Shown: piece by piece, positions 1 through 64,000 of the stretch
How positions within the stretch are numbered: the first letter of the stretch is position 1
How the letters are laid out: each line of letters begins with the position of its first letter
DNA from: Actinopolyspora saharensis
Lineage (GTDB): Bacteria > Actinomycetota > Actinomycetes > Mycobacteriales > Pseudonocardiaceae
DNA: 64,000 bases
NCBI RefSeq assembly: GCF_900100925.1
Contig: NZ_FNKO01000002.1
Coordinates: forward strand, 868,001 to 932,000
Direction of reading: 5' to 3'
Made by a program: the position numbers and the translations under genes
The notes under the pieces: model-generated
What the model saw: only the letters and a program-made list of their open reading frames with translations
What the model was told of the DNA's origin: nothing
Database searches by the model: none

Positions 1-598
1 CGTTGAGCAGCACGTCGATGCGCGATTCGATCGCGGACTGCTCGTCTTCCGGGGTGGTCGTTTCGAATCGCGTACTCATCAGCAGCCCGAGCAACATCCG
101 GGCGACGTCGCCGGGCGACTTGCGGAACCTGTGCTCGTCCCGGGCCACCAGTTCCGCGCAGGCGTCGATCAAGTCCCGGACGAACTGGGGCCCGCCCTCG
201 GTGCGGTGCTGTTCGGCTTTCTGGTGCCGGTGCACGTCGTACTCCGAATCGGAGAGATTGTGCACGAGCTTGCCCAGACGGTGGAAGTGGTCCAACACGA
301 TCGAGGAAGCCCGGCTCAGCCGATCGGCCAAGTCGTGCTCCGGTGGGATCGACCTGATGCGCGCGCACGCCTCGTCGGTGCGGAAGGCCTCGGAGACGCA
401 GGCTTGCAGCAGCTCGTTCTTGTCCGTGAAAACCCGGAAGATCGTTCCTTCCGCGACCTCGGCGGCCCGCGCGATCGAGCGGGTCGTGATGTTGGGCCCC
501 TGCTCGACCAGCAGCGGCAGCGTGGCCCGAACGATCTCCTCCCGACGTCGTTCCGAACTCATCGCGGGCGCCCTGCGCCGAGAACGATCCGTGCTCAC
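1..598 (-). CDS. TetR-family transcriptional regulator (3' end outside window)
   Basis: DNA-binding repressor. The minus strand reads from GTG at 598 as MSTDRSRRRAPAMSSERRRE, then a TetR helix-turn-helix (about residues 18-62) containing TTRSIARAAEVAEGTIFRVF and a DKNELLQACV segment, followed by a helical ligand-binding domain. ATG at residue 13 is an alternative start. The reading frame is open to base 1, so the C-terminus is missing. An inverted repeat lies 14 bases upstream of the start, which suggests autoregulation. It follows the YhgE-like membrane protein gene on the same strand, so it may control that gene. The effector ligand cannot be inferred. Confidence 0.85.
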   Translation of the reverse strand, partial: MSTDRSRRRAPAMSSERRREEIVRATLPLLVEQGPNITTRSIARAAEVAEGTIFRVFTDKNELLQACVSEAFRTDEACARIRSIPPEHDLADRLSRASSIVLDHFHRLGKLVHNLSDSEYDVHRHQKAEQHRTEGGPQFVRDLIDACAELVARDEHRFRKSPGDVARMLLGLLMSTRFETTTPEDEQSAIESRIDVLLN

Positions 599-611
599 GC
601 GAGCAGTCTAC

Positions 612-629
612 TGAGTGAGCACTCACTCA
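612..629. promoter_or_regulatory. Probable TetR operator
   Basis: Inverted repeat with arms TGAGTGAG and CTCACTCA separated by two bases. It lies directly upstream of the partial tetR gene and between it and the membrane protein gene. Size and symmetry fit a TetR dimer site; autoregulation is inferred from position. Confidence 0.6.
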
Positions 630-749
630 TCAAGGCGCTCCGGGTGTGCGCACGACCACTTCCACAGCTCCTCCGTGGCACAGCGCCCCGAGGGGCTGCC
701 CTCCTGCTTCCGCGCCACCCGGCCCGGACCCTGCCGCGCGCACCGGCGG

Positions 750-2129
750 TCAGCCCCGGCCCGCCATCGACACGTCCACCCGGTTCGGCCGCACGCTGCG
801 GCTGCCCTCCTCGGGATCGAGCAGGAAGTCGCAGCGCTCCACCCGGCCGGAGCGGGCGGCCAACCGGTCGACGGCGGGCTGCAGTCCCGAGGCCGAGGCG
901 ACCACCGTGACCGGCTCCTCCGGCAGCTCCTCCACCTTGTAGCTCCCGTCGGGCGAGGTCAGCATCCGCGCCAGCTGCACCCCGCGCCCGTCCGTGACGG
1001 TCACGCTCGCCCCCGGCACGGCTGCTCCGGAGGCGTCGGTGACCGACCCGGCCAGCGTCCGGTGCCGCACCGGTTCCGGAGGCTCCACCGCGGGGTCGAC
1101 GACCACATCGCTGTCGTCCACGTGCTCGTAACCGCCAGCGGTGTCCGCAGTGGACCCCGCGGCCGCACCGGACCGCGACCTGCGTCGCACGAGCAGCTGG
1201 TTGAACACCACCAGCGCCACGCCGAGCAGCACCCAGGCACACAGCCCGAGAATGGCGCCGAGCGCTCCGGTCCCCTCGAAGTAGAGGATTCCGCGCATCG
1301 CGTGCACGGCCTGCCCGAGCGGCATGACCAGGTGCAACGACTGGAAGAAGCCGGGGACCAGATCCTTCGGGATCGCCCCGCTGCTGGAGGGCAGGCTCAG
1401 CAGGACGAACAGCCCCACGGCCACACCGGGGACGAACTGCTTGACGAACGGGATCAGGCCGAACGTCGTCCAGGCCACGGCCTGGGTGAGCAGGAAGCCG
1501 ACCAGCAGGAGGAGCGGATCGTTGTAGATGACATCCAGCGACAGGGCCGCCCCGTAGACGATCAGCGTCCCCAGCAGGCCGACGCCGACCAGTGAGCCCA
1601 GCTTCTGCCTGGTGGTCAACTCCGCCCGCAGCAGCATCATCACCGCTATGTAAGGCGGGATGTTTATCGCCATCAGGCAGTAGAACAGGCCGGTCCCCAT
1701 GACGTCACCGGGAGCGGTGGGCACGATGTCGGTGGTGGTCAGCTGTTGACCGGACTGCTGCGCGACCGGGGTGAAGACCTGGCGCAGCATCTGCACGCTC
1801 GCCTTGCCGTTGGCCGAGGCGTAGAACAGCTCGCCGTTGGCCGGGTCGTAGGCGGCGGTCGCCTCCCTGTCGTCGATCGACTGCTTCGCCGCCTGCACGT
1901 CCGGAACCGCCGTCACGTCGAAGCCGTCGGGCACGGACCTGTTCAGCGCGGTGTCCAGCCGCTCCGCGCTCTGCTCACCGACCACGGCCACTGGCATATC
2001 CCGCGGCTGGGGGGCGTGGAACGGCAGCAGGTAGCAGACCATGAACCCGACGATGAAGAACATCGGGAACCACAGAGTCGAGACGAGCTTTCGAGCCAAC
2101 TGCTTCGGCTGCTCTTCGGACACCAACAC
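750..2129 (-). CDS. YhgE/ABC-2-like membrane protein with C-terminal carboxypeptidase-regulatory-like domain
   Basis: 459 residues. One membrane segment near residues 15-35 is followed by an extracytoplasmic region, then about five further segments (residues about 150-330). This is the layout of YhgE/Pip and ABC-2 permease-like proteins that often sit beside TetR regulators. After the last helix and a basic RRRSR stop-transfer there is an acidic linker, then a Gly/Val-rich beta domain (about 360-430) with ASGAAVPGASVTVTDGRG and PDGSYKVEELPEEPVTV. That is the pattern of CarboxypepD_reg/CNA-B-like folds, normally found outside the cell. Start ATG at 2129 gives a clean N-terminus. It is divergent from the TetR gene at 2381. 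Substrate is unknown; no ATPase is adjacent. Confidence 0.7.
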   Translation of the reverse strand: MLVSEEQPKQLARKLVSTLWFPMFFIVGFMVCYLLPFHAPQPRDMPVAVVGEQSAERLDTALNRSVPDGFDVTAVPDVQAAKQSIDDREATAAYDPANGELFYASANGKASVQMLRQVFTPVAQQSGQQLTTTDIVPTAPGDVMGTGLFYCLMAINIPPYIAVMMLLRAELTTRQKLGSLVGVGLLGTLIVYGAALSLDVIYNDPLLLLVGFLLTQAVAWTTFGLIPFVKQFVPGVAVGLFVLLSLPSSSGAIPKDLVPGFFQSLHLVMPLGQAVHAMRGILYFEGTGALGAILGLCAWVLLGVALVVFNQLLVRRRSRSGAAAGSTADTAGGYEHVDDSDVVVDPAVEPPEPVRHRTLAGSVTDASGAAVPGASVTVTDGRGVQLARMLTSPDGSYKVEELPEEPVTVVASASGLQPAVDRLAARSGRVERCDFLLDPEEGSRSVRPNRVDVSMAGRG

Positions 2130-2236
2130 TCCTCACCACGAGCTCGGGAACCGATTCGCGATCAACCACGGACAGCGGGCCGCGGACTCGGGCGACCGCC
2201 TGCGCGACAGCGCGTCGAACGACGGGCACGATCGTA

Positions 2237-2276
2237 GCACTTTTTGTGCAGGGGCTGCAAAAATGCAATCATGCAC
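2237..2276. promoter_or_regulatory. Cluster of short inverted repeats in a divergent promoter region
   Basis: Between the divergent membrane-protein gene and the TetR gene. GCAC-TTTTT-GTGC (2237-2249) is followed by TGCAAAAATGCA and then ATGCA, with TGCA recurring at about 9-10 base steps. It is A/T-rich relative to its surroundings. A binding site for the TetR encoded at 2381 is plausible but inferred only from position. Confidence 0.35.
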
Positions 2277-2380
2277 ACTGTGGCGAGTGCCCGGTTTGTC
2301 CGCCGTCAAGAACCGCGACTAGGATGAACCCCCAGCTCAGCCGCCCAGTGGCCGCAGCCGCAGCGAGGGAGAGCCACACG

Positions 2381-3037
2381 ATGGCCAGACCAGCGCACAC
2401 AGCGCCGAGAACAACCGGAAACACGGCATCCACCGGCGCGGATGTGGGCACCGGCGGACTGCGCGAGCGCAAGAAACGCGCCACGCACCAGGCGCTGCAA
2501 CGAGCGGCCGTCAGCCTCTTCCGCGAGCACGGCCCGCACGCGGTCACGGTCGAGGACATCTGCGCCCACGCCGACGTCTCCCCCAGGACGTTCTTCAACT
2601 ACTTCACCTCGAAGGAGGAAGTGCTCGTCCCCTGGGACCAGGAGACGATCACCAACACACCGGAGCGCGTGCTCGCCCGCCCCGACACCGAGGAACCCCT
2701 GCGCACGGCGCAGGCCGTGCTCGGCGAGGCCATGAACACGGCCATGAGCGGCTCCACCTGGCGCGACCAGGCGGTGATCCTGCGCGAGAACCCCGAACTG
2801 ATCGAACGCGTGGTCACCGCGTTCCGCGCCATGGAGTCCTCCCTGGTCGAAGGCCTGGCCCGGAAGAGGAACGTCTCCTGCGAGGACCCCTACGTCCGCC
2901 TCGTGGGGGCCACCGCGATCACCGCATTGCGCGTCTCCGTGCAGGCCTGGCAGGAGTCCGAATCGGACTCGAGCCTGCACGAGTACTTGGATGAGGCGTT
3001 CGAGCAGCTGCATCGGGGACTCCGCCCGAACGATTAG
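2381..3037 (+). CDS. TetR-family transcriptional regulator
   Basis: 218 residues from ATG 2381, preceded by a GAGGGAGAG ribosome-binding sequence; an in-frame ATG at 2324 has no comparable site. The N-terminal helix-turn-helix (about residues 30-75) contains LRERKKRATHQALQRAAVSL, VTVEDICAHADVSPRTFFNY and FTSKEEVLVPW, the RTFFNYF variant typical of actinobacterial TetR/AcrR regulators. The C-terminal helical domain would bind an unidentified ligand. It is divergent from the YhgE-like membrane protein and may repress it through the repeats between them. Confidence 0.88.
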   Translation: MARPAHTAPRTTGNTASTGADVGTGGLRERKKRATHQALQRAAVSLFREHGPHAVTVEDICAHADVSPRTFFNYFTSKEEVLVPWDQETITNTPERVLARPDTEEPLRTAQAVLGEAMNTAMSGSTWRDQAVILRENPELIERVVTAFRAMESSLVEGLARKRNVSCEDPYVRLVGATAITALRVSVQAWQESESDSSLHEYLDEAFEQLHRGLRPND

Positions 3038-3172
3038 GAGTTTTCCGGGTTCGGTTGGCGTAGGTGGTTCCGTGGCGGAACCTCAGTCGGCGCCCGGCTG
3101 CGGGTGCCCCGACATCGAGTAGCCACTACGCCACGTCGGGGCCGTCCTCGCCGGGCACTCGACTGAGAACCC

Positions 3173-3385
3173 GCGGCGGTGCCGACTGCGCAGGCTCAGA
3201 GCACCTGCGTTGGAGCGGAGCTCTTGGTCGGGAGTTCCTGCCCGGGGTTTCCGGCGGCTCGGTTGGCTCGCGGCGGTGCTGGCTGCGCAGGCTCGTAAGC
3301 GCTCGCGTTGGAGCGGACCCCTTGGTCGGGAGTTCCTGCCCGGGGTCCCCAGGGGCTCGGTTGGCTCGCGGCGGTGCCGGCTGGT
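3173..3385. repeat. 97-98 base tandem repeat, about 2.2 copies
   Basis: The unit starts GCGGCGGTG and recurs at 3173, 3270 and 3368. It contains the shared blocks CTGCGCAGGCTC, CGTTGGAGCGGA, CTTGGTCGGGAGTTCCTGCC and GGCTCGGTTGGCTCG. Copies one and two are largely alike; the third breaks off after about 18 bases. It lies between convergently unrelated genes with no coding function visible. Confidence 0.8.
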
Positions 3386-3514
3386 CGGGTGGCGGTCCTG
3401 TTCACACCCCTGTGCTCCGGTAGGACTTTCCACAGTGGTGATCACCGAGAGTGATGCACGGCATACTGAACCGCCGAACGAACGAGCGAGTTCGGACGAC
3501 AAGCGCTACCCTCC

Positions 3515-3543
3515 TTGACAAGCAGGAATCCAAAACGCATACC
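3515..3543 (+). promoter_or_regulatory. Candidate sigma-70-type promoter
   Basis: A perfect -35 TTGACA at 3515-3520 is followed after 17 bases by CATACC, a weak -10. It would place the start of transcription about 85 bases before the GTG of the membrane glycosyltransferase. The -35 is convincing; the -10 is poor. Confidence 0.4.
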
Positions 3544-3632
3544 GCCGACCACACTCGAGTGAACAGCTGCGAAGCTAGGACTGCGTCCATTCCCGAGCGC
3601 CCCACTCTGTTTCGTCAAAGGGAGGAGTAGCG

Positions 3633-5177
3633 GTGGCGATCGCCGAAGCAGCACACGAAACGCAGCAAGAACACTCCGAGGAGGGAAACCCGCACGAGAA
3701 CAGCGCGCCCGACCGAAGAGCGCTGTTCACCACGGGAGGCGTGGGCGTACTGGCCGCCGCGCTGTTCCTGCTGATCCGCGGCGGACTGACCGACGACGCC
3801 TACATCACCATCGACTACGCCCGGAACCTCGCCTTCCACGGGCACTGGGGGATGATCGAGCAGGAGTTCGCCAACACCGCCACCTCCCCGCTGAACGTGC
3901 TGGTGCTGGCTGCCTTCACCTTCGTGCTGCGCCAGCCGGTCCTCGCGCTCGGCGTGGTGTTCGTGCTGGCGAACGCGGTGCTCGCCCACTCGCTGCACCG
4001 GACCGCCCGGCACAGCGGCTTACCGTGGTTCACGGGCCTGCTGGGGAGCCTGCTCGTGCTGCTCAACCCGTTCCTGCTCTCCTCGGCGGGCCTGGAGATG
4101 ACGCTGGCCTCCGCACTGCTCGGCCTGCTGCTGCTCGGCGCCACGAGCCGCAACCGCGTGCTCTTCGGAGCCGCCGCGGGCCTGCTGGCGCTCACGAGGC
4201 TGGACCTGGGGGTCTTCGTCCTGGCACTGCTCATCGGCCGGCCGAGCCTGTGGCGCAAGTGGTGGCGATGGTTGCTGACGGGCTGCGCGGTCGCGCTGCC
4301 CTGGTTCGCCTTCAGCTGGTGGGCCTTCGGCTCGGCCGTGCCGGACACGCTCGTGATCAAGCAGCTCCAGGAGCACTGGGGCGACTGGGACTTCGGCAAC
4401 GGTCTGGAGCTGTACTACACGACGTACCCGGCGGCCACCGCGGCCGCGCTGAGCGCGGCCGCGCTCGGCGCCGTGGCTCTTCCCGCGTGGGTGATCACCC
4501 GCTCGCTGCGCCGTCCGGGAGCGCGCGACATCCACCCCTGGGCCCTGCTGGGAATCGGCGGAGCCGCGCACTTCTACGTCTACACCCTGCTCGGCGTACC
4601 GCCCTACCACTGGTACTACGTGCCGAGCATGATCGGACTGTCCGTGTTCGCGGCCGCTGTCGTCGGAGTGGTGGCCACCACGCTCAGCGTGCGGCGGAGC
4701 GCGCTTCCGCTGCTGGCCACGACGGTGGTCGTGGCCCTCGGCGCGGGTGTCGTCGTCAACCAGGCGCGCGTGGCGCTCGAAACCGGGCTCCCCTGGAAGC
4801 ACGCCTCCATCACGACGAACTGGGCCAAGCCCTCCGACTACGCGCGGATAGGTGAGCGGGTCGGTGACATCGTCGGGGACGGCACGGTGCGCAGTCCGGG
4901 CGAGATCGGCACCCTCGCCTACTTCTGCGAGTGCGCGGTGGTGGACGGGCTGGCCGACCGGGGCTACCTCGCCCCCGAGATCCGGAAGCGGATCGACGAA
5001 GCGGGGCCGGCGACCTCCGCCCTGCTGCGGGCCAACTACCGGAACTTCACCCCCACGGAGCCGCGCGAGGTGGACTACGAGCTGCACAGGATGATGGGGC
5101 CGGGGCCCGATCCGGCGTGGAACATCGACTCCCCGTGGACCGAACCCGCGCACCTCGTTCTCGAACCCGTGGAGTGA
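3633..5177 (+). CDS. GT-C-type integral membrane glycosyltransferase-like protein
   Basis: 514 residues; GTG start preceded by GGGAGGAG. After a polar N-terminus there are about ten hydrophobic segments between residues 30 and 375, then a soluble C-terminal region of about 130 residues. The first extracytoplasmic loop carries GGLTDDAYITIDYARN. A DD/DE pair in this position is the metal/polyprenyl-sugar site of GT-C enzymes such as arabinofuranosyl- and mannosyltransferases. The family transfers a sugar from a polyprenyl-phosphate donor on the outer membrane face to cell-wall or glycolipid acceptors. The acceptor here is unknown. It is monocistronic with a strong hairpin directly after it. Confidence 0.65.
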   Translation: MAIAEAAHETQQEHSEEGNPHENSAPDRRALFTTGGVGVLAAALFLLIRGGLTDDAYITIDYARNLAFHGHWGMIEQEFANTATSPLNVLVLAAFTFVLRQPVLALGVVFVLANAVLAHSLHRTARHSGLPWFTGLLGSLLVLLNPFLLSSAGLEMTLASALLGLLLLGATSRNRVLFGAAAGLLALTRLDLGVFVLALLIGRPSLWRKWWRWLLTGCAVALPWFAFSWWAFGSAVPDTLVIKQLQEHWGDWDFGNGLELYYTTYPAATAAALSAAALGAVALPAWVITRSLRRPGARDIHPWALLGIGGAAHFYVYTLLGVPPYHWYYVPSMIGLSVFAAAVVGVVATTLSVRRSALPLLATTVVVALGAGVVVNQARVALETGLPWKHASITTNWAKPSDYARIGERVGDIVGDGTVRSPGEIGTLAYFCECAVVDGLADRGYLAPEIRKRIDEAGPATSALLRANYRNFTPTEPREVDYELHRMMGPGPDPAWNIDSPWTEPAHLVLEPVE

Positions 5178-5193
5178 ACCGGCCCGAGCGCGT

Positions 5194-5233
5194 GGTGCCG
5201 CGTTTCCGCAGTGCCCGGCGGAAACGCGGCACC
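5194..5233. terminator. Bidirectional hairpin terminator
   Basis: A perfect 16-base-pair stem (left arm GGTGCCGCGTTTCCGC) with an 8-base loop. It lies between the convergent membrane glycosyltransferase and siderophore synthetase genes. No T-run, as is common in actinomycetes. Confidence 0.75.
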
Positions 5234-5258
5234 CTCGCGACCGGGAGGTGAGCGACCG

Positions 5259-7262
5259 TCACGTCCCGGTCCGGTGCAGCGGGTTGGGCTGACCCCGGTG
5301 GACGTCCTCCGCGGTGGAAAGCAGCCGCATGGTGGCCAGGGCCTTCTGCGGAAGCGTCGGCGCGAGCAGGGCCGCGAGGTCGGACCGCGCGTGCTCCCCG
5401 CCGCCGGTGGCCGCCACCCGCTCGGCCGTTTCGACCAGCACCGAGCGCACCACCTCCCACGACCGCGACCGGGCGATCCCGGGGGCCTCGCCCAGTGAGC
5501 GGACCACCTCGGCCAGGTTGACCTGCAGCGCGGAGTGGCCCAGCTTGGCGTGCAGCTGCTCCACGTGCTCCACCACCGTCGCTCGTGCGTGGCGCGCCGC
5601 GCTGTCCCACCCGGCCGCGCGCGTCCGATCGCGGTGCACCCGCATCCCGGCGAAGTCCCGCAGCAACAAGCGGACGGGTTCACCACCGCGCACGACCAGC
5701 AGGGTGTTCTGCATGTGCGCCTCCAGCGCCACTCCGTGGCGCGAGAGCAGCGGCAGGGTCGCCGAGAACAGCAGTTCTCCGTAGCTGCGCAGGAAGCGCT
5801 CACCGGCCGCGAGCGCGCTCGTGCCCGTGCGCGCGGCCAGCTCGTCGACCAGCTCGGCCAGCAGGGTCCCCTCGGCAGCCGGTGACAGCGCCCGCAGCGC
5901 CGAGACCGGAACGAGGTGCTCGGCCGCACCCAGCTGGTCGGCCGGGTCCTCCCGCAGCAGGGCGGAGAGTCCGCGCAGGCGAGCCGGTCCGCTCGCGGTT
6001 CCCTCCGGAGGGGCGAACGCGATCCCGGCCAGATCGGAGATCGTGCCCACCCTGCCCGCCGAGACCGGATCGCCGTCCAGCAGTTCCCGCAGCAGCGCGC
6101 TCGTGCCCGGGGCGTCCCGCGTGGTCTCCGGCGAGATCGTGCGCCGGGTGGATGTCAGCAGCACGTCCAGCGAGGTCTTGATCGTCAGCCGTCTCCCGTG
6201 CCTGCCGGGCAGAGCGGTGACCAGGGTGCGCACCGACAGGGTGGGTCTGCAGGGCAGCCGGGGCCCTGCGAGCGGAACCAGTTCCCCCGCGGCGAGCTCG
6301 CCCGCGTACTCCCGCGCGAGCACGTTGCGCCGCTGCCACGGGTGAACCGGGACGAGGACGTACTCCTCCGGAGTCCTGCCCAGCTCGTGCAGTTCCCGCA
6401 CCGCGCACGCCAGCAATCGGGGGAAGTGCTCCCCGAGCAGCTCACCGACCGAGCGTCGACGCGCGTCCCCGGTCGAGCACGCGAGCTTCCGGCCGAGGGC
6501 AACCAGCTCGATCTCGACGTGCGCACCGCCCTCCGGGGTGTAGGCCAGCGAGTCCGCGACGGAGAAGCCGCGGCGCACCTTGCCGCAGGGGTGGGTGCTG
6601 TGCCCCTCCCCGGTCAGCATGTCCAGGTCCAGGGCTACGTCGCTGCCCGGGCGTCCCGCGGCCTGCGCGCCCGGCGGGTTCGCTCCGCCCGAGTGCGCGG
6701 CCCGGGGCAGCGCACGCCTCCGCCGTTGCACCAGCACCCTGGACAGCGCCAGGTTGCACGCCGAGTCCGCGAGCTCCTCCCGCATCCGGTCCCAGCCCGC
6801 GCTCGGATCGGCTTCCCGCAGCACCTCGATCAGCCGTTCGGCGCGCTCCAGCGAGTCGAATTCGCCGTCCCGGCCCACCAGCACCGGAACCGACACCCGG
6901 CCGAGCCCGAATCCGGGCCCCTCCTCCCGCAGCGCCGCCACGGAACGGCCCCCCGAGAGCCGCACGATCGCCAGAGTTCCGGCACCGTCGGCGAACCTCC
7001 CCAGCAGCTCCTCCGGCAAGTCGTGCGCCTCACCCGGCCGCGGAGGCCACCGGAAAGTGGTCACACGTCCGCGCACCCCCGGTGCGTCCTCCCGCAGCAG
7101 CGCAGCGAGGAAACCGCGCGCAGTCTCCGCGCGGGCCGTCGGCAGGGCCCGCGACCAGCGGTGCGCCAGCTCCGCGTCCCGCCGACGCAGCTCCGCCAGC
7201 ACGGCCGCCTCGCGGGAGCTCAGCGTGCCGCTGCCCGCGCGCACCGCGGAGGGGCCGCTCAC
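5259..7262 (-). CDS. NRPS-independent siderophore synthetase, IucA/IucC family (second of pair)
   Basis: 667 residues, cytoplasmic. ATP-dependent condensation of a carboxylate with an amine or hydroxylamine to build a siderophore. Visible family motifs: GHSTHPCGKVRRGF (220-233, nucleotide-binding loop), EYVLVPVHPWQ, IKTSLDVLLTSTRRTISPET, and near the C-terminus ALEAHMQNTLLV and LLRDFAGMRVHRDR. The last part matches the FhuF-like domain of these enzymes. The start is the GTG overlapping the TGA of the upstream synthetase by four bases (GTGA, 7259-7262), which fits translational coupling; the open frame further upstream is out-of-frame shadow. No exporter, monooxygenase or decarboxylase is adjacent, so the substrate is not predictable. 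Confidence 0.9.
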   Translation of the reverse strand: MSGPSAVRAGSGTLSSREAAVLAELRRRDAELAHRWSRALPTARAETARGFLAALLREDAPGVRGRVTTFRWPPRPGEAHDLPEELLGRFADGAGTLAIVRLSGGRSVAALREEGPGFGLGRVSVPVLVGRDGEFDSLERAERLIEVLREADPSAGWDRMREELADSACNLALSRVLVQRRRRALPRAAHSGGANPPGAQAAGRPGSDVALDLDMLTGEGHSTHPCGKVRRGFSVADSLAYTPEGGAHVEIELVALGRKLACSTGDARRRSVGELLGEHFPRLLACAVRELHELGRTPEEYVLVPVHPWQRRNVLAREYAGELAAGELVPLAGPRLPCRPTLSVRTLVTALPGRHGRRLTIKTSLDVLLTSTRRTISPETTRDAPGTSALLRELLDGDPVSAGRVGTISDLAGIAFAPPEGTASGPARLRGLSALLREDPADQLGAAEHLVPVSALRALSPAAEGTLLAELVDELAARTGTSALAAGERFLRSYGELLFSATLPLLSRHGVALEAHMQNTLLVVRGGEPVRLLLRDFAGMRVHRDRTRAAGWDSAARHARATVVEHVEQLHAKLGHSALQVNLAEVVRSLGEAPGIARSRSWEVVRSVLVETAERVAATGGGEHARSDLAALLAPTLPQKALATMRLLSTAEDVHRGQPNPLHRTGT

Positions 7263-9271
7263 GAGCGGGCCAGCGGGTTGGGGGCCGGGACGTAGCGCTG
7301 CTCGGTCACCAGCCCGGACAGGCGCATCGTCAGCATGGTCTTCAACGGCCACGGCTCGTGCAGCAGCGCGGCGGCGTCGGCGCGGGCGGCGGCCGCCTCC
7401 TCCGGGGAGCCCGCCGCCGCGACCAACCCGGCGAAGCAGCTCCGCACCCGCTCGGCGACCACCCGCCACAACACCCGCTCCGGGCACCCCGCCGCCGCAG
7501 CCAGCGCGGCCACCAGCTCCCCCAGGTGGTTGACGAACAGCGGGAAGAACAGCTTGTTCCGCAGCGCTTCCGGATCGTGGCAGCACACCCCCGTCCCCTC
7601 CAGCAGCCGCGGGCGGCGCCCCGAGCGCCGCAACCGCTCCCCGAGCACGCGGGCCCCGCCCAGATCGCGCACGAGCCACGACCTCGGTCGCCCGGAGCGC
7701 AGGACCAGCACGGTGTTCTGCGGATGCGGTTCCAGCGCGATCCCGTAGCGCACCAGCAGGGTGAGCAGCGGGGACAGCCCCAGGTCCAGGTGCGCGCCCA
7801 GCCAGCGGCGGGCCACTTCGCACCGGGACGGCCGACCGCCACCGCCCGCGCCGTCCACGGCCCGCCGCTCGGTCAGCACGTCGTGGAGCAGGGGGTGTCC
7901 GGTCAGCGGGGAGCGCGCCGACAGGGCGGCCACCGGCAGGGCGACCTCCCCCGGGTTCGTCGACTCCGCGGGGTCCTCGCGCAGGATCGCCCCGAGGGAG
8001 CGGTTCCGCGCCCTGGACCGCTCCGGCGACTCCGCGGCCGACTCGCCGAACAGCCGCGGATCGTGGCGCATCCCGACGAGCTCCCGGCAGACGGCGAAAC
8101 CAGAGCCGCCCAGCCGGTCCGGAGGTGCGAGCGCGGGATCCGCGGCGGCCAGCTCGCCCAGCAGCCCCGAGATCCGTGGACCGTTGTGCACCGCCTCGGC
8201 GGACACTCCCCGCACCGCTCCGGTCAGCCGCACCTCGAGCGCGGTCTTGACGTGCACCCCGGCGCGCTCGCCGCGCTCGCGCACGTCGAGCGTGCGGGTC
8301 GACATCAGCGGACGCGCCGGAGCGGTGGCGGAGAGCACCGTGACGGCTCCGCTGCTGAGCGCGGCGCCGTGCAGCCGGGGCAGCGCGTGCCGCAGCTGGT
8401 GCGGGTGCACGGGGATCAGCGCGTGCTCACCGGGGGCGAGCCCCCTGCGCACCAGCTCGGACTCCGCCGAGTCGGCGGTGGCCGGAACGGTTCGACGCAG
8501 TTCGGCGCGGAGGGCTTCCGCCGGATCTCGCTCACCCGTCGCGGTGGCCCCGGACACCAGTCGCCGGGGAACCGCGACCAGCCGCAGGTCGAACTCGGCC
8601 CCGAACTCGGGGGCGTAGCGCCGGGCGTCCCCCGGCGACATCCCGGTTTTGATCTTGGCTACCGGCTGCAGCGGGTGCCCGTCCACCACCCACTGCTCGA
8701 AAGCGGTCAGCAGCGGATCGTCCGCCCCCTCCGCGATGCGCAGGGCGCGCACCAGCTCGGTGAACGGCCGGGTCCGCACGTTCGAACGCTCCCCGGCCAC
8801 CGCCCGCACCCTTCCGGCACGTCCCTCGCACGCGCGCCGGGCGCGCGCGAGTCCGGAGGCGCTGTCGGCCACATCGGCGCGCAGGCGCAGCCAGGCGTCC
8901 GGATCCCCCTCCAACAGCCCGGCCCGCCGGAGCACGTCGAGGAATTCCACGGGATCGTGCGGGTCACCCCGCGCACCGCCGTCCCAGGAGGGCGCGGAGA
9001 CCGGCGCGCGCAGCTCCCGCCTGCCCGTCTCGGTGACGATCCCGGTGGGCAGGACCACCCCGCGACGGGCGGCCTCGGCCGGGTCGATCCACCCCTCGCG
9101 CACCAGCGCCGAGACCAACCTGGACAGGACGGTCCACCGGGCCGAAGCACGCCGGTCACCGCAGTCCCCCGTCCCCGCGACGTCTCCGGGAGTGCTCGCG
9201 GCCGGAACCACGTGATCGCTGTCCACACCCTCATGCTGATCTTCGGAGCCGCCGGGGACAACTCCCGTCAC
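7259..9271 (-). CDS. NRPS-independent siderophore synthetase, IucA/IucC family (first of pair)
   Basis: About 670 residues from GTG 9271; internal GTGs about 15-20 residues later are possible starts. Same fold as its downstream neighbour: RTRPFTELVRAL, VDGHPLQPVAKIKTGMSP (about 196-213), EHALIPVHPHQ, VKTALEVRLTG, ALEPHPQNTVLV, SWLVRDLGGARV and a C-terminal FhuF-like region. Two motif deviations stand out: GHPLQP where many members have GHPxHP, and EPHPQN where EAHxQN is usual. These suggest a different substrate or weakened adenylation compared with the partner. The pair probably catalyses successive steps of one siderophore. No DtxR/IdeR iron box was found by eye upstream. Confidence 0.88.
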   Translation of the reverse strand: MTGVVPGGSEDQHEGVDSDHVVPAASTPGDVAGTGDCGDRRASARWTVLSRLVSALVREGWIDPAEAARRGVVLPTGIVTETGRRELRAPVSAPSWDGGARGDPHDPVEFLDVLRRAGLLEGDPDAWLRLRADVADSASGLARARRACEGRAGRVRAVAGERSNVRTRPFTELVRALRIAEGADDPLLTAFEQWVVDGHPLQPVAKIKTGMSPGDARRYAPEFGAEFDLRLVAVPRRLVSGATATGERDPAEALRAELRRTVPATADSAESELVRRGLAPGEHALIPVHPHQLRHALPRLHGAALSSGAVTVLSATAPARPLMSTRTLDVRERGERAGVHVKTALEVRLTGAVRGVSAEAVHNGPRISGLLGELAAADPALAPPDRLGGSGFAVCRELVGMRHDPRLFGESAAESPERSRARNRSLGAILREDPAESTNPGEVALPVAALSARSPLTGHPLLHDVLTERRAVDGAGGGGRPSRCEVARRWLGAHLDLGLSPLLTLLVRYGIALEPHPQNTVLVLRSGRPRSWLVRDLGGARVLGERLRRSGRRPRLLEGTGVCCHDPEALRNKLFFPLFVNHLGELVAALAAAAGCPERVLWRVVAERVRSCFAGLVAAAGSPEEAAAARADAAALLHEPWPLKTMLTMRLSGLVTEQRYVPAPNPLARS

Positions 9272-9315
9272 CCGCCTTGCGCAGTCGCCCCGGGCGAGCC
9301 CTGGGCACCGGCGCC

Positions 9316-9357
9316 CGGATACCGGAATGCTTAATCAGCTCGGAAAGCGGGTATCCG
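9316..9357. promoter_or_regulatory. Inverted repeat between divergent genes
   Basis: Arms CGGATACC (9316-9323) and GGTATCCG (9350-9357) are separated by 26 bases. It lies between the siderophore operon and the small gene at 9421. It could be a spaced operator or a hairpin in a 5' leader. No match to the known iron box. Confidence 0.35.
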
Positions 9358-9420
9358 AGACGGAGGCGGGCAACCACGAGTGAACGCGAGCCCGGACGAA
9401 CGACCTGCTGGAGACCCGGA

Positions 9421-9639
9421 ATGGCCAACACCGCTCACTTCAGGCTGGGAGACGACGTGGCCGCCCCCTCGGTGATCGTGCGGGACGACCGCGGCGCGGA
9501 GATCGTCGAGCTGGAGCTGCCTCGGACCGCGTCCGAACCGCCGCACGCCGACGACGAGCTGCTCGCGGCGGGCTGGAACCGCAGCGCCGACTGGACCACC
9601 ACCGACGACGGCTGGGTCGCCCCGGTCGTGTCCGCCTGA
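9421..9639 (+). CDS. Small acidic conserved-type hypothetical protein
   Basis: 72 residues from ATG 9421, with a GGAG sequence about 10 bases upstream. Composition is acidic, beginning MANTAHFRLGDDVAAPSVIV and ending GWVAPVVSA. No known domain was recognised. It ends 40 bases before the next small gene, so the two may be co-transcribed with the membrane protein at 10142. Confidence 0.6.
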   Translation: MANTAHFRLGDDVAAPSVIVRDDRGAEIVELELPRTASEPPHADDELLAAGWNRSADWTTTDDGWVAPVVSA

Positions 9640-9679
9640 AGTCGCCCAGGAAAGCACCTCGGCACGAAGGAATCCGCGA

Positions 9680-10015
9680 ATGACGGAACAACTCCCCATC
9701 CCCGAGTTCGACGAACTGCCGCTGACGACGATGCAGCACCGGATCCGCTCGCTGGAGGAGGAACAGCTAAACACCCTGGTCGAGCACGAGCGCGCCCACG
9801 CGGACCGGCCGCAGGTGCTCGAACTGCTCAACACGCGGTTGGAGGAACTCCGCGCGGGAGCGACGCCGACCGAAGGCGGCGAGGGCAAGCCCGCGGACCA
9901 GCCCGAGCACGGCAGGGGAGGCTCCGACGTCACCCCGAAGGCCCCGCGCAGCTCCGACCGCCCCACCATGCACGGCACCTCGAGCCGCTCCGGATACGGT
10001 ATCGAGCACCGGTGA
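9680..10015 (+). CDS. Hypothetical protein with an N-terminal helical LxxLxxxxLxxLVEHERAHADR-type module
   Basis: 111 residues. The first 55 residues form a compact helical module (LPLTTMQHRIRSLEEEQLNT, then LVEHERAHADRPQVLELLNT). It matches the pattern of a small domain found in several actinobacterial proteins, including lipid-droplet-associated ones, in which a conserved YE/HE-x-AHxxR block precedes a final helix. The remaining half is polar and likely disordered. Family membership is from memory of the pattern, not a search. Confidence 0.6.
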   Translation: MTEQLPIPEFDELPLTTMQHRIRSLEEEQLNTLVEHERAHADRPQVLELLNTRLEELRAGATPTEGGEGKPADQPEHGRGGSDVTPKAPRSSDRPTMHGTSSRSGYGIEHR

Positions 10016-10141
10016 CGGCCACGGGTGAAAGCCACCCGCGGACAGCACCCGCGCCGCGGCTCGAGGAGCCCGGACGAGCGAGCACCCGCCGCGGAACACC
10101 CGCCGACCCGAACAGCGATTCTCTCCCAGGGAGCGAGGTCA

Positions 10142-11281
10142 ATGCCGCGTTTGGGGCTGATCAGTGATCCGGACTCCCCCGATCACGTGGCCAGGGCGCT
10201 GGCGCAGCAGCTGCCCGAACAACTCGAGGAGCACATCGGCGGTTCCGAGTGGGTCGTGGAGGTGGTGTGCGATCCGGTGGTGGCGGGGCGCAGCAAGGGC
10301 AAGGACATCCTCGACACCATCGAGAACCAGCGCACGGCGCAGCGCTGGGACTACGCGATCGGAGTCACCGACCTGCCGCTGCGCACCAGCAGTCGACCGG
10401 TGCTGGCCAACATCGGCGGGGAGCACCCCCGTGTCGGGCTCGTCTCGCTGCCCGCGCTCGGTGGGCTCCAACCGCGCCGCCGGGCACGTCAGATGATACT
10501 GCAGGCCGTCGACGAGATCCTCAGAGCCACCGAGGAGTCGCGCGGAACGGAATCCGCCGAGGAGCAGCCCCGGAAGAGAAGGCGTGGCCTGCACAGCGCG
10601 CTGACCGAGCTGCTCGCCCCCATCCGCAGGGAGGAGCCGGAGGGAACGGCCATATCGGTGCGCTACCGGGCCACGAAGTGGCGCGGGCGGGCGCGGCTGC
10701 TCTCCGGGATGGTGCGCAGCAACACGCCGTGGCGTCTCGTGCTGGGCATGTCCGGGGCGGTGGCCGCCTCCCTGGCCACCTCGGTGTTCGGGCTGACCTC
10801 GAGCACGGTCTGGCAGATCGGCAACATGCTGGGGCCGGCGCGCCGCGGAATCGTCGTCGCCGGTGTGATCGCGCTGATGGCCACGTGGCTGATCCTCACC
10901 CACCGCCTGTGGGAGAAACCGCACCACTCGCACGACCGGGAGCAGCGCGTGCTCTACAACGCCTCGACCGCGACGACCGTCACGATCGGGGTCGGGTTGA
11001 TGTACGTGACGCTGTTCCTGGTGAACCTGGCCCTGGCGAGCCTGCTGATCGACCCCCAGCTGCTGAGCAGCAAGCTCGGCGGAACCACCTCGTTCGGCGA
11101 CTACCTCGGGCTGGCCTGGGGAGCCGCCTCGATGGGCGTGGCCGCGGGCGCCCTGGGATCCGGGCTGGAGGACGACGCCACGGTGCGTCGTGCCGCGTAC
11201 GGGTACCGGGAGGCCCAGCGCAGGGAGAGCCAGCAGCGGGTCGAGCAGCAGCAGGAGCAGCACGGTCGGAACGGCGGGTGA
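10142..11281 (+). CDS. Conserved actinobacterial membrane protein of unknown function
   Basis: 379 residues from ATG 10142, preceded by AGGGAGCGAGG. The first 170 residues are soluble: MPRLGLISDPDSPDHVARAL, then a region with IGVTDLPLR and GLVSLPALGGLQPRRRARQM. About four transmembrane segments follow (residues about 205-350). The tail is Gln/Arg/Glu-rich. The soluble half reads like a sensor or binding domain, but I recognise no family with a known role. Likely last gene of the 9421-11281 transcription unit. Confidence 0.65.
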   Translation: MPRLGLISDPDSPDHVARALAQQLPEQLEEHIGGSEWVVEVVCDPVVAGRSKGKDILDTIENQRTAQRWDYAIGVTDLPLRTSSRPVLANIGGEHPRVGLVSLPALGGLQPRRRARQMILQAVDEILRATEESRGTESAEEQPRKRRRGLHSALTELLAPIRREEPEGTAISVRYRATKWRGRARLLSGMVRSNTPWRLVLGMSGAVAASLATSVFGLTSSTVWQIGNMLGPARRGIVVAGVIALMATWLILTHRLWEKPHHSHDREQRVLYNASTATTVTIGVGLMYVTLFLVNLALASLLIDPQLLSSKLGGTTSFGDYLGLAWGAASMGVAAGALGSGLEDDATVRRAAYGYREAQRRESQQRVEQQQEQHGRNGG

Positions 11282-11401
11282 GCCCCTCCTGCCCGGCTGG
11301 GCTCCTCCCGGAGGGGATCCCGTACTGCCCCGACAACTGCTCCGCGGGCCCGAGGACCGCGGGCTGCGGCTTGCGGGCTGCCGGCCGATGCCGAAACGTG
11401 C

Positions 11402-12247
11402 TCAGGGGCGCCTGCTCGCCGGGGCCGCCCGTCGCCACTCGTTGAGCCGCTCGTGGCTGCGCACCAGGCGCAGGAAGCTCGTCAGCCCTATGCCGCCCAC
11501 GGCGTTGCCCAGGACGGTCCAGCCGAAGAACACCGCCCAGGTCCCGTAGCCGTAGCCCGCTCCCGCGTGGATGCCGCCGAACAGGAACAGGGTGTCCAGC
11601 ACCGAGTGGTACATGCTCAGCCCCGCCATCAGAAAAGCCGTGGTCAACGAGGCGAGCACCCGTGCCACGTCGTCGGAGGTGCCGATGCGCATCCTGGTCA
11701 GCAGGGTCATGACGCTTCCGGCCAGCACGGCGAGCAGGAAGGTGCGCAGGGTGTAACCGGACTCGGCGAAGGTGCGCCCGGTCTCCACGGCCACCGAACC
11801 CAGTTCCGGGAAGGCGACCACCACCATCCACATGCTCAGCCATCCCCCGAACAGGTTGCCAGCCAGCGTGATCGCCCAGAACCGCAGCAACCGCCACCAG
11901 CCCGCCTCCTTGGCCAGCACCACGGCGATCGGAACCAGGAACCCCTCGGTGAACAGCTCGCTGTTGCCCAGCAGCAGAGCTATGAAGCCCACCCCGAAGG
12001 CCAACCCCGCCAGCAGCTCGCTTCCGGTGGCCTGCTCGACGGCCAGGAAGGCCAGCACCCCCAGCGATATCTCCACCCCGGCTATGACGCCGCTGGCCAG
12101 CAGCTCGGCGACCGTCCGGAAGAGTCGCGGGCGACCACGGGCCACTATCGCGTCGAAGGCCCGCTCCACCTCGTCCTCGCGCAGCGGAGCGTGCCTGCCC
12201 TTGCTGTCGGTCCCCAGCTGCTCGTCGTCCTGATCTCCGCTAGCCAT
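11402..12247 (-). CDS. Formate/nitrite transporter (FNT) family channel
   Basis: 281 residues with six hydrophobic segments after a 40-residue charged N-terminus. LLLGNSELFTEGFLVPIAVV is the FNT signature region (GNxELFTE), and AGNLFGGWLSMW and GGIHAGAGYGYGTW mark later half-helices. FNT proteins are pentameric channels for small monovalent anions such as formate or nitrite. The long cytosolic N-terminus resembles the YfdC-type branch, whose substrate is unclear. ATG 12247 follows no strong ribosome-binding site. Confidence 0.85.
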   Translation of the reverse strand: MASGDQDDEQLGTDSKGRHAPLREDEVERAFDAIVARGRPRLFRTVAELLASGVIAGVEISLGVLAFLAVEQATGSELLAGLAFGVGFIALLLGNSELFTEGFLVPIAVVLAKEAGWWRLLRFWAITLAGNLFGGWLSMWMVVVAFPELGSVAVETGRTFAESGYTLRTFLLAVLAGSVMTLLTRMRIGTSDDVARVLASLTTAFLMAGLSMYHSVLDTLFLFGGIHAGAGYGYGTWAVFFGWTVLGNAVGGIGLTSFLRLVRSHERLNEWRRAAPASRRP

Positions 12248-12341
12248 CGGCCTTTCCGCACCGTCGTCACCGGAATCGGCAAACGCGCGGAGTCATTGTG
12301 CAGTCGAGGAGGAAACCACGCCCGCCGAGCAGGCGGCGGGC

Positions 12342-12360
12342 AAGCGGCGCAGCCGCTTTT
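12342..12360. terminator. Short GC hairpin with T-run (+ direction)
   Basis: AAGCGGC-GCA-GCCGCTT followed by TT, between the 3' end of the LAL regulator and the FNT gene. The T-run is on the plus strand, whereas both neighbours are on the minus strand, so function is doubtful. Confidence 0.25.
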
Positions 12361-12391
12361 CATCACCCGCGCGAACCGAGCCGGGCGCTCT

Positions 12392-15127
12392 CTAAGAGCC
12401 CAGCGTCCTGGTCAGCTCGACCCGGGAGCGCACCCCGAGCTTGACGAAGACGTTGCGCAGGTGGTGCTCGACGGTGCGCTCGCTGATGCAGAGCCGCTCG
12501 GCTATCTCGCGGTTGGTCGCCCCCTCCGCCACCAGGGCCGAGATGCGGGACTGCTGCCCCGTCAACTCCGGCACGGCACCCCCGTCGTCCCTCGGGAGGG
12601 TGTGCCCGGCGGCCCTGAGCTCGGCACGGGCCCGGTCCGCCCACCGCTCGGCCCCGTAACGGCGGAAAATGGTGTGGGCCTCGCCGAGCAGCCCCCTGGC
12701 GTCGGTGGGCCTGCGCGCCCTGCGCAGCCGGCCGGCGTACAACAGCTCCGTCTTGGCCAGTTCTAGGGAGTTGCCGCTGCCCCGGTGCAGCTCCACAGCG
12801 GTCCGGAACCTCTCCTCCGCCTCGGAGGTACGCCGGGCCAACAACGCGTGGCACCGGTGGGACAGCGCCAACCGCGCCGTGCTGCCGGTGGAGGTGACCC
12901 AGCGGTCGAAGGCCGTCAGCAACCGCTCCGCGTTCCCGACCTCCCCGCAGGACACGGCCGCCTCCACGAAGTGCGGAGCGGCGAGCACCCCCACGGCGGG
13001 GTTGGAACCACCGGTTCCCGATCTCATCAGCCGCAGCCGCCTGGACGCCTCGGCCGGCCTGCCGTCGGCGAGTTCGGCGCACGCCGCTCCCCAGCTGCCG
13101 AAGGCGTCCGGACGTCCGAGCCCCCTGCCGGACATCTCCTCGGCGAAAGCCCGGTCCAGGCGCACCCGCACCGTTTCGAGGTCTCCGCGCAGCGCGGCCA
13201 CCAGCACCAGCAGGACCAAGTGGTCGACCGCCAGGTTCCGCTGCCCGAACCCCCTGGCCAGACGCAACCCCTCCAGCGCGGTGGACTCCGCTTCGGCGTA
13301 CCGGTCCAGGGACAGCGCGGAGAGGCACCCGTAGACGCGGGCCCACGGCTCCTGGGCGGTGCTCCCGTCCCGACGCGCGAAGTCACGCGCCCGGCCTGCG
13401 AGTTCGCGGGAGGTCTCCAGCAGACCGAGCGTGAACGCGGCCTGGCTCCCCCAGATGATCGACATGGGGTCGGCCGCGTCCCCCGCCAACCGCACCACCC
13501 GCCGCAGCGGGGGCACGGCGGCCGCGTGGCCGCCCCGGAAGGTCGCCGACATGCCCTCGAAGTGCTCGAGCATCAGCGTGACCTCCGCCGTTTCCTCCCG
13601 GCACCTCAGCCGTTCGGCCCGGTGGGCCAGCGCGTAGTAGCCCCGGTAATCCCCGGTGAGGCAGCTGGCCTCCCCGGCCAGCATCAGGGCCCGGAACGCC
13701 GCTCGCCTGTCGGTGCCGAGCAGGGCCTCCGCCGCGGTGGCCAGGCTCCTGCCCGCCGTGGCCGGGTCGCCGTCGCAGAGTTCGAGCCCACCGCGCAGCA
13801 GCTCGCCCGCCGCGCGTGCCCGCACCTCGCGCACCAGCGGCCCCGCACTGCGGGACAGGGCGCGGGCCCGCCGCGTGTCCCCGCCCGCCCACGCCTCGCG
13901 TCCCGCCGCGAGCAGCCGGTCTCCCCTGTCCGCTCCAGCGGAGCAGTGGGTCGCGGCCAGCTCGTGCAGCTCGGAGGCGAGGCAGTAGTCCCGTGCCCTG
14001 CTCGCCGACTCGGCGGCCCCGGCCAGTTCCGCGAGCAGTCGCCCTCCGAAGTCCTCACCCGCCGCGCAGCGGTGCCGGACGGCCCGCGCCCGGTCCCCCT
14101 CCCGTTCGAGGACCTCGGCCAGTCGCAGGTGCGCCTGCCGTGACTCCGCTGGGCAGACCCGGTCCAGCAGCCCGATGCGCACGAGGTCCTGGGAGAAGCA
14201 CGCCGTTGACTCGGAGAGGTGAATCAGCCCCGCGCGGAAGAGCTCGCTCCACGCCCCCGGCACGGCGGAATCCTCGGGGGCCGCGCGGTGCACGGTGTCC
14301 ACGCTCAACCGTTCCCCGACCATCAGCAGCAGAGCCAACCTGCGGGCCGGAGGAGTGAGCCCGCGCAGCACGCTCTCCGCCTCGGTGAGCAGCCTCCCGT
14401 CCGGCGGCAGCCGCGGAGGGGCGAGCCCGGCGGCGCGCTCCGCGGTGAGCGACTCGGCCACCTCGGACAGAACCAGCGGATTCCCGCCGCAACGAACGAG
14501 CGCGTCCTCGACCACCTCGGGAGCCGGCGAGCACCTCGCGCGCTCGCGCAGCAGTCGCGCCCCGGCCCACTCGTCCAGCGGTTCGAGGTCGATCCGGTCG
14601 AAGCCCTCCAGCGGGTCCACCTCGGACTCCCGGCCCAGCGGGTCGGTCTCCACCGCGAACACGAGCAGCAGCGCGAGCCGGTGGACCCTGCGCCCGAGCA
14701 TCCCCAGCACCCGCAGCGAGGCCGGGTCCACCGAACCGGCGTCGTCCACGCGGAGGAGCACGGGACCGCGGCGACAGCGGGCGGCCAGCTCCCGCAGCAG
14801 CGCGGTGCAGCACGCGAACTCGTCCTCCTCCGACGGGTGAACCGCTTCCAGGGCCGGTCCGTCCGAGGGGCGCATCCGGTCCAGCGCGGACAGCGGGATG
14901 CCGCGCTCGGCGCGCGTCCCGCGCAGGTCGACGGTGGTGAATCCCGCGTCGCGGCCCACCCACTCGAGAAGGGTCGTCTTCCCGCTGCCGCGCGGTCCCG
15001 TCAGCACCACGACGGAACCGTTCCCTCCCGAAGCTCGGGATATCCTCTCCCGCAGTCCGTCCACTGTGCTCTCGCGGCCGTGCAGCCGGGGCGAGGGTCC
15101 GGCGCGACCGGTGTTGCCGTCCGACAT
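12392..15127 (-). CDS. Large ATP-binding LuxR-type regulator (LAL family)
   Basis: 911 residues from ATG 15127 (MSDGNTGRAG), with CCCGGAGAC upstream; an upstream in-frame start lacks support. Order: P-loop TGPRGSGKTTLLE (Lys50), Walker-B-like VLLRVDDAG (about 120), a NACHT/AAA-like central part, a long helical TPR-type region rich in Ala/Arg/Leu, and a C-terminal LuxR helix-turn-helix in about the last 57 residues (GATNREIAERLCISERTVEH). LAL proteins activate catabolic or biosynthetic genes upon ligand binding. It is divergent from the secreted lipase at 15410 and is the obvious candidate to control it. Confidence 0.9.
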   Translation of the reverse strand: MSDGNTGRAGPSPRLHGRESTVDGLRERISRASGGNGSVVVLTGPRGSGKTTLLEWVGRDAGFTTVDLRGTRAERGIPLSALDRMRPSDGPALEAVHPSEEDEFACCTALLRELAARCRRGPVLLRVDDAGSVDPASLRVLGMLGRRVHRLALLLVFAVETDPLGRESEVDPLEGFDRIDLEPLDEWAGARLLRERARCSPAPEVVEDALVRCGGNPLVLSEVAESLTAERAAGLAPPRLPPDGRLLTEAESVLRGLTPPARRLALLLMVGERLSVDTVHRAAPEDSAVPGAWSELFRAGLIHLSESTACFSQDLVRIGLLDRVCPAESRQAHLRLAEVLEREGDRARAVRHRCAAGEDFGGRLLAELAGAAESASRARDYCLASELHELAATHCSAGADRGDRLLAAGREAWAGGDTRRARALSRSAGPLVREVRARAAGELLRGGLELCDGDPATAGRSLATAAEALLGTDRRAAFRALMLAGEASCLTGDYRGYYALAHRAERLRCREETAEVTLMLEHFEGMSATFRGGHAAAVPPLRRVVRLAGDAADPMSIIWGSQAAFTLGLLETSRELAGRARDFARRDGSTAQEPWARVYGCLSALSLDRYAEAESTALEGLRLARGFGQRNLAVDHLVLLVLVAALRGDLETVRVRLDRAFAEEMSGRGLGRPDAFGSWGAACAELADGRPAEASRRLRLMRSGTGGSNPAVGVLAAPHFVEAAVSCGEVGNAERLLTAFDRWVTSTGSTARLALSHRCHALLARRTSEAEERFRTAVELHRGSGNSLELAKTELLYAGRLRRARRPTDARGLLGEAHTIFRRYGAERWADRARAELRAAGHTLPRDDGGAVPELTGQQSRISALVAEGATNREIAERLCISERTVEHHLRNVFVKLGVRSRVELTRTLGS

Positions 15128-15330
15128 GGCAACAGTGTCTCCGGGTGTCAGGGTTCCGGAAAGGTACAACCGGACCATCGAGCACTATTCCCGTTGGAGC
15201 TCTCCGGCCCGGTGACGGGGGCTCCGCGGCGGAGCAACTTCCGCACGAACAGCTCCGGCGATCGTTTCCCGGAAGACTCCCGCGAACCAACCGCGGTTGT
15301 CCCTCGGAGAACGTTCCGGTGAACGCACAC

Positions 15331-15344
15331 CGGTGATTTCACCG
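15331..15344. promoter_or_regulatory. 14-base perfect palindrome upstream of lipase
   Basis: CGGTGATTTCACCG, flanked by ACAC on the left and, two bases away, GTGT on the right. It is 66 bases before the lipase ATG and in the divergent region shared with the LAL regulator. A regulator binding site is likely; which protein binds is inference. Confidence 0.5.
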
Positions 15345-15409
15345 ATGTGTCCACTTCCTCCTCGGTCGGAGACTCGGCGCGTCCTGTCGAAACTCACCAG
15401 GAGGATTTC

Positions 15410-16075
15410 ATGCGCAGGAAAATCGGCTTGTTGCTCGCGAGCGTGGCCCTGGCCGCGCTCGGCTCCCCCGCCGTGGCCAACGCGGCGGAACCGAACCCCG
15501 TGGTGTTCGTGCACGGCTACTCGGGAAGCTCCTCCAACTGGTCCGCCGCCGAGGCCCGGTTCAGGCTGAGCGGGTACGCGGACTCCCAGTTGCACTCCTT
15601 CGAGTACGACTGGAGTCAGTCGAACGAGCGAAGCGCGGCCGAGCTGGCCGGATACGTCGACGACGTTCTCGCCGAGACCGGTTCGGAGAAAGTGGACATC
15701 GTCAACCACTCCATGGGCGGGCTCGTCAGCCGCTGGTACATGAAGGAGCTCGGCGGTCACACCAACGTGGGACACTGGGCCTCGCTGGCCGGAGCCAACC
15801 AGGGGACCACCTCCGCGAGCACGTGCCTGCAGAACGCCTCCTGCCGGGAGATGACGCCGGGATCGGACTTCGAGGAGCAGCTCAACTCCGGTGACTGGAC
15901 TCCCGGCGACTCCGAGTACGCCACCTGGTACTCGGCCTGCGACGGGGTGATCATTCCCTACACCAACACCCGGGTGGTGGGCGCGGACAACAACCGCACC
16001 AGCTGCACCACGCACATCGGTTTCCTCAGCGACACCTCGACGCTGGGCGAGGTGGTCGACTTCCTGCAGTCCTGA
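15410..16075 (+). CDS. Secreted lipase/esterase, alpha/beta hydrolase (LipA/class 2 type)
   Basis: 221 residues from ATG 15410, with AGGAGG six bases upstream. A Sec signal peptide MRRKIGLLLASVALAALGSP ends at ANA-A (about residue 26). The mature part opens with NPVVFVHGYSGSSSNW, the oxyanion-hole region of small bacterial lipases. Catalytic triad: Ser101 in NHSMGG, Asp178 in CDGVI and His202 in THIGF. Four cysteines (139, 145, 177, 199) could form two disulfides, as expected for an extracellular enzyme. It likely hydrolyses short- to medium-chain acyl esters outside the cell. Divergent from the LAL regulator. Confidence 0.93.
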   Translation: MRRKIGLLLASVALAALGSPAVANAAEPNPVVFVHGYSGSSSNWSAAEARFRLSGYADSQLHSFEYDWSQSNERSAAELAGYVDDVLAETGSEKVDIVNHSMGGLVSRWYMKELGGHTNVGHWASLAGANQGTTSASTCLQNASCREMTPGSDFEEQLNSGDWTPGDSEYATWYSACDGVIIPYTNTRVVGADNNRTSCTTHIGFLSDTSTLGEVVDFLQS

Positions 16076-16092
16076 CCCGAGAACACCGGTGA

Positions 16093-16150
16093 GCCCCGCA
16101 GCGGGGCCGCTCCCCCAAGCGCCGCGCACGGCCTCGGCCGCGCGCGGCGC
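16093..16150 (+). terminator. Tandem GC hairpins after the lipase
   Basis: GCCCCGC-A-GCGGGGC (16093-16107) is followed by GCGCCGCGC (16119-16127) pairing with GCGCGGCGC (16142-16150). This is a plausible transcription end for the lipase. Confidence 0.5.
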
Positions 16151-16230
16151 CGCTGCGCGCCGTCCCGGCGGAAGAGCTGCTCCCAGGGTGGCGGCTGTCC
16201 GGTGTCGTCCCCGTCGGATACCTTCACCCC

Positions 16231-17013
16231 ATGAACGATTCCGCGACGTCGTGGGCCGACGGTCCGCTGCTTGCCCTGGACCTGGAAACGACGGGAACCG
16301 ACACCGCCACGGACCGCATCGTGACCGCGACGTTTATTTCCGTGACCCCGGGAAACCCGGCGAACCCCACGAGCTGGCTGGCCGATCCGGGAGTCGAGAT
16401 CCCGGCCGAGTCCACCGAGGTCCACGGAATCGACACCGAGCACGCCCGCACGCACGGCAGGCCCGCGGGAACCGTGGTCGCCGAGATAACCGAGGCGCTG
16501 GCCGCGCAGTGGTCACCGACGACACCGCTGATCGCGTTCAACGCCAGCTTCGACCTGTCCCTGCTGGACGCGGAATCGCGCAGGCACCTGGGCACCGCGC
16601 TGCCGCTCGGGGGTCCGGTGATCGATCCACTCTGCATGGACCGCCACGTGGACCGCTACCGCAAGGGCAAGCGCACGCTGGCCGCCCTGTGCGAGCACCA
16701 CCGGGTGAAGGCCGAGGAGGCGCACACCTCAGCGGGCGACGCCATCGCGGCGGCCCGGCTGGCGTGGCGGCTGGCCAAGAGCTATCCCGAGCAGCTCGGC
16801 CTGGTCGAACCGCGAGTCCTGCACGAGCAGCAGGTCGAGTGGTACCGGGCCCAGACGCGCAGTTTCGCGGGCTACCTGGACAAGCAGGCGGGCAGGACCG
16901 ACGACGCGGCCGAGGCGGAGCGGTTGCGCACCCGGGCCGCCCAGGTGCGCGTCGACGCCGAGGGCTGGCCGCTGCGCCAGCAGGAGCTGCCGACCACGAA
17001 CGCCGGGGTCTGA
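16231..17013 (+). CDS. DEDDh 3'-5' exonuclease (epsilon-like)
   Basis: 260 residues. The RNase T/DNA polymerase III epsilon fold is shown by its four acidic ligands and catalytic His: Asp17 and Glu19 in LALDLETTG, Asp108 in FNASFDLSLL, then His165 and Asp170 in HTSAGDA. Between them is VHGIDTEHARTHG, the usual second motif. The last 80 residues are charged and helical (HEQQVEWYRAQTRSFAGYLD), a tail seen in actinobacterial 3'-5' exonucleases. It degrades single-stranded DNA or RNA ends. The next gene starts three bases after its stop, so the two products probably act together. Confidence 0.88.
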   Translation: MNDSATSWADGPLLALDLETTGTDTATDRIVTATFISVTPGNPANPTSWLADPGVEIPAESTEVHGIDTEHARTHGRPAGTVVAEITEALAAQWSPTTPLIAFNASFDLSLLDAESRRHLGTALPLGGPVIDPLCMDRHVDRYRKGKRTLAALCEHHRVKAEEAHTSAGDAIAAARLAWRLAKSYPEQLGLVEPRVLHEQQVEWYRAQTRSFAGYLDKQAGRTDDAAEAERLRTRAAQVRVDAEGWPLRQQELPTTNAGV

Positions 17014-17015
17014 CC

Positions 17016-17738
17016 GTGGGCGAGCGGATCTGGCTCGACGTCCCCTTCGCCGAGAAGGAAGCAGCCAAGGCGGCGGGAGCGCGCTGGGACCCGGCGGAGA
17101 AGCGCTGGTACGCCCCGCGCGCGGGCATGGAGTCCCTGCGGCCCTGGGCCGCGCTGCCGGAGGTTCCCGAGCTGCTGCCCGGCGAGGACCGCGCGTTCGG
17201 CTCCGGCCTGTTCGTCGACCTCGTGCCCAGCACCTGCTGGTTCACCAACGTGCGCTCGTGCACGGCCCCGCGGGACTGGGAACGGCTGCGCCGGATGATC
17301 ACCAGGCGCGCCGGAGGGCGATGCGAGATCTGCGGTGCCGCCCCGGAGGCGAACTCCCGGCGCCGCCTGGAGGCGCACGAGCGGTGGCACTACGACGAGG
17401 CCGAGCGCGTCCAGACGCTGCGCCGGTTGATCTGCCTGTGCGACGCCTGCCACACCGTCACCCACTTCGGCTTGGCCCAGGTGCGCGGGGTCGAGGAAGA
17501 GGCCGGACGACAGCTGTGCGCGGTCACCGGCATGAGCGCCGCCGAGGCCGAGGAGCACGTGGCAGCGGCCTTCGAGCTCTGGTCCCGCAGGTCGCGGGTC
17601 GAGTGGAGCCTGGACCTGAGCATGCTGACCGAGGCCGGGATAACGCTGCGCACTCCGCCGGAGGCCGAGCAACGACCGGACATCGCGGCGCGGGAGCTGG
17701 GTAGCGGCGCGGCGGAGGGGCCGCGGCGATTCGGCTGA
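17016..17738 (+). CDS. DUF5710 domain plus zinc-finger/HNH-like protein
   Basis: 240 residues from GTG 17016, two bases after the exonuclease stop. Residues 1-35 (WLDVPFAEKEAAKAAGARWD, then RWYAP) are a DUF5710-type module, which accompanies DNA-processing proteins such as primases and helicases. Residues 100-150 hold CEIC (103-106), His121 and CLCDACHTVTH (Cys140, 142, 145; His146, 150), an arrangement like a zinc-stabilised HNH nuclease. The catalytic His is uncertain. Linked to the DEDDh exonuclease, it is a candidate DNA-binding or nicking partner in repair or defence. Confidence 0.65.
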   Translation: MGERIWLDVPFAEKEAAKAAGARWDPAEKRWYAPRAGMESLRPWAALPEVPELLPGEDRAFGSGLFVDLVPSTCWFTNVRSCTAPRDWERLRRMITRRAGGRCEICGAAPEANSRRRLEAHERWHYDEAERVQTLRRLICLCDACHTVTHFGLAQVRGVEEEAGRQLCAVTGMSAAEAEEHVAAAFELWSRRSRVEWSLDLSMLTEAGITLRTPPEAEQRPDIAARELGSGAAEGPRRFG

Positions 17739-17781
17739 GACGCGCCGTGCTCCGGTGTGGACACCCCTCGGGCTCGCCGCA

Positions 17782-17834
17782 GGACCGGATCGCCGCGGGG
17801 CCTGATCACCACAGGGCCTGATCACCACAGGGCC
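17782..17834. repeat. 16-base tandem repeat, about 3.3 copies
   Basis: Unit GGGCCTGATCACCACA at 17798 and 17814, a degenerate copy at 17782 and a partial copy at 17830. It lies between the exonuclease pair and the CRISPR remnant. Confidence 0.75.
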
Positions 17835-17890
17835 GCGTAGCTCACCGGAGACGGCGGGCGAGCCGTGCTGCTCAGCACGGGCAGCACGCA

Positions 17891-17980
17891 CGAGTGCCCC
17901 CGCCTGCGCGGGGCCTACCTCTCGTATCTGATGATCCGCGGCGAGGAGCTGCGGTCCATCCCCGCGTGCGCGGGGCCTAC
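17891..17980 (-). CRISPR. Type I-E-like CRISPR remnant: two repeats, one spacer
   Basis: On the minus strand a 28-base repeat begins GTAGGCCCCGCGCACG and ends GGGGATGGACC (17980-17953). After a 34-base spacer comes a degenerate repeat starting GTAGGCCCCGCGCAGG (17918-17891). The intact repeat fits the consensus of the array at 56961 exactly, and the inner CCCCGCG/CGCGGGG hairpin is typical of type I-E. Loss of sequence in the second repeat is usual at the leader-distal end. No cas gene is in this window, so any activity depends on a locus elsewhere. Confidence 0.75.
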
Positions 17981-18014
17981 TCGATGACCTGCGGTTTCGG
18001 AGATCCGGGGAGCT

Positions 18015-18473
18015 CTACTTCTTGCTGGGCCAGATGAGATGCTCGGGATCCCACCACAGCGCGTAGAACTGGTTCCCGATCAAGAACCCGTACAGGCGGC
18101 GCTTGCCGGTGATCCTCAGACGAGCGATCGTGTCTTGGTCCTCGTATCCGAGATCCACGAGCCTGCGAACAGCATCCTTGTTGGGCAAAGCATCGACGTC
18201 GTAGGTTTTGCCCTCTTCGGCTCCCGGAGCAAACACCTGATCCGCGCGCATCTGCTCGAACGAACGAAGCCTTTCGAGCAGCTTGGCGTGGTCGTCTCGT
18301 GTGATGTTCGTCAGGCACCAATCACTGCCCACGTCAACGTGGTTGAAGCGAACAACCAGGTTGTCCGGGGCGTGATCGGGGTTGAACTGTCGTCGCGGCC
18401 GCTGTTGCGCACCATCCTGAATGCTCTTCGCCGCAGACGGGACGGCCTTCGTCTTGCGTTTGCCGGCGCTCAT
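18015..18473 (-). CDS. Candidate toxin partner of the Panacea-type antitoxin
   Basis: 152 residues. Basic, low-complexity N-terminus (SAGKRKTKAVPSAAK), then a compact domain with VVRFNHVDVGSDWCLTNITR, a stretch of short helices, and a C-terminal RRLYGFLIGNQFYALWWDPE block. The final aromatic WWDPEH pattern resembles the ends of small RelE/HigB-like or phage-derived toxins, but I cannot name a family. Its ATG overlaps the antitoxin stop by four bases (18470-18473), the antitoxin-first order common in type II toxin-antitoxin pairs. The A/T content is visibly higher than in neighbouring genes, suggesting transfer. Confidence 0.6.
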   Translation of the reverse strand: MSAGKRKTKAVPSAAKSIQDGAQQRPRRQFNPDHAPDNLVVRFNHVDVGSDWCLTNITRDDHAKLLERLRSFEQMRADQVFAPGAEEGKTYDVDALPNKDAVRRLVDLGYEDQDTIARLRITGKRRLYGFLIGNQFYALWWDPEHLIWPSKK

Positions 18474-18928
18474 ACGTCGTCGGCGTTCTCCTCGGTCAAT
18501 GCGTCGTAGTACTCGAACATCGAGTCCGTGGTGATGACGGCGTTGCTGCGCTGCAGATCATCGAGATCACCACGCGTGTCACGCCAGGGCGCTTCGCGAT
18601 GCGTGAGCTCGCTGAGCCAATGAGCAGACTTGTCACCGTATGCGTCAAGGACGGCATGGATCGTGTCACGCTGTTCGGGCGTCAAGCGATCGGGATCACC
18701 GCCGATATCAAAAGCGGCGTCGAGCCGGAAGTTTCCACGGTGCGCTCGATACAGTTCAGGCACAACCGGCCCGTTGGCCCACGCCTCGATCGACTCACCG
18801 AACAGTGGTTGCTCGTCCCAGACCAAGTGCCACGCCTGGCTGTAGTAGACGAGCTTCTGCAACTTCATCGCGGTCATCGGTCCACGCTGGCGCAGGATAT
18901 AGGCGGCGACATCCCTGGCGGTAGCCAT
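18470..18928 (-). CDS. Panacea-domain (DUF4065, GepA/SocA-like) antitoxin
   Basis: 152 residues from ATG 18928, chosen because AGGGAGAG sits eight bases upstream; an ATG 36 bases earlier lacks this. The sequence opens ATARDVAAYILRQRGPMTAM, then KLQKLVYYSQAWHLVW, EQPLFGESIEAWANGPVVPE and LYRAHRG. Those are the signature blocks of the DUF4065/Panacea fold found in SocA and in many hyperpromiscuous antitoxins. The last 30 residues are acidic (ALTEENADDV), as expected for neutralising a basic toxin. It is the first gene of a two-gene unit with the 18015 protein. Regulation by autorepression is typical of the class but no operator was identified. Confidence 0.85.
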   Translation of the reverse strand: MATARDVAAYILRQRGPMTAMKLQKLVYYSQAWHLVWDEQPLFGESIEAWANGPVVPELYRAHRGNFRLDAAFDIGGDPDRLTPEQRDTIHAVLDAYGDKSAHWLSELTHREAPWRDTRGDLDDLQRSNAVITTDSMFEYYDALTEENADDV

Positions 18929-19167
18929 TACCGTCTCTCCCTTCGGCGTGTAATACCGAGACATCGTGTCATGACTCGCCCCATCGTAGCGCAGCCATGA
19001 GGATCAGGTGACCTGAACCACTCAGTGATCTATCGCCTCGACCCGTCCTCTCGAACGTTACTCATCAGCCGATCGAGTTCACCTCAGAGCGGGCACTACG
19101 GCGTCCCACGCTGATGTGGGCAGTCCTCAGGACTCGCTCCTCGTCACTGTGACCACCTGTTCAGGGA

Positions 19168-20043
19168 TCAGTGTGTGATCAGATCTGCACGGCGGATGCG
19201 GTCTACACCCGCTTGCCGGCCGAGTTCGGCGCGCATTTCCGGGTGCTCGTGATAGTAGCGCAGTGCTTGGTAGGCCAGGGCTGGATCGACGGACAAGTTC
19301 ATGCCCTGCACACCCATGTGGGGTGCCAGGGCTAGCTCGGGTTGTTTCCACAGACGTGAGCGCCGGTGAAAATACGGGGTGCTGTTGTCGTAGACGGCTG
19401 TGGTGATCAGCTGCCCACCCGTGGTGCCCGCGCTGACTGAGATGATGCTGTCCCAGGCGAAGAAGCTCGTGAACGCCCAGGAACGATGATGGACCCCGCT
19501 GGGAGCGAGAGCCAACGCGCCACGACTCAAACCTCCTCGGAGTGCTTCGACGACCAGCAGCAGGAGGTACAGCGTGGCCAGGCTGCTTGCGACGAGCAGC
19601 ACACTCGTGCCGGTACCGCTGGAATCGTCATCCAGGACCACGAGCAGGGCGACAACGGCGAGAAGACCGAACAGCGCGAGCATGGAAGCGGTCATGGCGA
19701 CGTAGGTCAGTGCGAGTCCGCGTGAGTACGGGATCACTACCGCTTCCGAGTTCGCGGGCGCGACGTGATCGAGATGGATCGAAGCGGTCCCCCGATCACG
19801 AACGCGTAGCCGGGTGAGGACGGCGATGCTGACGAATCCGAGGAACAGCGGGGCACAGATCGCCATGATCACCCCTCGGGCGTCCGGCGGGGTCGCGGTC
19901 AACGCGATGACAGCCCCGGCCAAGGAGCCCAATCCCAGCACCGCGAATACCGTGACAGTGACTTTCTGCTTCGCCTCGCCCGGCTCGGGCCACTCCTGAG
20001 GCCACGGCAAGCGCCGAGTCTGCTGGCCACCAAGCTCGGACAT
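19168..20043 (-). CDS. Four-helix membrane protein of unknown function
   Basis: 291 residues; ATG 20043 preceded by AAGGAG. After a polar N-terminus, two transmembrane segments (about 30-75) are followed by a loop (IHLDHVAPANSEAVVIPYSR), two more segments (about 112-165), and a soluble C-terminal half that includes LAPSGVHHRSWAFTSFFAWD, reminiscent of PH-like domains in actinobacterial membrane proteins. It is last in a short unit after the 58- and 126-residue genes. Lower GC and position beside the toxin-antitoxin pair mark it as accessory; an immunity or export role is possible but unsupported. Confidence 0.6.
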   Translation of the reverse strand: MSELGGQQTRRLPWPQEWPEPGEAKQKVTVTVFAVLGLGSLAGAVIALTATPPDARGVIMAICAPLFLGFVSIAVLTRLRVRDRGTASIHLDHVAPANSEAVVIPYSRGLALTYVAMTASMLALFGLLAVVALLVVLDDDSSGTGTSVLLVASSLATLYLLLLVVEALRGGLSRGALALAPSGVHHRSWAFTSFFAWDSIISVSAGTTGGQLITTAVYDNSTPYFHRRSRLWKQPELALAPHMGVQGMNLSVDPALAYQALRYYHEHPEMRAELGRQAGVDRIRRADLITH

Positions 20044-20100
20044 GATTCAAGGGCTCCTTACTACCAACAGCAGACCAGCGCGATGTAGAGGTGAGCTCGG

Positions 20101-20481
20101 CTAGAACACCGCGTTCCAAGCACCCGATACGGCATCACCAACAGCCTCTGCTCCGTCCACGACGGTATTGCCGACGGCCTCGACACCTTCGTTGATCTTG
20201 TCTTGTACGCCTTGCGGGAGAGCGTCGTAGACGAAATCCGCCGCGACACCCACGCCCACACCCACACCCACAGCAGCCAGAGCACCCCAGCCGACCGGTG
20301 TGGAGGCCACCAGGGCCGCGGCGCCGGCGCCGGCGACACCCGAGAACACGGCCTTGCCGGGTGGCTTGCCGGTGTGCATGTCGTAGCCGATCGATCCGTC
20401 CGGATCGACTGACCACAGGCCACGAACAGAGATCCGACAGCGCAGCTGTGTCGCCCCATCTTGCTGCCCGTTACCCAGCAT
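20101..20481 (-). CDS. Glycine-rich amphipathic protein resembling the C-terminus of type VII-exported proteins
   Basis: 126 residues from ATG 20481, which overlaps the stop of the preceding 58-residue gene. A hydrophobic Gly/Ala/Val core (FSGVAGAGAAALVASTPVGW, then GALAAVGVGVGVGVAADFVY) is followed by a repetitive VGNTVVDGAEAVGDAVSGAW ending in NAVF. Such endings are common in large WXG/LXG-type secreted proteins of actinomycetes, so this may be a detached fragment of one, or a small pore-forming protein. Without the N-terminal export domain its own secretion is doubtful. Confidence 0.45.
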   Translation of the reverse strand: MLGNGQQDGATQLRCRISVRGLWSVDPDGSIGYDMHTGKPPGKAVFSGVAGAGAAALVASTPVGWGALAAVGVGVGVGVAADFVYDALPQGVQDKINEGVEAVGNTVVDGAEAVGDAVSGAWNAVF

Positions 20482-20647
20482 CGGCCGAATCTTCGGCCGC
20501 ACCCTCGGTCTTGTTGTCAGTGCCGTGTTCCGTATTGGACCCCACACCGGAAGCCAGCGTGTCGGCGTCGACGGGAATCGGCACGGGCGGCCCGCTGACG
20601 ACGAGCTGTTCCTGCTGCTCCTCATCTGAATTCGGGGACGTGCTCAC
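20471..20647 (-). CDS. Small acidic hypothetical protein
   Basis: 58 residues from GTG 20647, with AGGAAG 11 bases upstream. It reads MSTSPNSDEEQQEQLVVSGP then an acidic, disordered tail. The stop overlaps the start of the 126-residue gene by 11 bases, so translation is probably coupled. It could be the surviving N-terminal piece of a gene split by frameshift. No family recognised. Confidence 0.4.
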   Translation of the reverse strand: MSTSPNSDEEQQEQLVVSGPPVPIPVDADTLASGVGSNTEHGTDNKTEGAAEDSADAG

Positions 20648-20651
20648 GCCG

Positions 20652-20697
20652 ATGCACTTCCTTTCCCCGGCCTGACGAGGTCGGGGGATTGGTGCAT
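20652..20697 (-). promoter_or_regulatory. Nested hairpin in the leader of the 58-residue gene
   Basis: On the minus strand ATGCAC pairs with GTGCAT. Inside it CCCCGACC pairs (one mismatch) with GGCCGGGG around the loop TCGTCA. The AGGAAG ribosome-binding sequence lies within the outer stem, a few bases before the GTG start, so the fold could limit translation. No known riboswitch class is evident. Confidence 0.4.
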
Positions 20698-20825
20698 TCA
20701 CGGGACCTGCCGCTCCCCGGCCCCATGGAGTCCGACTCCGGCAGGTGACCTCTCCCGAGGGGTGATGAGCGCCCTGTCGGAACACGATGCGTCGCGCTCC
20801 GGCGCGGACCCCTTAGGCTTGGCGC

Positions 20826-21656
20826 ATGGCCGAGATCACCGAACTCGTCTACTACCCGGTCAAGGGCTGCGCGGGGATCACCGTCGGCAGCGCCGACCTG
20901 ACCCCCGCCGGGCTGCGCCACGACCGCTGCTTCATGGTCGTCGACGAGCGGGGCGGCTTCCGCAGCCAGCGCAAGGACCCCGGCATGGCCGTCATCCGCC
21001 CCGAGATCGACCCGGACGGCACGCGGCTGACGCTGCACGCTCCCGGGGGCGAGTCGGTCGCGATCGAGGTGGACACCGCGGCCACGGCGCGTTCCGAGGT
21101 CGAGCTGCACGGGGCCGGCTACCTGGGAATCGACCAGGGGGACACCGCCGCCGAGTGGTTCTCGGCGGTGCTCGGCACCAGGTGCAGGCTCGTGCGCGTC
21201 CCTCCGGAGCACGATCGGGTGACCGGCGGACTCACCGAGGGGACCTCCGGTTACGCGGACAGCTGCCCGATCCTGGTCGTTTCCGAGGAGTCCCTGCGGG
21301 ACGTGAACGAGCGGCTGACCGAGCGGGGACTTCCCGCCTTGCCGATGAACCGCTTCCGTCCGAACATCGTGGTGGCGGGCTGGCGGGAGCCGCACACCGA
21401 GGACCTGGTGCGCAGAGGCGCGGCCGGGGACGTGGAGCTGGGCTACGCCAAGATCGCCAAGCGCTGCGCGGTCACCACCGTCGAGCAGACCAGCGGCCGC
21501 AAGGACGGCCCCGAGCCGTTGCGCGTTCTCGCCGAGTACCGGCGAACCGAGGGCAACGGGGTGGCCTTCGGCAGCAAGTTCGCGGTGCTGCGCGCGGGCA
21601 AGCTCTCCGTGGGGGACGAGTTCGGGGTCACCGAGTGGGGGACTTCCGAGCTCTGA
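20826..21656 (+). CDS. MOSC-domain molybdenum-cofactor sulfurase-like protein
   Basis: 276 residues. An N-terminal MOSC beta-barrel (ELVYYPVKGCAGITVGSADL, then HDRCFMVVDERGGFRSQRKD) is followed by the MOSC domain with NRFRPNIVVAGW and KRCAVTTVEQTSG. The conserved Cys214 in the last motif is the cofactor-binding cysteine of the mARC/YcbX type. This family handles sulfur transfer to, or reduction of N-hydroxylated compounds with, molybdenum cofactor. No ferredoxin domain is fused at the C-terminus, unlike YcbX. Apparently monocistronic. Confidence 0.88.
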   Translation: MAEITELVYYPVKGCAGITVGSADLTPAGLRHDRCFMVVDERGGFRSQRKDPGMAVIRPEIDPDGTRLTLHAPGGESVAIEVDTAATARSEVELHGAGYLGIDQGDTAAEWFSAVLGTRCRLVRVPPEHDRVTGGLTEGTSGYADSCPILVVSEESLRDVNERLTERGLPALPMNRFRPNIVVAGWREPHTEDLVRRGAAGDVELGYAKIAKRCAVTTVEQTSGRKDGPEPLRVLAEYRRTEGNGVAFGSKFAVLRAGKLSVGDEFGVTEWGTSEL

Positions 21657-21717
21657 ACCGGGCCGCTGGTGAGCAGCGACTCCCCCGGTGGCGGAACTCG
21701 CTTACTGATAACAAAAT

Positions 21718-21746
21718 TTGACAACTGTCATTTGTTCGCCGATGGT
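21718..21746 (+). promoter_or_regulatory. Promoter with overlapping TetR-like operator
   Basis: -35 TTGACA at 21718-21723, a 17-base spacer and a weak -10 GATGGT at 21741-21746. The palindrome TGACA-AC-TGTCA (21719-21730) overlaps the -35. Transcription would start about 21753, exactly at the ATG of the aldo/keto reductase, implying a leaderless mRNA. The coupled TetR gene at 22757 is the likely repressor. Confidence 0.5.
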
Positions 21747-21752
21747 GATGGT

Positions 21753-22760
21753 ATGACTCAACGCGCCCTCGGATCCACCGGTCCCTCCGTGTTCCCGCTC
21801 GGGCACGGGCTGATGGGCATGTCCGACTTCTACGGCCCCGCCGACACGGCGGAGAGCCACGCCACCATCGACGCCGCGATCGAAGCGGGGATGAACCTGC
21901 TGGACACCGGCGACTTCTACGGCAGCGGGCACAACGAGCTCCTGCTGCGCGAAGCCCTGCGGCGGCACGACAGGGACCAGCTGTCCCTCAGCGTCAAGTT
22001 CGGGGCGATGCGCGACCCGCACGGCGCCTTCGTCGGATTCGACGGCAGCCCCGCCGGGGTCAAGAACTCGCTGGCCCAGACCCTGCAGCGCCTGGGCACC
22101 GATCACGTCGACATCTACCGCCCCGCCCGCCTGGACCCGCAGGTTCCCATCGAGGAGACCATCGGGGCGATCTCCGAGATGGTCGAGGCCGGGCACGTCC
22201 GCCACATCGGCCTGTCCGAGGTCGGGGCGGACACGATCCGTCGCGCGGCAGCGGTGCACCCGATCGTGGACCTGCAGATCGAGTACTCCCTGCTCTCCCG
22301 CGGCATCGAGGCCGAGATCCTGCCCACCTGCCGGGAGCTCGGAATCGGGATCACCGCCTACGGCGTGCTGTCCAGGGGGCTGCTCTCCGGCCGTTGGGAC
22401 CGGAACCAGAGCGACGACCCGAGAACGCGCTTCCCCAGGTTCCAGGGCGAGAACCTGGACCACAACCTCGGGCTCGTCGAACAGCTCCGCTCCGTGGCCG
22501 AGGAGAAGGGCGCCAACGTCGCCCAGGTCGCCATCGCCTGGGTCCTGGCCAAGGGAGAGGACATCGTCCCGCTCATCGGCGCCCGCCGCAGGGAACGGCT
22601 CAACGAGGCCCTCGGCGCGCTGGACCTGCGGCTCACCGCGGAGGACGTGGCCGCGATCGAGCGAGCGATCCCCGCGGACTCCGCGGCGGGCCAGCGCTAC
22701 GACGAGCACGCGATGGAGCTGCTCGACAGCGAGCGCAGCAGCCGGGACGGGACTTCGTGA
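21753..22760 (+). CDS. Aldo/keto reductase (pyridoxal-reductase-like subfamily)
   Basis: 335 residues. NADPH-dependent (beta/alpha)8 barrel with Asp51 ([10 protein letters not shown]), Tyr56 and Lys82 (SLSVKFG). The usual catalytic His is absent: the strand-4 motif reads [10 protein letters not shown], with Ala at the His position, the form seen in a known AKR subgroup. Near the C-terminus is [16 protein letters not shown], the NADP-binding motif. ATG 21753 is chosen because it coincides with the predicted transcription start; in-frame ATGs lie further upstream. It is coupled by GTGA to a TetR regulator. Confidence 0.88.
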
Positions 22761-23338
22761 CCGGTGCGCTGACCGCGGAACGGATCCTCGATGCGGCGGA
22801 GGACACCCTCCGCCGCTTCGGTCCGGGCAAGACGACTGTGGTGGACGTGGCCCGCTCGCTCGGTGTCAGCCACGGCAGCGTGTACCGCCACTTCCCGAAC
22901 AAGGCAGCCCTGCGCGACGCCGTGGCCGAGCGCTGGCTGCAGCGGATCTGCGTGCCCCTCCACCCCGTGGTCACCGAGGACGGTCCCGCCGCGGAGCGAG
23001 CCTGGAGGTGGTTGTGGCTGCTCAGCACCACCAAGCGCGAGATGGCCAGCAACGACCCCGAGCTCTTCGCCACCTACTACGCGCTGGCGAGCGAGATCAG
23101 GGAGGTCGTGTCGGACCACCTCGAGACGCTGACCGAGCTGCTCGCCCGCATCGTCGCCGACGGTGTGCGGCGCGGGGAGTTCGCGGTGGACGATCCCCGC
23201 GAGACGGCGCGGACGATGCTGTCGGCGACCACCAAGTTCCACCACCCCGCGCACGCGGCGGAGTGGGCGGACCCGAACCTCGACCGGGAATTCGAGACGG
23301 TCTGGGAACTGGTGCGCCGCGGGCTCGAAACGCGGTAG
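22757..23338 (+). CDS. TetR-family regulator coupled to the aldo/keto reductase
   Basis: 193 residues; GTG start overlaps the reductase stop by four bases. The helix-turn-helix lies at about residues 8-52: [40 protein letters not shown] and [13 protein letters not shown]. The C-terminal domain contains [20 protein letters not shown] and a closing [15 protein letters not shown]. Co-transcription with its target and an operator over the -35 point to a self-limiting circuit that detects the reductase's substrate. Ligand unknown. Confidence 0.88.
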
Positions 23339-23398
23339 GGCGGCACCGGGAGGCCGTGACGGGGGCCGAGGCCCGGTCGGGTGAGCTGACCGACGCCA

Positions 23399-23427
23399 TT
23401 TGGTTGCGCACAATTCGCTGCTAACCT
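23399..23427 (+). promoter_or_regulatory. Promoter of the ohrR-like gene with a MarR-type box
   Basis: TTTGGT (23399-23404), a 17-base spacer and TAACCT (23422-23427); the start of transcription would fall at the GTG at 23434, so a leaderless message is likely. The spacer contains TTGCGCACAAT (23404-23414). The nearly identical TTGCGTACAAT occurs at 25227 before the oxidoreductase gene. Confidence 0.45.
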
Positions 23428-23433
23428 GCGTGT

Positions 23434-23949
23434 GTGCGGGACTCGAACGATGCAGCAGCGGAAGCCGCGGGAGGCACGACTCCGGAGAGCGGCTCCGAGG
23501 AGCTGCTGCGTCTGGAACGGCAGCTCTGCTTCGTGCTGCACGCCACCTCGCGGGCGTTCGACACGCTCTACCGACCGGTCCTCTCCCAGCTGGGGCTGAC
23601 CTACCCGCAGTACCTGGTCATGCTGACGGTCTGGGAACACGGCGAGCTCACGGTCAAGGAGCTCGGCAACCTGCTGCGGCTGGACTCCGGAACGCTGTCC
23701 CCGCTGCTCAAACGCCTGGAGAAGGCGGGCTTCGTGCGGCGCGAACGCAGCTCGGTGGACGAGCGCTCGGTGCTGGTGAACGCGACCGACCAGGGCAGGC
23801 AGCTGCGGGAGCAGGCCCGGGACATCCCGCGCCGCATCCTGTCCGCCACCGGACTCGACGAGAACCGGCTCAGCGAGCTCTACAACGAGCTGTCCAGGGT
23901 CACCTCGGCCCTGGACACGGCGGCCGAGAGCATCGAACGGCAGGACTGA
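23434..23949 (+). CDS. MarR-family regulator, OhrR-like one-cysteine redox sensor
   Basis: 171 residues. RLERQLCFVLHATSRAF contains Cys32, the reactive cysteine of OhrR. The rest follows the OhrR pattern: LGLTYPQYLVMLTVWEHGEL, winged-helix LLRLDSGTLSPLLKRLE and DER in RSSVDERSV. It is the only cysteine, so this is the 1-Cys type that is oxidised by organic hydroperoxides and then leaves DNA. No ohr peroxidase gene is adjacent. A shared promoter motif suggests control of the oxidoreductase operon at 25302 and perhaps the aldo/keto reductase at 24071. Confidence 0.88.
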   Translation: MRDSNDAAAEAAGGTTPESGSEELLRLERQLCFVLHATSRAFDTLYRPVLSQLGLTYPQYLVMLTVWEHGELTVKELGNLLRLDSGTLSPLLKRLEKAGFVRRERSSVDERSVLVNATDQGRQLREQARDIPRRILSATGLDENRLSELYNELSRVTSALDTAAESIERQD

Positions 23950-23998
23950 AAAAGGCCCGCTCGCCACGCCGCAGCCCGTTTCCGACCGAGTCCTTCCG

Positions 23999-24020
23999 CA
24001 CCGCGCGGGTCCGCGCGGTG
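23999..24020. terminator. Hairpin between convergent genes
   Basis: CACCGCGCGG-GT-CCGCGCGGTG, between the marR-type gene and the convergent aldo/keto reductase. Confidence 0.55.
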
Positions 24021-24070
24021 GGCGGGAGCGTCACCCCCGCACCACCACGCGAACCGCCCGGTGCGCCCCG

Positions 24071-25102
24071 TCAGCGCTTGCGGCGCAGCTCCTTGCACTC
24101 CAGCGACGGAGGAGTCCAGCCCACATCGGCCGGGTTCAGCGTGGTCCCCGGCGGAACGATCTCGTCGATGCGGTCCAGCGTGGCCGCGTCGAGCGCGATG
24201 TCGGCCGCGCCGAGCTGGGACTCGAGCTGCTCCATGGTGCGCGGCCCGATGATCGGCGAGGTCACCGCGGGATGGCTGAGCACGAAGGCCAGCGCCAGGT
24301 CCACCAGCGTTATACCGAGCTCACCCGCGAGCTGGACGAGCTCCTCCACGGCGTCCAGCTTGCGCGCGTTCTCCGGTTTGTTCGGGTCGAACCGATCCCC
24401 GGAGAAGAAGTTGGCCCGGTGCGTGTTCGGGGTCTCCTGCCCCCGGCGGTACTTGCCGGACAACCAGCCCCCGGACAGCGGGCTCCACGGGAGGACGCCC
24501 ATCCCGTACTTCTCGGCGGTCGGCAGCACGTCGGTCTCGATGCCCCTGGTGAGGATCGAGTACGGCGGCTGCTCGGTCACGAACCGCTCGCGCATCCGCT
24601 GCTCGGCGACCCAGTGGGACTCCACGATCAGGTGCGCCGGGAAGGTCGAGCAGCCCGCGTAGCGGATCTTGCCGTCCCGAACCAGATCGGTGAGCGCGCC
24701 CAGGGTCTCGTCGATGTGGGTGTCCGGGTCGGGCCGGTGGATCTGGTACAGGTCGATGTGATCGGTGCCGAGCCTGCGCAGGCTGTTCTCCACCTCGCGG
24801 ACGATCCAGCGGCGCGAGTTGCCCCGCCGGTTGGCGTCCTCTCCCATGGGGGCGTGTGCCTTGGTAGCCAGCACCACGTCGTCCCGACGGCCGTCGGCCA
24901 GCGCCTTGCCGACGATTTCCTCCGACTCGCCGTAGGAGTACACATCGGCGGTGTCGATGAAGTTGATCCCCGCGTCCAGGGCGCGGTGGATGATGCGGAT
25001 CGACTCGTCGTGGTCGGGATTGCCCCAGGCCCCGAAGTTCATGGCCCCCAGGCACAGCGGGCTGACCTTGACTCCGGTCCTGCCGAGCGAAACGTAATCC
25101 AT
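24071..25102 (-). CDS. Aldo/keto reductase
   Basis: 343 residues. Complete AKR tetrad: Asp50 (FIDTADVYSYG), Tyr55, Lys81 (LATKAHAPMG) and His122 (LYQIHRPDPDTHI). Substrate-loop landmarks are WSPLSGGWLSGKYRRGQ and ITSPIIGPRT-like TSPIIGPRTMEQLESQL. The family reduces aldehydes and ketones with NADPH. It is divergent from the oxidoreductase at 25302 and shares a promoter region with the MarR-type box, so a carbonyl-detoxification role under the OhrR-like regulator is reasonable inference. Confidence 0.9.
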   Translation of the reverse strand: MDYVSLGRTGVKVSPLCLGAMNFGAWGNPDHDESIRIIHRALDAGINFIDTADVYSYGESEEIVGKALADGRRDDVVLATKAHAPMGEDANRRGNSRRWIVREVENSLRRLGTDHIDLYQIHRPDPDTHIDETLGALTDLVRDGKIRYAGCSTFPAHLIVESHWVAEQRMRERFVTEQPPYSILTRGIETDVLPTAEKYGMGVLPWSPLSGGWLSGKYRRGQETPNTHRANFFSGDRFDPNKPENARKLDAVEELVQLAGELGITLVDLALAFVLSHPAVTSPIIGPRTMEQLESQLGAADIALDAATLDRIDEIVPPGTTLNPADVGWTPPSLECKELRRKR

Positions 25103-25194
25103 GCTCTAGCGCGTCCTCTCGGATCTAGGTGTTGCTCGCACCGTTCACCCTGCCGTCCCACGCCCCAGGCCGCACCCCCTCTGGAGCGGTATTT

Positions 25195-25244
25195 AATTTC
25201 ACACAATACAAAAGTACTCTTTTAAGTTGCGTACAATAGAAATT
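25195..25244. promoter_or_regulatory. A/T-rich divergent operator region
   Basis: Outer arms AATTTC (25195-25200) and GAAATT (25239-25244) flank CACACAATACAA and TTGCGTACAAT (25227-25237). The latter differs by one base from the box in front of the ohrR-like gene. Placed between the aldo/keto reductase and the oxidoreductase, it is the best candidate for co-regulation. Confidence 0.5.
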
Positions 25245-25301
25245 GGTTCGCGCGCAGGCGCGGACCGAGCCCGACCAAGACCCGACCCGCGGGAGAAGCA
25301 G

Positions 25302-26315
<1,014 letters not shown>

Positions 26316-26375
26316 CGCCGCGGTCGTCGGACCGGGCGCGAGCACCCGAACCAGCCACAACGGACGGAGGAGAGC

Positions 26376-27428
26376 TTGAAGGCGACCCTGCTGCACGGAC
26401 CGGAGGACATTCGCGTCGAAGAGGTGCCCGACCCCGCGCTGCACGCGAGCACCGACGCGATCGTCCGAGTGACCCACGCCTGCATCTGCGGCAGCGACCT
26501 GTGGCCCTATCGCGGGATCGGACTCACCCCCGACCAGGAGACACCTTCCGAACCCCAGCGCATCGGGCACGAGTTCCTGGGCGTGGTCGAGGAGACCGGA
26601 TCCGATGTGGACTCGCTGAGCAAGGGTGACGTGGTGGTCGCCCCGTTCACCTTCTCGGACGACAACTGCGAGTTCTGCCGCGAGGGGCTGCACACCTCGT
26701 GCGTCAACGGTGGCGGTTGGGGAGCCGCAGGCGTGGACGGCGGCCAGGGCGAGGCCGTGCGGGTTCCGCAGGCCGAGGGCACCCTCGTGAAGCTGCCCGG
26801 CGGCTCCGACGAGGCGCTGAGCGCCTCGCTGCTGACCCTGTCGGACGTGTTCAGCACCGGGCACCACGCGGCCGTGTCCGCCTCGGTCGGGCTCGAGTCC
26901 ACAGTGGTGGTCATCGGCGACGGCGCGGTCGGGCTCTCCGGAGTGCTGGCCTCCAACCGTCTCGGCGCGGACCGGGTGATCATCATGGGCAGGCACCCGC
27001 AGCGCACCGACCTGGCCAAGCGCTTCGGCGCCACCGATGTGGTCCCCGAGCGGGGCGCCGAGGGCGTGGAGCGGATCCGCGAACTGACCGGCGGGCACGG
27101 CGCTTCGAGCGTGCTGGAGTGCGTGGGCACCGCCGACTCGCTGTCCACCGCCATCGGCGCGGTCCGGGCGGGCGGATCGATCGGACGGGTCGGGGCACCG
27201 ACCTACGAGAACATCCCGCGACCGGCCGAGACGTTCCTCGGGAACGTGACCATCAGCGGTGGCGTCGCCCCGGCGCGCAACTACATCCCGAAGCTACTGC
27301 CGGACGTGCTGGAGGGCCGGATCCAGCCCGGCCTGGTGTTCGACCGCACCCTCGGGCTGGACGACGTCGCCGAGGGCTACCGCGCGATGCACGAACGCGA
27401 GGCGCTCAAGGTGCTGATCCGCCCGTGA
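26376..27428 (+). CDS. Zinc-dependent alcohol dehydrogenase family protein
   Basis: 350 residues from TTG 26376, preceded by ACGGAGGAGAG. Catalytic zinc site: Cys in CICGSDLWPYRG, His-Glu in RIGHEFLGVVEE. Structural zinc lobe: DDNCEFCREGLHTSC, in which the first of the usual four cysteines is replaced by Asp, a variant seen in some actinobacterial members. Rossmann motif VVVIGDGAVGLSGVL. Likely oxidises or reduces an alcohol/aldehyde with NAD(P). Sixty bases downstream of the MDR reductase and probably in the same operon. Confidence 0.9.
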   Translation: MKATLLHGPEDIRVEEVPDPALHASTDAIVRVTHACICGSDLWPYRGIGLTPDQETPSEPQRIGHEFLGVVEETGSDVDSLSKGDVVVAPFTFSDDNCEFCREGLHTSCVNGGGWGAAGVDGGQGEAVRVPQAEGTLVKLPGGSDEALSASLLTLSDVFSTGHHAAVSASVGLESTVVVIGDGAVGLSGVLASNRLGADRVIIMGRHPQRTDLAKRFGATDVVPERGAEGVERIRELTGGHGASSVLECVGTADSLSTAIGAVRAGGSIGRVGAPTYENIPRPAETFLGNVTISGGVAPARNYIPKLLPDVLEGRIQPGLVFDRTLGLDDVAEGYRAMHEREALKVLIRP

Positions 27429-27461
27429 GCCCACGCGGGCCGGAGGCCGCGTCACGATGCC

Positions 27462-27496
27462 GACCCTCCCGGTCGTTCGGGGCGACCGGGAGGGTC
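27462..27496. terminator. Bidirectional hairpin terminator
   Basis: A 14-base-pair perfect stem (GACCCTCCCGGTCG) with a 7-base loop, between the convergent alcohol dehydrogenase and arginase-like genes. Confidence 0.75.
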
Positions 27497-27504
27497 TCGG
27501 GGGA

Positions 27505-28344
27505 TCACCGGTCGTCGAGCGACCGCAGCAACGGCTCCACCGTCCCGACCAGCTCGGCGGCGCCCGCCTGCCCGGACTCGTCCTCCGCTGATCCTCCGCC
27601 CTCGAACTCCCCGAGCTCGATGCCGACGAGCTCGTGGTCGGCGAGCACCTCGGACACCGCGCGCAGCTGTTCGAGGGTCATTCCGCCCGGAATCCGGTAG
27701 TCGGTGGACAGGATCCCCGGCTCCAGGACATCGCAGTCCAGGTGAACGTAGACCGGGCGCCCGGCCACGGCCGAGCGCAGCCGCTCCGGCAGATCGGCAC
27801 CGGGGGGAACGGACCGCACCAGCCCCTCGTCGAGCATCCGCCGTTCCGCCGGGTCGACGTCCCGGGCCCCGCCGAGAACGACGTTGTCCACGGACAGGTC
27901 CGTGCCCAGCCCGGAGTCCCACATCCCCGTGGCCCCGGCCAGCACCATCCCGCCGAGGTAGCCGCTCTCCGAGGTCAGCGGGGTGTTCAGATCGGGATGC
28001 GCGTCCAGCCAGACCACGCAGGCGTCGGGGCGATGGCGTGCGACCACCGGAAGCGTGGCCAGCCCCGCCGCACATCTGTTCATGGCCGTCACCGGCACCG
28101 ACCCCGCGCTCAGGACCTCCTCGTAACGCCGGGCCAGTCGGCGCAGCTCCGGCAGCGCGGCGGCGAGCTCCGTCTCCCACGAGGAGTTCAGCACCGGCCT
28201 CGACTGCCCGATCGAGACCGAACCACTGCCGGTGCGCCGGGTGAGCTCCTCCCCCAGCAACCGTGCTCCGCGCATCCCGCGCTCGTTGTGGTCTCCCGCG
28301 CGTCCGCGGAACACGGTCAGTGCGGACACGTCACCACGCGTCAT
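27505..28344 (-). CDS. Arginase/agmatinase-fold protein with an incomplete metal site
   Basis: 279 residues. Two of the three ureohydrolase signatures are present: DAHPD at Asp114-His116-Asp118 and HLDCDVLEPG with Asp203 and Asp205. The N-terminal GGDHS motif, which supplies a manganese-binding His, is missing; the aligned stretch reads VTAMNRCAAG. The enzyme may bind a single metal, act on another amidine, or be inactive. The middle GYLGGMVLAGATGMWDSGLG region is typical of actinobacterial arginase-like proteins. The HAD gene lies 101 bases downstream on the same strand. Confidence 0.8.
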   Translation of the reverse strand: MTRGDVSALTVFRGRAGDHNERGMRGARLLGEELTRRTGSGSVSIGQSRPVLNSSWETELAAALPELRRLARRYEEVLSAGSVPVTAMNRCAAGLATLPVVARHRPDACVVWLDAHPDLNTPLTSESGYLGGMVLAGATGMWDSGLGTDLSVDNVVLGGARDVDPAERRMLDEGLVRSVPPGADLPERLRSAVAGRPVYVHLDCDVLEPGILSTDYRIPGGMTLEQLRAVSEVLADHELVGIELGEFEGGGSAEDESGQAGAAELVGTVEPLLRSLDDR

Positions 28345-28445
28345 CGGACCTCCTCGACAAACATCGCAAGTCTCGGGTCACCGGATCCGACGCGCGGGAA
28401 TTCCTCGTAGTTTCCCGGTCCGCCACCGCGACAACCGTCCCCGAG

Positions 28446-29120
28446 TCAGCGCTCGGGCAGTTCGAGGAGGCGGTCGGCGAGGGTTACGAGATCATCGGCG
28501 GTGGCGTCGGCCGGGGTGAACACCTCGCCGTACTCGCCCTCCAACCTACTGCACCACCCCGCGCGGCATCCGGCCCGCTTGGCCCCGTGGCAGTCCCAGG
28601 CGTGCACGGCCACCAGGGCCATGTCGTGCGGGGCGACTCCGAGCCGGTGGGCGGCTACCCGGTAGATGCTCGGCGCGGGTTTCCAGACCCCGGCCTGCTC
28701 CGCGGTGACCACCCGGTCGACGTGCCGCGCCAGCCCCGCGCTCTCGAGGAAGCGAGCGGTCGCGTCGGGATTTCCGACGGTGAGGCAACCGACGCGAACC
28801 CCGGACTCGGAGAGCCTTCGCAGTGCCGGTTCGGCATCGGAGTGCGCGGGCAGCTCGGCGAAGCCCTCGAGCACGTGGTCGATGTCGGCCTCGCTGGCGG
28901 TGTGCTCGGTGTCGGTGCGCAGCGCCTGACGCGCCACCTCGTGGAAGGAACCGAAGTCTCCGCTCAGGCTCAGCGCCATCGAGTCGCGCTGGAAACGCAT
29001 GAACCACGGTTGCAGCAGTTGTTCCGGCTGCCCGATCCCGTCGAGGCGTTCGCGCAGCGGTTCGATGTTCAGCAGGGTCTCGAGGACGTCGAAGGCGACG
29101 GCGCGCTGCCTGGTGCTCAT
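28446..29120 (-). CDS. HAD-superfamily hydrolase, haloacid dehalogenase type II-like
   Basis: 224 residues from ATG 29120, preceded by GGGAGAAC; a longer open frame upstream is not supported. Nucleophile Asp11 in VAFDVLETLLN. Motif II is in RVGCLTVGNPDATARF, motif III Lys in AEQAGVWKPAPSIYR, and the final acidic motif is in ALVAVHAWDCHGAKRAG. The ETL replacement of the GTL turn is common in the type II dehalogenase branch. Likely hydrolyses a haloacid or phosphate ester. Divergent from the TetR gene at 29226, with a clear operator between them. Confidence 0.85.
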   Translation of the reverse strand: MSTRQRAVAFDVLETLLNIEPLRERLDGIGQPEQLLQPWFMRFQRDSMALSLSGDFGSFHEVARQALRTDTEHTASEADIDHVLEGFAELPAHSDAEPALRRLSESGVRVGCLTVGNPDATARFLESAGLARHVDRVVTAEQAGVWKPAPSIYRVAAHRLGVAPHDMALVAVHAWDCHGAKRAGCRAGWCSRLEGEYGEVFTPADATADDLVTLADRLLELPER

Positions 29121-29170
29121 CCGGAGTTCTCCCTGTCCTGTCGGCTCGCCCCTGGCGGGATACCATGACC

Positions 29171-29188
29171 ATACATACCGGTTTGTAT
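29171..29188. promoter_or_regulatory. TetR operator
   Basis: ATACATACCGGTTTGTAT: 9-base arms with a single mismatch around ACCGGT, the classic form of a TetR-family site (ATACAAACCGGTTTGTAT-like). It sits between the divergent HAD and TetR genes and could control both. Confidence 0.75.
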
Positions 29189-29225
29189 ACCAGCAATGGC
29201 AGCCCAACAACGGCGAGGAGCACCG

Positions 29226-29813
29226 ATGGCCGGTCCCACGGGGAACAGACGACAGCACACCGGCGAGCGGATCCTGGACACGGCCGCGCGACTGTTCTAC
29301 GAGAACGGCATCCACGCCACCGGGGTCAACACCATCGCCGAGCGGGCCGAGGTCACCAAGGTGACCCTGTACTCCCACTTCGGGTCCAAGGACGGGCTGG
29401 TGACCGAGTACCTGCGAGCGCGCGACCACGCCTGGCGCAGCACGCTGTCCCGGTTCGTGGAAAACCGCGCAACTCCCGAACAACGGCTCTCGGGAATCTT
29501 CGACGCCTACGAGCAGTGGACCGTGACCGACCGGTTCCGCGGATGCGGCTTCGTCAACGCCACCGTGGAGCTGACCGAACCGCTGCACCCGGCGCGGGAG
29601 GTCATCGAGGAGCACAAGGAGGGGGTCCGGCGGGAACTGCAGGACATCGCGGAAACAGCGGGATGCGCCGAGGCCGCGGCGGTCGCCGAGGAGTGGTTCC
29701 TGCTGCTGGAAGGCGCCGTGGTGCGCTGCACTCTGCGCCACGACGTACTGCCGCTGCACCGGGCGCACGAGGCGGCCCTGCGACTGCTGACACCCCCGCG
29801 GGCAACCGGCTGA
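29226..29813 (+). CDS. TetR-family transcriptional regulator
   Basis: 195 residues from ATG 29226, chosen for GAGGAG seven bases upstream over the ATG 30 bases earlier. Helix-turn-helix at about residues 14-60: RILDTAARLFYENGIHATGV, NTIAERAEVTKVTLYSHFGS and KDGLVTEYLRARD. The C-terminal domain has RFRGCGFVNATVELTEPLHP, a pattern shared by TetR regulators that respond to electrophiles or xenobiotics. Likely autoregulated through the operator at 29171 and repressing the HAD gene. The persulfide dioxygenase gene starts 196 bases downstream. Confidence 0.9.
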   Translation: MAGPTGNRRQHTGERILDTAARLFYENGIHATGVNTIAERAEVTKVTLYSHFGSKDGLVTEYLRARDHAWRSTLSRFVENRATPEQRLSGIFDAYEQWTVTDRFRGCGFVNATVELTEPLHPAREVIEEHKEGVRRELQDIAETAGCAEAAAVAEEWFLLLEGAVVRCTLRHDVLPLHRAHEAALRLLTPPRATG

Positions 29814-30009
29814 CGGAGGCGCGGTCATGAGCGCGGCGGTCGGGGATCGCGGCACCGCACGAACACCACGCGGAGTTGGAAAGCTCCGCTCGGTCGATCC
29901 CGGGCGAGCAGCAGCGAACCGCTCCAACGGCCGGGCGTGCATATCCGGCCGAGATGCGCTCCCCTGGAGGAACGGATCGGACGAGCACGGGCCGAAGGGA
30001 TGTTCGCCG

Positions 30010-31434
30010 ATGACCGCCAACGACACACAGACACGGCATGCCGGACTCTCCGGCGGTCCGGACGTCGAAGTGATCGCCACCTCCTCACTGGGCGACCGCA
30101 GCTATCTCGCCACCGACGGCAGGACGGCCGTGGTCGTCGACCCGCAGCGGGACGTGGACCGGATACTGGCCGTGGCAGGACGCCGCGAAGTGCGGATCGG
30201 ACTCGTGCTGGAGACGCACGTGCACAACGACTACGTCTCCGGCGGGCTGGAACTGGCCAGGCTCACCGGGGCCGACTACGGGATGGCCGCCGCCGACGAG
30301 CTTCCCTTCGGACACCTTCCCCTGGAGGACGGGCAGCTGCTGGAAGTCTCCCGGAACCTGCGCATAAGGGTCGTGGCCACCCCGGGGCACACCTACCACC
30401 ACCTGTCGTACCTGCTGGAGGGCGAGCTCGGCACCGTCGGCGCGTTCACCGGAGGGTCACTGCTGTTCGGCACCACCGGCCGCACCGACCTGCTCGGCGA
30501 GCAGCACAGCGAACCCCTGGCCCGACACCAGCACGCCTCCGCCCACAAACTCGCCGAGCTACTCCCCGCCGGCGCACACCTGTGGCCCACGCACGGCTTC
30601 GGCAGCTTCTGCTCCGCGAGTCAGTCCGCAGGCGACTCCAGCACCATCGGCGCGGAGAAGCGCTGCAACCCGGCTCTGACGCTCTCCGAACGGGAATTCG
30701 TCGACCAGCTCCTCACCGGGTTGGACACCTACCCCGCCTACTACGCCCACATGGGGGTGCACAACTCCGCGGGGCCCGAACCACTCGATCTGCGCCGTCC
30801 CGCGCAGGCCTCCCCGGACGAACTCGCCCGGAGACTGGAACGCGGGGAGTGGGTCGTCGACCTGCGTTCCCGCAAGGCCTACGTGCGCTCCCACCTGCTC
30901 GGAACGATCAGCCTGGGCTTGGACGGACCACTGGCCACCTGGCTGGGCTGGATGATCGACTGGGGCGCTCCGCTCACCCTGCTGGGCGAAACTCCCGAGG
31001 AGGTGTCCGAAGCGCAGCGCGAACTGGCCCGCATAGGCATCGACAAGTTCGCCGCGGCCGCGACCGGATACCCCCAACAGCTCGCCGCCGACCCGGGACA
31101 GCTGCGCGCCACCACCACGGCCACCTTCCACGACCTCGCGCGGACCCGCTCCGGGGAGAACGCCGGGTTCCCCGACGCGGACGTGGTCCTCGACGTGCGA
31201 ACCAACAACGAGTTCCACAAGTCCCACATATCCGGAGCCGTGCACATCCCGCTCTACGAACTGTCGAAACGATCCGAGGAGATCTCCTCCGGGACGGTCT
31301 GGGTGCACTGCGGCAGCGGATACCGGGCCGCGGCGGCCAGCTCGCTGCTGGAATCGGCGGGCAGGCGAACTGTGCTGATAGACGACTCCTTCTCCGCGGC
31401 CGACAGCACCGGGCTGGAAGTGCTTCGTTCCTGA
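30010..31434 (+). CDS. Persulfide dioxygenase-rhodanese fusion (ETHE1/CstB-like)
   Basis: 474 residues; ATG 30010 follows GAAGGGA. Residues 15-260 are a metallo-beta-lactamase domain of the ETHE1/blh type: THVHNDYVSGG (His70, His72, Asp74) and PGHTYHHLSY (His127), with no His/Asp pair for two metals, as in mononuclear-iron persulfide dioxygenases. A rhodanese-like domain without active cysteine (about 285-360; VVDLRSRKAYVRSHLLGTIS) and a C-terminal rhodanese with Cys434 in VHCGSGYRA follow. The enzyme oxidises glutathione or coenzyme persulfide and moves sulfane sulfur, a role in sulfide detoxification. Likely controlled from the preceding TetR region. Confidence 0.88.
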   Translation: MTANDTQTRHAGLSGGPDVEVIATSSLGDRSYLATDGRTAVVVDPQRDVDRILAVAGRREVRIGLVLETHVHNDYVSGGLELARLTGADYGMAAADELPFGHLPLEDGQLLEVSRNLRIRVVATPGHTYHHLSYLLEGELGTVGAFTGGSLLFGTTGRTDLLGEQHSEPLARHQHASAHKLAELLPAGAHLWPTHGFGSFCSASQSAGDSSTIGAEKRCNPALTLSEREFVDQLLTGLDTYPAYYAHMGVHNSAGPEPLDLRRPAQASPDELARRLERGEWVVDLRSRKAYVRSHLLGTISLGLDGPLATWLGWMIDWGAPLTLLGETPEEVSEAQRELARIGIDKFAAAATGYPQQLAADPGQLRATTTATFHDLARTRSGENAGFPDADVVLDVRTNNEFHKSHISGAVHIPLYELSKRSEEISSGTVWVHCGSGYRAAAASSLLESAGRRTVLIDDSFSAADSTGLEVLRS

Positions 31435-32252
31435 GACGCCCGTGTTCCTGAAACGGTCCCGGGTCCGGCCACGTTCCGGGAGCGTGGCGGACGCAGTCCG
31501 CGTGACAACTCCTACGGACAGGCGCCGGGAGGAACGGGCACGGGAACCACGTCGGAAGTCGAACCAGCCTGCCCGGTCGACTCGTAGCAGTTACTCGGGA
31601 AACCGGACAATCGGTGACTCCGCTGCGCGAGTTTCGACGTCGAGAGGCTCAGTGCCTCGGTGATTGCGGAAGGCCGGTCTGGAGTGTCCGGGCCTCGAGG
31701 CTCCACGGGCGGGGGCCGGCGGCGGGGAGCCCACTCCCCGCCGCGCGGCTCCGCGCGAGCCCGAGTTAGCCGGTGCTCGGTTCGTCACACGAACCGGAGG
31801 CGAAAGAAGCTTCGAACGCGGAGGTGATGCGCAAAACAAAAACACGAGAGAAATTCGAATGATTCGCCTCGGACACTCGGTCAGCTTCGAATTAAGCCTG
31901 TCCTCGCACGGCGACCTCACGCCGGAACAAGAACACGAAAACTCTCATAAAGGGCGCGGGCGCCGCAGCGACACGCCGGAGCCACCGCACAAGTCAAGTA
32001 AGGCGAAATCACCTGCCCGGACACAACCCATAGGATCCTTCGGAAGAAAACTTCCCACGGAAACCTCCTATCTACTCCAAACCCCAGACACAGAGATACT
32101 TACGAACCAGTTTCCGAACCCGGGAAACGAGCGCTTTCAACCTAGCACCACGATCAACTTGTACTCCATCAATGTCATCCGAAGGTGCCAAAAAGTCTTT
32201 CCGGAAGAGTGAAAACAGCATGTCCACCGCACACTCCGGGTACTGAACGTGA
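31435..32252. other. Gene-free 0.8-kb stretch with an A/T-rich right half
   Basis: Between convergent genes. The left part is GC-rich and carries the hairpin at 31720; from about 31830 to 32230 the sequence is clearly more A/T-rich than its neighbours (for example runs such as ACAAAAACACGAGAG). Open frames here have no recognisable protein sequence. It may be a remnant of transferred DNA or an undetected RNA. Confidence 0.5.
31720..31743. terminator. Strong GC hairpin
   Basis: CGGCGGGGAG-CCCA-CTCCCCGCCG, ten perfect base pairs with a four-base loop, about 285 bases after the persulfide dioxygenase stop. Confidence 0.5.
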
Positions 32253-33749
32253 TCAAATGTGGTCGCCGTACTCGCCGAACCAGTAGGCCAGCTTGCCCCT
32301 GCGCCCCACCGCACGCAGTCTCCGCTCGGTGGCCTCGCGCTTGGCGGTCGTGGTCACGATCAACAGCTGGTCCTCCTCCTCCAACCTGCTCTCCGGCCGG
32401 GGGACGAAGACCCCGTACTCGCGGATCACGAGAGCAGGCACGCTGGGCTCGGGCAGTTGCAGCTCGAGCACGGTGACGTAGTGCAACCGCGAACCGCGCG
32501 GAATCGTGACCGTCAGGAGCTCGGCGTCGAGCACGTCGAGCGGCGCGGACTCCACCTGGACCTCCCGGGCCGCCTCCGGACGGATCAGACCGAGCCAACG
32601 CGCCAGCGCCCGCAGACTCGGCCCCTGCACCAGGGTGAGGACCAGGATGAGCACGAACACGATGTCCACGAGCCGGTCGCTGCCCCGTACCCCGGCCACC
32701 ACGGGAAAGGTCGCCAGCACGATGGGCACCGCCCCGCGGAGCCCCGCCCAGGAGAGAAAGGCCTGTTCTCGCAGCGGAAACCGAAAGCCGAGCAGTGAAA
32801 CCACCACCGCCAGCGGGCGCGCCAGCAACAGCAGCACCACCCCGATCACCAGGGCGGGCAGCACCTCACGATGCAGTTCGCTCGGAGTGACCAGCAGCCC
32901 GAGCAGCACGAACAGGCCGATCTGGGCCAACCACCCCAGTCCTTCGGCGAAGGAACGCGTCGCGGAGCGGTGCGGCAACCCCGCGTTCGCCAGCACCACT
33001 CCGGCCAGGTAAGCGGCGATGAACCCGCTGGACCGGGCCACACCCGCCGCGGCGAAGGCCAGCATCCCCAGCCCGAATATCGCGAGCGGGTAGAGCCCCG
33101 AAGCGGGCAGCGCTATCCGGGGAAGCACCAGGGAACCGATCACCCCCAGCAGGATGCCGATGGCCGCGCCCACCACCAGCTGGTACACCAGCGAACCGAG
33201 CAAGTGCCACGGCTGCATTCGCAGGGGCGTCGAACTGAACAGCAGCACCAGTATCACGGTCGGCGCGTCGTTGAACCCCGACTCGGCCTCCAGCAGCCCC
33301 ACCATGCGTCTCGGCAGCGGCAGCACGCGCAGCACCGAGAACACGGCGGCGGCGTCGGTGGAGGCCAGCACCGCTCCGAGCAACAGGGCCAGCTGCCAGT
33401 CGAGCCCCAGGAAGAAGTGCGCCCCCAGCGCGGTGATCCCGACGCTGACCCCGACTCCCAGGGTGGCGAGCACCCCCGCCGGCGCGAGCAGTTCGGAGAC
33501 GTCGGACCACTTGGTGGTGAGCCCGCCCTCGACGAGGATAATCGCCAACGCGGCGGTGCCCAGGTTCTGCGCCAGCTGTGGATCATCGAGGTCCACCCCG
33601 AGCACGTCCTCGCCGAGGATCACTCCGACCGCGAGGAACAGCAGCAGGCTCGGCAAACCGACCCGGGACGCGATCCGGGTGGCCACTATGCTCGCCAGGA
33701 GAACGACACCGCCCGCGAACAACGCCAGGTAGAGCTCGTTCAGGCTCAT
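32253..33749 (-). CDS. CPA1-type potassium(cation)/proton antiporter with TrkA-C-like domain
   Basis: 498 residues from ATG 33749 (MSLNELYLALFAGGVV). About 13 transmembrane segments fill the first 390 residues. The Na+/H+ exchanger signature is present: ASTDAAAVFSVLR and LLEAESGFNDAPTVILV with the Asn-Asp pair. The last 110 residues form a cytosolic TrkA-C/RCK-C-like module (TVTIPRGSRLHYVTVLELQL, ending YWFGEYGDHI) that would sense a nucleotide or ion. Overall this is the NhaP2/CvrA layout, used to expel K+ or Na+ in exchange for protons. The upstream region carries a VNTR and A/T-rich palindromes that may regulate it. Confidence 0.9.
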   Translation of the reverse strand: MSLNELYLALFAGGVVLLASIVATRIASRVGLPSLLLFLAVGVILGEDVLGVDLDDPQLAQNLGTAALAIILVEGGLTTKWSDVSELLAPAGVLATLGVGVSVGITALGAHFFLGLDWQLALLLGAVLASTDAAAVFSVLRVLPLPRRMVGLLEAESGFNDAPTVILVLLFSSTPLRMQPWHLLGSLVYQLVVGAAIGILLGVIGSLVLPRIALPASGLYPLAIFGLGMLAFAAAGVARSSGFIAAYLAGVVLANAGLPHRSATRSFAEGLGWLAQIGLFVLLGLLVTPSELHREVLPALVIGVVLLLLARPLAVVVSLLGFRFPLREQAFLSWAGLRGAVPIVLATFPVVAGVRGSDRLVDIVFVLILVLTLVQGPSLRALARWLGLIRPEAAREVQVESAPLDVLDAELLTVTIPRGSRLHYVTVLELQLPEPSVPALVIREYGVFVPRPESRLEEEDQLLIVTTTAKREATERRLRAVGRRGKLAYWFGEYGDHI

Positions 33750-33965
33750 CGCACCCCCGGTCTCCCGTGTGACTGCACCGCTGCCACGCACGGGTAGCTG
33801 CGGGTCGTCGCCACCGCGGTCGGTGGTGTCCAAGTACACCAAGATCGGCAGCTTCGTGCGGGATCGAACGGCCGCCTCGCCCCGTCGAAGCGAAGAGTCC
33901 AGCGCAGGAAAGCGGATCCCACCGACGGATTCCGCGGGCAGCACCGCCCACCGCGTCCCCGCGTC

Positions 33966-34025
33966 CAGCTACCCCCAGTTCAGCTACCCCCAGTTCAGCT
34001 ATCCCCAGTTCAGCTATCCCCGCGT
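33966..34025. repeat. 15-base tandem repeat (VNTR), four copies
   Basis: Unit CAGCTACCCCCAGTT at 33966 and 33981, then CAGCTATCCCCAGTT at 33996 and a final CAGCTATCCCCGCGT at 34011. About 220 bases upstream of the antiporter start. Confidence 0.9.
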
Positions 34026-34028
34026 TCC

Positions 34029-34091
34029 AGAACGTTCCGGCCTGCTCAACGCGATCGGGGGAACGTTCCGCGAAATATTTGCGAATATTTC
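34029..34091. promoter_or_regulatory. Palindromes upstream of the antiporter
   Basis: AGAACGTTCC (34029) and GGAACGTTCC (34060) are 31 bases apart, about three helical turns. They are followed by a perfect A/T-rich palindrome GAAATATT-TGCG-AATATTTC (34072-34091). This would suit a cooperative regulator site; the bound protein is unknown. Confidence 0.45.
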
Positions 34092-34321
34092 TCAGAAAAC
34101 TCCGGAGCGGGAAAGGCGAAAAGCTCCGTCGATACGCTGAGCGCCAGTTCCCCATCAGACGGAGCACCGGCGGGATCACCGCACGGTCAGCCATGCCGCT
34201 CTCACCGCGAAAACCCCTCTCGACCACCGAGGCGAGCCGGAGAGCGGACGAAGTGCCACTCCACCAGGGACACGGGAAACGCGGCCCCACCCCTCAAGAG
34301 CCGTTCGGAGAGGAGCGTCCC

Positions 34322-34594
34322 GTGAACAAGCACCGCCTCATGGCCGACCGGCTCCGCGCGCGTTCGCTGCGCCGCAGGATACTGATCGGCCCCGCCGTGC
34401 TCGCCACGATCGCCGCGCTGCTCTCGCAGGTGACCGGGATGCTCGTCCTGCGTTCCTGGCCGCTGAGCAGCGGTGGACCAGCAACTGGACGACTTCCTCC
34501 CCCATCCCGGCAGGGGCGCACGGCGGCAGGATCGAGCTGGACACCGCGGAGGGGCACGGGAGCACCTCCCGGCCCGTGGTGCCCACGAGCCGGT
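34322..34594 (+). pseudogene. Possible frameshifted small membrane-anchored gene
   Basis: From GTG 34322, well placed after GGAGAGGAG, the frame reads MNKHRLMADRLRARSLRRRI and one membrane helix (LIGPAVLATIAALLSQVTGM), then becomes low-complexity and would run antisense into the acyl-CoA synthetase. Near 34468 a shift of frame gives a sensible ending (RWTSNWTTSSPIPAGAHGGR, stop TGA at about 34594). This suggests a frameshift or a decayed gene. No family recognised. Confidence 0.3.
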
Positions 34595-34692
34595 GACCCC
34601 GGTGGGGCCACCGGCTGTCCGCGGCATCCGTGGGGCCCGGTTCGGGTGCAGGCTGCTCCGCCCACCGCGCGGAGCTCAGCCACGAGTCCTGG

Positions 34693-36306
34693 TCAGGAGC
34701 GGTCGAGCAACCGCTCCCGCAGATCCTTCTTGGAGAACTTGCCCGTGCTGGTCTTGGGCAGCTCGTCGACGAACCACACCTCGTCCGGCAGCCACCACTT
34801 CGCGACCCGGTCCTTGAGGTGGTCGTAGACCTCCTCGGCGGTCAGCTGCCCGCCCTGCTCCACGACCACGCAGGCCACGGGACGTTCCGTCCACTTGGGA
34901 TCGGGCTTGGCGATCACCGCGGCCTCCGCCACCCGCTCGTGAGCCATGATGGCGTTCTCCAGCTCGACGGAGGAGATCCACTCCCCGCCGGACTTCACCA
35001 GGTCCTTCGTCCGGTCCACCAGCCGCACGAAGCCGTGCTCGTCCATCGTGGCCACGTCTCCGGTGCGCAGCCAGCCGTCCGCGCTGAACGCGTCCGAGCC
35101 CTCCGCGCCGTAGTAGGCCGAGGCGATCCACGGCCCCGCCGCCTGCAGCTCCCCCGGCGTGACTCCGTCCCAGGGCTGTTCCGCACCGGTGTCCATGTCC
35201 ACGATGCGGAGGTCGACCAGCGGGACCGCCTGCCCCTGCGTGGCACGCACCTGGATCAACGACTCGGTGTCCAGCCCCTCGTGGTGGCTGCGCGGGCTGG
35301 CCACCGAGGCCAGCGGGCTCGTCTCGGTCATGCCCCACGCCTGGGTGATCGGGATTCCGATCGCCGCGCGCCACCCCTCGGAGAGGGCGGTCGGGATGGC
35401 GGCTCCCCCGCCGACCACCACGCGCAGGCTGGACAGGTCGTGCTCGCCGAGCAGCGGCAGCATACCCATCCAGATGGTGGGTACGCCCGCCGTGGCGGTC
35501 ACCCCGTGTCGTTCCAGCATCTCGACCAGGGCCTCCGGTTTCATGGCCGGGCCGGGGAAGACGATCGAGGAGCCCGCGAACACGGCGGCGTAGGGCAGTC
35601 CCCAGGCGTTGACGTGGAACATGGGCACCACCGGCAGGATGGTGTCCCGTTCGCTCAGCCCGACCGCGTCCACCGTCAGGCTCACCAAGGAGTGCAGCAC
35701 GGTGGAGCGGTGCGAGTAGACCACTCCCTTCGGCTGCCCCGTGGTTCCCGAGGTGTAGCACATGGCCGCGGCGGCGTTCTCGTCGGAGACCTCGAACCGG
35801 CCGCGGAACGGCTCCGCCGAGGACAGCAGTTCCTCGTAGTGCCGGATCCGCGGATCGTCCGGTATCTCGGCCTCGGCTCCGTCGTCGATCACCACGAAGT
35901 GGCGCACCGCAGGCAACCTGTCGGCCATCGGCCACAGCATCGGCAGCAGCGAGCGGTCCACGAAGATCACGTCGTCGTTCGCGTGCTCGACGATGTAGGC
36001 CACCTGATCGGCGAACAGCCTGATGTTGAGGGTGTGCAGCACCCGACCGGTGCACGGCACCGCGAAGTACAGCTCCAGGTGGCTCTGCGTGTTCCACGCG
36101 AAGGTGGCGACTTTGGCGTCCTGCGGGACGTCGAGGTTGTCCAAGGCCGTGGCGAGCCGCCGCACGCGGGTGCTCCACTCCCCGTAGGTGTTGCTGGCCT
36201 CCCCGCGCAGCGTGGTCGTGACGATCTTCTTGTCGTGGAACTGACGCTCCGCCCTGTGGAAAAGCTGCGGAATGGTCAGCGGGCGGTCCTGCATCAATGC
36301 TTGCAT
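34693..36306 (-). CDS. Long-chain fatty-acid--CoA ligase (AMP-forming)
   Basis: 537 residues. ANL-superfamily motifs: A3 [21 protein letters not shown]4 [13 protein letters not shown]5 [15 protein letters not shown]7 [16 protein letters not shown]8 [20 protein letters not shown], and A10 Lys in [17 protein letters not shown]. The enzyme adenylates a fatty or other carboxylic acid and transfers it to coenzyme A. GEWIS (rather than GENI) is typical of medium/long-chain acyl-CoA synthetases of the FadD type. A PucR regulator is on the same strand upstream, separated by about 200 bases. Single-gene unit by spacing. Confidence 0.92.
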
Positions 36307-36515
36307 CTCGTGCTCTCCCCGCTGTGCGAAACACCTCGAACCCCTCCGGCACAGCCCCGACCAGGGACTGTGACGGCGAACACACTACTGTCTATCAGCC
36401 GTTCAGGGGGATTGGCACTATGTCACCGGCCCACTGATGAACGGGAAGTGTTGTGCACGCAACACAACAGAGACAGCCCCGAGAACCACGTTGCGCGATC
36501 CACCCGGGAAGCCCG

Positions 36516-37745
36516 CTAGCGTTTTCGCAGTTCCAGGGCGTGCATCGCCAGGCTGAGCCAGACCGTCTCCTGCACCCCGGTAACCGGGCGGCACAACAGC
36601 GCCTCGATGCGACTCAACCTGTTCAGCACCGTGTTGCGGTGGCAGTAGAGCCGGGCAGCGGTCCTCTTGGCCGAGCAGTCGGCCGCCAGCCAGGTCTCGA
36701 GGGTTTCGAGCAGCAACCTCCGCTCGGCTTCCGGAAGGTTCAGCACCGGCGCCAGGGTCCGCTCCACCAGCCGGTCGGCCAGTTCCGGGGAGCGCGCGAC
36801 CAGCGCCTGGGGCAACCGCCGGTCCAACCACGCCGTCTCGCTCGCGCCTCTCGGCAGGGAGCGCAGGGCGAGCACGGCGAGCTCCCTGGCGTGGGGAACG
36901 GCGTCACCGCGGTCGACCGTCGGCGAGACCCCCATGCCCGCCTGCACGACGTCCCGCAGCAGACCGGGGATCTCCTCCAGCGGGTGGTCACCCACTGCGA
37001 CCAGCCCCACGAGCGTGTCGGCCTGGGCCTGCCACACCGAACTTATCCCGTGCTGCTGCAAGGTGCTCTCCGGAGCGGGCACGTCGGCCACGCTCGAGGG
37101 GATCTCGGCCGCGATCACCAGGTACGGCCCCACCGCGGGCAGTCCGAGAGCGCGCAGCGCGGACTCGACGAAGTCGGAGTCGGTACCGGTACCGCGCAGC
37201 AATCCGTCGACGAGCACCTGTCGACGTTGCTCGTCGCCCCGGAGCAGCTCCAGCTCGGCGGCACGGTAGGAGTCCGAGACCGCGAGGGAGACCGCGTCCA
37301 CCACGTTCCAGATCGAGGTCCCGACCTCCAGCAGGGTGTCCGGGTCGAACTCGTGCTCCTCCCGCGCGGCTTCGAGGGCGCTGGACCACACCACGCGACC
37401 GCCGAGCCGGAAGGAGCGCAGCACCAGATCGAGCGCGACCCGCTGCTCGGCACGCAGCCTCCCCGTTCGCCGGGCGGCGTCGTAGGGATCCGCTCCGGGC
37501 GGAACGCGCCGGCCGAGCAGCTGCAGCACCCGCTGGAGGTTCGCCCGGCAGGAGTCGCGCAGATCGGACTCGGCCACGCGCTCGGACTCGTAGTACTCGG
37601 GGTTCTCCGCGATGATGTCGTCGACCAGCCGGTCCGTGACGGAGTCGATCCCGGCGAGCATGGAGCGCGCCAACCGAGCCGCCGCCTCGGAAGCGCCCTC
37701 GTGCACCCCGGAAGGACCCCCTTCTGCGCTCGTGCGGTCGATCAC
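36516..37745 (-). CDS. PucR/CdaR-type transcriptional regulator
   Basis: 409 residues from GTG 37745, whose G is shared with the stop of the preceding gene (TAGTG), implying reinitiation. The N-terminal 150 residues are a helical RsbRD/GGDEF-like sensor region (SMLAGIDSVTDRLVDDIIAE). The C-terminal PucR helix-turn-helix is clear: LLLETLETWLAADCSAKRTA then ARLYCHRNTVLNRLSRIEAL, spanning about residues 340-395. Regulators of this kind control purine, amino-acid or lipid catabolism. The adjacent acyl-CoA ligase gene is a plausible target. Confidence 0.87.
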   Translation of the reverse strand: MIDRTSAEGGPSGVHEGASEAAARLARSMLAGIDSVTDRLVDDIIAENPEYYESERVAESDLRDSCRANLQRVLQLLGRRVPPGADPYDAARRTGRLRAEQRVALDLVLRSFRLGGRVVWSSALEAAREEHEFDPDTLLEVGTSIWNVVDAVSLAVSDSYRAAELELLRGDEQRRQVLVDGLLRGTGTDSDFVESALRALGLPAVGPYLVIAAEIPSSVADVPAPESTLQQHGISSVWQAQADTLVGLVAVGDHPLEEIPGLLRDVVQAGMGVSPTVDRGDAVPHARELAVLALRSLPRGASETAWLDRRLPQALVARSPELADRLVERTLAPVLNLPEAERRLLLETLETWLAADCSAKRTAARLYCHRNTVLNRLSRIEALLCRPVTGVQETVWLSLAMHALELRKR

Positions 37746-38050
37746 TAGAAGTCCTGCTCCGACTCCGCGCTCGACCGGGCGGGAGCGTGCAGCCTGCGCA
37801 GGTGCAGCTGTCGTTTCAGCCGGATGGCCGGCCGGATCGCGAGCTCGATGCTGCCCACGAGGAAGAACCAGGTTCCGAGGAAGGTGGTGCTCTCCCAGAA
37901 GAACAGGACGCTGCCCACCACGAACCACAGCGCGATGAGGATGTCGTTGACGATGCTCAGTGCTTCGTAGCGCTTGCGGATCGACAGTTCCTCGTGCCCG
38001 ATCCGCAGCACCAGCGGGGTGGAGGCGAAAGGATCGGAGGACTCGCTCAT
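37745..38050 (-). CDS. YrhK-domain membrane protein
   Basis: 101 residues from ATG 38050 (MSESSDPF). Two closely spaced transmembrane helices, with the YrhK pattern RKRYEALSIVNDILIALWFV, GSVLFFWESTTFLGTWFFLV and GSIELAIRPAIRLKRQLHLR. Function of the family is unknown. Its stop shares one base with the PucR start, so the two are co-translated and may form a sensor pair. Confidence 0.85.
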   Translation of the reverse strand: MSESSDPFASTPLVLRIGHEELSIRKRYEALSIVNDILIALWFVVGSVLFFWESTTFLGTWFFLVGSIELAIRPAIRLKRQLHLRRLHAPARSSAESEQDF

Positions 38051-38155
38051 TTCCCCATCCTCGCACCCGACCGGGGCGTGAAGCGGCGAGCACAGCCGCA
38101 CCGGAAGACATCCGGGGAGGTCTCCCGATCCACGCGGCTCCGGAGAAACGAGCAA

Positions 38156-38198
38156 CGGCCGTCCCCGCGCGGGTGCGCGACCCGCGCGGGGACGGCCG
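38156..38198. terminator. Very strong hairpin terminator
   Basis: A 19-base-pair perfect stem (left arm CGGCCGTCCCCGCGCGGGT) with loop GCGCG, extended by GAGCAA/TTGCTC on the flanks. It terminates the aldo/keto reductase transcript before yrhK. Confidence 0.85.
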
Positions 38199-38236
38199 TG
38201 ATTGCTCGACCGGGCGTACGAGCCCTCAGGGGTTCC

Positions 38237-39211
38237 TCAGGCCACGCCTTCCGGGCTGGCCCCCTCGATCGACACTCCGGAGGAGGCGATGTTGTCGATC
38301 TCGTCCAGGTCCTGCTGGGTCAACTCCAGATCGGCGGCGGCCAGGCTGTTCTCGATGTTGCGCGGACTCCGCGCCCCGACGATCGCGACGTGCACACCGC
38401 GCTGGGCGAGCACCCAGGCGATCGCGAGCTGACTCACGTTCGTCCCGCGTTCGGCGGCGAAGCGGGAGAGCTGTTCCACGACCTCCAGATTGCGCCGGAA
38501 CGTCTCCCCCTGGAAGGCCGAGGAGTGGGCACGCCAGTCACTCGACTCGAAGGTGCTCTCCGCGGAGAGCCTGCCCGTCAGCAGTCCGCTGGCCAGCGGG
38601 CTGTAGGCGAGCACCCCGATGTCGTGCTCGCGCGTGTAGGGCAGCACCTCGCGCTCGATGCCCCGCCGGAACAGGTGGTACGGCGGCTGGAGCGTCTCAA
38701 CGGGACGGGTGCGGTCGAAATCGGCCATCTGAGCCGCGTCGTAGTTGGACACGCCCACGTGGCGGATCTTGCCCTCGTCCACGAGCTCCTGCAGCGCGCT
38801 CGCGGTTTCCTCGGCCGGGGTCTGCTCGTCCGGCCAGTGCACCTGGTACAGGTCGATGTGGTCCACGCCGAGAGCGCTCAGGCTCTCGGTCACGCCCTGA
38901 CGCAGGTTCGCGCGTCGCGCGTCCCGCGGGCGCTCCCCTCCGGGATTGATACCGCCCTTGGTCGCGATGACCAGACTGTCCCGATCCCTCTTCAACTCGT
39001 CCTGCAGCGCGCGCCCCAGGACCTCCTCGGACTTGCCGAAGCCGTAGGCCTGTGCGGTGTCGAAGAAATTGACCCCCAGCTCACGCGCGTGACGGATCGC
39101 GGTGACGGCCTGTTCCTCGTCGAAGGATCCCCACTCGCCACCCAGCTGCCAGGTGCCGAAGGCGATCCGGGACACCTCCATACCCGTCTTACCCAACACT
39201 GTGGTCTGCAT
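38237..39211 (-). CDS. Aldo/keto reductase
   Basis: 324 residues from ATG 39211 (MQTTVLGKTG), the start that aligns with the family. Complete tetrad: Asp51 (FFDTAQAYGFG), Tyr56, Lys85 (VIATKGGINP), His125 (LYQVHWPDEQT). AYSPLASGLLTGRLS and IVGARSPRNIENSLAAADLE mark the later barrel and cofactor site. NADPH-dependent carbonyl reduction; substrate unknown. Third member of the family in this window. It is single-gene, bounded by a strong terminator on its 3' side. Confidence 0.9.
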   Translation of the reverse strand: MQTTVLGKTGMEVSRIAFGTWQLGGEWGSFDEEQAVTAIRHARELGVNFFDTAQAYGFGKSEEVLGRALQDELKRDRDSLVIATKGGINPGGERPRDARRANLRQGVTESLSALGVDHIDLYQVHWPDEQTPAEETASALQELVDEGKIRHVGVSNYDAAQMADFDRTRPVETLQPPYHLFRRGIEREVLPYTREHDIGVLAYSPLASGLLTGRLSAESTFESSDWRAHSSAFQGETFRRNLEVVEQLSRFAAERGTNVSQLAIAWVLAQRGVHVAIVGARSPRNIENSLAAADLELTQQDLDEIDNIASSGVSIEGASPEGVA

Positions 39212-39448
39212 ACTTCCATGACACCGGAAACGGCGATTTTTCGCCACCTCGAACGCACAACGTCACAGGAGCACTCTTTCGTGTAAACATCCGAGTTTCC
39301 AAGCCCCGCAAAAAGTACAAAAAAACACTCTTCCGGGGTGAATCCGGATCATTCGCTGGCGACTCGGTTCCAGCCTTCGCCATGTTGACCGCGAGGTTTC
39401 GACGCGAATCCCGACAACGGATTCACGACCGGAAAGGATCCATTTCGC

Positions 39449-39931
39449 ATGAAACTCGCTTCACGTGTGACCACTTCCCGCGGAGAACTCACCGGCGGAG
39501 AACTCACCGGCGGGGAGCGCACGCGCCCCCGGACGGCAGCACCGCGGCGGTTGCGGGCGAGGTGCACCCCACTGGTGCTGGCTCTGGCGGCGGTGGCCCT
39601 GGGAGCTCCGGCCGCGGCCGCTTCCGGCCCCGCGCAGGACCCCGCGCAAGACGAGGCGCAGTGCGAGTCCGGTGTCTTCTGCGCCTGGCCCGAGCAGCAG
39701 TACGGCGGAAGTCCGCACTCCGCCGACCTGCGTACGACCAACATGGAGGAGTGCGTCCCGCTGAGCGGCGACTTGGAGGCGCACTCCTTCGTCAACAGAT
39801 TGAACCGCCCCGTCACCGTGTACCAGGACGCGCACTGCGGAACCAGAGGTGAGTTCAGCACCTACCCGGAGGGAAGTTTCGTTCCGCGCTCCCCGTTCGT
39901 GGTAAGAGCCTTCAAGATCTGGACGCACTGA
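39449..39931 (+). CDS. Secreted peptidase-inhibitor family I36-like protein
   Basis: 160 residues with a long basic N-terminus containing the internal repeat RGELTGGELTGGERTR, then a hydrophobic segment TPLVLALAAVALGAPAAAAS giving a signal peptide with an AAA-S type cleavage. The mature part has the beta/gamma-crystallin-like I36/SMPI pattern: CESGVFCAWPEQQYGGSP, a central CVPL, and RPVTVYQDAHCGTRGEFSTY then RSPFVVRAFKIWTH. Four mature cysteines fit two disulfides. Such proteins inhibit metallopeptidases outside the cell. AAAGGATCC precedes the ATG. Single-gene unit. Confidence 0.8.
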   Translation: MKLASRVTTSRGELTGGELTGGERTRPRTAAPRRLRARCTPLVLALAAVALGAPAAAASGPAQDPAQDEAQCESGVFCAWPEQQYGGSPHSADLRTTNMEECVPLSGDLEAHSFVNRLNRPVTVYQDAHCGTRGEFSTYPEGSFVPRSPFVVRAFKIWTH

Positions 39932-40124
39932 GCGCAGGGGACTGGCGTTACCGGAACGGTGCTTGCCGGAGGTGGTGTTCGGCTCCGGGAACGGCGCCGA
40001 AGCGATCTCGCCGCTGACCGACGTCGCCGCGGGACCTCCCGTGATGCTCTCGCGACCACCCACTACGGGGAGCGCGGGACGCCCCGTGGCACGACCGAGC
40101 CGGCGAAGTCCCGCCGGGACCACG

Positions 40125-41318
40125 TCACGAAACCAGCCGACGAATCGATTCGTGGAGTTTGCGCGCGGACTCCTCCCAGGTGAAACCCGCGGCGTGGGCA
40201 CGCGCGGATTCGACCGTTCCCGCCCTGGTTTCCGGATCCTCGAAGCAGCGCACGGCCGCGATGAATCCGGAAACCGAATCCGGATCGAAGAACTGCGCGT
40301 GCCCACCCGTCACCTCGCGGAATATCGGGATGTCACTGCAGACCACCGGGGTTTCCGCGTTCATGGCTTCGATCAGCGGGAGTCCGAACCCCTCGTCTCT
40401 GGAAGCGGTCACCAGGGCCGCCGCGTTCCTCAGCAGTCTCCTGTAGTCCTCTTCGGTCACACCGTTCCAGAAGACCACGTCGGCCCCGTCGGGCACCACC
40501 TCCCGCAGTGAGCGCAGCCTGTCCGGGTCGATCCGGCTCAACAGGTGGAGCCGGTATCCGGGCAGCCCGTCCATCGCGGAGATGAGCGTGGTGACGTTCT
40601 TGTACGGCATGAACGAGCCCATGTACAACAGCGCGGAAGGAGAACGTCCCTGCTCGTCCCGCTCGCCCTGCCCGTCCTGCTCACCCGTCCGCTCCGCACC
40701 GCCGGAACTCGCGGCGCCCGCTGCGGACGAAGCCGTCGGCGCGTTGGGAACGACCGTGACGGGCCGCCGGGTCAACCGGTGCCGCTCGATCAGCCCCTTG
40801 GTCGTCTCGCTGACGGTGACCACCAGATCTGCGCGGTTGAGCAGCACGCGCTGCGGCCACCAGGCCTGGTGGAACAGCCACCACACGACCCGCACCGGCA
40901 GCGGGAGGAACTCAGGGGGTTTCGGATACCGGTAGTAGATCAGGTCGTGCAGGGTGAGCACCTGCGCGTAGCGGCGCCGGAAGCCACCGATCACCTGCAT
41001 CGGGCTGAACACCACTTCGACACCGAGCCCGTGCAGGGTGCGCGACAACCACAGCTCCCGCGGCGAGAACGGGCTGTTGATCAACTCGTGCGGAACCTCC
41101 GCGGGCAGCAATCCGAGCTGGGCGGGGTCGTGGACCAGCACGGTCACCGGGTGGATCCGGTGCAACGCCTCGACCAGTCCCGCCGTGTAGCGACTGATGC
41201 CGTCCGGGAAGTCGGTACGCGTCCAGCGCGCATCGACGAAGATCCGCGTGTCCGCGTCCCGCGCACCGTCTTCGCGCCTCCCGGCGGGCGAACGCGTGCC
41301 GTCCCCGGTTCCGCTCAC
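40125..41318 (-). CDS. GT4-family glycosyltransferase (last gene of operon)
   Basis: 397 residues. GT-B fold: donor-domain EX7E motif in RDEGFGLPLIEAMNAETPVV; phosphate-binding GSFMPYKNVTTL; N-terminal acceptor domain with RWTRTDFPDGISRYTAGLVE. A Ser/Gly/Glu-rich insertion (about 200-230) is not part of the fold. Its GTG start overlaps the hydrolase stop by four bases. It likely adds a sugar to a lipid or polysaccharide made by this operon. Retaining stereochemistry is family knowledge; donor and acceptor are not visible. Confidence 0.88.
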   Translation of the reverse strand: MSGTGDGTRSPAGRREDGARDADTRIFVDARWTRTDFPDGISRYTAGLVEALHRIHPVTVLVHDPAQLGLLPAEVPHELINSPFSPRELWLSRTLHGLGVEVVFSPMQVIGGFRRRYAQVLTLHDLIYYRYPKPPEFLPLPVRVVWWLFHQAWWPQRVLLNRADLVVTVSETTKGLIERHRLTRRPVTVVPNAPTASSAAGAASSGGAERTGEQDGQGERDEQGRSPSALLYMGSFMPYKNVTTLISAMDGLPGYRLHLLSRIDPDRLRSLREVVPDGADVVFWNGVTEEDYRRLLRNAAALVTASRDEGFGLPLIEAMNAETPVVCSDIPIFREVTGGHAQFFDPDSVSGFIAAVRCFEDPETRAGTVESARAHAAGFTWEESARKLHESIRRLVS

Positions 41319-42286
41319 GACTCGTCCAGAAACGAGCGGACCTCCCGAGCAACGCGCTCGGGTGCCTCGTAGTGCACGAGATGGCCGACCTCGTCGAGCA
41401 CCCGCAGCCTGCCGTCCGCGAACCGGCCGACCAGTCGTCGCTGCCCGTCGAGCGGAGCGATCTCGTCCGTGGCCCCCGCTATCAGCAGCGTGGGCGCCTG
41501 CACCCGCTCGACGTGGTCCTCGACCGATGCGGTCAGCGAGGAACGATAGCTCTCGACCACGAGCGCCGGACTGTGGAAGCGGCTGAAGTGCCGCAGGTGG
41601 CTGTCGTAGACGAACCGACGCACCCGCGAGTCACGGGTGCGGAGCATGACGCGGGTCGCGGCGAGCACGATCCACCGATTCGACAGCAGGGCCCTGCCCA
41701 ACCTCCCGGGCAGCAGCTCGCCCAAGCGGTAGTAGGCGGAGGTGATCCGAGTGAGCACGGAGGAGGCCCCGTGGGCCGGTGAAACGGCTATCGGGTTGAC
41801 CAGCACCATCCTGCGAACCAGCTCGGGAGCACGTGCGGCCACCGCGGCGGTCACCACCGCACCGAAGGAGTGTCCGAGCAGATCGAAGCGCTCCCCGTCC
41901 GAACGGAGCTCGCGGAGCAGTTCCACCACGGCTCGCGCGTACCCGGCCACGTCGTGCCTGCCCGCGGTCATCGGCCCCGAGTCGCCGAACCCCGGAAGAT
42001 CGGGAATCAGCACTTCCCGCTCCGGCAACGAGCCCGCGATCAGCCCGAGTCCGTGGTGGGTGCCGCGCAGCCCGTGCAGCATGATCAACCTGCTGCAGGA
42101 GTCCCGAGCCTCGTCCCCGTTCCCGCTCGCGGCGGGGTGGTCCTGCTCGTATCCCTCCGGGAGAACGGCAGCCGAGCTGTACCGCCAGACGCTCAGGTCG
42201 CTGCCCAGCACGGACAACGTCGAACGGCTCACCCCGGCTGTGAGTTCCCCGGAACCGTTCGGCACGGTTGTCGACTCACGCACCAC
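41315..42286 (-). CDS. Alpha/beta-hydrolase fold enzyme
   Basis: 323 residues from GTG 42286, supported by AGGGACG five bases upstream; the longer frame overlaps the previous gene. Triad: Ser in FDLLGHSFGAVVTAA, Asp in IAGATDEIAPLDGQ, His in DEVGHLVHYEAPER. The oxyanion-hole region is LIMLHGLRGTHHGLGL. It sits between two glycosyltransferase genes and is coupled to both by short spacing, so the substrate may be an acylated sugar or lipid intermediate. Also possible: a general esterase. No signal peptide; cytosolic. Confidence 0.85.
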   Translation of the reverse strand: MVRESTTVPNGSGELTAGVSRSTLSVLGSDLSVWRYSSAAVLPEGYEQDHPAASGNGDEARDSCSRLIMLHGLRGTHHGLGLIAGSLPEREVLIPDLPGFGDSGPMTAGRHDVAGYARAVVELLRELRSDGERFDLLGHSFGAVVTAAVAARAPELVRRMVLVNPIAVSPAHGASSVLTRITSAYYRLGELLPGRLGRALLSNRWIVLAATRVMLRTRDSRVRRFVYDSHLRHFSRFHSPALVVESYRSSLTASVEDHVERVQAPTLLIAGATDEIAPLDGQRRLVGRFADGRLRVLDEVGHLVHYEAPERVAREVRSFLDES

Positions 42287-42296
42287 GAAACGTCCC

Positions 42297-43532
42297 TCAG
42301 CTCGCCATCTCGGTGTGGATCTCCACCGGGTCATCGGCCCTGCCCGGATCGATCAGATGCCGGTAAACCGACTCGAACCTGGCCAGCACCGCGTCGATGT
42401 CGTGCGCCTCGGCAATGATCTGCTCGCTGAAGGCCCCCATGCTGTCGACGGTCGCGCGGTCGCTGACGATCTCGTCGATGGCCTTGGCCAACGCGTGGAC
42501 GTCCCCCGGCGGGTAGAGCCAACCGTTGTTCCCCGGTCGAACCAAGTGGGGCAGGGCCATCGCGTTGGCCAGCACCACGGCCGTGCGCGCCGACATGGCC
42601 TCCATCGTCGCCAGGCTCTGCAGCTCCGCGATGCTGGGCATGCAGAACACGTCGGCACGCGCGTAGGCGGCCAACAGCTCCTCGTCGTCGACGAACCCGG
42701 CGAAGCACACCCTGTCGGCGATGCCGAGCTCCGCGGCGAGCTGCTCGAGGGACTCCTTCCTGCTGCCGTCCCCGACGATCTCCAGGCGAGTGGACACGTC
42801 CGTGCGCAGCAGCGACATCGCACGCAACAGGTCCTCGACGTGCTTCTCCTCGTCGAGCCTGCCCACGAACAGCACGGTCCTGACCTCGGGGCAGGGATGC
42901 TGCTCCCGGTGCTCGGCCGCGGCGCTGCGGTACCGGTCGATGTCGATCCCGCAGGATATCGGCAGCGCACGCTTGTCGAAGCCGTTCTCCTGCAGCAGCC
43001 GAACGGCGCGCGGGGTCGGCGCGGTCACCGTCGCGGCCTTGCGGTAGTGCTTGACCAGGTTCCGCCACAGCACCTTGGCCGTAACGGACTTCAGCGCTCC
43101 GGGAATCGGCAGGTACCCGAAGATGTTCTCGGGCATGAAGTGGTTGGTCGCCACCAGCGGAATGTTCATCCTGCGGGCGGCGTTGATCACTCCGCGGCCG
43201 ATGAAGAAGTGGGACTGGACGTGCACCACGTCCGGTCGGATCTCGGCCAGCAGTCTCCTCGCCTCGGAAGAGGCGCGCCACGGGGAGCACATCCTGGCGG
43301 TCGGGTGGACCGGAGTGGCGTAGGAGCCGACTCGGTGAACGGTGACGCCGTCCTCGACCGCGGTGTGCGTTCTCCGGTCCGCGGCGTGGCAGATCACGTG
43401 CACGTCGTGGCCACGTGCGGCCAGTCCCGTCGCGAGCCGGTGTCCGAAGCTAGCGGCACCGTTGACGTCGGGCGGATACATGACGGCACCGATCACGATC
43501 CGCAGTGGCCGGCCGCTTGGTTGCGAAGTCAC
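42297..43532 (-). CDS. GT4-family glycosyltransferase (PimB/MshA-like)
   Basis: 411 residues; GTG 43532 preceded by GGGAG. GT-B features: N-terminal MYPPDVNGAASFGHRLATGL, acceptor loop TNHFMPENIFGYLP, donor motif FVGRLDEEKHVEDLLRAM and EX7E in SIAELQSLATMEAMSARTAV. GNNGWLYPPGD follows. This is closest in style to actinobacterial mannosyl/glucosyltransferases making glycolipids such as PIMs. Together with the hydrolase and second GT4 it forms an envelope-glycan unit. The acceptor is not identifiable by reading. Confidence 0.88.
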   Translation of the reverse strand: MTSQPSGRPLRIVIGAVMYPPDVNGAASFGHRLATGLAARGHDVHVICHAADRRTHTAVEDGVTVHRVGSYATPVHPTARMCSPWRASSEARRLLAEIRPDVVHVQSHFFIGRGVINAARRMNIPLVATNHFMPENIFGYLPIPGALKSVTAKVLWRNLVKHYRKAATVTAPTPRAVRLLQENGFDKRALPISCGIDIDRYRSAAAEHREQHPCPEVRTVLFVGRLDEEKHVEDLLRAMSLLRTDVSTRLEIVGDGSRKESLEQLAAELGIADRVCFAGFVDDEELLAAYARADVFCMPSIAELQSLATMEAMSARTAVVLANAMALPHLVRPGNNGWLYPPGDVHALAKAIDEIVSDRATVDSMGAFSEQIIAEAHDIDAVLARFESVYRHLIDPGRADDPVEIHTEMAS

Positions 43533-43544
43533 CTGCTACTCCCA

Positions 43545-44465
43545 TTACGAACTGTCAATCGACGTGACCCGGCGGTCGCCGTCCTCGGTCACGGTAGGCG
43601 CAACGTCGCTCCGGTTGTCCGGGTGGTAGCGCGCAAGCGCGAACACACCGGCGCAAGCGATCGCAGCGCACACCACTTCGGCCATCGCGGTCGACGTACC
43701 GACCGCATCGGCCTCCCCCAGCAGACCGATGCCGAGTCCCACGGCCACCAGCGGGTCGATAACGGTCAGACAGGCGACGGCGAGGTCGGGAGGGCCGCTC
43801 GCGTAGGCGTGCTGCAGCAACCACCCGCCGATGAGAACCGCCACCACCATGGCGAGCAGCAACCACAGCTCGACTTCGGCTAGCCTTCCGGAGGTCACCT
43901 GCTGGGAGACCGCGCGAAGCAGCAGCGAAACGAGACCGTACGCCACGGCGCAGCCGGAGGCGTAGGCCACGCAGCGGACCGAGCTGCGACTAAGCAGGGC
44001 CACCACCCCGCACACCAGCACCGTCACGGTAACGAGCTGGATCGCGGTCACGGCCGCTTCCGAAGTCACCGAGGTCGGGGTGGCGCTGCGCATCGCGAGG
44101 AAGACGAACGCGGCGACACCGCCGCCGCTCATCAACACCGCCACGATCGTGGAGCGCGGCAGCTTGCCCAGCTCACCCGCGTTCCCACCGGAGTTCAGCA
44201 GCACGGTGATGGGCAGGGCCAGCACCCCGAGCGGCTGTACCACGCTGAGCGGAGCGAGCCCCAGCGCCAGCGCGTGCAGGACGGTGCCACTGGCCAGGCA
44301 GATCAACCCCAGCAGCCATCTGGTGTTGCGCACCAGGCGCAGTTGGTTGCGTACCCCCAGTCTCCGTCCGGAGATCGTGTCGTGGACCGCACCGTGCTGC
44401 AGGCGGGCTCCGAAGGCGTATCCGAAGGCCGCCACGGCCGCGAGTACAACCGCGAACATGGTCAT
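43545..44465 (-). CDS. DMT/EamA-like multispan membrane protein (NIPA-type)
   Basis: 306 residues with about nine hydrophobic segments. LAPLSVVQPLGVLALPITVL and DLAVACLTVIDPLVAVGLGI show the internal duplication of drug/metabolite transporters and the proline-rich motif of NIPA/DUF-type magnesium-transporter relatives. The gene stops 12 bases before the GT4 start, so it heads the four-gene unit. It could flip a lipid-linked sugar or carry metabolites or a cation. ATG 44465 and ATG 44459 are equally good starts. Confidence 0.8.
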   Translation of the reverse strand: MTMFAVVLAAVAAFGYAFGARLQHGAVHDTISGRRLGVRNQLRLVRNTRWLLGLICLASGTVLHALALGLAPLSVVQPLGVLALPITVLLNSGGNAGELGKLPRSTIVAVLMSGGGVAAFVFLAMRSATPTSVTSEAAVTAIQLVTVTVLVCGVVALLSRSSVRCVAYASGCAVAYGLVSLLLRAVSQQVTSGRLAEVELWLLLAMVVAVLIGGWLLQHAYASGPPDLAVACLTVIDPLVAVGLGIGLLGEADAVGTSTAMAEVVCAAIACAGVFALARYHPDNRSDVAPTVTEDGDRRVTSIDSS

Positions 44466-44481
44466 ATCAGGTCTCGTCCGC

Positions 44482-44805
44482 TCATAGCCGCATCATCCAG
44501 CACCACGAGCCACCGTTCCCACTCGGTTCTCCGATTTCCCGGACCGGGAACAACCCACCTTCCCGGGTCTCCACCACGATCCTCCACAACACCGCCGCAG
44601 ACTCCGAATCGACGAGAACTCCGACCGGAAGGTTCCGCCCCAAGCTTCCCGGAGCCGGCCGTTCGTGCTCCTCTGAAATCTCGCGTATCGCACATCGTTC
44701 CACTTCGGGGCGATCCCCCACTTTCCCCGGAGCACATCGCGCCGCTCTCAGGGACGCCCCGGGCTCAGTCGAGCCCGGACGCTCACGCGCACGACTGTAG
44801 AACAC
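44482..44805 (-). CDS. Doubtful hypothetical ORF
   Basis: 107 codons from ATG 44805, ending 17 bases before the DMT start on the same strand. The C-terminal half (LPVGVLVDSESAAVLWRIVV, then a charged stretch) reads like protein, but codon usage is weaker in G/C at third positions than neighbours and no ribosome-binding site is obvious. Could be an upstream leader or simply non-coding. Confidence 0.25.
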   Translation of the reverse strand: MFYSRARERPGSTEPGASLRAARCAPGKVGDRPEVERCAIREISEEHERPAPGSLGRNLPVGVLVDSESAAVLWRIVVETREGGLFPVREIGEPSGNGGSWCWMMRL

Positions 44806-45266
44806 CCGTCCCCGGCATGATGCCGATTCACTTCATCCGGGGACCACCGCCCGAACGCGCCCCTGCCCGCGCTGTAGCGCGCACACCAGCAGTTTCGCCT
44901 CCACGCGAGCCGCTGCGGGCAGCATTCCCCCGAATCGGGGAGTACGGTCCGCGGTGAGCGAGCCCACTTACGCGAAAGAGGGAAAAAACACGCGGCGAGC
45001 CCGTTCGGCGACCCGGCGTGACGAACTCACCGGCACACGCGCAGCTCGATCACCTCCCGCGCCCGAACCGGATCAGCCCACCACGTGACGACGGGCGACG
45101 ACGGGCCCGCGGCACACCCGGGTGAACCGGACCGGACTGGCACCGAACTCGATCTCGCCCAGTTCGGTACTACGGAAGCAACCCCTGGGCAGCCGACACG
45201 TCCTACGGGACGGAGAAACGGATCAACGGTGAATCGACCAAACCGGTAGCGATGAGAGGTGCCGCA
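44806..45266. other. Gene-free stretch upstream of the lipoprotein gene
   Basis: No credible coding frame seen. It separates the minus-strand glycosylation operon from the plus-strand lipoprotein and must hold both promoters; none is convincing by eye. Confidence 0.5.
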
Positions 45267-46010
45267 ATGGTTCCCCACGGACGGAATGGACGGAACGGTC
45301 TCGGTCTCCGCGTTTTCGCGGCGACGACGACTCTGCTCACGGGAGCGCTGCTCGCCGGATGCGGACAGCAGGCCGACTCCGCGAACGAGCTGTCCAACGC
45401 GGCGGGCGAAGCGATGGGCGCGTCCGGCGACTCCGTCGCGGGAGCGGCGGACACGTCGACGTCCCGCACGCGAACCGACGACTCGACCGCCGGAGAGCGG
45501 ACGGGGCGGAGCCCGACGGAGAGCTCCACTGCTTCCTCGCCCTCGGAGAGCAGAGAGTCCACCGGCAGAACTCCGACCAGCACCGAACACCCCCCTCCGG
45601 TGAGCCGCTGCCACACCGGGTCGCTGGACGGCTCCCTGAAGCGGGGCCGCCCGGGGGCCGGACAGCGCTACGCCGAGCTGACGGTGCGCAACACCGGGGA
45701 CAGCACGTGCACGCTCTACGGCTACCCGGGGTTGGAACTGCTCGACGGGTCCGGATCCCCGCTGCCGACCGACGTGTCCAGGACCGCCGATCCGGGGCCC
45801 AGCGCCCTCAGGCTGGCTCCGGACGAGACCTCCTCGGCACAACTGCACTGGGGCGTCGTTCCGACCGGTACCGATCCGGCGGGCAGCTCCTGCGAACCGG
45901 TCCCGGCAGGAGTCAGGGTCACTCCTCCGGATGAAACCGATTCGTTCCGGCTCGACTGGAACCTCGGCCGAGTGTGCGGAGGGGACGTGGACGTGACGGC
46001 GTTCCGCTGA
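45267..46010 (+). CDS. DUF4232-containing lipoprotein
   Basis: 247 residues from ATG 45267, preferred over ATG 45252 because GAGAGG lies eight bases before it. N-terminal signal with lipobox LLAGC (about residue 36). A long Ser/Thr/Glu-rich spacer (about 45-115) precedes a DUF4232 beta-sandwich: RCHTGSLDGSLKRG, RYAELTVRNTGDSTCTLYGY, PGLELLDGSGSPLPTDVSR and a C-terminal LDWNLGRVCGGDVDVTAFR. Two cysteine pairs are likely disulfides. Exposed cell-envelope protein of unknown role. Confidence 0.88.
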   Translation: MVPHGRNGRNGLGLRVFAATTTLLTGALLAGCGQQADSANELSNAAGEAMGASGDSVAGAADTSTSRTRTDDSTAGERTGRSPTESSTASSPSESRESTGRTPTSTEHPPPVSRCHTGSLDGSLKRGRPGAGQRYAELTVRNTGDSTCTLYGYPGLELLDGSGSPLPTDVSRTADPGPSALRLAPDETSSAQLHWGVVPTGTDPAGSSCEPVPAGVRVTPPDETDSFRLDWNLGRVCGGDVDVTAFR

Positions 46011-46220
46011 ACCGCTCGCCCGGTGCCGCGTGCACCGGTGCCCGTGCGAAGTGGCCGCGCCCGCGTCCTCTCCGCCGGGACTCCCCCGCCCCGGCTCCTC
46101 CGCGCCGGCGGAACGAGCCCGCAGGATTTGCGCTCACCCGACAAACCGGGCAGCGTGGAACGCGGAACTGACCGCGGCGGAGGAACACTCGTCAGCCCGA
46201 GCACGACCGAGGCGGGGGCC

Positions 46221-46811
46221 ATGAGCGAAGCGCCGCACGCACAGGACCTGCTCGGCATCCGGGTGCACGACCGGGACGGGGAGCGCATCGGACGGGTCGG
46301 GGACGTCTACGTCGACGACAGCAGCCACCGGGCCGACTGGGTGACCGTCCGCAGCGGCCCGCTGGGGATGCGCGAGAACTTCGCCCCGTTGCACGGCGCC
46401 GTCCTCAGTCGGGGACGTCTGCTGCTCGGCTTCTCGAAGCGCCAGGTCAGAACGGCCCCGAGCGTGGACGTCGAGCACGGTCACCTCTCCAATCGGGACG
46501 GGCACAGACTCTACGAGCACTACGGCGTCGACAACGCGGAAGTGCCGCCGCCCCGGATCCCGGAAAGCCGCCCCGCTGCGGGGCCCCGGGCGCGGGACTC
46601 GCACGCCCGCAGCCGGAGCTGCCCACCTGAGGCGATGACGACACCGGGCCAGGAGCACTTCCCCGTTCCGGGCAGCTCCCCCGAATCCGCCCGTTCCGGA
46701 GCGGCGACGCCTCCGGAACAACACCACGCGCGATCCCGCACCCCGCCTCCGGAGCCCACACCCGACCGTGCCGGCGACAGTCTGCGGGACAATGACGACC
46801 GTGACGGCTGA
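46221..46811 (+). CDS. PRC-barrel domain protein with disordered tail
   Basis: 196 residues from ATG 46221 (MSEAPHAQDLLG). Residues 8-75 are a PRC-barrel: GIRVHDRDGERIGRVGDVYV then HRADWVTVRSGPLG. The remainder is Pro/Glu/Arg-rich and probably disordered (RSRTPPPEPTPDRAGDS). PRC-barrels in actinomycetes bind partner proteins or RNA. Its last 20 bases overlap the next gene, so the two are co-translated. Weak ribosome-binding site. Confidence 0.8.
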   Translation: MSEAPHAQDLLGIRVHDRDGERIGRVGDVYVDDSSHRADWVTVRSGPLGMRENFAPLHGAVLSRGRLLLGFSKRQVRTAPSVDVEHGHLSNRDGHRLYEHYGVDNAEVPPPRIPESRPAAGPRARDSHARSRSCPPEAMTTPGQEHFPVPGSSPESARSGAATPPEQHHARSRTPPPEPTPDRAGDSLRDNDDRDG

Positions 46812-47313
46812 CGAGTTCGCTGTGGAGCTGTTGACCACTGTCGTGGTCGGCGCCGAGGACGAGGAAACGGCACGCCGGGCGTGTTCCGAGCTGCTCCGGC
46901 GAACGGACGGGCGGATCGTGCAGTCCGTGGACTGCTCCGACGAGGAACCCGGCTGCCGCTCCGTGACGCTGGCACGGACCGCCTCAGCTCCGGCGTCGGG
47001 CAACCAGGCCGCCGTCCTCTCCCGAGCGGTGCGGGAGCTGCTGAACGCTCTCGGACCCGGTTTCACCGGAGCTCGCGTCTCCTGCGAACCGCCGAGCGCC
47101 TGGACCGTGATCGACGACCCCGCACTGGTCGGTTCCCTGGTCGCGCGCGGGGAACGAGTGCTCGTGGAGGCGTGGAGCCCCACCGGGGAAACCGGCTTCA
47201 CCGGTGAGGTGGCCTCAGCCGCCGAGGCGGGACCGCTGACCGGTCCCTCCCACCAGAGCCCGGCCCAGCCCTCCAGGTCGGAGGGACACCCCGGGAATCA
47301 CCTCGACCCCTGA
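46792..47313 (+). CDS. Hypothetical protein overlapping the PRC-barrel gene
   Basis: 173 residues from ATG 46792; ATG 46768 and GTG 46801 are alternatives. Two beta/alpha units (FAVELLTTVVVGAEDEETAR; RSVTLARTASAPASGNQAAV), then an acidic/polar tail. Sequence order suggests a small ferredoxin-like fold. No family recognised. Its 20-base overlap with the PRC gene argues for joint expression. Confidence 0.55.
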   Translation: MTTVTADEFAVELLTTVVVGAEDEETARRACSELLRRTDGRIVQSVDCSDEEPGCRSVTLARTASAPASGNQAAVLSRAVRELLNALGPGFTGARVSCEPPSAWTVIDDPALVGSLVARGERVLVEAWSPTGETGFTGEVASAAEAGPLTGPSHQSPAQPSRSEGHPGNHLDP

Positions 47314-47567
47314 GGACTCCTCTCCCCGCCCCCGCTCCGGTGCGGAACGCGGTTCGCCGCGCTCGCCCGCCGCCGCGGAGCGGTTCCTCCCGAAGTCGCC
47401 GGAAGTGACCTCCGTGCGGACGTTTCGGGCGAACGCGCCGAGTGCCAACCTGAGATCGGCAGCACCGTGGTGGAACGCTACTTTGGTGATCGACATCGGT
47501 GTCCACGCGAGCGCGCCGAATCGAGGCGTGGCATCGGAACACGATCACCCGGAGGGGGACAAGTTCG

Positions 47568-47828
47568 ATGGCAGGTGTGGAAGAGGTCCGCGCCGGTATA
47601 GCACTGGCCAACCAGAAGGCCTCGGAGAGCGTGGCGGCCCTGCAGCAGGCGACCCTGAGCCTGGAGGAGGCCCAGCAGGCGCTGGCCAACGCCACGCAGG
47701 GCAGCGGGCAGGAGGAGATCCAGCACGCCTACGGGATGCTCGCCGAGGCAGCGCAGAGCCTCAACGGGGTTCAGGGCACGATCAACGCCAGCATCACCTC
47801 GGCCGAGAACTACGCGGGACGGCTGTAA
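47568..47828 (+). CDS. Small helical protein (WXG100-like size), first gene of the FtsK locus
   Basis: 86 residues from ATG 47568, preceded by GGAGGGGGAC. Predicted helical hairpin without cysteines: MAGVEEVRAGIALANQKASE, ALQQATLSLEEAQQALANAT, then a turn QGSGQEEIQ and a second helix ending ITSAENYAGRL. No WXG motif is present, but size and fold match that class. The pattern GS-x-x-E-(14 to 22 residues)-Y-A-x-L matches the N-terminal domain of the deaminase at 55695. A second small gene follows four bases on. Confidence 0.75.
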   Translation: MAGVEEVRAGIALANQKASESVAALQQATLSLEEAQQALANATQGSGQEEIQHAYGMLAEAAQSLNGVQGTINASITSAENYAGRL

Positions 47829-47832
47829 CGCG

Positions 47833-48084
47833 GTGTCGGCACTTCAGGAACTCCAGCAGGCACTGCAGACGGTCAGCGATCAGCTCGAGCAGACCCAGCG
47901 CCACCTGGCCACCTCCCGCACCGCGCTGCACCAGGCGGAATCGGCGCTGCGCGGAGTGGATCCGGACAACCCGGAGACGGTGGTCCCCCCGGGGCTGCAC
48001 CGTGCGGACGACCAGATCGAGCACACCCTGTCCACGGTGGAGCAGGTGGCCGACACGATCAGACAGTTCGCAGCCGGACTGTGA
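47833..48084 (+). CDS. Second small helical protein of the FtsK locus
   Basis: 83 residues from GTG 47833, four bases after the preceding stop. Two long helices rich in Gln/Leu/Ala (MSALQELQQALQTVSDQLEQ; LATSRTALHQAESALRGVDP) joined by a Pro/Asp turn, then STVEQVADTIRQFAAGL. Reads like an obligate partner of the 86-residue protein, as in EsxA/EsxB-type pairs, though neither carries WXG. Followed by a short hairpin at 48116. Confidence 0.7.
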   Translation: MSALQELQQALQTVSDQLEQTQRHLATSRTALHQAESALRGVDPDNPETVVPPGLHRADDQIEHTLSTVEQVADTIRQFAAGL

Positions 48085-48407
48085 CCGGGTCTCGCTCGCC
48101 TCAGCAGTCGGTGCTCGCGGGGCTTTTCCCGCGGCGCGACCGCGCCGTAACCGCCATCCCGGTCACCGACACCTGCGCGGCCTCTCCCGCGTCGCTCCCG
48201 TGAGGACGGTCCCGACGTCGTGCGGAGCACCACCCGATGTCGGGGCGCCGCCGGCGTCCCGCGCGAGTTCCCGCCGAGCGACCATCCGCGAGGGGCCGAG
48301 CGGACGACACCGGGGCACCGCTCCCGCGCTCCGGTGTCCCGTCGCGAGTAACCGGTCACACCGCCGTCCACACGGGCTGATCAGTGGTACTTTGCTTACG
48401 GTCAGTG
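48085..48407. other. Intergenic stretch between small-protein pair and ATPase gene
   Basis: 323 bases without coding signs. A GC hairpin near its start may end or weaken transcription of the first two genes; a separate promoter for the ATPase gene is expected but not identified. Confidence 0.5.
48116..48133 (+). terminator. Hairpin after the small-protein pair
   Basis: CGCGGG-GCTTTT-CCCGCG, with T bases only in the loop. Could be an attenuator. Confidence 0.4.
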
Positions 48408-51338
48408 ATGCGAGTACCGAGGTGGGGCGTGCGGAAACGCAACGAGCGGCGCAACGCGATTCAGACGGCCTTCGACCGGCTCAGCGCCACCGCGGCCACG
48501 GCCCTCGGAGCGGCCGAGAACGAGGTGGCGCGGGTCCGGTCGGATCAGGCCAAGCAGGAGCACGCGCTGCGAATCGCACAGCACGGGGTCTCCGCTGCGG
48601 CAGGGGATCCGGACTCGTTCGAGGGGTCCGAGCAACCGGAGTTCCGGACGGCGCTGGACGAGGCGCTGGCCGAACGGGCCGAGGTGTTCTCCCGGTGGAC
48701 GGCGCAGGGCCCCGAGCGGTTGACCGAGCTGATGGCCGAAGCGGCCCCCGGCACCGCCTCGGCGCCGTGGCGCGAGTGGCTGGGCAGCATCGGTTCCGCG
48801 ACCGCCCAGACCCCCGCTCCCGAGCTGTGGCGCATCGGCGCCGCACACGCCCCGGCCGCTCCCGAAGCCCCCGGCTTTCCCGCGGCGGTTCCGCTGCTCG
48901 ACGAGTCGAACCTGCGCATCACCTGCCGGTCCGCCAACGCGGAGGAAGCCACGCGGGACGCGGCCGAGCACCTCGTGCAGAACCTGCTGCTGCGCGTGCT
49001 CTCGTACTACGAGCCGGGACTGGTGCGCGTGCACGTCTGGGACACCGCACGGCTGACCGGCACCCTGCCCGGGCTGTTCCCCCTGACCCGCTCGGGTCTG
49101 CTCACGGCGCACGATCCGACGCGGCTGGACGACCTCCTCGAGGAACTGGCCGAGCACATCAGGAGGATCCACACCACCGCGCTGCTCGGCGGGCACACCT
49201 CGCTGAAGTCCCTCGTGGAGGAAACCGGCCATCGTGGCGAGCCCTGGCGGATCGCCGTGCTGTTCGGCGACGGCGAACCGCTCAAGGAGGAACAGCAGCA
49301 GCAGTTGCAGCGCGTCGCCCGCAACGGCCTGTCCTGCGGCATCCAGCTGATCGTCGTGGACCTGCCCATGACGGTGAACAACGCCCTGGAGTCGGTGACC
49401 CTGACCGGTCCGAACAGCGCGCGCAGCAGCATGACCGGCGCCCACCTGGCGATCGCTCCGGACGAGACTCCGCCGCGGGAACGCGTGAGCAGGGCGTGCT
49501 CGGCGATCTCGGAAGCGTTCCAGGCCAGGCGCTCCCGGGTGCGGACCTTCTCCGACCTGCTTCCCGAGCAGTACTGGACGAACGACTCCACCTCCGGGCT
49601 GACCGCTCCCGTGGGGTTCTTCGAGGGGGAGCCGGTGCGGATCTCGCTCGGCGACTCCAGCCCGCACACCCTGGTCGGGGGTCCCAGCGGCTCGGGCAAG
49701 ACGAACTTCCTGTACGGGATGCTGGGGGCGCTGGCCGCCCGGTACAGCCCGGACGAGCTGGAGATGTACCTGCTCGACTTCAAGGAGGGCGTGTCCTTCG
49801 CCCAGTTCACCCCGGGGAGCAGGGATCCGAGCTGGCTGCCGCACGCCAAGCTCGTGGGGGTCAACGTCAACACCGACCGCGAGTTCGGGCTGGCGCTGCT
49901 GCGCTTCCTCGCCACGGAGATGCGGCGCAGGGCCGACGCGGCCAAGGCCTGCGAGGTGACCAAGCTCGAGGAGCTGCGCCAGCGCGATCCGCAGGGGCGT
50001 TGGCCCCGGATCGTCGCCGTGATCGACGAGTTCCAGTACCTGTTCTCCGAACGCGACTCGGTGTCCACCCAGGCGGCCACGCTGCTGGAGGACGTCGCCC
50101 GCAGGGGGCGCTCCCAGGGGATCCACCTGGTGCTGGCCAGTCAGGACGTGTCCGGCATCGAGGCGTTCTGGGGCAAACCGGCCATCTTCGAGCAGTTCAT
50201 CCTGCGCATCGCCCTGCCCAAGGCCCGGCGGGTGCTGGTGGACAACAACACGACCGCGCTGGAGCTGCCGCGCTGGCACGCCGTGGTCAACCACGATTCA
50301 GGGGTCAAGCACGGCAACGAGGTGGCGCGCATCCCGGACGCCACGGCCTCGGAGACCTTCGACTCGCTGCAGACGGACCTGTGGGAGCGGCACCTGTGGG
50401 AGACGGGCAGGCGCAACGCGCGGCCTCCGCGGCTGTTCGACGGCTCGCATCTGCCCCGGCTCTCCGAGCTGGAGGACTACGAGGCGCTGCGCCCCGGTCC
50501 GGCCCGGTCCCCGCAGGTGCTGCTGGGCCAGGTGATCGACGTGCGGGGCACGGCAGCGGCACTGCCGTTCGGGCGCTCCCCCGGCCGGAACCTGGCCGTG
50601 CTCGGTTCGGCCCAGCAGGACGCCGTGGCCGTGCTGGGTGCGAGCGCGCTCTCGCTGGCCGCGCAGTTCGTGCCCGGCGACGTCGAGTTCACCATCGCGG
50701 GGCTGGTCGAGGAGAGCGCGGAGCACGCGCGTGCGCTGGAGACGACGCTGCGGCGGAACGGGCACGAGGTCTCGTTCGTCGAGACGGGGGAGTTGAACGA
50801 CACCCTGCAGCGGTTGTCCGCGCTGCTCGACGAGCGGGCCGACTCGAGCTCGAAGGGTTCCGGGGCGGCCAAGCACTGCCTGCTGCTCTACGGGGCCGAT
50901 GCCGCCCAGCCACTGCTGGAGAACAAGGACCCGCAGACGCGGCTCAGCGGGCTGGACCAGCTGCGCAAGATCCTCAAGCAGGGTCCCGAGGCGGGGGTGC
51001 ACACCATCGGTTGGTGGCGCAGCGTCCAGCGGCTGCGCAACGCGCTGGGCATGGGGCCCGCCGACGACGTGGGGGCCTGGGTCGCCTTCGACGTGCAGGG
51101 GCAGGAGCTGGCGCCGCTGGCGGCGGGGCAGTTGATCACCTGGTCCCCGCGCGCCCATCGCGGACTGTTCTTCGACCGCTCGACGCACTCGCATCCCGAG
51201 GTGGTCCTCCCGTTCGACCTGTCCGGGATGCTCGAGGAGCGGATGCCGGAGCCGGAGTTCGACGAGCAGGAGCACGTCCCGCGTCCGCGCGGTTCGGACG
51301 CTGTCGTGTCCAACGTCGGGGAGGAAACGGGTGACTGA
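48408..51338 (+). CDS. Soluble FtsK/SpoIIIE-domain ATPase with three ATPase-like modules
   Basis: About 976 residues from ATG 48408; GTG 48429 (with GAGGTGGGG before it) is an alternative. No transmembrane segment. The central module (about 395-620) is an intact FtsK/EccC motor: Walker A GGPSGSGKTNFLYGML (Lys about 431), Walker B RIVAVIDEFQYLF (Asp about 540) and a sensor stretch GRSQGIHLVLASQD. The N-terminal module (about 160-350; ending SCGIQLIVVDLPMTVNN) and the C-terminal one (about 715-930; LAVLGSAQQDAVAVLGASAL, then HCLLLYGADAAQ) look like degenerate copies. A degenerate-active-degenerate chain resembles EccC of type VII secretion, but without membrane anchor. An 8-base overlap couples it to the coiled-coil gene. 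Confidence 0.88.
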   Translation: MRVPRWGVRKRNERRNAIQTAFDRLSATAATALGAAENEVARVRSDQAKQEHALRIAQHGVSAAAGDPDSFEGSEQPEFRTALDEALAERAEVFSRWTAQGPERLTELMAEAAPGTASAPWREWLGSIGSATAQTPAPELWRIGAAHAPAAPEAPGFPAAVPLLDESNLRITCRSANAEEATRDAAEHLVQNLLLRVLSYYEPGLVRVHVWDTARLTGTLPGLFPLTRSGLLTAHDPTRLDDLLEELAEHIRRIHTTALLGGHTSLKSLVEETGHRGEPWRIAVLFGDGEPLKEEQQQQLQRVARNGLSCGIQLIVVDLPMTVNNALESVTLTGPNSARSSMTGAHLAIAPDETPPRERVSRACSAISEAFQARRSRVRTFSDLLPEQYWTNDSTSGLTAPVGFFEGEPVRISLGDSSPHTLVGGPSGSGKTNFLYGMLGALAARYSPDELEMYLLDFKEGVSFAQFTPGSRDPSWLPHAKLVGVNVNTDREFGLALLRFLATEMRRRADAAKACEVTKLEELRQRDPQGRWPRIVAVIDEFQYLFSERDSVSTQAATLLEDVARRGRSQGIHLVLASQDVSGIEAFWGKPAIFEQFILRIALPKARRVLVDNNTTALELPRWHAVVNHDSGVKHGNEVARIPDATASETFDSLQTDLWERHLWETGRRNARPPRLFDGSHLPRLSELEDYEALRPGPARSPQVLLGQVIDVRGTAAALPFGRSPGRNLAVLGSAQQDAVAVLGASALSLAAQFVPGDVEFTIAGLVEESAEHARALETTLRRNGHEVSFVETGELNDTLQRLSALLDERADSSSKGSGAAKHCLLLYGADAAQPLLENKDPQTRLSGLDQLRKILKQGPEAGVHTIGWWRSVQRLRNALGMGPADDVGAWVAFDVQGQELAPLAAGQLITWSPRAHRGLFFDRSTHSHPEVVLPFDLSGMLEERMPEPEFDEQEHVPRPRGSDAVVSNVGEETGD

Positions 51339-51762
51339 GCAGTCCGAGCAGCCCGAGCAGCCCGCGGAGCGGGCCTCCAGGGCGGCCGAGCGCTACAAGG
51401 AGATCACCGCGCTGGCCACCGAGGCGGCCGAGCGGCTGAGCGAGCGGGAGCGGCAGCGCGCCGAGCAGCTGGAGCACGAGCTGGCCACCGAACGGGACCG
51501 GGTCGAGCAGGCGCAACAGCAGCGGGACCAGGTGGACGAGGGGGTTCGGCTCCGCTGGAACGCGGCCAAGGAGGCGCTGTGGGAGGAGCGCTGGATGCAG
51601 GTGACCCAGCTCCCCCCTCCCGATCCCGCGGCCGAGCCCACCTCGGCCGAGGAGGCCATCCGCTCGGTGCAGAGCGCCTACATGGAGCTGCACGAGGCGG
51701 TCGGTCAGAAGCGCTGGTCGGGGTCGGGGCTCCTCCCCACCGGCTGGCTGGGGCGTCGCTAG
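51331..51762 (+). CDS. Coiled-coil protein coupled to the FtsK-like ATPase
   Basis: 143 residues; GTG start overlaps the ATPase stop by eight bases (GGGGAGGAAACGG upstream). Residues 5-70 form an almost continuous charged coiled coil (ERYKEITALATEAAERLSER then ERQRAEQLEHELATERDRVE); a short C-terminal domain with LRWNAAKEALWEERWMQVTQ follows. Probably a structural or adaptor subunit of the ATPase. No family recognised. Confidence 0.75.
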   Translation: MTEQSEQPEQPAERASRAAERYKEITALATEAAERLSERERQRAEQLEHELATERDRVEQAQQQRDQVDEGVRLRWNAAKEALWEERWMQVTQLPPPDPAAEPTSAEEAIRSVQSAYMELHEAVGQKRWSGSGLLPTGWLGRR

Positions 51763-52049
51763 TACCCGTCCCGACTCGCTCGAGGCCGCACGGCTCGGTT
51801 CCGCCCGAGACCGGGGCTCTCCGCGCGTCCTTGCCCCGCGCAGCCGCGACCTCACCGCCGGGGCGCGCTGCGCAGCGCGCCCCGTGCCCGTTCGAGGACG
51901 CACAATCCGCCGAGCGATCCGGATCTCCCGAGGGCAGTCGCTTGACTCGTGTCGGCGCGGGGACACGCTCAACCGTGCCAGAATGTCCACCCGTCCTTGA
52001 CGCGCCGAATCCTGCCGTGAGCCGCCCGCGAAGCGACGAGGAGCGCTCG

Positions 52050-52378
52050 ATGCCCGACACGACGATCACCGCCCGGACGCAGCTGGCCACGCTGATCAAT
52101 GTTTTCACCGTCGAACCGGAGCATCAGCACGAGTTGGTAACCGTGCTGAACACGGCGACCGAGCAGGTGATGCGGCACTTGCCTGGATTCGTCTCCGCGA
52201 GCGTGCACGCGAGCACGGACGGGACCAGGGTGGTCAACTACGCCCAGTGGGAAAGCACCGAAGCCTACGAAGCGATGTTGACCGACCCGTCCGCTCGCGA
52301 ACACATGGCAAGGGCCGCCGAGATCGCGACGCGATTCGCCCCCACGTCTACACCGTGGACTCCGTGCACCACCGATGA
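52050..52378 (+). pseudogene. Antibiotic-biosynthesis-monooxygenase (ABM) domain gene with apparent frameshift
   Basis: From ATG 52050 (GACGAGGAGC upstream) the frame encodes a ferredoxin-like ABM domain: TLINVFTVEPEHQHELVTVL, MRHLPGFVSASVHASTDGTR and VVNYAQWESTEAYEAML. At the C-run 52339-52343 the family's closing motif is lost; reading one frame over gives RPHVYTVDSVHHR and a stop at 52376-52378. One C appears to be missing. In the unshifted frame the protein gains an unrelated tail to about 52472. This is either a real disabling deletion or a sequencing error. Role when intact: cofactor-free oxygenase or quinol-metabolising enzyme. Confidence 0.75.
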
Positions 52379-52537
52379 GGATTCACGCACCTGCCCGGTT
52401 CGCTCGTCCGCGTCGAACACAGCGGATCCGCTCGATCACGTGACCGGCGTCGCGCCTTCCGGCACGGCCTGAGCAGCCTGAGCAGCGGAGTCGCTCCACC
52501 CCATCACCTCTCCAGCCGACCGACACCCCCATTGAAG

Positions 52538-52551
52538 ACCGACCGGTCGGT
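52538..52551. promoter_or_regulatory. TetR-type operator
   Basis: Perfect palindrome ACCGACCGGTCGGT, about 88 bases before the oxidoreductase start. Such sites are bound by TetR regulators, but none is encoded adjacent. Confidence 0.55.
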
Positions 52552-52638
52552 ACGATCGAAGGCACTCACTCGCGTGGCAACCACACCGCGACGCGGGTAA
52601 AATTACGGTACGAAGTAGTTTCGAATATGGAGGTTCAG

Positions 52639-53655
52639 GTGAGCGACTCTTCCGTCCCGGCCACGGCCCTGGAGGTACGACTCGCCTCCCGCCCCGAGGG
52701 ATGGCCGACAACGGACAACTTCGAGATCGCGGAGGCTCCCGTCCCCGAACCGGGACCGGGCCAGATCCTGGTGCGCAACAAGGCCATGAGCGTCGACCCG
52801 TACATGCGCGGGCGGATGAGCGCGGCCAAGTCCTACGTGGCTCCCTTCGAGGTCGGCAAGCCGCTCGACGGCGGTGCCGTCGGCGAGGTCGTCCGCTCCG
52901 AGTCCGACGAGTTCTCCGCCGGGCAGCAGGTCCTGCACAGCCTCGGCTGGCGGGAGTACGCCGTGGTGGACGCCTCCCAGGCCACGACGGTGGCCGACGA
53001 CCTGCCGTCGAGCGCCTTCCTCGGCGTGCTCGGGATGCCGGGCATGACCGCCTACGTCGGGCTGATGGACAAGGCCCGCTTCAAGCAGGGCGACACCGTC
53101 TTCGTCTCCGGAGCCGCCGGAGCGGTCGGCTCGCTCGTGGGTCAGCTGGCCAAACTCAACGGGGCCGAACGCGTGATCGGCAGCGCGGGCTCGGCCGAGA
53201 AGGTGCGGCTGGTCACCGAGCGGTTCGGCTTCGACGCGGCCTTCAACTACAAGGACGCCCCCGTGGCCGAGCAGCTGCGCACGGCCGCCCCCGACGGCAT
53301 CGACGTCTACTTCGACAACGTCGGCGGGGACCACCTCGAGGCGGCCATCGGCTCCATGAACGACTTCGGCCGGATCGCGGCCTGCGGGGCGATCTCGCAG
53401 TACAACGCGACCGAGGCGCAGCCGGGCCCCCGCAACATGTTCCAGTTCGTGACCAAGCGCCTGAGCATGCAGGGCTTCATCGTCAACGACAACGGCCACC
53501 TCAAGCGCGAGTTCTTCGAGCACGTGGCCCCGCTGGTCCGCGAGGGTAAGCTCATCCACGAGGAGACCTTCGTGGACGGGCTGCGCAACGCGCCCGAGGC
53601 CTTCCTCGGCGTGCTGCGCGGGGACAACACCGGCAAGATGATCGTCAACGTCTGA
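52639..53655 (+). CDS. Zinc-independent NADP-dependent oxidoreductase, paralogue of 25302
   Basis: 338 residues from GTG 52639; GGAGG is six bases upstream and the alternative ATG 52627 overlaps that site. Same landmarks as the 25302 protein: NFEIAEAPVPEPGPGQILVR, KAMSVDPYMRGRMSA, FVSGAAGAVGSLVGQLAKLN, DVYFDNVGGDHLEAAIGSMN and CGAISQYNATEAQPGP. The two proteins are clearly paralogous and almost the same length. Likely a 2-alkenal or quinone reductase. A TetR operator lies upstream and a hairpin terminator directly downstream. Confidence 0.9.
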   Translation: MSDSSVPATALEVRLASRPEGWPTTDNFEIAEAPVPEPGPGQILVRNKAMSVDPYMRGRMSAAKSYVAPFEVGKPLDGGAVGEVVRSESDEFSAGQQVLHSLGWREYAVVDASQATTVADDLPSSAFLGVLGMPGMTAYVGLMDKARFKQGDTVFVSGAAGAVGSLVGQLAKLNGAERVIGSAGSAEKVRLVTERFGFDAAFNYKDAPVAEQLRTAAPDGIDVYFDNVGGDHLEAAIGSMNDFGRIAACGAISQYNATEAQPGPRNMFQFVTKRLSMQGFIVNDNGHLKREFFEHVAPLVREGKLIHEETFVDGLRNAPEAFLGVLRGDNTGKMIVNV

Positions 53656-53669
53656 TCCTTCCGCGAAGG

Positions 53670-53704
53670 CCCGGCCGGTCCCCGGTCGACGTGGACCGGC
53701 CGGG
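53670..53704 (+). terminator. Hairpin terminator
   Basis: 12-base-pair stem CCCGGCCGGTCC / GGACCGGCCGGG with an 11-base loop, just after the oxidoreductase. Confidence 0.7.
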
Positions 53705-53734
53705 AGGCAACCCCGCGGGAGGACCAGCGAGCGC

Positions 53735-55318
53735 ATGAGCACATCCAGCCCGTCCGCCCCCTTCCGGGCCACCTCGCTCAACGCCTCCAGGCGCGACGCC
53801 GAACTGGCCGAGCTCGCGGGCGGGGCGCGACCGGACGTGCTGGTGGTCGGCGGCGGGATCACCGGGACGGCGGTGGCTCTCGACGCCGCTTCGCGCGGGC
53901 TGTCCGTGGCGCTCGTCGAGGAGGAGGACCTCGCCCGGAACTCCTCCCGGTGGTCCCGCGGGTCCACCCGCGGAGCACCTCCCCGGCTCGTTCCCGAGGA
54001 ACTCGCCCACGCCCGCGCCCGGGCCGGTGAGCTGGCTTCGCTGGCGAACCGGACCGCCCCGCACCTCTTCCGCACCCTGCCGCTGCTCACCCCCTTCGGC
54101 GCGGAGATCTCCACAGCGGACCAGCTCGCGCTGCTCACCCGACTCCGGAGCGCGGAGGCGCCGCGCGGGCGCGCGGGCACGAGCGCGCTGCCCGCCACGC
54201 GTCGAGTGCCTCCCGCCGAGGCTCGAGCGCTGGTCCCCGCGCTCCGCAGGCAGGACCTGCGCGGCGGGCTGCTGGAATTCACCGGGCAACCGGTCGACGA
54301 GGCCAGGCTGGTCGTGGCGCTGGCCCGCACCGCGGCCGGGATGGGCGCGCGAATCCTGCCCCGGGTGCGCGCCACGGCGCTGCACCGCGACGGAGCCGAC
54401 GTGCTGGACCGGCTCGGCGACTCCGCGATCCGCGTGCGGGCCCGCTCGGTCGTCAACGCCACCGGGGCGCGTGCGCGGGAGCTGGTCGAGGTGCTGGGGG
54501 CGCGCGTGCTGCGCGACTCCTGGCTGCTGCTGGCCGCCGACACCGTCGACACCGCCCGCGCGGGGGTGATCTCGTCCGGAGGTGGCCCCGGCAGCGGCCC
54601 GCTCGAGATCCTGCCCCTGGGCGACGGGCGGCTGTCCCTGGGGCCGCTGACCACCGAGAGCTCCCCGCGGGAAGCGGGCACCGCCCCCGCCGGGCTGTCG
54701 GCCTCCGAGCGGGCGAAGCTGCTGGAGTCGGGCGGTGGGCTGCTCGGAACGCGGCTGTCGCCCGAGCACCTGGCGGGAGTCCACGAGGAAGAGCGCCTCG
54801 TCCTGCGCCGAACGCCGCGGACGGGACGCGGCGGGGCTGCCCGGGCCTTCCCCGGGCACGGGAGCCACATCTCACCCGACGGGGTCGTCACCGTCGCGAG
54901 CTCCGGGCCGATCTCCTTCCGGAAGGCCGCGGAGGAGGCCGTCGACACCGCGGTGCGCACCACCGGGCTGCGCGCGGGTTCCAGCGGAACCGCGGCGCTC
55001 CGGCTGGTCGGTGCCACGGACACGCACACCCCGGACGGGGTGGAGGCCCCGCCCGAGCTGGTCGCGCACTACGGGAAGGACTCCGAGCGGATACTCGCCC
55101 TGCACGAGCTCGATCCGAACCTGGCCGAACGCGCGCTGGACGGGCACTCCCCCACCGTGGCCGAAGTCCTGTGGGCGGTGCGCCACGAGGGCGCCCTGAA
55201 CGCCGCCGACGTGCTGGACCGCAGGCTCCGCGCGGAACCTGCCCCCTCCGAACGCGCCGCAGCCCTGGGTGAGCTGGACGAGGTGGTCGCCCGAGCCCTG
55301 CGCGGCGTGCTGCTCTAG
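53735..55318 (+). CDS. FAD-dependent glycerol-3-phosphate dehydrogenase-like protein (GlpD family)
   Basis: 527 residues from ATG 53735. The N-terminal dinucleotide site is VLVVGGGITGTAVALDAASR then GLSVALVEEEDLARNSS (about residues 34-68). A middle DAO/GlpD substrate domain and a C-terminal helical DAO_C region (HYGKDSERILALHELDPNLA then EVLWAVRHEGALNAADVLDR) follow. The family oxidises glycerol-3-phosphate with FAD and feeds electrons to quinones. Sequence is divergent (RWSRGSTRGAPPRLVPEEL replaces the usual substrate-site stretch), so another substrate is possible. Confidence 0.8.
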   Translation: MSTSSPSAPFRATSLNASRRDAELAELAGGARPDVLVVGGGITGTAVALDAASRGLSVALVEEEDLARNSSRWSRGSTRGAPPRLVPEELAHARARAGELASLANRTAPHLFRTLPLLTPFGAEISTADQLALLTRLRSAEAPRGRAGTSALPATRRVPPAEARALVPALRRQDLRGGLLEFTGQPVDEARLVVALARTAAGMGARILPRVRATALHRDGADVLDRLGDSAIRVRARSVVNATGARARELVEVLGARVLRDSWLLLAADTVDTARAGVISSGGGPGSGPLEILPLGDGRLSLGPLTTESSPREAGTAPAGLSASERAKLLESGGGLLGTRLSPEHLAGVHEEERLVLRRTPRTGRGGAARAFPGHGSHISPDGVVTVASSGPISFRKAAEEAVDTAVRTTGLRAGSSGTAALRLVGATDTHTPDGVEAPPELVAHYGKDSERILALHELDPNLAERALDGHSPTVAEVLWAVRHEGALNAADVLDRRLRAEPAPSERAAALGELDEVVARALRGVLL

Positions 55319-55435
55319 GAGTCGACGCCGCGGCCCTCGGCCGCGCGCACCGCGACGCCACCGGCCCAGCCCTGCGGGAGGGCGCGGGCTGCGCGTGCGG
55401 TCCGAGTGTCGGACCGGGCTGGTAGGAGAGCGGCG

Positions 55436-55684
55436 ATGCTCGACGACATCCGGAACCGACTCCAGCAACTCACCGACACCGTCCCCGCAGGCGAGCTCCG
55501 GGAATCCTGGACCACGCTCGACGAACTGCATCGGCAGCTGCACCGAACAGCCGGAACCAGCACCAACGAGGAGGTGCACCAGGCGTTGCAGCTGTTCGGC
55601 ATCGCGGCCGAGAAAGCGGGCGAAGCAGCGCAGGCCGCAACACGGGCCGCCGAGCACACCCGACTCCGCACCACGGTCTACTAG
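55436..55684 (+). CDS. Small helical protein, first gene of a deaminase toxin cassette
   Basis: 82 residues from ATG 55436, with GGAGAG before it. Predicted helical hairpin: MLDDIRNRLQQLTDTVPAGE, a GT-rich turn, then EVHQALQLFGIAAEKAGEAA. No cysteine, no known family, but comparable in size and composition to the two small proteins near 47.6-48.1 kb. It ends 10 bases before the toxin gene. May act as a chaperone or targeting partner. Confidence 0.7.
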   Translation: MLDDIRNRLQQLTDTVPAGELRESWTTLDELHRQLHRTAGTSTNEEVHQALQLFGIAAEKAGEAAQAATRAAEHTRLRTTVY

Positions 55685-55694
55685 GGAGCCCGCC

Positions 55695-56429
55695 ATGTCC
55701 GCTGTGGAGGAACTGGGCAACACCCTCGGCGGGATGCTCGAACGAGTACCGCCCGAACAGCTCCACCAGGCCCGGGCCTGGGTCACCGAATACGCCCTGC
55801 CCACCCTGGACGAGATCGACCCGGGCAGCACCTCGCCCGAACTGGCCGAGGCAAGGGCCCTGCTCGAACACACCCGCGAACTCATCGACGACGTGCTCGC
55901 CCTGAGCGAGACCACCCGCGGGCACCTGATCAACTACCTCGCCGAACTCGGCATGCACGCCGAGCAACCCCCGCCGAGCCTGCCGCACCCCTCGACGCTC
56001 CCGCGGGTGCCCACCGACACGGCCGGAGACCGCTCCTGGATCGAGCACATCCGCGCACGACTCCCCGACCACACCGGCGGACAAACCACCGGACTCATCC
56101 ACGACCAGGACGGAAACGAACTCACCGAAACCAGCGGGCGCGAAGACATCTCCGAGCGCGCCCGACTCACCCTGCACAACTCCACCGCGTTCAGTACGGA
56201 CCATCGCGGTGCTCCCATCGTCTTTACACACGTTGAGGTGAAATACGCCCAGCGGATGAAGGAGCGCGGGCAGACGCACGGTGTGATCGTGCTGAACAAT
56301 CCGATCTGCGACATGGAGCAAGGATGCGGCGCGGCTGTGCCGGCCATCCTGCCTCGAGGGTCCGTGCTCGTCGTGTGGGAGCCCGGAGCGACGAAACCGA
56401 TCGAATTGCGAGGGAAGACTCGACCGTGA
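55695..56429 (+). CDS. SCP1.201/DddA-like cytidine deaminase toxin with N-terminal helical leader domain
   Basis: 244 residues from ATG 55695, preceded by AGGGAG. Residues 1-90 are a helical domain (SPELAEARALLEHTRELIDD, ending HLINYLAELG) like the stand-alone 86-residue protein at 47568; a Pro-rich linker (91-108) follows. Residues 115-244 are a deaminase: FTHVEVKYAQRMKERGQTHG with His179-Val-Glu181, then VIVLNNPICDMEQGCGAAVP with zinc-type Cys205 and Cys211, and ILPRGSVLVVW. These are the SCP1.201-like/DddA signatures, known for double-stranded-DNA cytosine deaminase toxins. No signal peptide. Its stop overlaps the immunity gene by four bases (GTGA). Confidence 0.88.
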   Translation: MSAVEELGNTLGGMLERVPPEQLHQARAWVTEYALPTLDEIDPGSTSPELAEARALLEHTRELIDDVLALSETTRGHLINYLAELGMHAEQPPPSLPHPSTLPRVPTDTAGDRSWIEHIRARLPDHTGGQTTGLIHDQDGNELTETSGREDISERARLTLHNSTAFSTDHRGAPIVFTHVEVKYAQRMKERGQTHGVIVLNNPICDMEQGCGAAVPAILPRGSVLVVWEPGATKPIELRGKTRP

Positions 56430-56893
56430 CCAGTATCGACACGCGTACCGTGATCACCGCGGTGTTCCATCATCTGTTCCGATACGCGTACACACCTGAC
56501 GAGACGATCGAACTGATCGAAACCGTCCTCACCGACCCGCCGAGGCCGATCTGCGAGATCTACGTGTGGGACCGTCCGTGCCGCTCGTTTCGCGACGAGG
56601 ACGGCCCCACTTTTCCGGGAAACGGGCGGGTGCGCCTCGCCTGCCCTGCTGACCAACCGTGGGTGGCGCTGAACTACGTCAGCTTCGGACAATCGGGCGG
56701 TGCGCTCGTCGACAGCTACAACCCGCACGCCACCGAGGACACACCGGCGTTGCTGTTCGATCCCGAAGGGCAGCTGTTCTTCCCCGCTTCGGCCTCGCTG
56801 CCGCTGGACCGGGCACGCGAAGCCATCGCCGAGTACTGCCGCACCGGACAGCGCCCCACCTGCGTGCAGTGGCAGCCCGGCCAGTGGTACTGA
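56426..56893 (+). CDS. Imm1-family immunity protein
   Basis: 155 residues from GTG 56426, coupled to the toxin by GTGA. Core PWVALNYVSFGQSGGALVDS then ALLFDPEGQLFFPASASLPL and DRAREAIAEYCRTGQRPTCV match the Imm1 pattern of immunity proteins that pair with nucleic-acid-deaminase toxins. Acidic overall, suiting neutralisation of the toxin. The CRISPR array begins 67 bases after its stop. Confidence 0.87.
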   Translation: MTSIDTRTVITAVFHHLFRYAYTPDETIELIETVLTDPPRPICEIYVWDRPCRSFRDEDGPTFPGNGRVRLACPADQPWVALNYVSFGQSGGALVDSYNPHATEDTPALLFDPEGQLFFPASASLPLDRAREAIAEYCRTGQRPTCVQWQPGQWY

Positions 56894-56960
56894 CCTCCGC
56901 CGCGGAACGGAAGTGGTTCCCGCAGCGGGAAAGCACTGCTAAGATCGCAGGTCACCGAGT

Positions 56961-57106
56961 GTAGGACCCGCGCACGCGGGGATGGACCCCACACGACACC
57001 GCGCGGTGTGGGCACGTCGCGGTAGGCCCCGCGCACGCGGGGGTAGACCGTCCTGGGCCGGCATCCACTCGGCGCACTCCAAGTAGGCCCCGCGCACGCG
57101 GGGATG
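56961..57106 (+). CRISPR. Type I-E-like CRISPR mini-array: three repeats, two spacers
   Basis: 28-base repeats at 56961-56988 and 57022-57049, plus a truncated third at 57083-57106, spaced exactly 61 bases with 33-base spacers. Each begins GTAGG(A/C)CCCGCGCACG and contains the GCGGGG half of the hairpin; the third loses its 3' end. Spacer 1 contains the palindrome ACACCGCGCGGTGT, which is unusual. Repeat sequence equals that of the remnant at 17953, but on the opposite strand. No cas genes nearby. Confidence 0.85.
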
Positions 57107-57411
57107 TCCTCACCCGAGCCGCGCCCCGTCAGACCCCGGGGCGCGCTCCTCGGATCCCCCTCGCCTGCGGCGGCGCCGCGCCGCGCCGTGGGCCACCCGG
57201 AGCAGCGGCCTGGGCCGCGCGGACCCGCCCCACAGCACGGTCGTCTTCCGATTCGGTAAAAGCGCTCGTCAGGGGCGGGCTCGGCGATAGGGTTTTCACG
57301 AAACGGTCTCGCGTCAGCTGGGGGCAGAGACGCGGCGACGGCACCGATCCGGCGGCGCACCCACACTGAAGCGGGACGGTTCCTTGCTCGACTACCGAAT
57401 AGGAGTGTCCC
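57107..57411. other. Stretch upstream of the ABC exporter
   Basis: 305 bases with no coding frame of note and no terminator recognised. Presumably holds the promoter of the ABC operon; GATAGGGTT near 57285 is the only -10-like candidate and is weak. Confidence 0.35.
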
Positions 57412-58323
57412 GTGCCCGAAGGCGCGCTGGAGGTCGACCGGATCTCCAAACGCTACGGGGACGTCGTTGCCCTGGACGAGATGTCACTCACCGTGCGACC
57501 AGGTGAGATGCTCGGATTCGTCGGCAGCAACGGCGCCGGAAAGACCACCACCATGCGGATCGCGCTGGGCGTGCTCGCCGCGGACTCCGGGGATGTCCGC
57601 TACGACGACGCCCCGATCGACCGCACCGTCCGCACCCGAATCGGCTACATGCCCGAGGAGCGCGGACTCTACCCGAAGATGAAGGTCCTGGAGCAGCTCC
57701 AGTACCTGGGTGAGCTGCACGGCCTGTCCCGCGCCGAGGCCGCTCGCGCGGTGAACCTGTGGACCGAGCGGCTGGGAATCGCCGAACGGCGCGGGGACCA
57801 GCTGCAGAAGCTCAGCCTGGGCAACCAGCAGCGCGTGCAGCTCGCCGCCGCGCTGATACACGACCCCGCGGTGCTGATCCTCGACGAGCCCTTCTCCGGG
57901 CTGGATCCCGTGGCGGTCGAGGTGATGAGCGACGTGCTGCGGGAAATGCGCGACCGCGGCGTGCCGGTGATCTTCTCCAGTCACCAGCTGGAGCTGGTGC
58001 AGCGACTCTGCGACCGGGTCGGGATCGTGCGGCGCGGCAGGATGATCGCCGACGGCACCGTCGAGGAACTGCGGTCCAGCGCCCCGCCCCAGCTGACCGT
58101 GCACGCCCCGCAGGCCCCCGCCGACTGGGCGGAGGGACTGCAGGGGGTCAGCGTCGTGGACAGCGCGAACGGACGAACCACGCTGCAGCTCGACGAGACG
58201 GCCGACGACCAGCAGATCCTGCGTGCCGCGCTGGACACCGGGCCGGTGCACGAGTTCAGCAGGGCCCGCCCGAGCCTGACCGAGCTGTTCCGCGACGTCG
58301 TAACCGAGGAGACCGACGAGTGA
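57412..58323 (+). CDS. ABC transporter ATP-binding protein (NatA-like)
   Basis: 303 residues; GTG 57412 (AGGAGTGTCCC upstream). Walker A GSNGAGKTTTMRIALG, signature LSLGNQQRVQLAAALI, Walker B VLILDEPFSGLDPVAVEV and the H-loop in FSSHQLELV. The C-terminal 80 residues are the DUF4162-type extension common to NatA/EcsA-like ATPases. Drives the permease at 58320, with which it shares four bases. Confidence 0.92.
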   Translation: MPEGALEVDRISKRYGDVVALDEMSLTVRPGEMLGFVGSNGAGKTTTMRIALGVLAADSGDVRYDDAPIDRTVRTRIGYMPEERGLYPKMKVLEQLQYLGELHGLSRAEAARAVNLWTERLGIAERRGDQLQKLSLGNQQRVQLAAALIHDPAVLILDEPFSGLDPVAVEVMSDVLREMRDRGVPVIFSSHQLELVQRLCDRVGIVRRGRMIADGTVEELRSSAPPQLTVHAPQAPADWAEGLQGVSVVDSANGRTTLQLDETADDQQILRAALDTGPVHEFSRARPSLTELFRDVVTEETDE

Positions 58324-59516
58324 AATCGACACTGCACACCGTGTGGCTGGTCGCCCGGCGCGAGCTGCTGACCAGAGTGCGGACGCGGGCGTTCGTGCTG
58401 GGAACGCTGTTCATGCTTCTGGTGGTGCTGGCCTACCCGGCTCTGATGCTCTTCATCGGGAACTCGAACGCGCCGGGGAGCAGCACCAGCATCGGGGTGA
58501 CGCCGCAGGCGAGCTCGCTGACCCAGCCACTCCGGGCGGGCACTCCCGAGAACACCGGGTGGCAGCTCCAGCGGGTCGGCAACCGCGAGCGGGGCGAGGA
58601 GCTGGTCCGCGAGGGTGAGCTGGACGTGCTGGTGACCGGCACGTCCACCGAACCGGAGCTGGTCTTCGAGGACGGGAACCACGCCGACCTGCGAAACATG
58701 CTGGCCAACATCGCGCAGCAGCGCTCCCTGGACGAGGCGATGGCCGAAGCGGGGATGGACCCGGGCCAGGTCCGCGGGCAGGCCGAGAAGGTCGAAGTCA
58801 CGACCACGAACCTGGAGTCCTCCGCCCCGCAGCAGGCACAGCGACTGCTGATCGCGTTCGTGGCCGCTTTCCTGCTCTACATGTTCCTGATCATGACCGG
58901 GCAGATGATCGCTCAGGGCGTCGTGGAGGAGAAGTCCAACCGGGTGGTCGAGATGCTGCTGTCGACCATCAGCAGCACTCAGCTGATGGCCGGGAAGATC
59001 CTGGGAATCGGGTTCACCGGGCTGATCCAGTTCGCGACCATCGGGGTGGTCGGGCTCGTCGCGGTCAGCGCCACGGCGACCCTGACGCTGCCGCTGGGGG
59101 CCGTCGCGGGACTGCTGGGCTGGGTCCTGGTGTGGTTCCTGCTCGGGTTCCTCCTGTACGCGACGCTGCTCGCGGCAGCTTCCTCGCTGGTTTCCCGGCA
59201 GGAGGACCTGCAGAGCGTGATCACACCGGTGATCATGACGCTGGTGGTGCCGTTCCTGGTGGGAATCTCGGTGCTCCCCGGCGATCCGGGCAGCGTGCTG
59301 GGGAAGGTGCTGTCCTTCGTTCCCGGTTTCTCGCCGGTGCTGATGCCGATGCGGCTGGCGCTCGGCGTGGCAGCACCGTGGGAGGCACCGCTAGCGGTGG
59401 TGCTCTCGCTCGTGGCGAGCGCTGCCGTGCTCTGGCTGGGCGGTCGGATCTACTCGAACGCCATCCTGCGCACCGGAGCCAGGGTCCGGGTGAAGGACGC
59501 GCTGCGGGCGTCCTGA
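58320..59516 (+). CDS. ABC-2 type permease (NatB-like)
   Basis: 398 residues from GTG 58320, overlapping the ATPase stop by GTGA. N-terminal TM helix (FVLGTLFMLLVVLAYPALML), an extracytoplasmic domain of about 130 residues (GNSNAPGSSTSIGVTPQASS through ESSAPQQAQRL), then five helices including GQMIAQGVVEEKSNRVVEML, the ABC-2/NatB motif. Together with NatA-like protein it forms a sodium or peptide/lipid exporter; NatAB in Bacillus exports Na+. The substrate here is inferred only from family. Followed by a strong shared terminator. Confidence 0.9.
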   Translation: MKSTLHTVWLVARRELLTRVRTRAFVLGTLFMLLVVLAYPALMLFIGNSNAPGSSTSIGVTPQASSLTQPLRAGTPENTGWQLQRVGNRERGEELVREGELDVLVTGTSTEPELVFEDGNHADLRNMLANIAQQRSLDEAMAEAGMDPGQVRGQAEKVEVTTTNLESSAPQQAQRLLIAFVAAFLLYMFLIMTGQMIAQGVVEEKSNRVVEMLLSTISSTQLMAGKILGIGFTGLIQFATIGVVGLVAVSATATLTLPLGAVAGLLGWVLVWFLLGFLLYATLLAAASSLVSRQEDLQSVITPVIMTLVVPFLVGISVLPGDPGSVLGKVLSFVPGFSPVLMPMRLALGVAAPWEAPLAVVLSLVASAAVLWLGGRIYSNAILRTGARVRVKDALRAS

Positions 59517-59558
59517 CCAGCACCTGACGCGCCCGGAGGCGCGAACGGAGCGAGAAAG

Positions 59559-59598
59559 GAGCGGGCCGCTCGGACAGTCGGTTCCGAGCGGCCCGCTC
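59559..59598. terminator. Bidirectional hairpin terminator
   Basis: 15-base-pair perfect stem (GAGCGGGCCGCTCGG) with a 10-base loop between the convergent ABC permease and citrate synthase genes. Confidence 0.85.
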
Positions 59599-59626
59599 TC
59601 ACGCGCGCAACGGTTTCGAGAAGGAT

Positions 59627-60931
59627 TCAGCGCTCGTTCATCGGAACGTAGGAGCGCTCGCCGTACCCGGTGTACACCTGCCGCGGGCGGCTGATCTTGC
59701 GCGCCGGGTCGTCCATCATCTCGCGCCAGTGCGCGATCCAGCCCGGCAGCCTGCCGAGCGCGAACAGCACGGTGAAGAACTTCGTCGGGAAGCCCATAGC
59801 CTTGTAGATCAACCCGGTGTAGAAGTCGACGTTCGGGTAGAGGTTGCGCTCGATGAAGTAGTCGTCGGACAGCGCGCGCTCCTCCAGCTTCAACGCGATG
59901 TCCAACAACGGGTCGTCGCCCCCGAGCTTTTCCAGCACCTCGTCGGCGGTCTTCTTGATGATCCGCGCGCGCGGGTCGTAGTTCTTGTAGACCCGGTGCC
60001 CGAAACCCATCAGCTTCACGCCGGGTTCCTTGTTCTTGACCCGCTCCACGAAGGAGTCGACGTCACCGCCCTCGGCCCGGATGCCCTCCAGCATCTCCAG
60101 CACGGCGCTGTTCGCACCGCCGTGCAGCGGCCCGAACAGCGCGTTGATGCCCGCGCTGGTGCTGGCGAACAGGTTCGCCTCGGAGGAACCGACCATCCGC
60201 ACGGTCGAGGTGGAGCAGTTCTGCTCGTGATCGGCGTGCAGGATGAACAGCATGTCGAGCGCCCGCGCCATCGTGGGGTCGACCTCGTACGGCTCGGCGG
60301 GGAACCCGAAGGTCATCCGCAGGAAGTTCTCCACCAGACCGAGCGAGTTGTCCGGGTAGAGGAACGGCTGGCCGACGGACTTCTTGTAGGCGTAGGCGGC
60401 GATCGTGGGCAGCTTTGCCAACAACCTGTGCGTGGACAGCTCGACCTGCTGCTGGTCGAACGGATTGAGGCTGTCCTGGTAGAAAGTGGACAGCGCGGAA
60501 ACCGCCGAGGACAGCACCGGCATGGGGTGCGCGTCCCGGGGGAATCCGTCGAAGAACTTGCGCAGGTCCTCGTGCAGCAGGGTGTGCCTGCGGACCCGGT
60601 CGGCGAAGTCCTCGTACTGCTCCTTGGTCGGCAACTCACCGTAGATCAGCAGGTAGCTGACCTCGACGAAGTTGGAGTTGCTCGCCAGTTCCTCGATCGG
60701 ATAACCCCGATACCGCAGAATCCCCGCTTCACCGTCGATGTAGGTGATGTCGGATTCGCAGGCCGCGGTGTTGACGAAGCCCGGATCGAGCGTCACCAAA
60801 CCGGTCTTGGCCATCAGCTTGTCCAGGTTGACGCCGGGCGTGCCCTCGGTGGGGGCCGTCACGGACATCTCGTGTTCGCCGGCGTCGTAGCGCAGCGCGA
60901 CGGAGCGTTTGGCGGTCGCGTCGTCGGGCAT
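59627..60931 (-). CDS. gltA: Citrate synthase
   Basis: 434 residues from ATG 60931, preceded by GAGAGG; typical type II length. Hallmarks: DGEAGILRYRGYPIEELA, LSTHRLLAKLPTIAAYAYKK, ILHADHEQNCSTSTVRMVGS (active-site His), NALFGPLHGGANSAVLEMLE (second His), GVKLMGFGHRVYKNYDPRAR and FTVLFALGRLPGWIAHWREM. It condenses acetyl-CoA with oxaloacetate at the entry of the citric-acid cycle. Single gene; its upstream region is unusually long and A/T-richer than average. Confidence 0.97.
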   Translation of the reverse strand: MPDDATAKRSVALRYDAGEHEMSVTAPTEGTPGVNLDKLMAKTGLVTLDPGFVNTAACESDITYIDGEAGILRYRGYPIEELASNSNFVEVSYLLIYGELPTKEQYEDFADRVRRHTLLHEDLRKFFDGFPRDAHPMPVLSSAVSALSTFYQDSLNPFDQQQVELSTHRLLAKLPTIAAYAYKKSVGQPFLYPDNSLGLVENFLRMTFGFPAEPYEVDPTMARALDMLFILHADHEQNCSTSTVRMVGSSEANLFASTSAGINALFGPLHGGANSAVLEMLEGIRAEGGDVDSFVERVKNKEPGVKLMGFGHRVYKNYDPRARIIKKTADEVLEKLGGDDPLLDIALKLEERALSDDYFIERNLYPNVDFYTGLIYKAMGFPTKFFTVLFALGRLPGWIAHWREMMDDPARKISRPRQVYTGYGERSYVPMNER

Positions 60932-61731
60932 TCGGGAACCTCTCGCGCTCAATCGGGGGTGGGGCTGCCGCCGACCAGCGGTACGACCGACACCCGAGGC
61001 GCCGGGGTCACCCGTTCCCGATCGAGCGCACACGCCGGTCGGGATCCTCCGAACCGCCGCAGCACCACCCCGTTGGGGTCCTGTCGGTAGTCACGCTAGA
61101 CCGCGAAAGGCCTCTCACGCAGCAACAGTGTTAGTCGAATCGGGCAGGTGGGACCACGATCACACCCGATCCCCCCGAAAGGCGGTCGCCCACGTCACCG
61201 ATACGGCCGATCCCGCAACAGCATGCCGCCGGCCGTGCTCGGCGGCAACCCGTCCGAACGCGACACTCCGGGTTCGGCGGATCGCGCTACGCGTTCGCCT
61301 TCTCGACCGAAGCCCTCCCCACGCGCGCGGCGCCACCGCACATCAGGAGTGACTCGAATCACAATTCAGAAGTGCTGCCTCGGCGCTCACTCGAAAGAGT
61401 TAAGAACCACCCGAACAGGCGAGCACCGAAGCGTTTCAGCACCGCAACGCACTCACAGCACAACGACTCCCAGAGCACTCCGGGCGGATCCCGCGAGCGA
61501 AACCCGCCAACCCGTCAGTAACTTGCACCCCGCGTGATCATCGCGCGGCCACCAGTACGTGACTAACTTTCACAAAAGTGTTTCATGATCACTTGGCGTG
61601 TTCCAGGGTCACGCAAAGTCGTGTCCACTTTGCACTTTCGTGTGAAAGACACAACCGCGATCCGCTACTAACTTCTCTTGGTGCGGCCGCAACATGAAAA
61701 ACAATCGCCAAATGAGCAAAGGACAACCAAA
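60932..61731. other. Long non-coding region between gltA and the small peptide gene
   Basis: No convincing protein frame. The right part (61560-61720) holds repeated, partly palindromic blocks: ACTTTCACAAAAGTG, then ACTTTGCACTTTCGTGTGAAAG-type sequence with CTTTC-GTGT-GAAAG. Likely contains the divergent promoters of gltA and the small transcript, with operator-like repeats. Confidence 0.5.
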
Positions 61732-61785
61732 GTGGTCATTATCCAGTCGTTGATCGACATGCTGGTTAACATCGACGTCCTCTGA
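61732..61785 (+). CDS. Possible 17-residue hydrophobic peptide
   Basis: GTG 61732, with AAAGGAC seven bases upstream, encodes MVIIQSLIDMLVNIDVL. Alternating Ile/Leu/Val with Asp makes an amphipathic helix. It is followed by two adjacent hairpins, the second an excellent terminator, so a short transcript is credible. Could be a leader peptide, a small membrane-active peptide or part of a small RNA. A second tiny frame (61694-61753) overlaps it but lacks a ribosome-binding site. Confidence 0.45.
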   Translation: MVIIQSLIDMLVNIDVL

Positions 61786-61806
61786 CACGAGGAATCACGT
61801 CGACGG

Positions 61807-61876
61807 CCCGGTCCGACTCCAGGTCGGGCCGGGTCGCTGAGCAGGGGGTGCCCCACGCCGAGGGGCACCCCCTTTT
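61807..61876 (+). terminator. Double hairpin ending in an intrinsic terminator
   Basis: Hairpin one: CCCGGTCCGAC (61807-61817) with GTCGGGCCGGG (61823-61833), one G-U pair. Hairpin two: GGGGGTGCCCC (61844-61854) with GGGGCACCCCC (61862-61872), followed by TTTT. It ends the small transcript on the plus strand. Confidence 0.88.
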
Positions 61877-61945
61877 CGCCGCTGAGGCCCTCGGTTCAAA
61901 CCTCCGTCGTGGGCGCTCGCTCGGCGGGACCTCACCGCCCCACGC

Positions 61946-62902
61946 TCACCGCGGGTCCGCGAGTTCGCCGGCGTACGGCGGCTGGGCCCCCGAGCGGGAA
62001 ACCGTGACCCCGGCCGCGGCGGCCGCGTAGCTCAGCGCCGCGCGCCAGCTCCCCGCGTCCAGCCCGGAGATCGCCGCCGCGGAGAGCGCCCCCTCGCGCC
62101 GCAGCCAGGCGAGCAGGGCGGCCTGAATCGTGTCCCCGGCGCCGATCGTGTCCACCACCGGCACCCGGGCGGCCTCGACCTCCACGAACTCCCCCGCGGC
62201 GGTGAGCACGGCCATGCCGTCCGCCCCCCGCGTCAGCACCACGGCCGAGGGGCCGCGGTCCAGCCAGTCGCGCAACGCCGCGAACAACGGCTCCGACTCG
62301 GTTTCCGAGTCGACACCGGCCAGCCACGCCGCGTCCTCCACCGAGAGCTTGAGCAGCGTCACGGCGGGCAACCAGTCGCGGAACCTGCGCCGGTAGGCGT
62401 CCGGCTCGCCGATCAGATCGGCCCGGATGTTCGGGTCGAGGGCCACGAAGCTCCCGCGCTCCGCCGCGCGGAAGAGCACCCGCTCGTAGACCGAGGCGCC
62501 CGGTTCCAGAACCATCCCGAGCGTGCCGAGGGAGACGGCCTCGGTCCCCTCCGGCAGCTGCCCGGGATCGGCGAGCAGCGGGGTGGCGGTGCCCTCCGTG
62601 TGGAAGCCGTACCGCGCGGCGCCGTTCTCGTCCAGCTCGACCACGGCCAGCGTCGTCGGCTCGGGACCGCGCTGCACCAGGGCGGTGTCCACTCCGGCCT
62701 CGCTCAACCGCTCGCTCAGCTTCTCCCCGAAGCGGTCCGTGGACAGCCTCGTGAGCATGCCGACGGGCTCGCCCAGCCTGCCCAGGGCGATGGCTATGTT
62801 GTAGGGCCCGCCGCCCAGCCAGGGGCGCAGCGGCGGCAACTCCTCCGCGGAAGCGCCCTCGGGCACGAGGTCGACGAGCGCCTCACCACCGACGATGATC
62901 AA
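61946..62902 (-). CDS. PfkB-family carbohydrate kinase (fructokinase-like)
   Basis: 318 residues from TTG 62902, supported by GGAGGA five bases upstream and a 4-base TTGA overlap with the TetR stop. PfkB signatures: N-terminal GGEALVDLVPEGASAEELPP and LGGGPYNIAIALGRLGEPVG; C-terminal PVVDTIGAGDTIQAALLAWL with catalytic Asp. The family phosphorylates sugars such as fructose. Strongly coupled to the regulator upstream, which therefore probably responds to a sugar or its phosphate; that is inference. Confidence 0.92.
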   Translation of the reverse strand: MIIVGGEALVDLVPEGASAEELPPLRPWLGGGPYNIAIALGRLGEPVGMLTRLSTDRFGEKLSERLSEAGVDTALVQRGPEPTTLAVVELDENGAARYGFHTEGTATPLLADPGQLPEGTEAVSLGTLGMVLEPGASVYERVLFRAAERGSFVALDPNIRADLIGEPDAYRRRFRDWLPAVTLLKLSVEDAAWLAGVDSETESEPLFAALRDWLDRGPSAVVLTRGADGMAVLTAAGEFVEVEAARVPVVDTIGAGDTIQAALLAWLRREGALSAAAISGLDAGSWRAALSYAAAAAGVTVSRSGAQPPYAGELADPR

Positions 62903-63567
62903 GCTTCCTCCGTTCGGCACGTATCTGCTTCCTGCCGCCCCTCCCCGGGGGCCGCCAGGCCGCCCACCAGGAACTCCGAGAGCGCGTCGAAGGCCGCGGC
63001 ATCGGACAGCCCGGTGCGCTCGGTTATCTCTCCACGCTGGATCGCGGAGATGGTCAGGCCGACCATCTCCCCGACCAGGGCGGCGTCGACCTCGCGGAAC
63101 ACCCCCGCGCGCACGCCCTCGTGCACGAGCGAGCGGATCCGGTCCGCCGCGGCGGTGGCATTGGCCTCGTAGCAGGCCCGCGTGGCGGGGTTGTCCGCCA
63201 TGTCGGCTATGAACCGCCTTCCGGCCGGGGCCAGCTCGGCAGCGGCCGCCTTCAGGTAGACGCGCATGACCGAGCGCACGTCGGTCTCCCCGGCCACCCG
63301 GCGCTCTATGCTGGTGGTCGCGCGTTTGAAGAAGTGCCCGACCACGCGGACCGCGAGTTGCTCCTTGCTGCGGGCGAGCGTGTACAGCGTGGACTTGGAG
63401 CAGTGCAGCCGCGCGGCCAACTCGTCCAGCGTGAAGTGCGCGAACCCCTCGGCCAGGAAGAGGTCGCACAACCTGTCCAACAGCTCCGCCCGCCGCGCGT
63501 GCACGGCCCTGCTCGGGGGCCCCGCACTCCTGCCTCCGGGGCTCTCCGTCGGACGGGAATAGGTCAT
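62899..63567 (-). CDS. TetR-family regulator coupled to sugar kinase
   Basis: 222 residues from ATG 63567. The helix-turn-helix lies at about residues 26-72: RRAELLDRLCDLFLAEGFAH, FTLDELAARLHCSKSTLYTL and ARSKEQLAVRVVGHF. The C-terminal domain has GRRFIADMADNPATRACYEA. Divergent from the acyl-CoA dehydrogenase at 63747 and separated by a repeat-rich operator region, so it more likely controls that gene than the kinase, although it is co-transcribed with the kinase. Confidence 0.9.
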   Translation of the reverse strand: MTYSRPTESPGGRSAGPPSRAVHARRAELLDRLCDLFLAEGFAHFTLDELAARLHCSKSTLYTLARSKEQLAVRVVGHFFKRATTSIERRVAGETDVRSVMRVYLKAAAAELAPAGRRFIADMADNPATRACYEANATAAADRIRSLVHEGVRAGVFREVDAALVGEMVGLTISAIQRGEITERTGLSDAAAFDALSEFLVGGLAAPGEGRQEADTCRTEEA

Positions 63568-63690
63568 CGCCCGAGGTTGCCACAGCGCTCACCCGAACGG
63601 CTGTGCGGGACGCACGCCCCGGAATCGGTTTCGCCGAGTGAGCGGGAGAAGTACTATGCGTGCTCAGTAGCCGTACTGATCACGGTTACA

Positions 63691-63710
63691 CAGTACTGTA
63701 CGGAGTACTG
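63691..63710. promoter_or_regulatory. Operator in the divergent tetR / acyl-CoA dehydrogenase region
   Basis: CAGTACT-GTACGG-AGTACTG, perfect 7-base arms around six bases. Further GTACTG copies flank it at 63672 and after 63710. Size and placement suit the TetR encoded at 62899. Confidence 0.7.
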
Positions 63711-63746
63711 AAAACCAGTACGCACTGTCGCTGGAGCGAAGATCCG

Positions 63747-64000
63747 ATGCCGGTCGAACGCCTGCTCGCCACCCCGGAAGCGAACGATCTGATCGCCCTC
63801 ACCAGGGAAATCGCCCGCAACGAGCTCGCCCCCGCAGCCGCAGCGGCCGAGGAGAACGAGCAGTTCCCCGGGGACAAGTTCAAACTGCTCGGGGAGGCGG
63901 GACTTCTCGGACTGCCCTACCCCGAGGAGTTCGGCGGCGCGAACCAGCCGTACGAGACCTACCTGCAGGTGCTGGAGGAGCTCAGCAGCGCGTGGATGAC
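63747..64000 (+). CDS. Acyl-CoA dehydrogenase (5' part, runs off window)
   Basis: At least 84 residues from ATG 63747, preceded by GGAGCGAAG. MPVERLLATPEANDLIALTR, then a helix ending AAEENEQFPGDKFKLLGEAG and LLGLPYPEEFGGANQPYETY: the N-terminal all-alpha domain of acyl-CoA dehydrogenases (LLGLPYPEEFGG is characteristic). FAD-dependent alpha,beta-desaturation of acyl-CoA. Probably controlled by the divergent TetR through the site at 63691. Confidence 0.9.
   Translation, partial: MPVERLLATPEANDLIALTREIARNELAPAAAAAEENEQFPGDKFKLLGEAGLLGLPYPEEFGGANQPYETYLQVLEELSSAWM

Follow-up and report, generated by a model that had tools for sequence, protein, structure and literature searches.

Locus and gene content

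The window, our term for the whole 64,000-nucleotide stretch of Actinopolyspora saharensis DNA analyzed here (C2:868001-932000), carries a unit of four genes encoding two small helical proteins (small1 and small2), a 976-residue ATPase, and a coiled-coil protein (Table 1). The initial annotation had grouped these four genes in one cluster, and both the genes and their overlaps were confirmed. Start codons are ATG for small1 (after GGAGGGGG), GTG for small2, and ATG for the ATPase. Orthologues exist for all four genes, and all four predictions are real and correctly placed. Against Actinopolyspora mortivallis, dN/dS (NG86) was 0.00 for small1, 0.10 for small2, 0.20 for the ATPase, and 0.31 for the coil gene. 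The corresponding values against two more distant genera were 0.26, 0.24, 0.30, and 0.63 (L017) and 0.23, 0.79, 0.40, and 0.62 (L014), and constraint appears weaker in these two comparisons than against A. mortivallis. Together, the comparisons mark small2 and the coil gene as the fastest-evolving members of the unit.

Table 1. Features of the four-gene unit, numbered from the first nucleotide of the window.
Feature	Position	Strand	Basis
Ribosome-binding site 5' of small1	47550..47559	+	Direct sequence reading
small1, 86-aa helical hairpin (helices 4-42, 49-85)	47568..47828	+	
small1 C-terminal tail YAGRL, [YF]xxxL at the extreme end	47811..47825	+	
small2, 83-aa paralogue of small1, tail FAAGL	47833..48084	+	
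Soluble EccC-type ATPase, 976 aa	48408..51338	+	
ATPase N-terminal helical region, residues 6-112	48423..48743	+	AF2 model
ATPase residues 107-373, EccC DUF-like module without P-loop	48726..49526	+	
ATPase residues 378-660, active FtsK/EccC ATPase1-type module	49539..50387	+	Pfam PF01580, 84.3 bits; ATPase1 best match in 13/13 EccC
Walker A GGPSGSGKT, central module	49677..49703	+	
Walker B IVAVIDE, central module	50010..50030	+	
ATPase residues 674-943, EccC ATPase3-like terminal module without P-loop	50427..51236	+	
Coiled-coil partner, 143 aa, 8-nt overlap with ATPase stop	51331..51762	+	

The motor protein

The ATPase opens with a helical N-terminus, followed by a DUF module, an active ATPase1-type module, and an end module resembling EccC ATPase3. 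It therefore has three modules rather than four NTPase domains, one ATPase module fewer than EccC. Both the P-loop and Walker B are intact in the central module, which is recognized as an FtsK/SpoIIIE motor; neither flanking module has a P-loop. The earlier description of one intact and two degenerate motors is changed in that the first module is EccC-DUF-like and the last ATPase3-like. No transmembrane segment was found in the protein (maximum Kyte-Doolittle mean 1.58 over 19 residues).

EccC from T. curvata (4nh0) was the top match of the whole-length motor in Foldseek (E 3e-30, at a whole-length TM-score of just 0.37–0.41) and in a PDB sequence-profile search (98 bits), and EccC matches were also obtained module by module. 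When compared with 13 long EccC proteins, drawn from 16 ESX-type loci searched, the central module scored 43–61 bits against ATPase1 in every case, with at most 31.1 bits against ATPase2 and 24.3 against ATPase3. At the sequence level, the DUF and terminal modules resemble EccC only marginally. These data bear out the suggestion of an EccC-like motor: the protein is EccC-type and follows the EccC plan minus one ATPase. None of the described families scanned covered it at full length, and membership in a well-described family, which would have removed its novelty, was accordingly not observed.

In two trees, the branch uniting the motor family received moderate support (87/84 and 87/65) with long-branch warnings, and in the second of these trees FtsK fell on the motor family's side. 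An Arcobacter locus (L039) grouped with FtsK and showed no hairpin; it was rejected as a member and excluded from the 69 motor loci counted below. A Walker B pattern was present in 62 of these 69 motors; L081 and L083 carry VTVVDE, so that at least two of the seven negatives reflect limits of the search pattern.

The hairpin proteins

The paralogues small1 and small2 are both detected by one profile, and no third strong member of their family was found in the genome. Structure prediction gave a two-helix hairpin for small1 (pLDDT 94.8), and 82 of its 84 homologues align over 100% of the query. A pair is present in the window, and a single hairpin in most other lineages. The C-terminal pattern [YF]xxxL$ occurred in 81 of 97 hairpin ORFs, compared with 2 of 1,005 other picked genes and 0 of 164 other genes below 130 aa; the remaining 16 of 97 lacked the exact pattern, and VQALGN/S is the ending of three paralogous hairpins. 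In TcEsxB, V98 and L102 of the tail VQALLNG are described as entering the ATPase3 pocket (PMC6954902). The [YF]xxxL ending is similar to the tail of EsxB that EccC ATPase3 reads.

In the window, neither hairpin has the W of WXG, and both score under the WXG100 cut-offs of Pfam and NCBIfam: small1 gave no match, and small2 reached E 0.049 with PF06013 and 17.9 of the 44.85 bits set for TIGR03930. Across the family, just 4 of 43 hairpins reached E ≤0.1 (best 0.0045). Profile comparison with hhalign aligned hairpin and WXG100 at E 4e-4 across 68 columns; a reversed control equaled this E across 32 columns, and five column-shuffle controls gave 0.24–0.78. As its E was no better than that of the reversed control, this comparison was not taken as support for sequence homology. 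A Foldseek search of PDB with the hairpin model returned nothing below E 0.001; the best match was 3fav (E 0.25), and CFP10-ESAT6 and EsxGH were among the best matches with E >0.1. VIA-align ranked unrelated hairpins first, with no WXG100 chain among the 50 matches listed, which does not amount to a negative result. DUF6244 (PF19757) matched 8 of 43 family hairpins (best 2.1e-27) and neither of the window's two in a Pfam scan up to E 1. We found no paper mentioning DUF6244 among the open-access papers searched, and its Pfam name says "of unknown function"; the present association proposes a role for this uncharacterized family as a motor partner.

Distribution and pairing of motor and hairpin

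The motor was found in 94 of 120 genomes of the window's family, mostly as one copy, and the genes neighboring the unit are common to related genera. In a class-level sample of 296 genomes, the hairpin profile, to which 11 of the 31 motor genomes had contributed rows and 20 had not, was positive in 31/31 motor genomes and in 2/265 others; a distant copy is present in one of these two. This supports the reading of the small partners and the motor as one conserved unit outside ESX loci. The hairpin was present at 65 of 69 motor loci, exactly the 65 with the central P-loop pattern; in the other four, found at two tree positions, both were missing, probably through two losses. These adjacency counts rest on profile hits because gene picking skipped or fused some genes. 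A mobile-element origin was considered and rejected, since none of the matches in plasmids (4 records, E 1e-20) or phages (24 records, E 1e-10) reached 80% query coverage. Our literature search covered open-access papers, with subscription papers outside its scope, and found no description of this unit there; the machine is widespread in bacteria and apparently unnamed.

Among five plasmid-borne relatives, four had W-containing WXG100-like partners. Motors from Caballeronia, Helicobacter, and Deinococcus joined the window's motor family in the tree, and these deeper relatives have a WXG100-like neighbor that passes the Pfam cut-off only in Caballeronia and lies somewhat below it in the other two. 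One plasmid relative from a Gram-negative host is accompanied by a CARF-PDDEXK nuclease and by genes for vWA, PP2C, and Ser/Thr kinase proteins. Behind the WXG100-like gene of Helicobacter come a nuclease-domain gene and a SUKH immunity gene, an arrangement familiar from exported toxins. Hsp70 adjoins the motor at 5 of 69 loci, comprising all those examined of families f55 (2), f57 (2), and f38 (1). On a Rhodococcus plasmid, Hsp70 with TPR and GrpE stand beside the motor, and a plasmid relative in Rhodococcus is fused to TerD.

Membrane partner and ESX loci

No transmembrane segment was detected in the window's 143-residue coiled-coil protein (Kyte-Doolittle), and no membrane component was seen at its locus. 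Directly 3' of the motor, a transmembrane partner was encoded at 30 of 34 loci outside the window's main lineage and at 0 of 35 inside it, and a recheck in the best-coding downstream frame returned the same counts. The four misses comprise two loci with no suitable ORF (L083, L101), one whose best ORF is non-coding in composition (L080), and one with a split motor frame (L093). These downstream proteins with a transmembrane segment are counterparts of the window's coil protein by position. The absence of a transmembrane segment, noted initially, therefore stands for the window's ATPase and coil protein, but it is a trait of this lineage rather than a general one.

As stated in the initial annotation, the window contains no EccB; the two EccB genes of the genome lie at C2:2077168 and C1:716855. 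Nor were EccD, EccE, or mycosin seen among the nine neighbors scanned with Pfam. EccB was not found in 15 of 30 motor genomes tested, which indicates that the unit is independent of ESX, and in the other 15 no EccB shared a contig with the motor at a distance of 100 kb or less. Homologues embedded in ESX loci, which would have spoken against novelty, were thus not encountered in these 15 EccB-bearing genomes.

Interpretation

Collectively, these analyses show a soluble motor with one active site and a DUF, ATPase1, ATPase3-like order, its near-invariable genomic pairing with one dedicated hairpin family, and a membrane partner encoded directly behind it in most other lineages. The unit is probably a stand-alone machine of the EccC/WXG100 ATPase type, distinct from ESX. 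The hairpins would be cognate Esx-like substrates or activators of the motor, their tail docking in a terminal-module pocket much as EsxB uses its own tail on EccC ATPase3. Such docking could drive assembly or ATP hydrolysis of the central module, and the motor might then move or remodel a protein client, at the membrane where a transmembrane partner exists and in the cytosol in the window's lineage. In four lineages the motor has Hsp70 genes beside it (with TPR, and GrpE once), which agrees with a machine that handles a protein client.

A cytosolic stress- or conflict-response ATPase, with the hairpins as adaptors and the motor acting inside the cell on protein or nucleic acid under Ter/kinase-type signaling, would account for the missing membrane part at all 35 main-lineage loci, the signaling and nuclease genes of the Gram-negative plasmid relative, the TerD fusion, and the Hsp70 and GrpE partners. 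We consider it rather unlikely given the membrane partner at 30 of 34 other loci and the toxin-like Helicobacter layout. Docking of the unit, as a cut-down accessory, on the membrane complex of resident ESX systems is very unlikely: all 19 motor-bearing genomes of the window's family in the order sample have EccB, and the main lineage has no membrane partner of its own, but half of the motor genomes tested yielded no EccB, and 19 genomes of family f2 have EccB with no motor found at E 1e-60.

Two further readings would direct the motor to DNA. A translocase recruited to its site by small partners, as SffA is by SmeA in Streptomyces (PMC4255298), is improbable, since no FtsK gamma DNA-reading domain appeared in the Pfam scan of the motor (up to E 1), the modules flanking the central one are EccC-like, and the partner is a tailed hairpin, whereas SmeA is a membrane protein; that study moreover reports SffA from streptomycetes, Kitasatospora, and Catenulispora alone. 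An anti-phage motor of the DndH/SspH/mads8 kind, akin to the DNA-directed defense motor first suggested, is hardly credible: PADLOC matches to mad8 (1.2e-18) and SspH (1.2e-18) do not extend beyond the motor module, the other three proteins had no match under E 0.01, and a mostly single-copy unit with shared neighbors in 94 of 120 family genomes is unlike mobile defense genes.

Extending the reading of a stand-alone machine, we tentatively suggest, at less than even likelihood, a further and largely cytosolic EccC/WXG100 branch in which a soluble motor and dedicated hairpins process a protein client without the ESX membrane complex. If so, the ATPase-hairpin core of type VII secretion exists independently of a membrane pore. 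The unit separates this core from the membrane complex, also where EccB was not found, and so offers a simple system for testing the effect of hairpin binding on an EccC-type motor. It also connects the motor with Hsp70 chaperones and, through one relative, with a toxin-immunity pair. The proposed cytosolic branch would span Actinomycetota and plasmids of Deinococcota, Pseudomonadota, and Campylobacterota, in places accompanied by Hsp70/TPR/GrpE or vWA-kinase-phosphatase modules.

Comparison with known systems

By description, SffA/SmeA of Streptomyces (PMC4255298) is similar in having an FtsK-like ATPase and an adjacently encoded small partner, which is there membrane-bound, unlike the window's hairpins. 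T7SSc–T7SSj (Garrett et al. 2024, PMC11217815) likewise combine an EccC-like ATPase and a hairpin with variable further parts, and T7SSc shares vWA, kinase, and phosphatase genes with the Caballeronia relative; by that account their ATPases carry four NTPase domains and are bound to the membrane, whereas the window's motor is soluble with three modules. The main text of that paper does not mention Saccharopolyspora, Micromonospora, or Streptosporang-. DUF6244 corresponds to some family hairpins, not to the window's two, which resemble WXG100/EsxAB (PF06013) in size, two helices, tandem paralogous arrangement, turn G (small1), and hydrophobic C-terminal tail, and differ in lacking W and in scoring below both sets of cut-offs. 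Compared with EccC of T7SSa/ESX (T. curvata 4nh0; EccC5 DUF 8rin; ATPase3 6j19, 6jd5), the window's motor has no transmembrane stalk, ATPase2, terminal P-loop, or EccB at its locus, but it shares the order of DUF, ATPase1, and ATPase3-like modules, the active ATPase1-type module, and the genomic pairing with small helical hairpins.

The four genes of the unit

Re-reading the gene calls confirmed the four genes that the initial annotation had described in the window: two paralogous helical hairpins (small1 and small2), a soluble EccC-type ATPase (the motor), and a coiled-coil protein (coil). The window's genome is Actinopolyspora-like; the ATPase matched its closest named records, from A. biskrensis and A. 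halophila, at 95–96%. Values of dN/dS against A. mortivallis were 0.00 for small1, 0.10 for small2, 0.20 for the ATPase, and 0.31 for coil, and against Saccharopolyspora rosea (locus L014) 0.23, 0.79, 0.40, and 0.62, respectively, marking small2 and coil as the least constrained genes. About 5 kb downstream of the unit lies an Imm1 immunity-protein gene. Near the unit of Prauserella flavalba, a dynamin-family GTPase gene adjoins that of a 469-aa low-complexity protein, which resembles IniB.

Features of the window and of related loci (L handles)
Feature	Location	Strand	Remarks
small1	window, start 47568	+	
small2	window, start 47833	+	
ATPase	window, start 48408	+	ATG; 976 aa
coil	window, start 51331	+	
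92-aa ORF	window, 55406-55684		no Pfam match
Imm1 gene	window, 56324-56893	+	PF14430, 58 bits
Dynamin-family GTPase gene and adjacent gene of the 469-aa protein	L018 (P. flavalba), 15015-18324	-	GTPase PF00350
Hsp70-like gene adjoining canonical EccC gene	L112 (window's own genome), 11565-13547		PF00012, 98.7 bits
Hsp70-like gene adjoining canonical EccC gene	L145, 1288-3267		motif only
CARF-PDDEXK nuclease	L151, 10965-12758		directly after Caballeronia motor, then vWA, PP2C, kinase genes; PADLOC 9e-271
TerD domain fused to motor N-terminus	L152, 7318-11286		conjugative plasmid of Rhodococcus sp. AH-ZY2

Pairing of motor and hairpin

Counting the motor as present at E 1e-60 or better, we found it in 31 of 296 class-sample, 44 of 150 order-sample, and 94 of 120 family-sample genomes. 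At a cut-off of E 1e-6, the hairpin profile A3 matched 33 of the 296 class-sample genomes, namely all 31 with a motor and two more, a count not wholly independent because 11 of the 31 had supplied rows to the profile. In one of the two (G265), a single run of genes encodes a distant motor along with two hairpins, Hsp70, a 5-TM protein, and a protein that matches TPR weakly; in the other (G188), the match was weak and lay inside a 498-aa frame. Our set of 69 motor loci (29 from the homologue search, the window, and 39 from other genomes, leaving out EccC control loci and locus L039) includes several near-duplicates, for example within Actinopolyspora and family f19. At least one hairpin was nearby on the same strand at 65 of these loci and two at 32, and a downstream partner with transmembrane helices was present at 30, a count unchanged when redone on the best-coding frame. 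Hsp70 was recognized by motif at five of the 69, two of them confirmed with Pfam. Whether the hairpins lie upstream or downstream of the motor differs between families, so the link between the two survives rearrangement.

Hairpin tails and plasmid-borne relatives

One iterated profile recovers both small1 and small2, the only strong family members in the window's genome by profile search, with three further weak matches (E 0.002–0.09). Small1 is predicted to form two helices, 4-42 and 49-85 (pLDDT 94.8), and a G-S turn is kept in the hairpin majority consensus across lineages. Among the hairpin ORFs, 81 of 97 have [YF]xxxL as their exact C-terminal end, or 69 of 84 when only distinct last 30 residues are counted, against 2 of 1005 other picked genes and 0 of 164 among other genes under 130 aa. 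The same spacing separates V98 and L102 in the tail VQALLNG of T. curvata EsxB, which, in the part of the source covered here, enter the ATPase3 pocket (PMC6954902). A paralogous hairpin type of family f3 ends in VQALGN at two loci and VQALGS at one, and the resemblance of these ends to the EsxB tail offers a lead. Two hairpins filed under Alkalihalobacillus sp. TS-13 (P0143 and P0165) share 73–79% identity with those of the window; that record may include contaminating actinobacterial sequence.

Deeper relatives of the motor were found on plasmids: tblastn against plasmids returned four records and a query with the Caballeronia motor a fifth, and in each of the five a hairpin gene lies no more than about 2 kb from the motor. 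The R. pseudokoreensis plasmid carries a hairpin of the window's own hairpin family (65.5 bits, tail YSSSL), with Hsp70-TPR-GrpE upstream, and a TM coil. The hairpin of Caballeronia sp. SBC2, neighbored by vWA, PP2C, kinase, and CARF-PDDEXK genes, is a WXG100 protein above the Pfam cut-off (30.8 against 27.3 bits), and that of Rhodococcus sp. AH-ZY2 contains W (WXG100 E 0.005). Helicobacter sp. NHP19-012 has a WXG100-like hairpin (24.0 bits), followed by a WHH/colicin-DNase domain protein and a SUKH immunity gene, and Deinococcus actinosclerus has two WXG100-like genes (21.6 and 23.3 bits), one with W. In the tree, the plasmid motors join the window's motor family (87/65; 91% of 200 bootstrap trees), and four of the five, all except R. 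pseudokoreensis, fall outside the W-less group (96/95), a placement that makes a WXG100-like origin of the W-less hairpins look likely, although the branches concerned are long and only moderately supported.

Proposed mechanism and probable losses

The analysis shows which modules the motor has and how active sites are distributed among them, the pairing of motor and hairpin in genomes, the conservation of the tail, and the parallel absence of hairpin and P-loop. In the mechanism we propose, the hairpin tail would dock in the motor's terminal module, the central module would thereby be activated, and the motor would act on a protein client. The four of 69 motor loci without a hairpin (L082, L100, L104, and L105) are exactly those without the central P-loop pattern. 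The strongest branches taken alone remain compatible with a single loss of both; in the tree, L105 groups with P-loop-bearing relatives (91/85), away from the other three (100/98), and two losses are likely. L082, L104, and L100 represent a third paralogue type of f3, and upstream of their motors runs a series of co-directional genes, some with hydrophobic N-termini.

The initial annotation had offered secretion, protein recruitment, or DNA-directed defence as possibilities. In the main lineage of f1, none of the 35 loci showed a membrane part, which counts against secretion in the window's lineage; a TM partner at 30 of the 34 loci outside it and the toxin-immunity neighbor in one relative count for secretion elsewhere.

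Relation to ESX and known systems

The motor-hairpin unit is independent of ESX. Among 30 motor genomes (the class sample's 31 minus the window's own), EccB was not found in 15, including four assemblies of one or two contigs (G088, G100, G111, and G132), and in the remaining 15 no EccB gene shared a contig with the motor at a distance of 100 kb or less. At E 1e-60, no motor was found in 19 genomes of family f2 that do have EccB. Hsp70-like genes adjoin canonical EccC genes at two loci, and Hsp70 also stands beside stand-alone motors in three families.

In the portions of Garrett et al. 2024 covered here, T7SSa-j have a membrane-bound ATPase with four NTPase domains and, except T7SSi, a WXG100 protein (PMC11217815); the window's unit, as tested, showed none of these traits, and we therefore do not count it among the T7SSs. 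A description of the unit was not found in the open-access literature as far as covered, subscription papers being outside this scope. The nearest published idea found is that of a 2016 paper on ESX evolution, cited here in part, which regards the WXG-FtsK clusters found in Staphylococcus, Listeria, and Bacillus as ESX precursors (PMC4791881). Putatively, the unit works like the ATPase-hairpin core of a T7SS.
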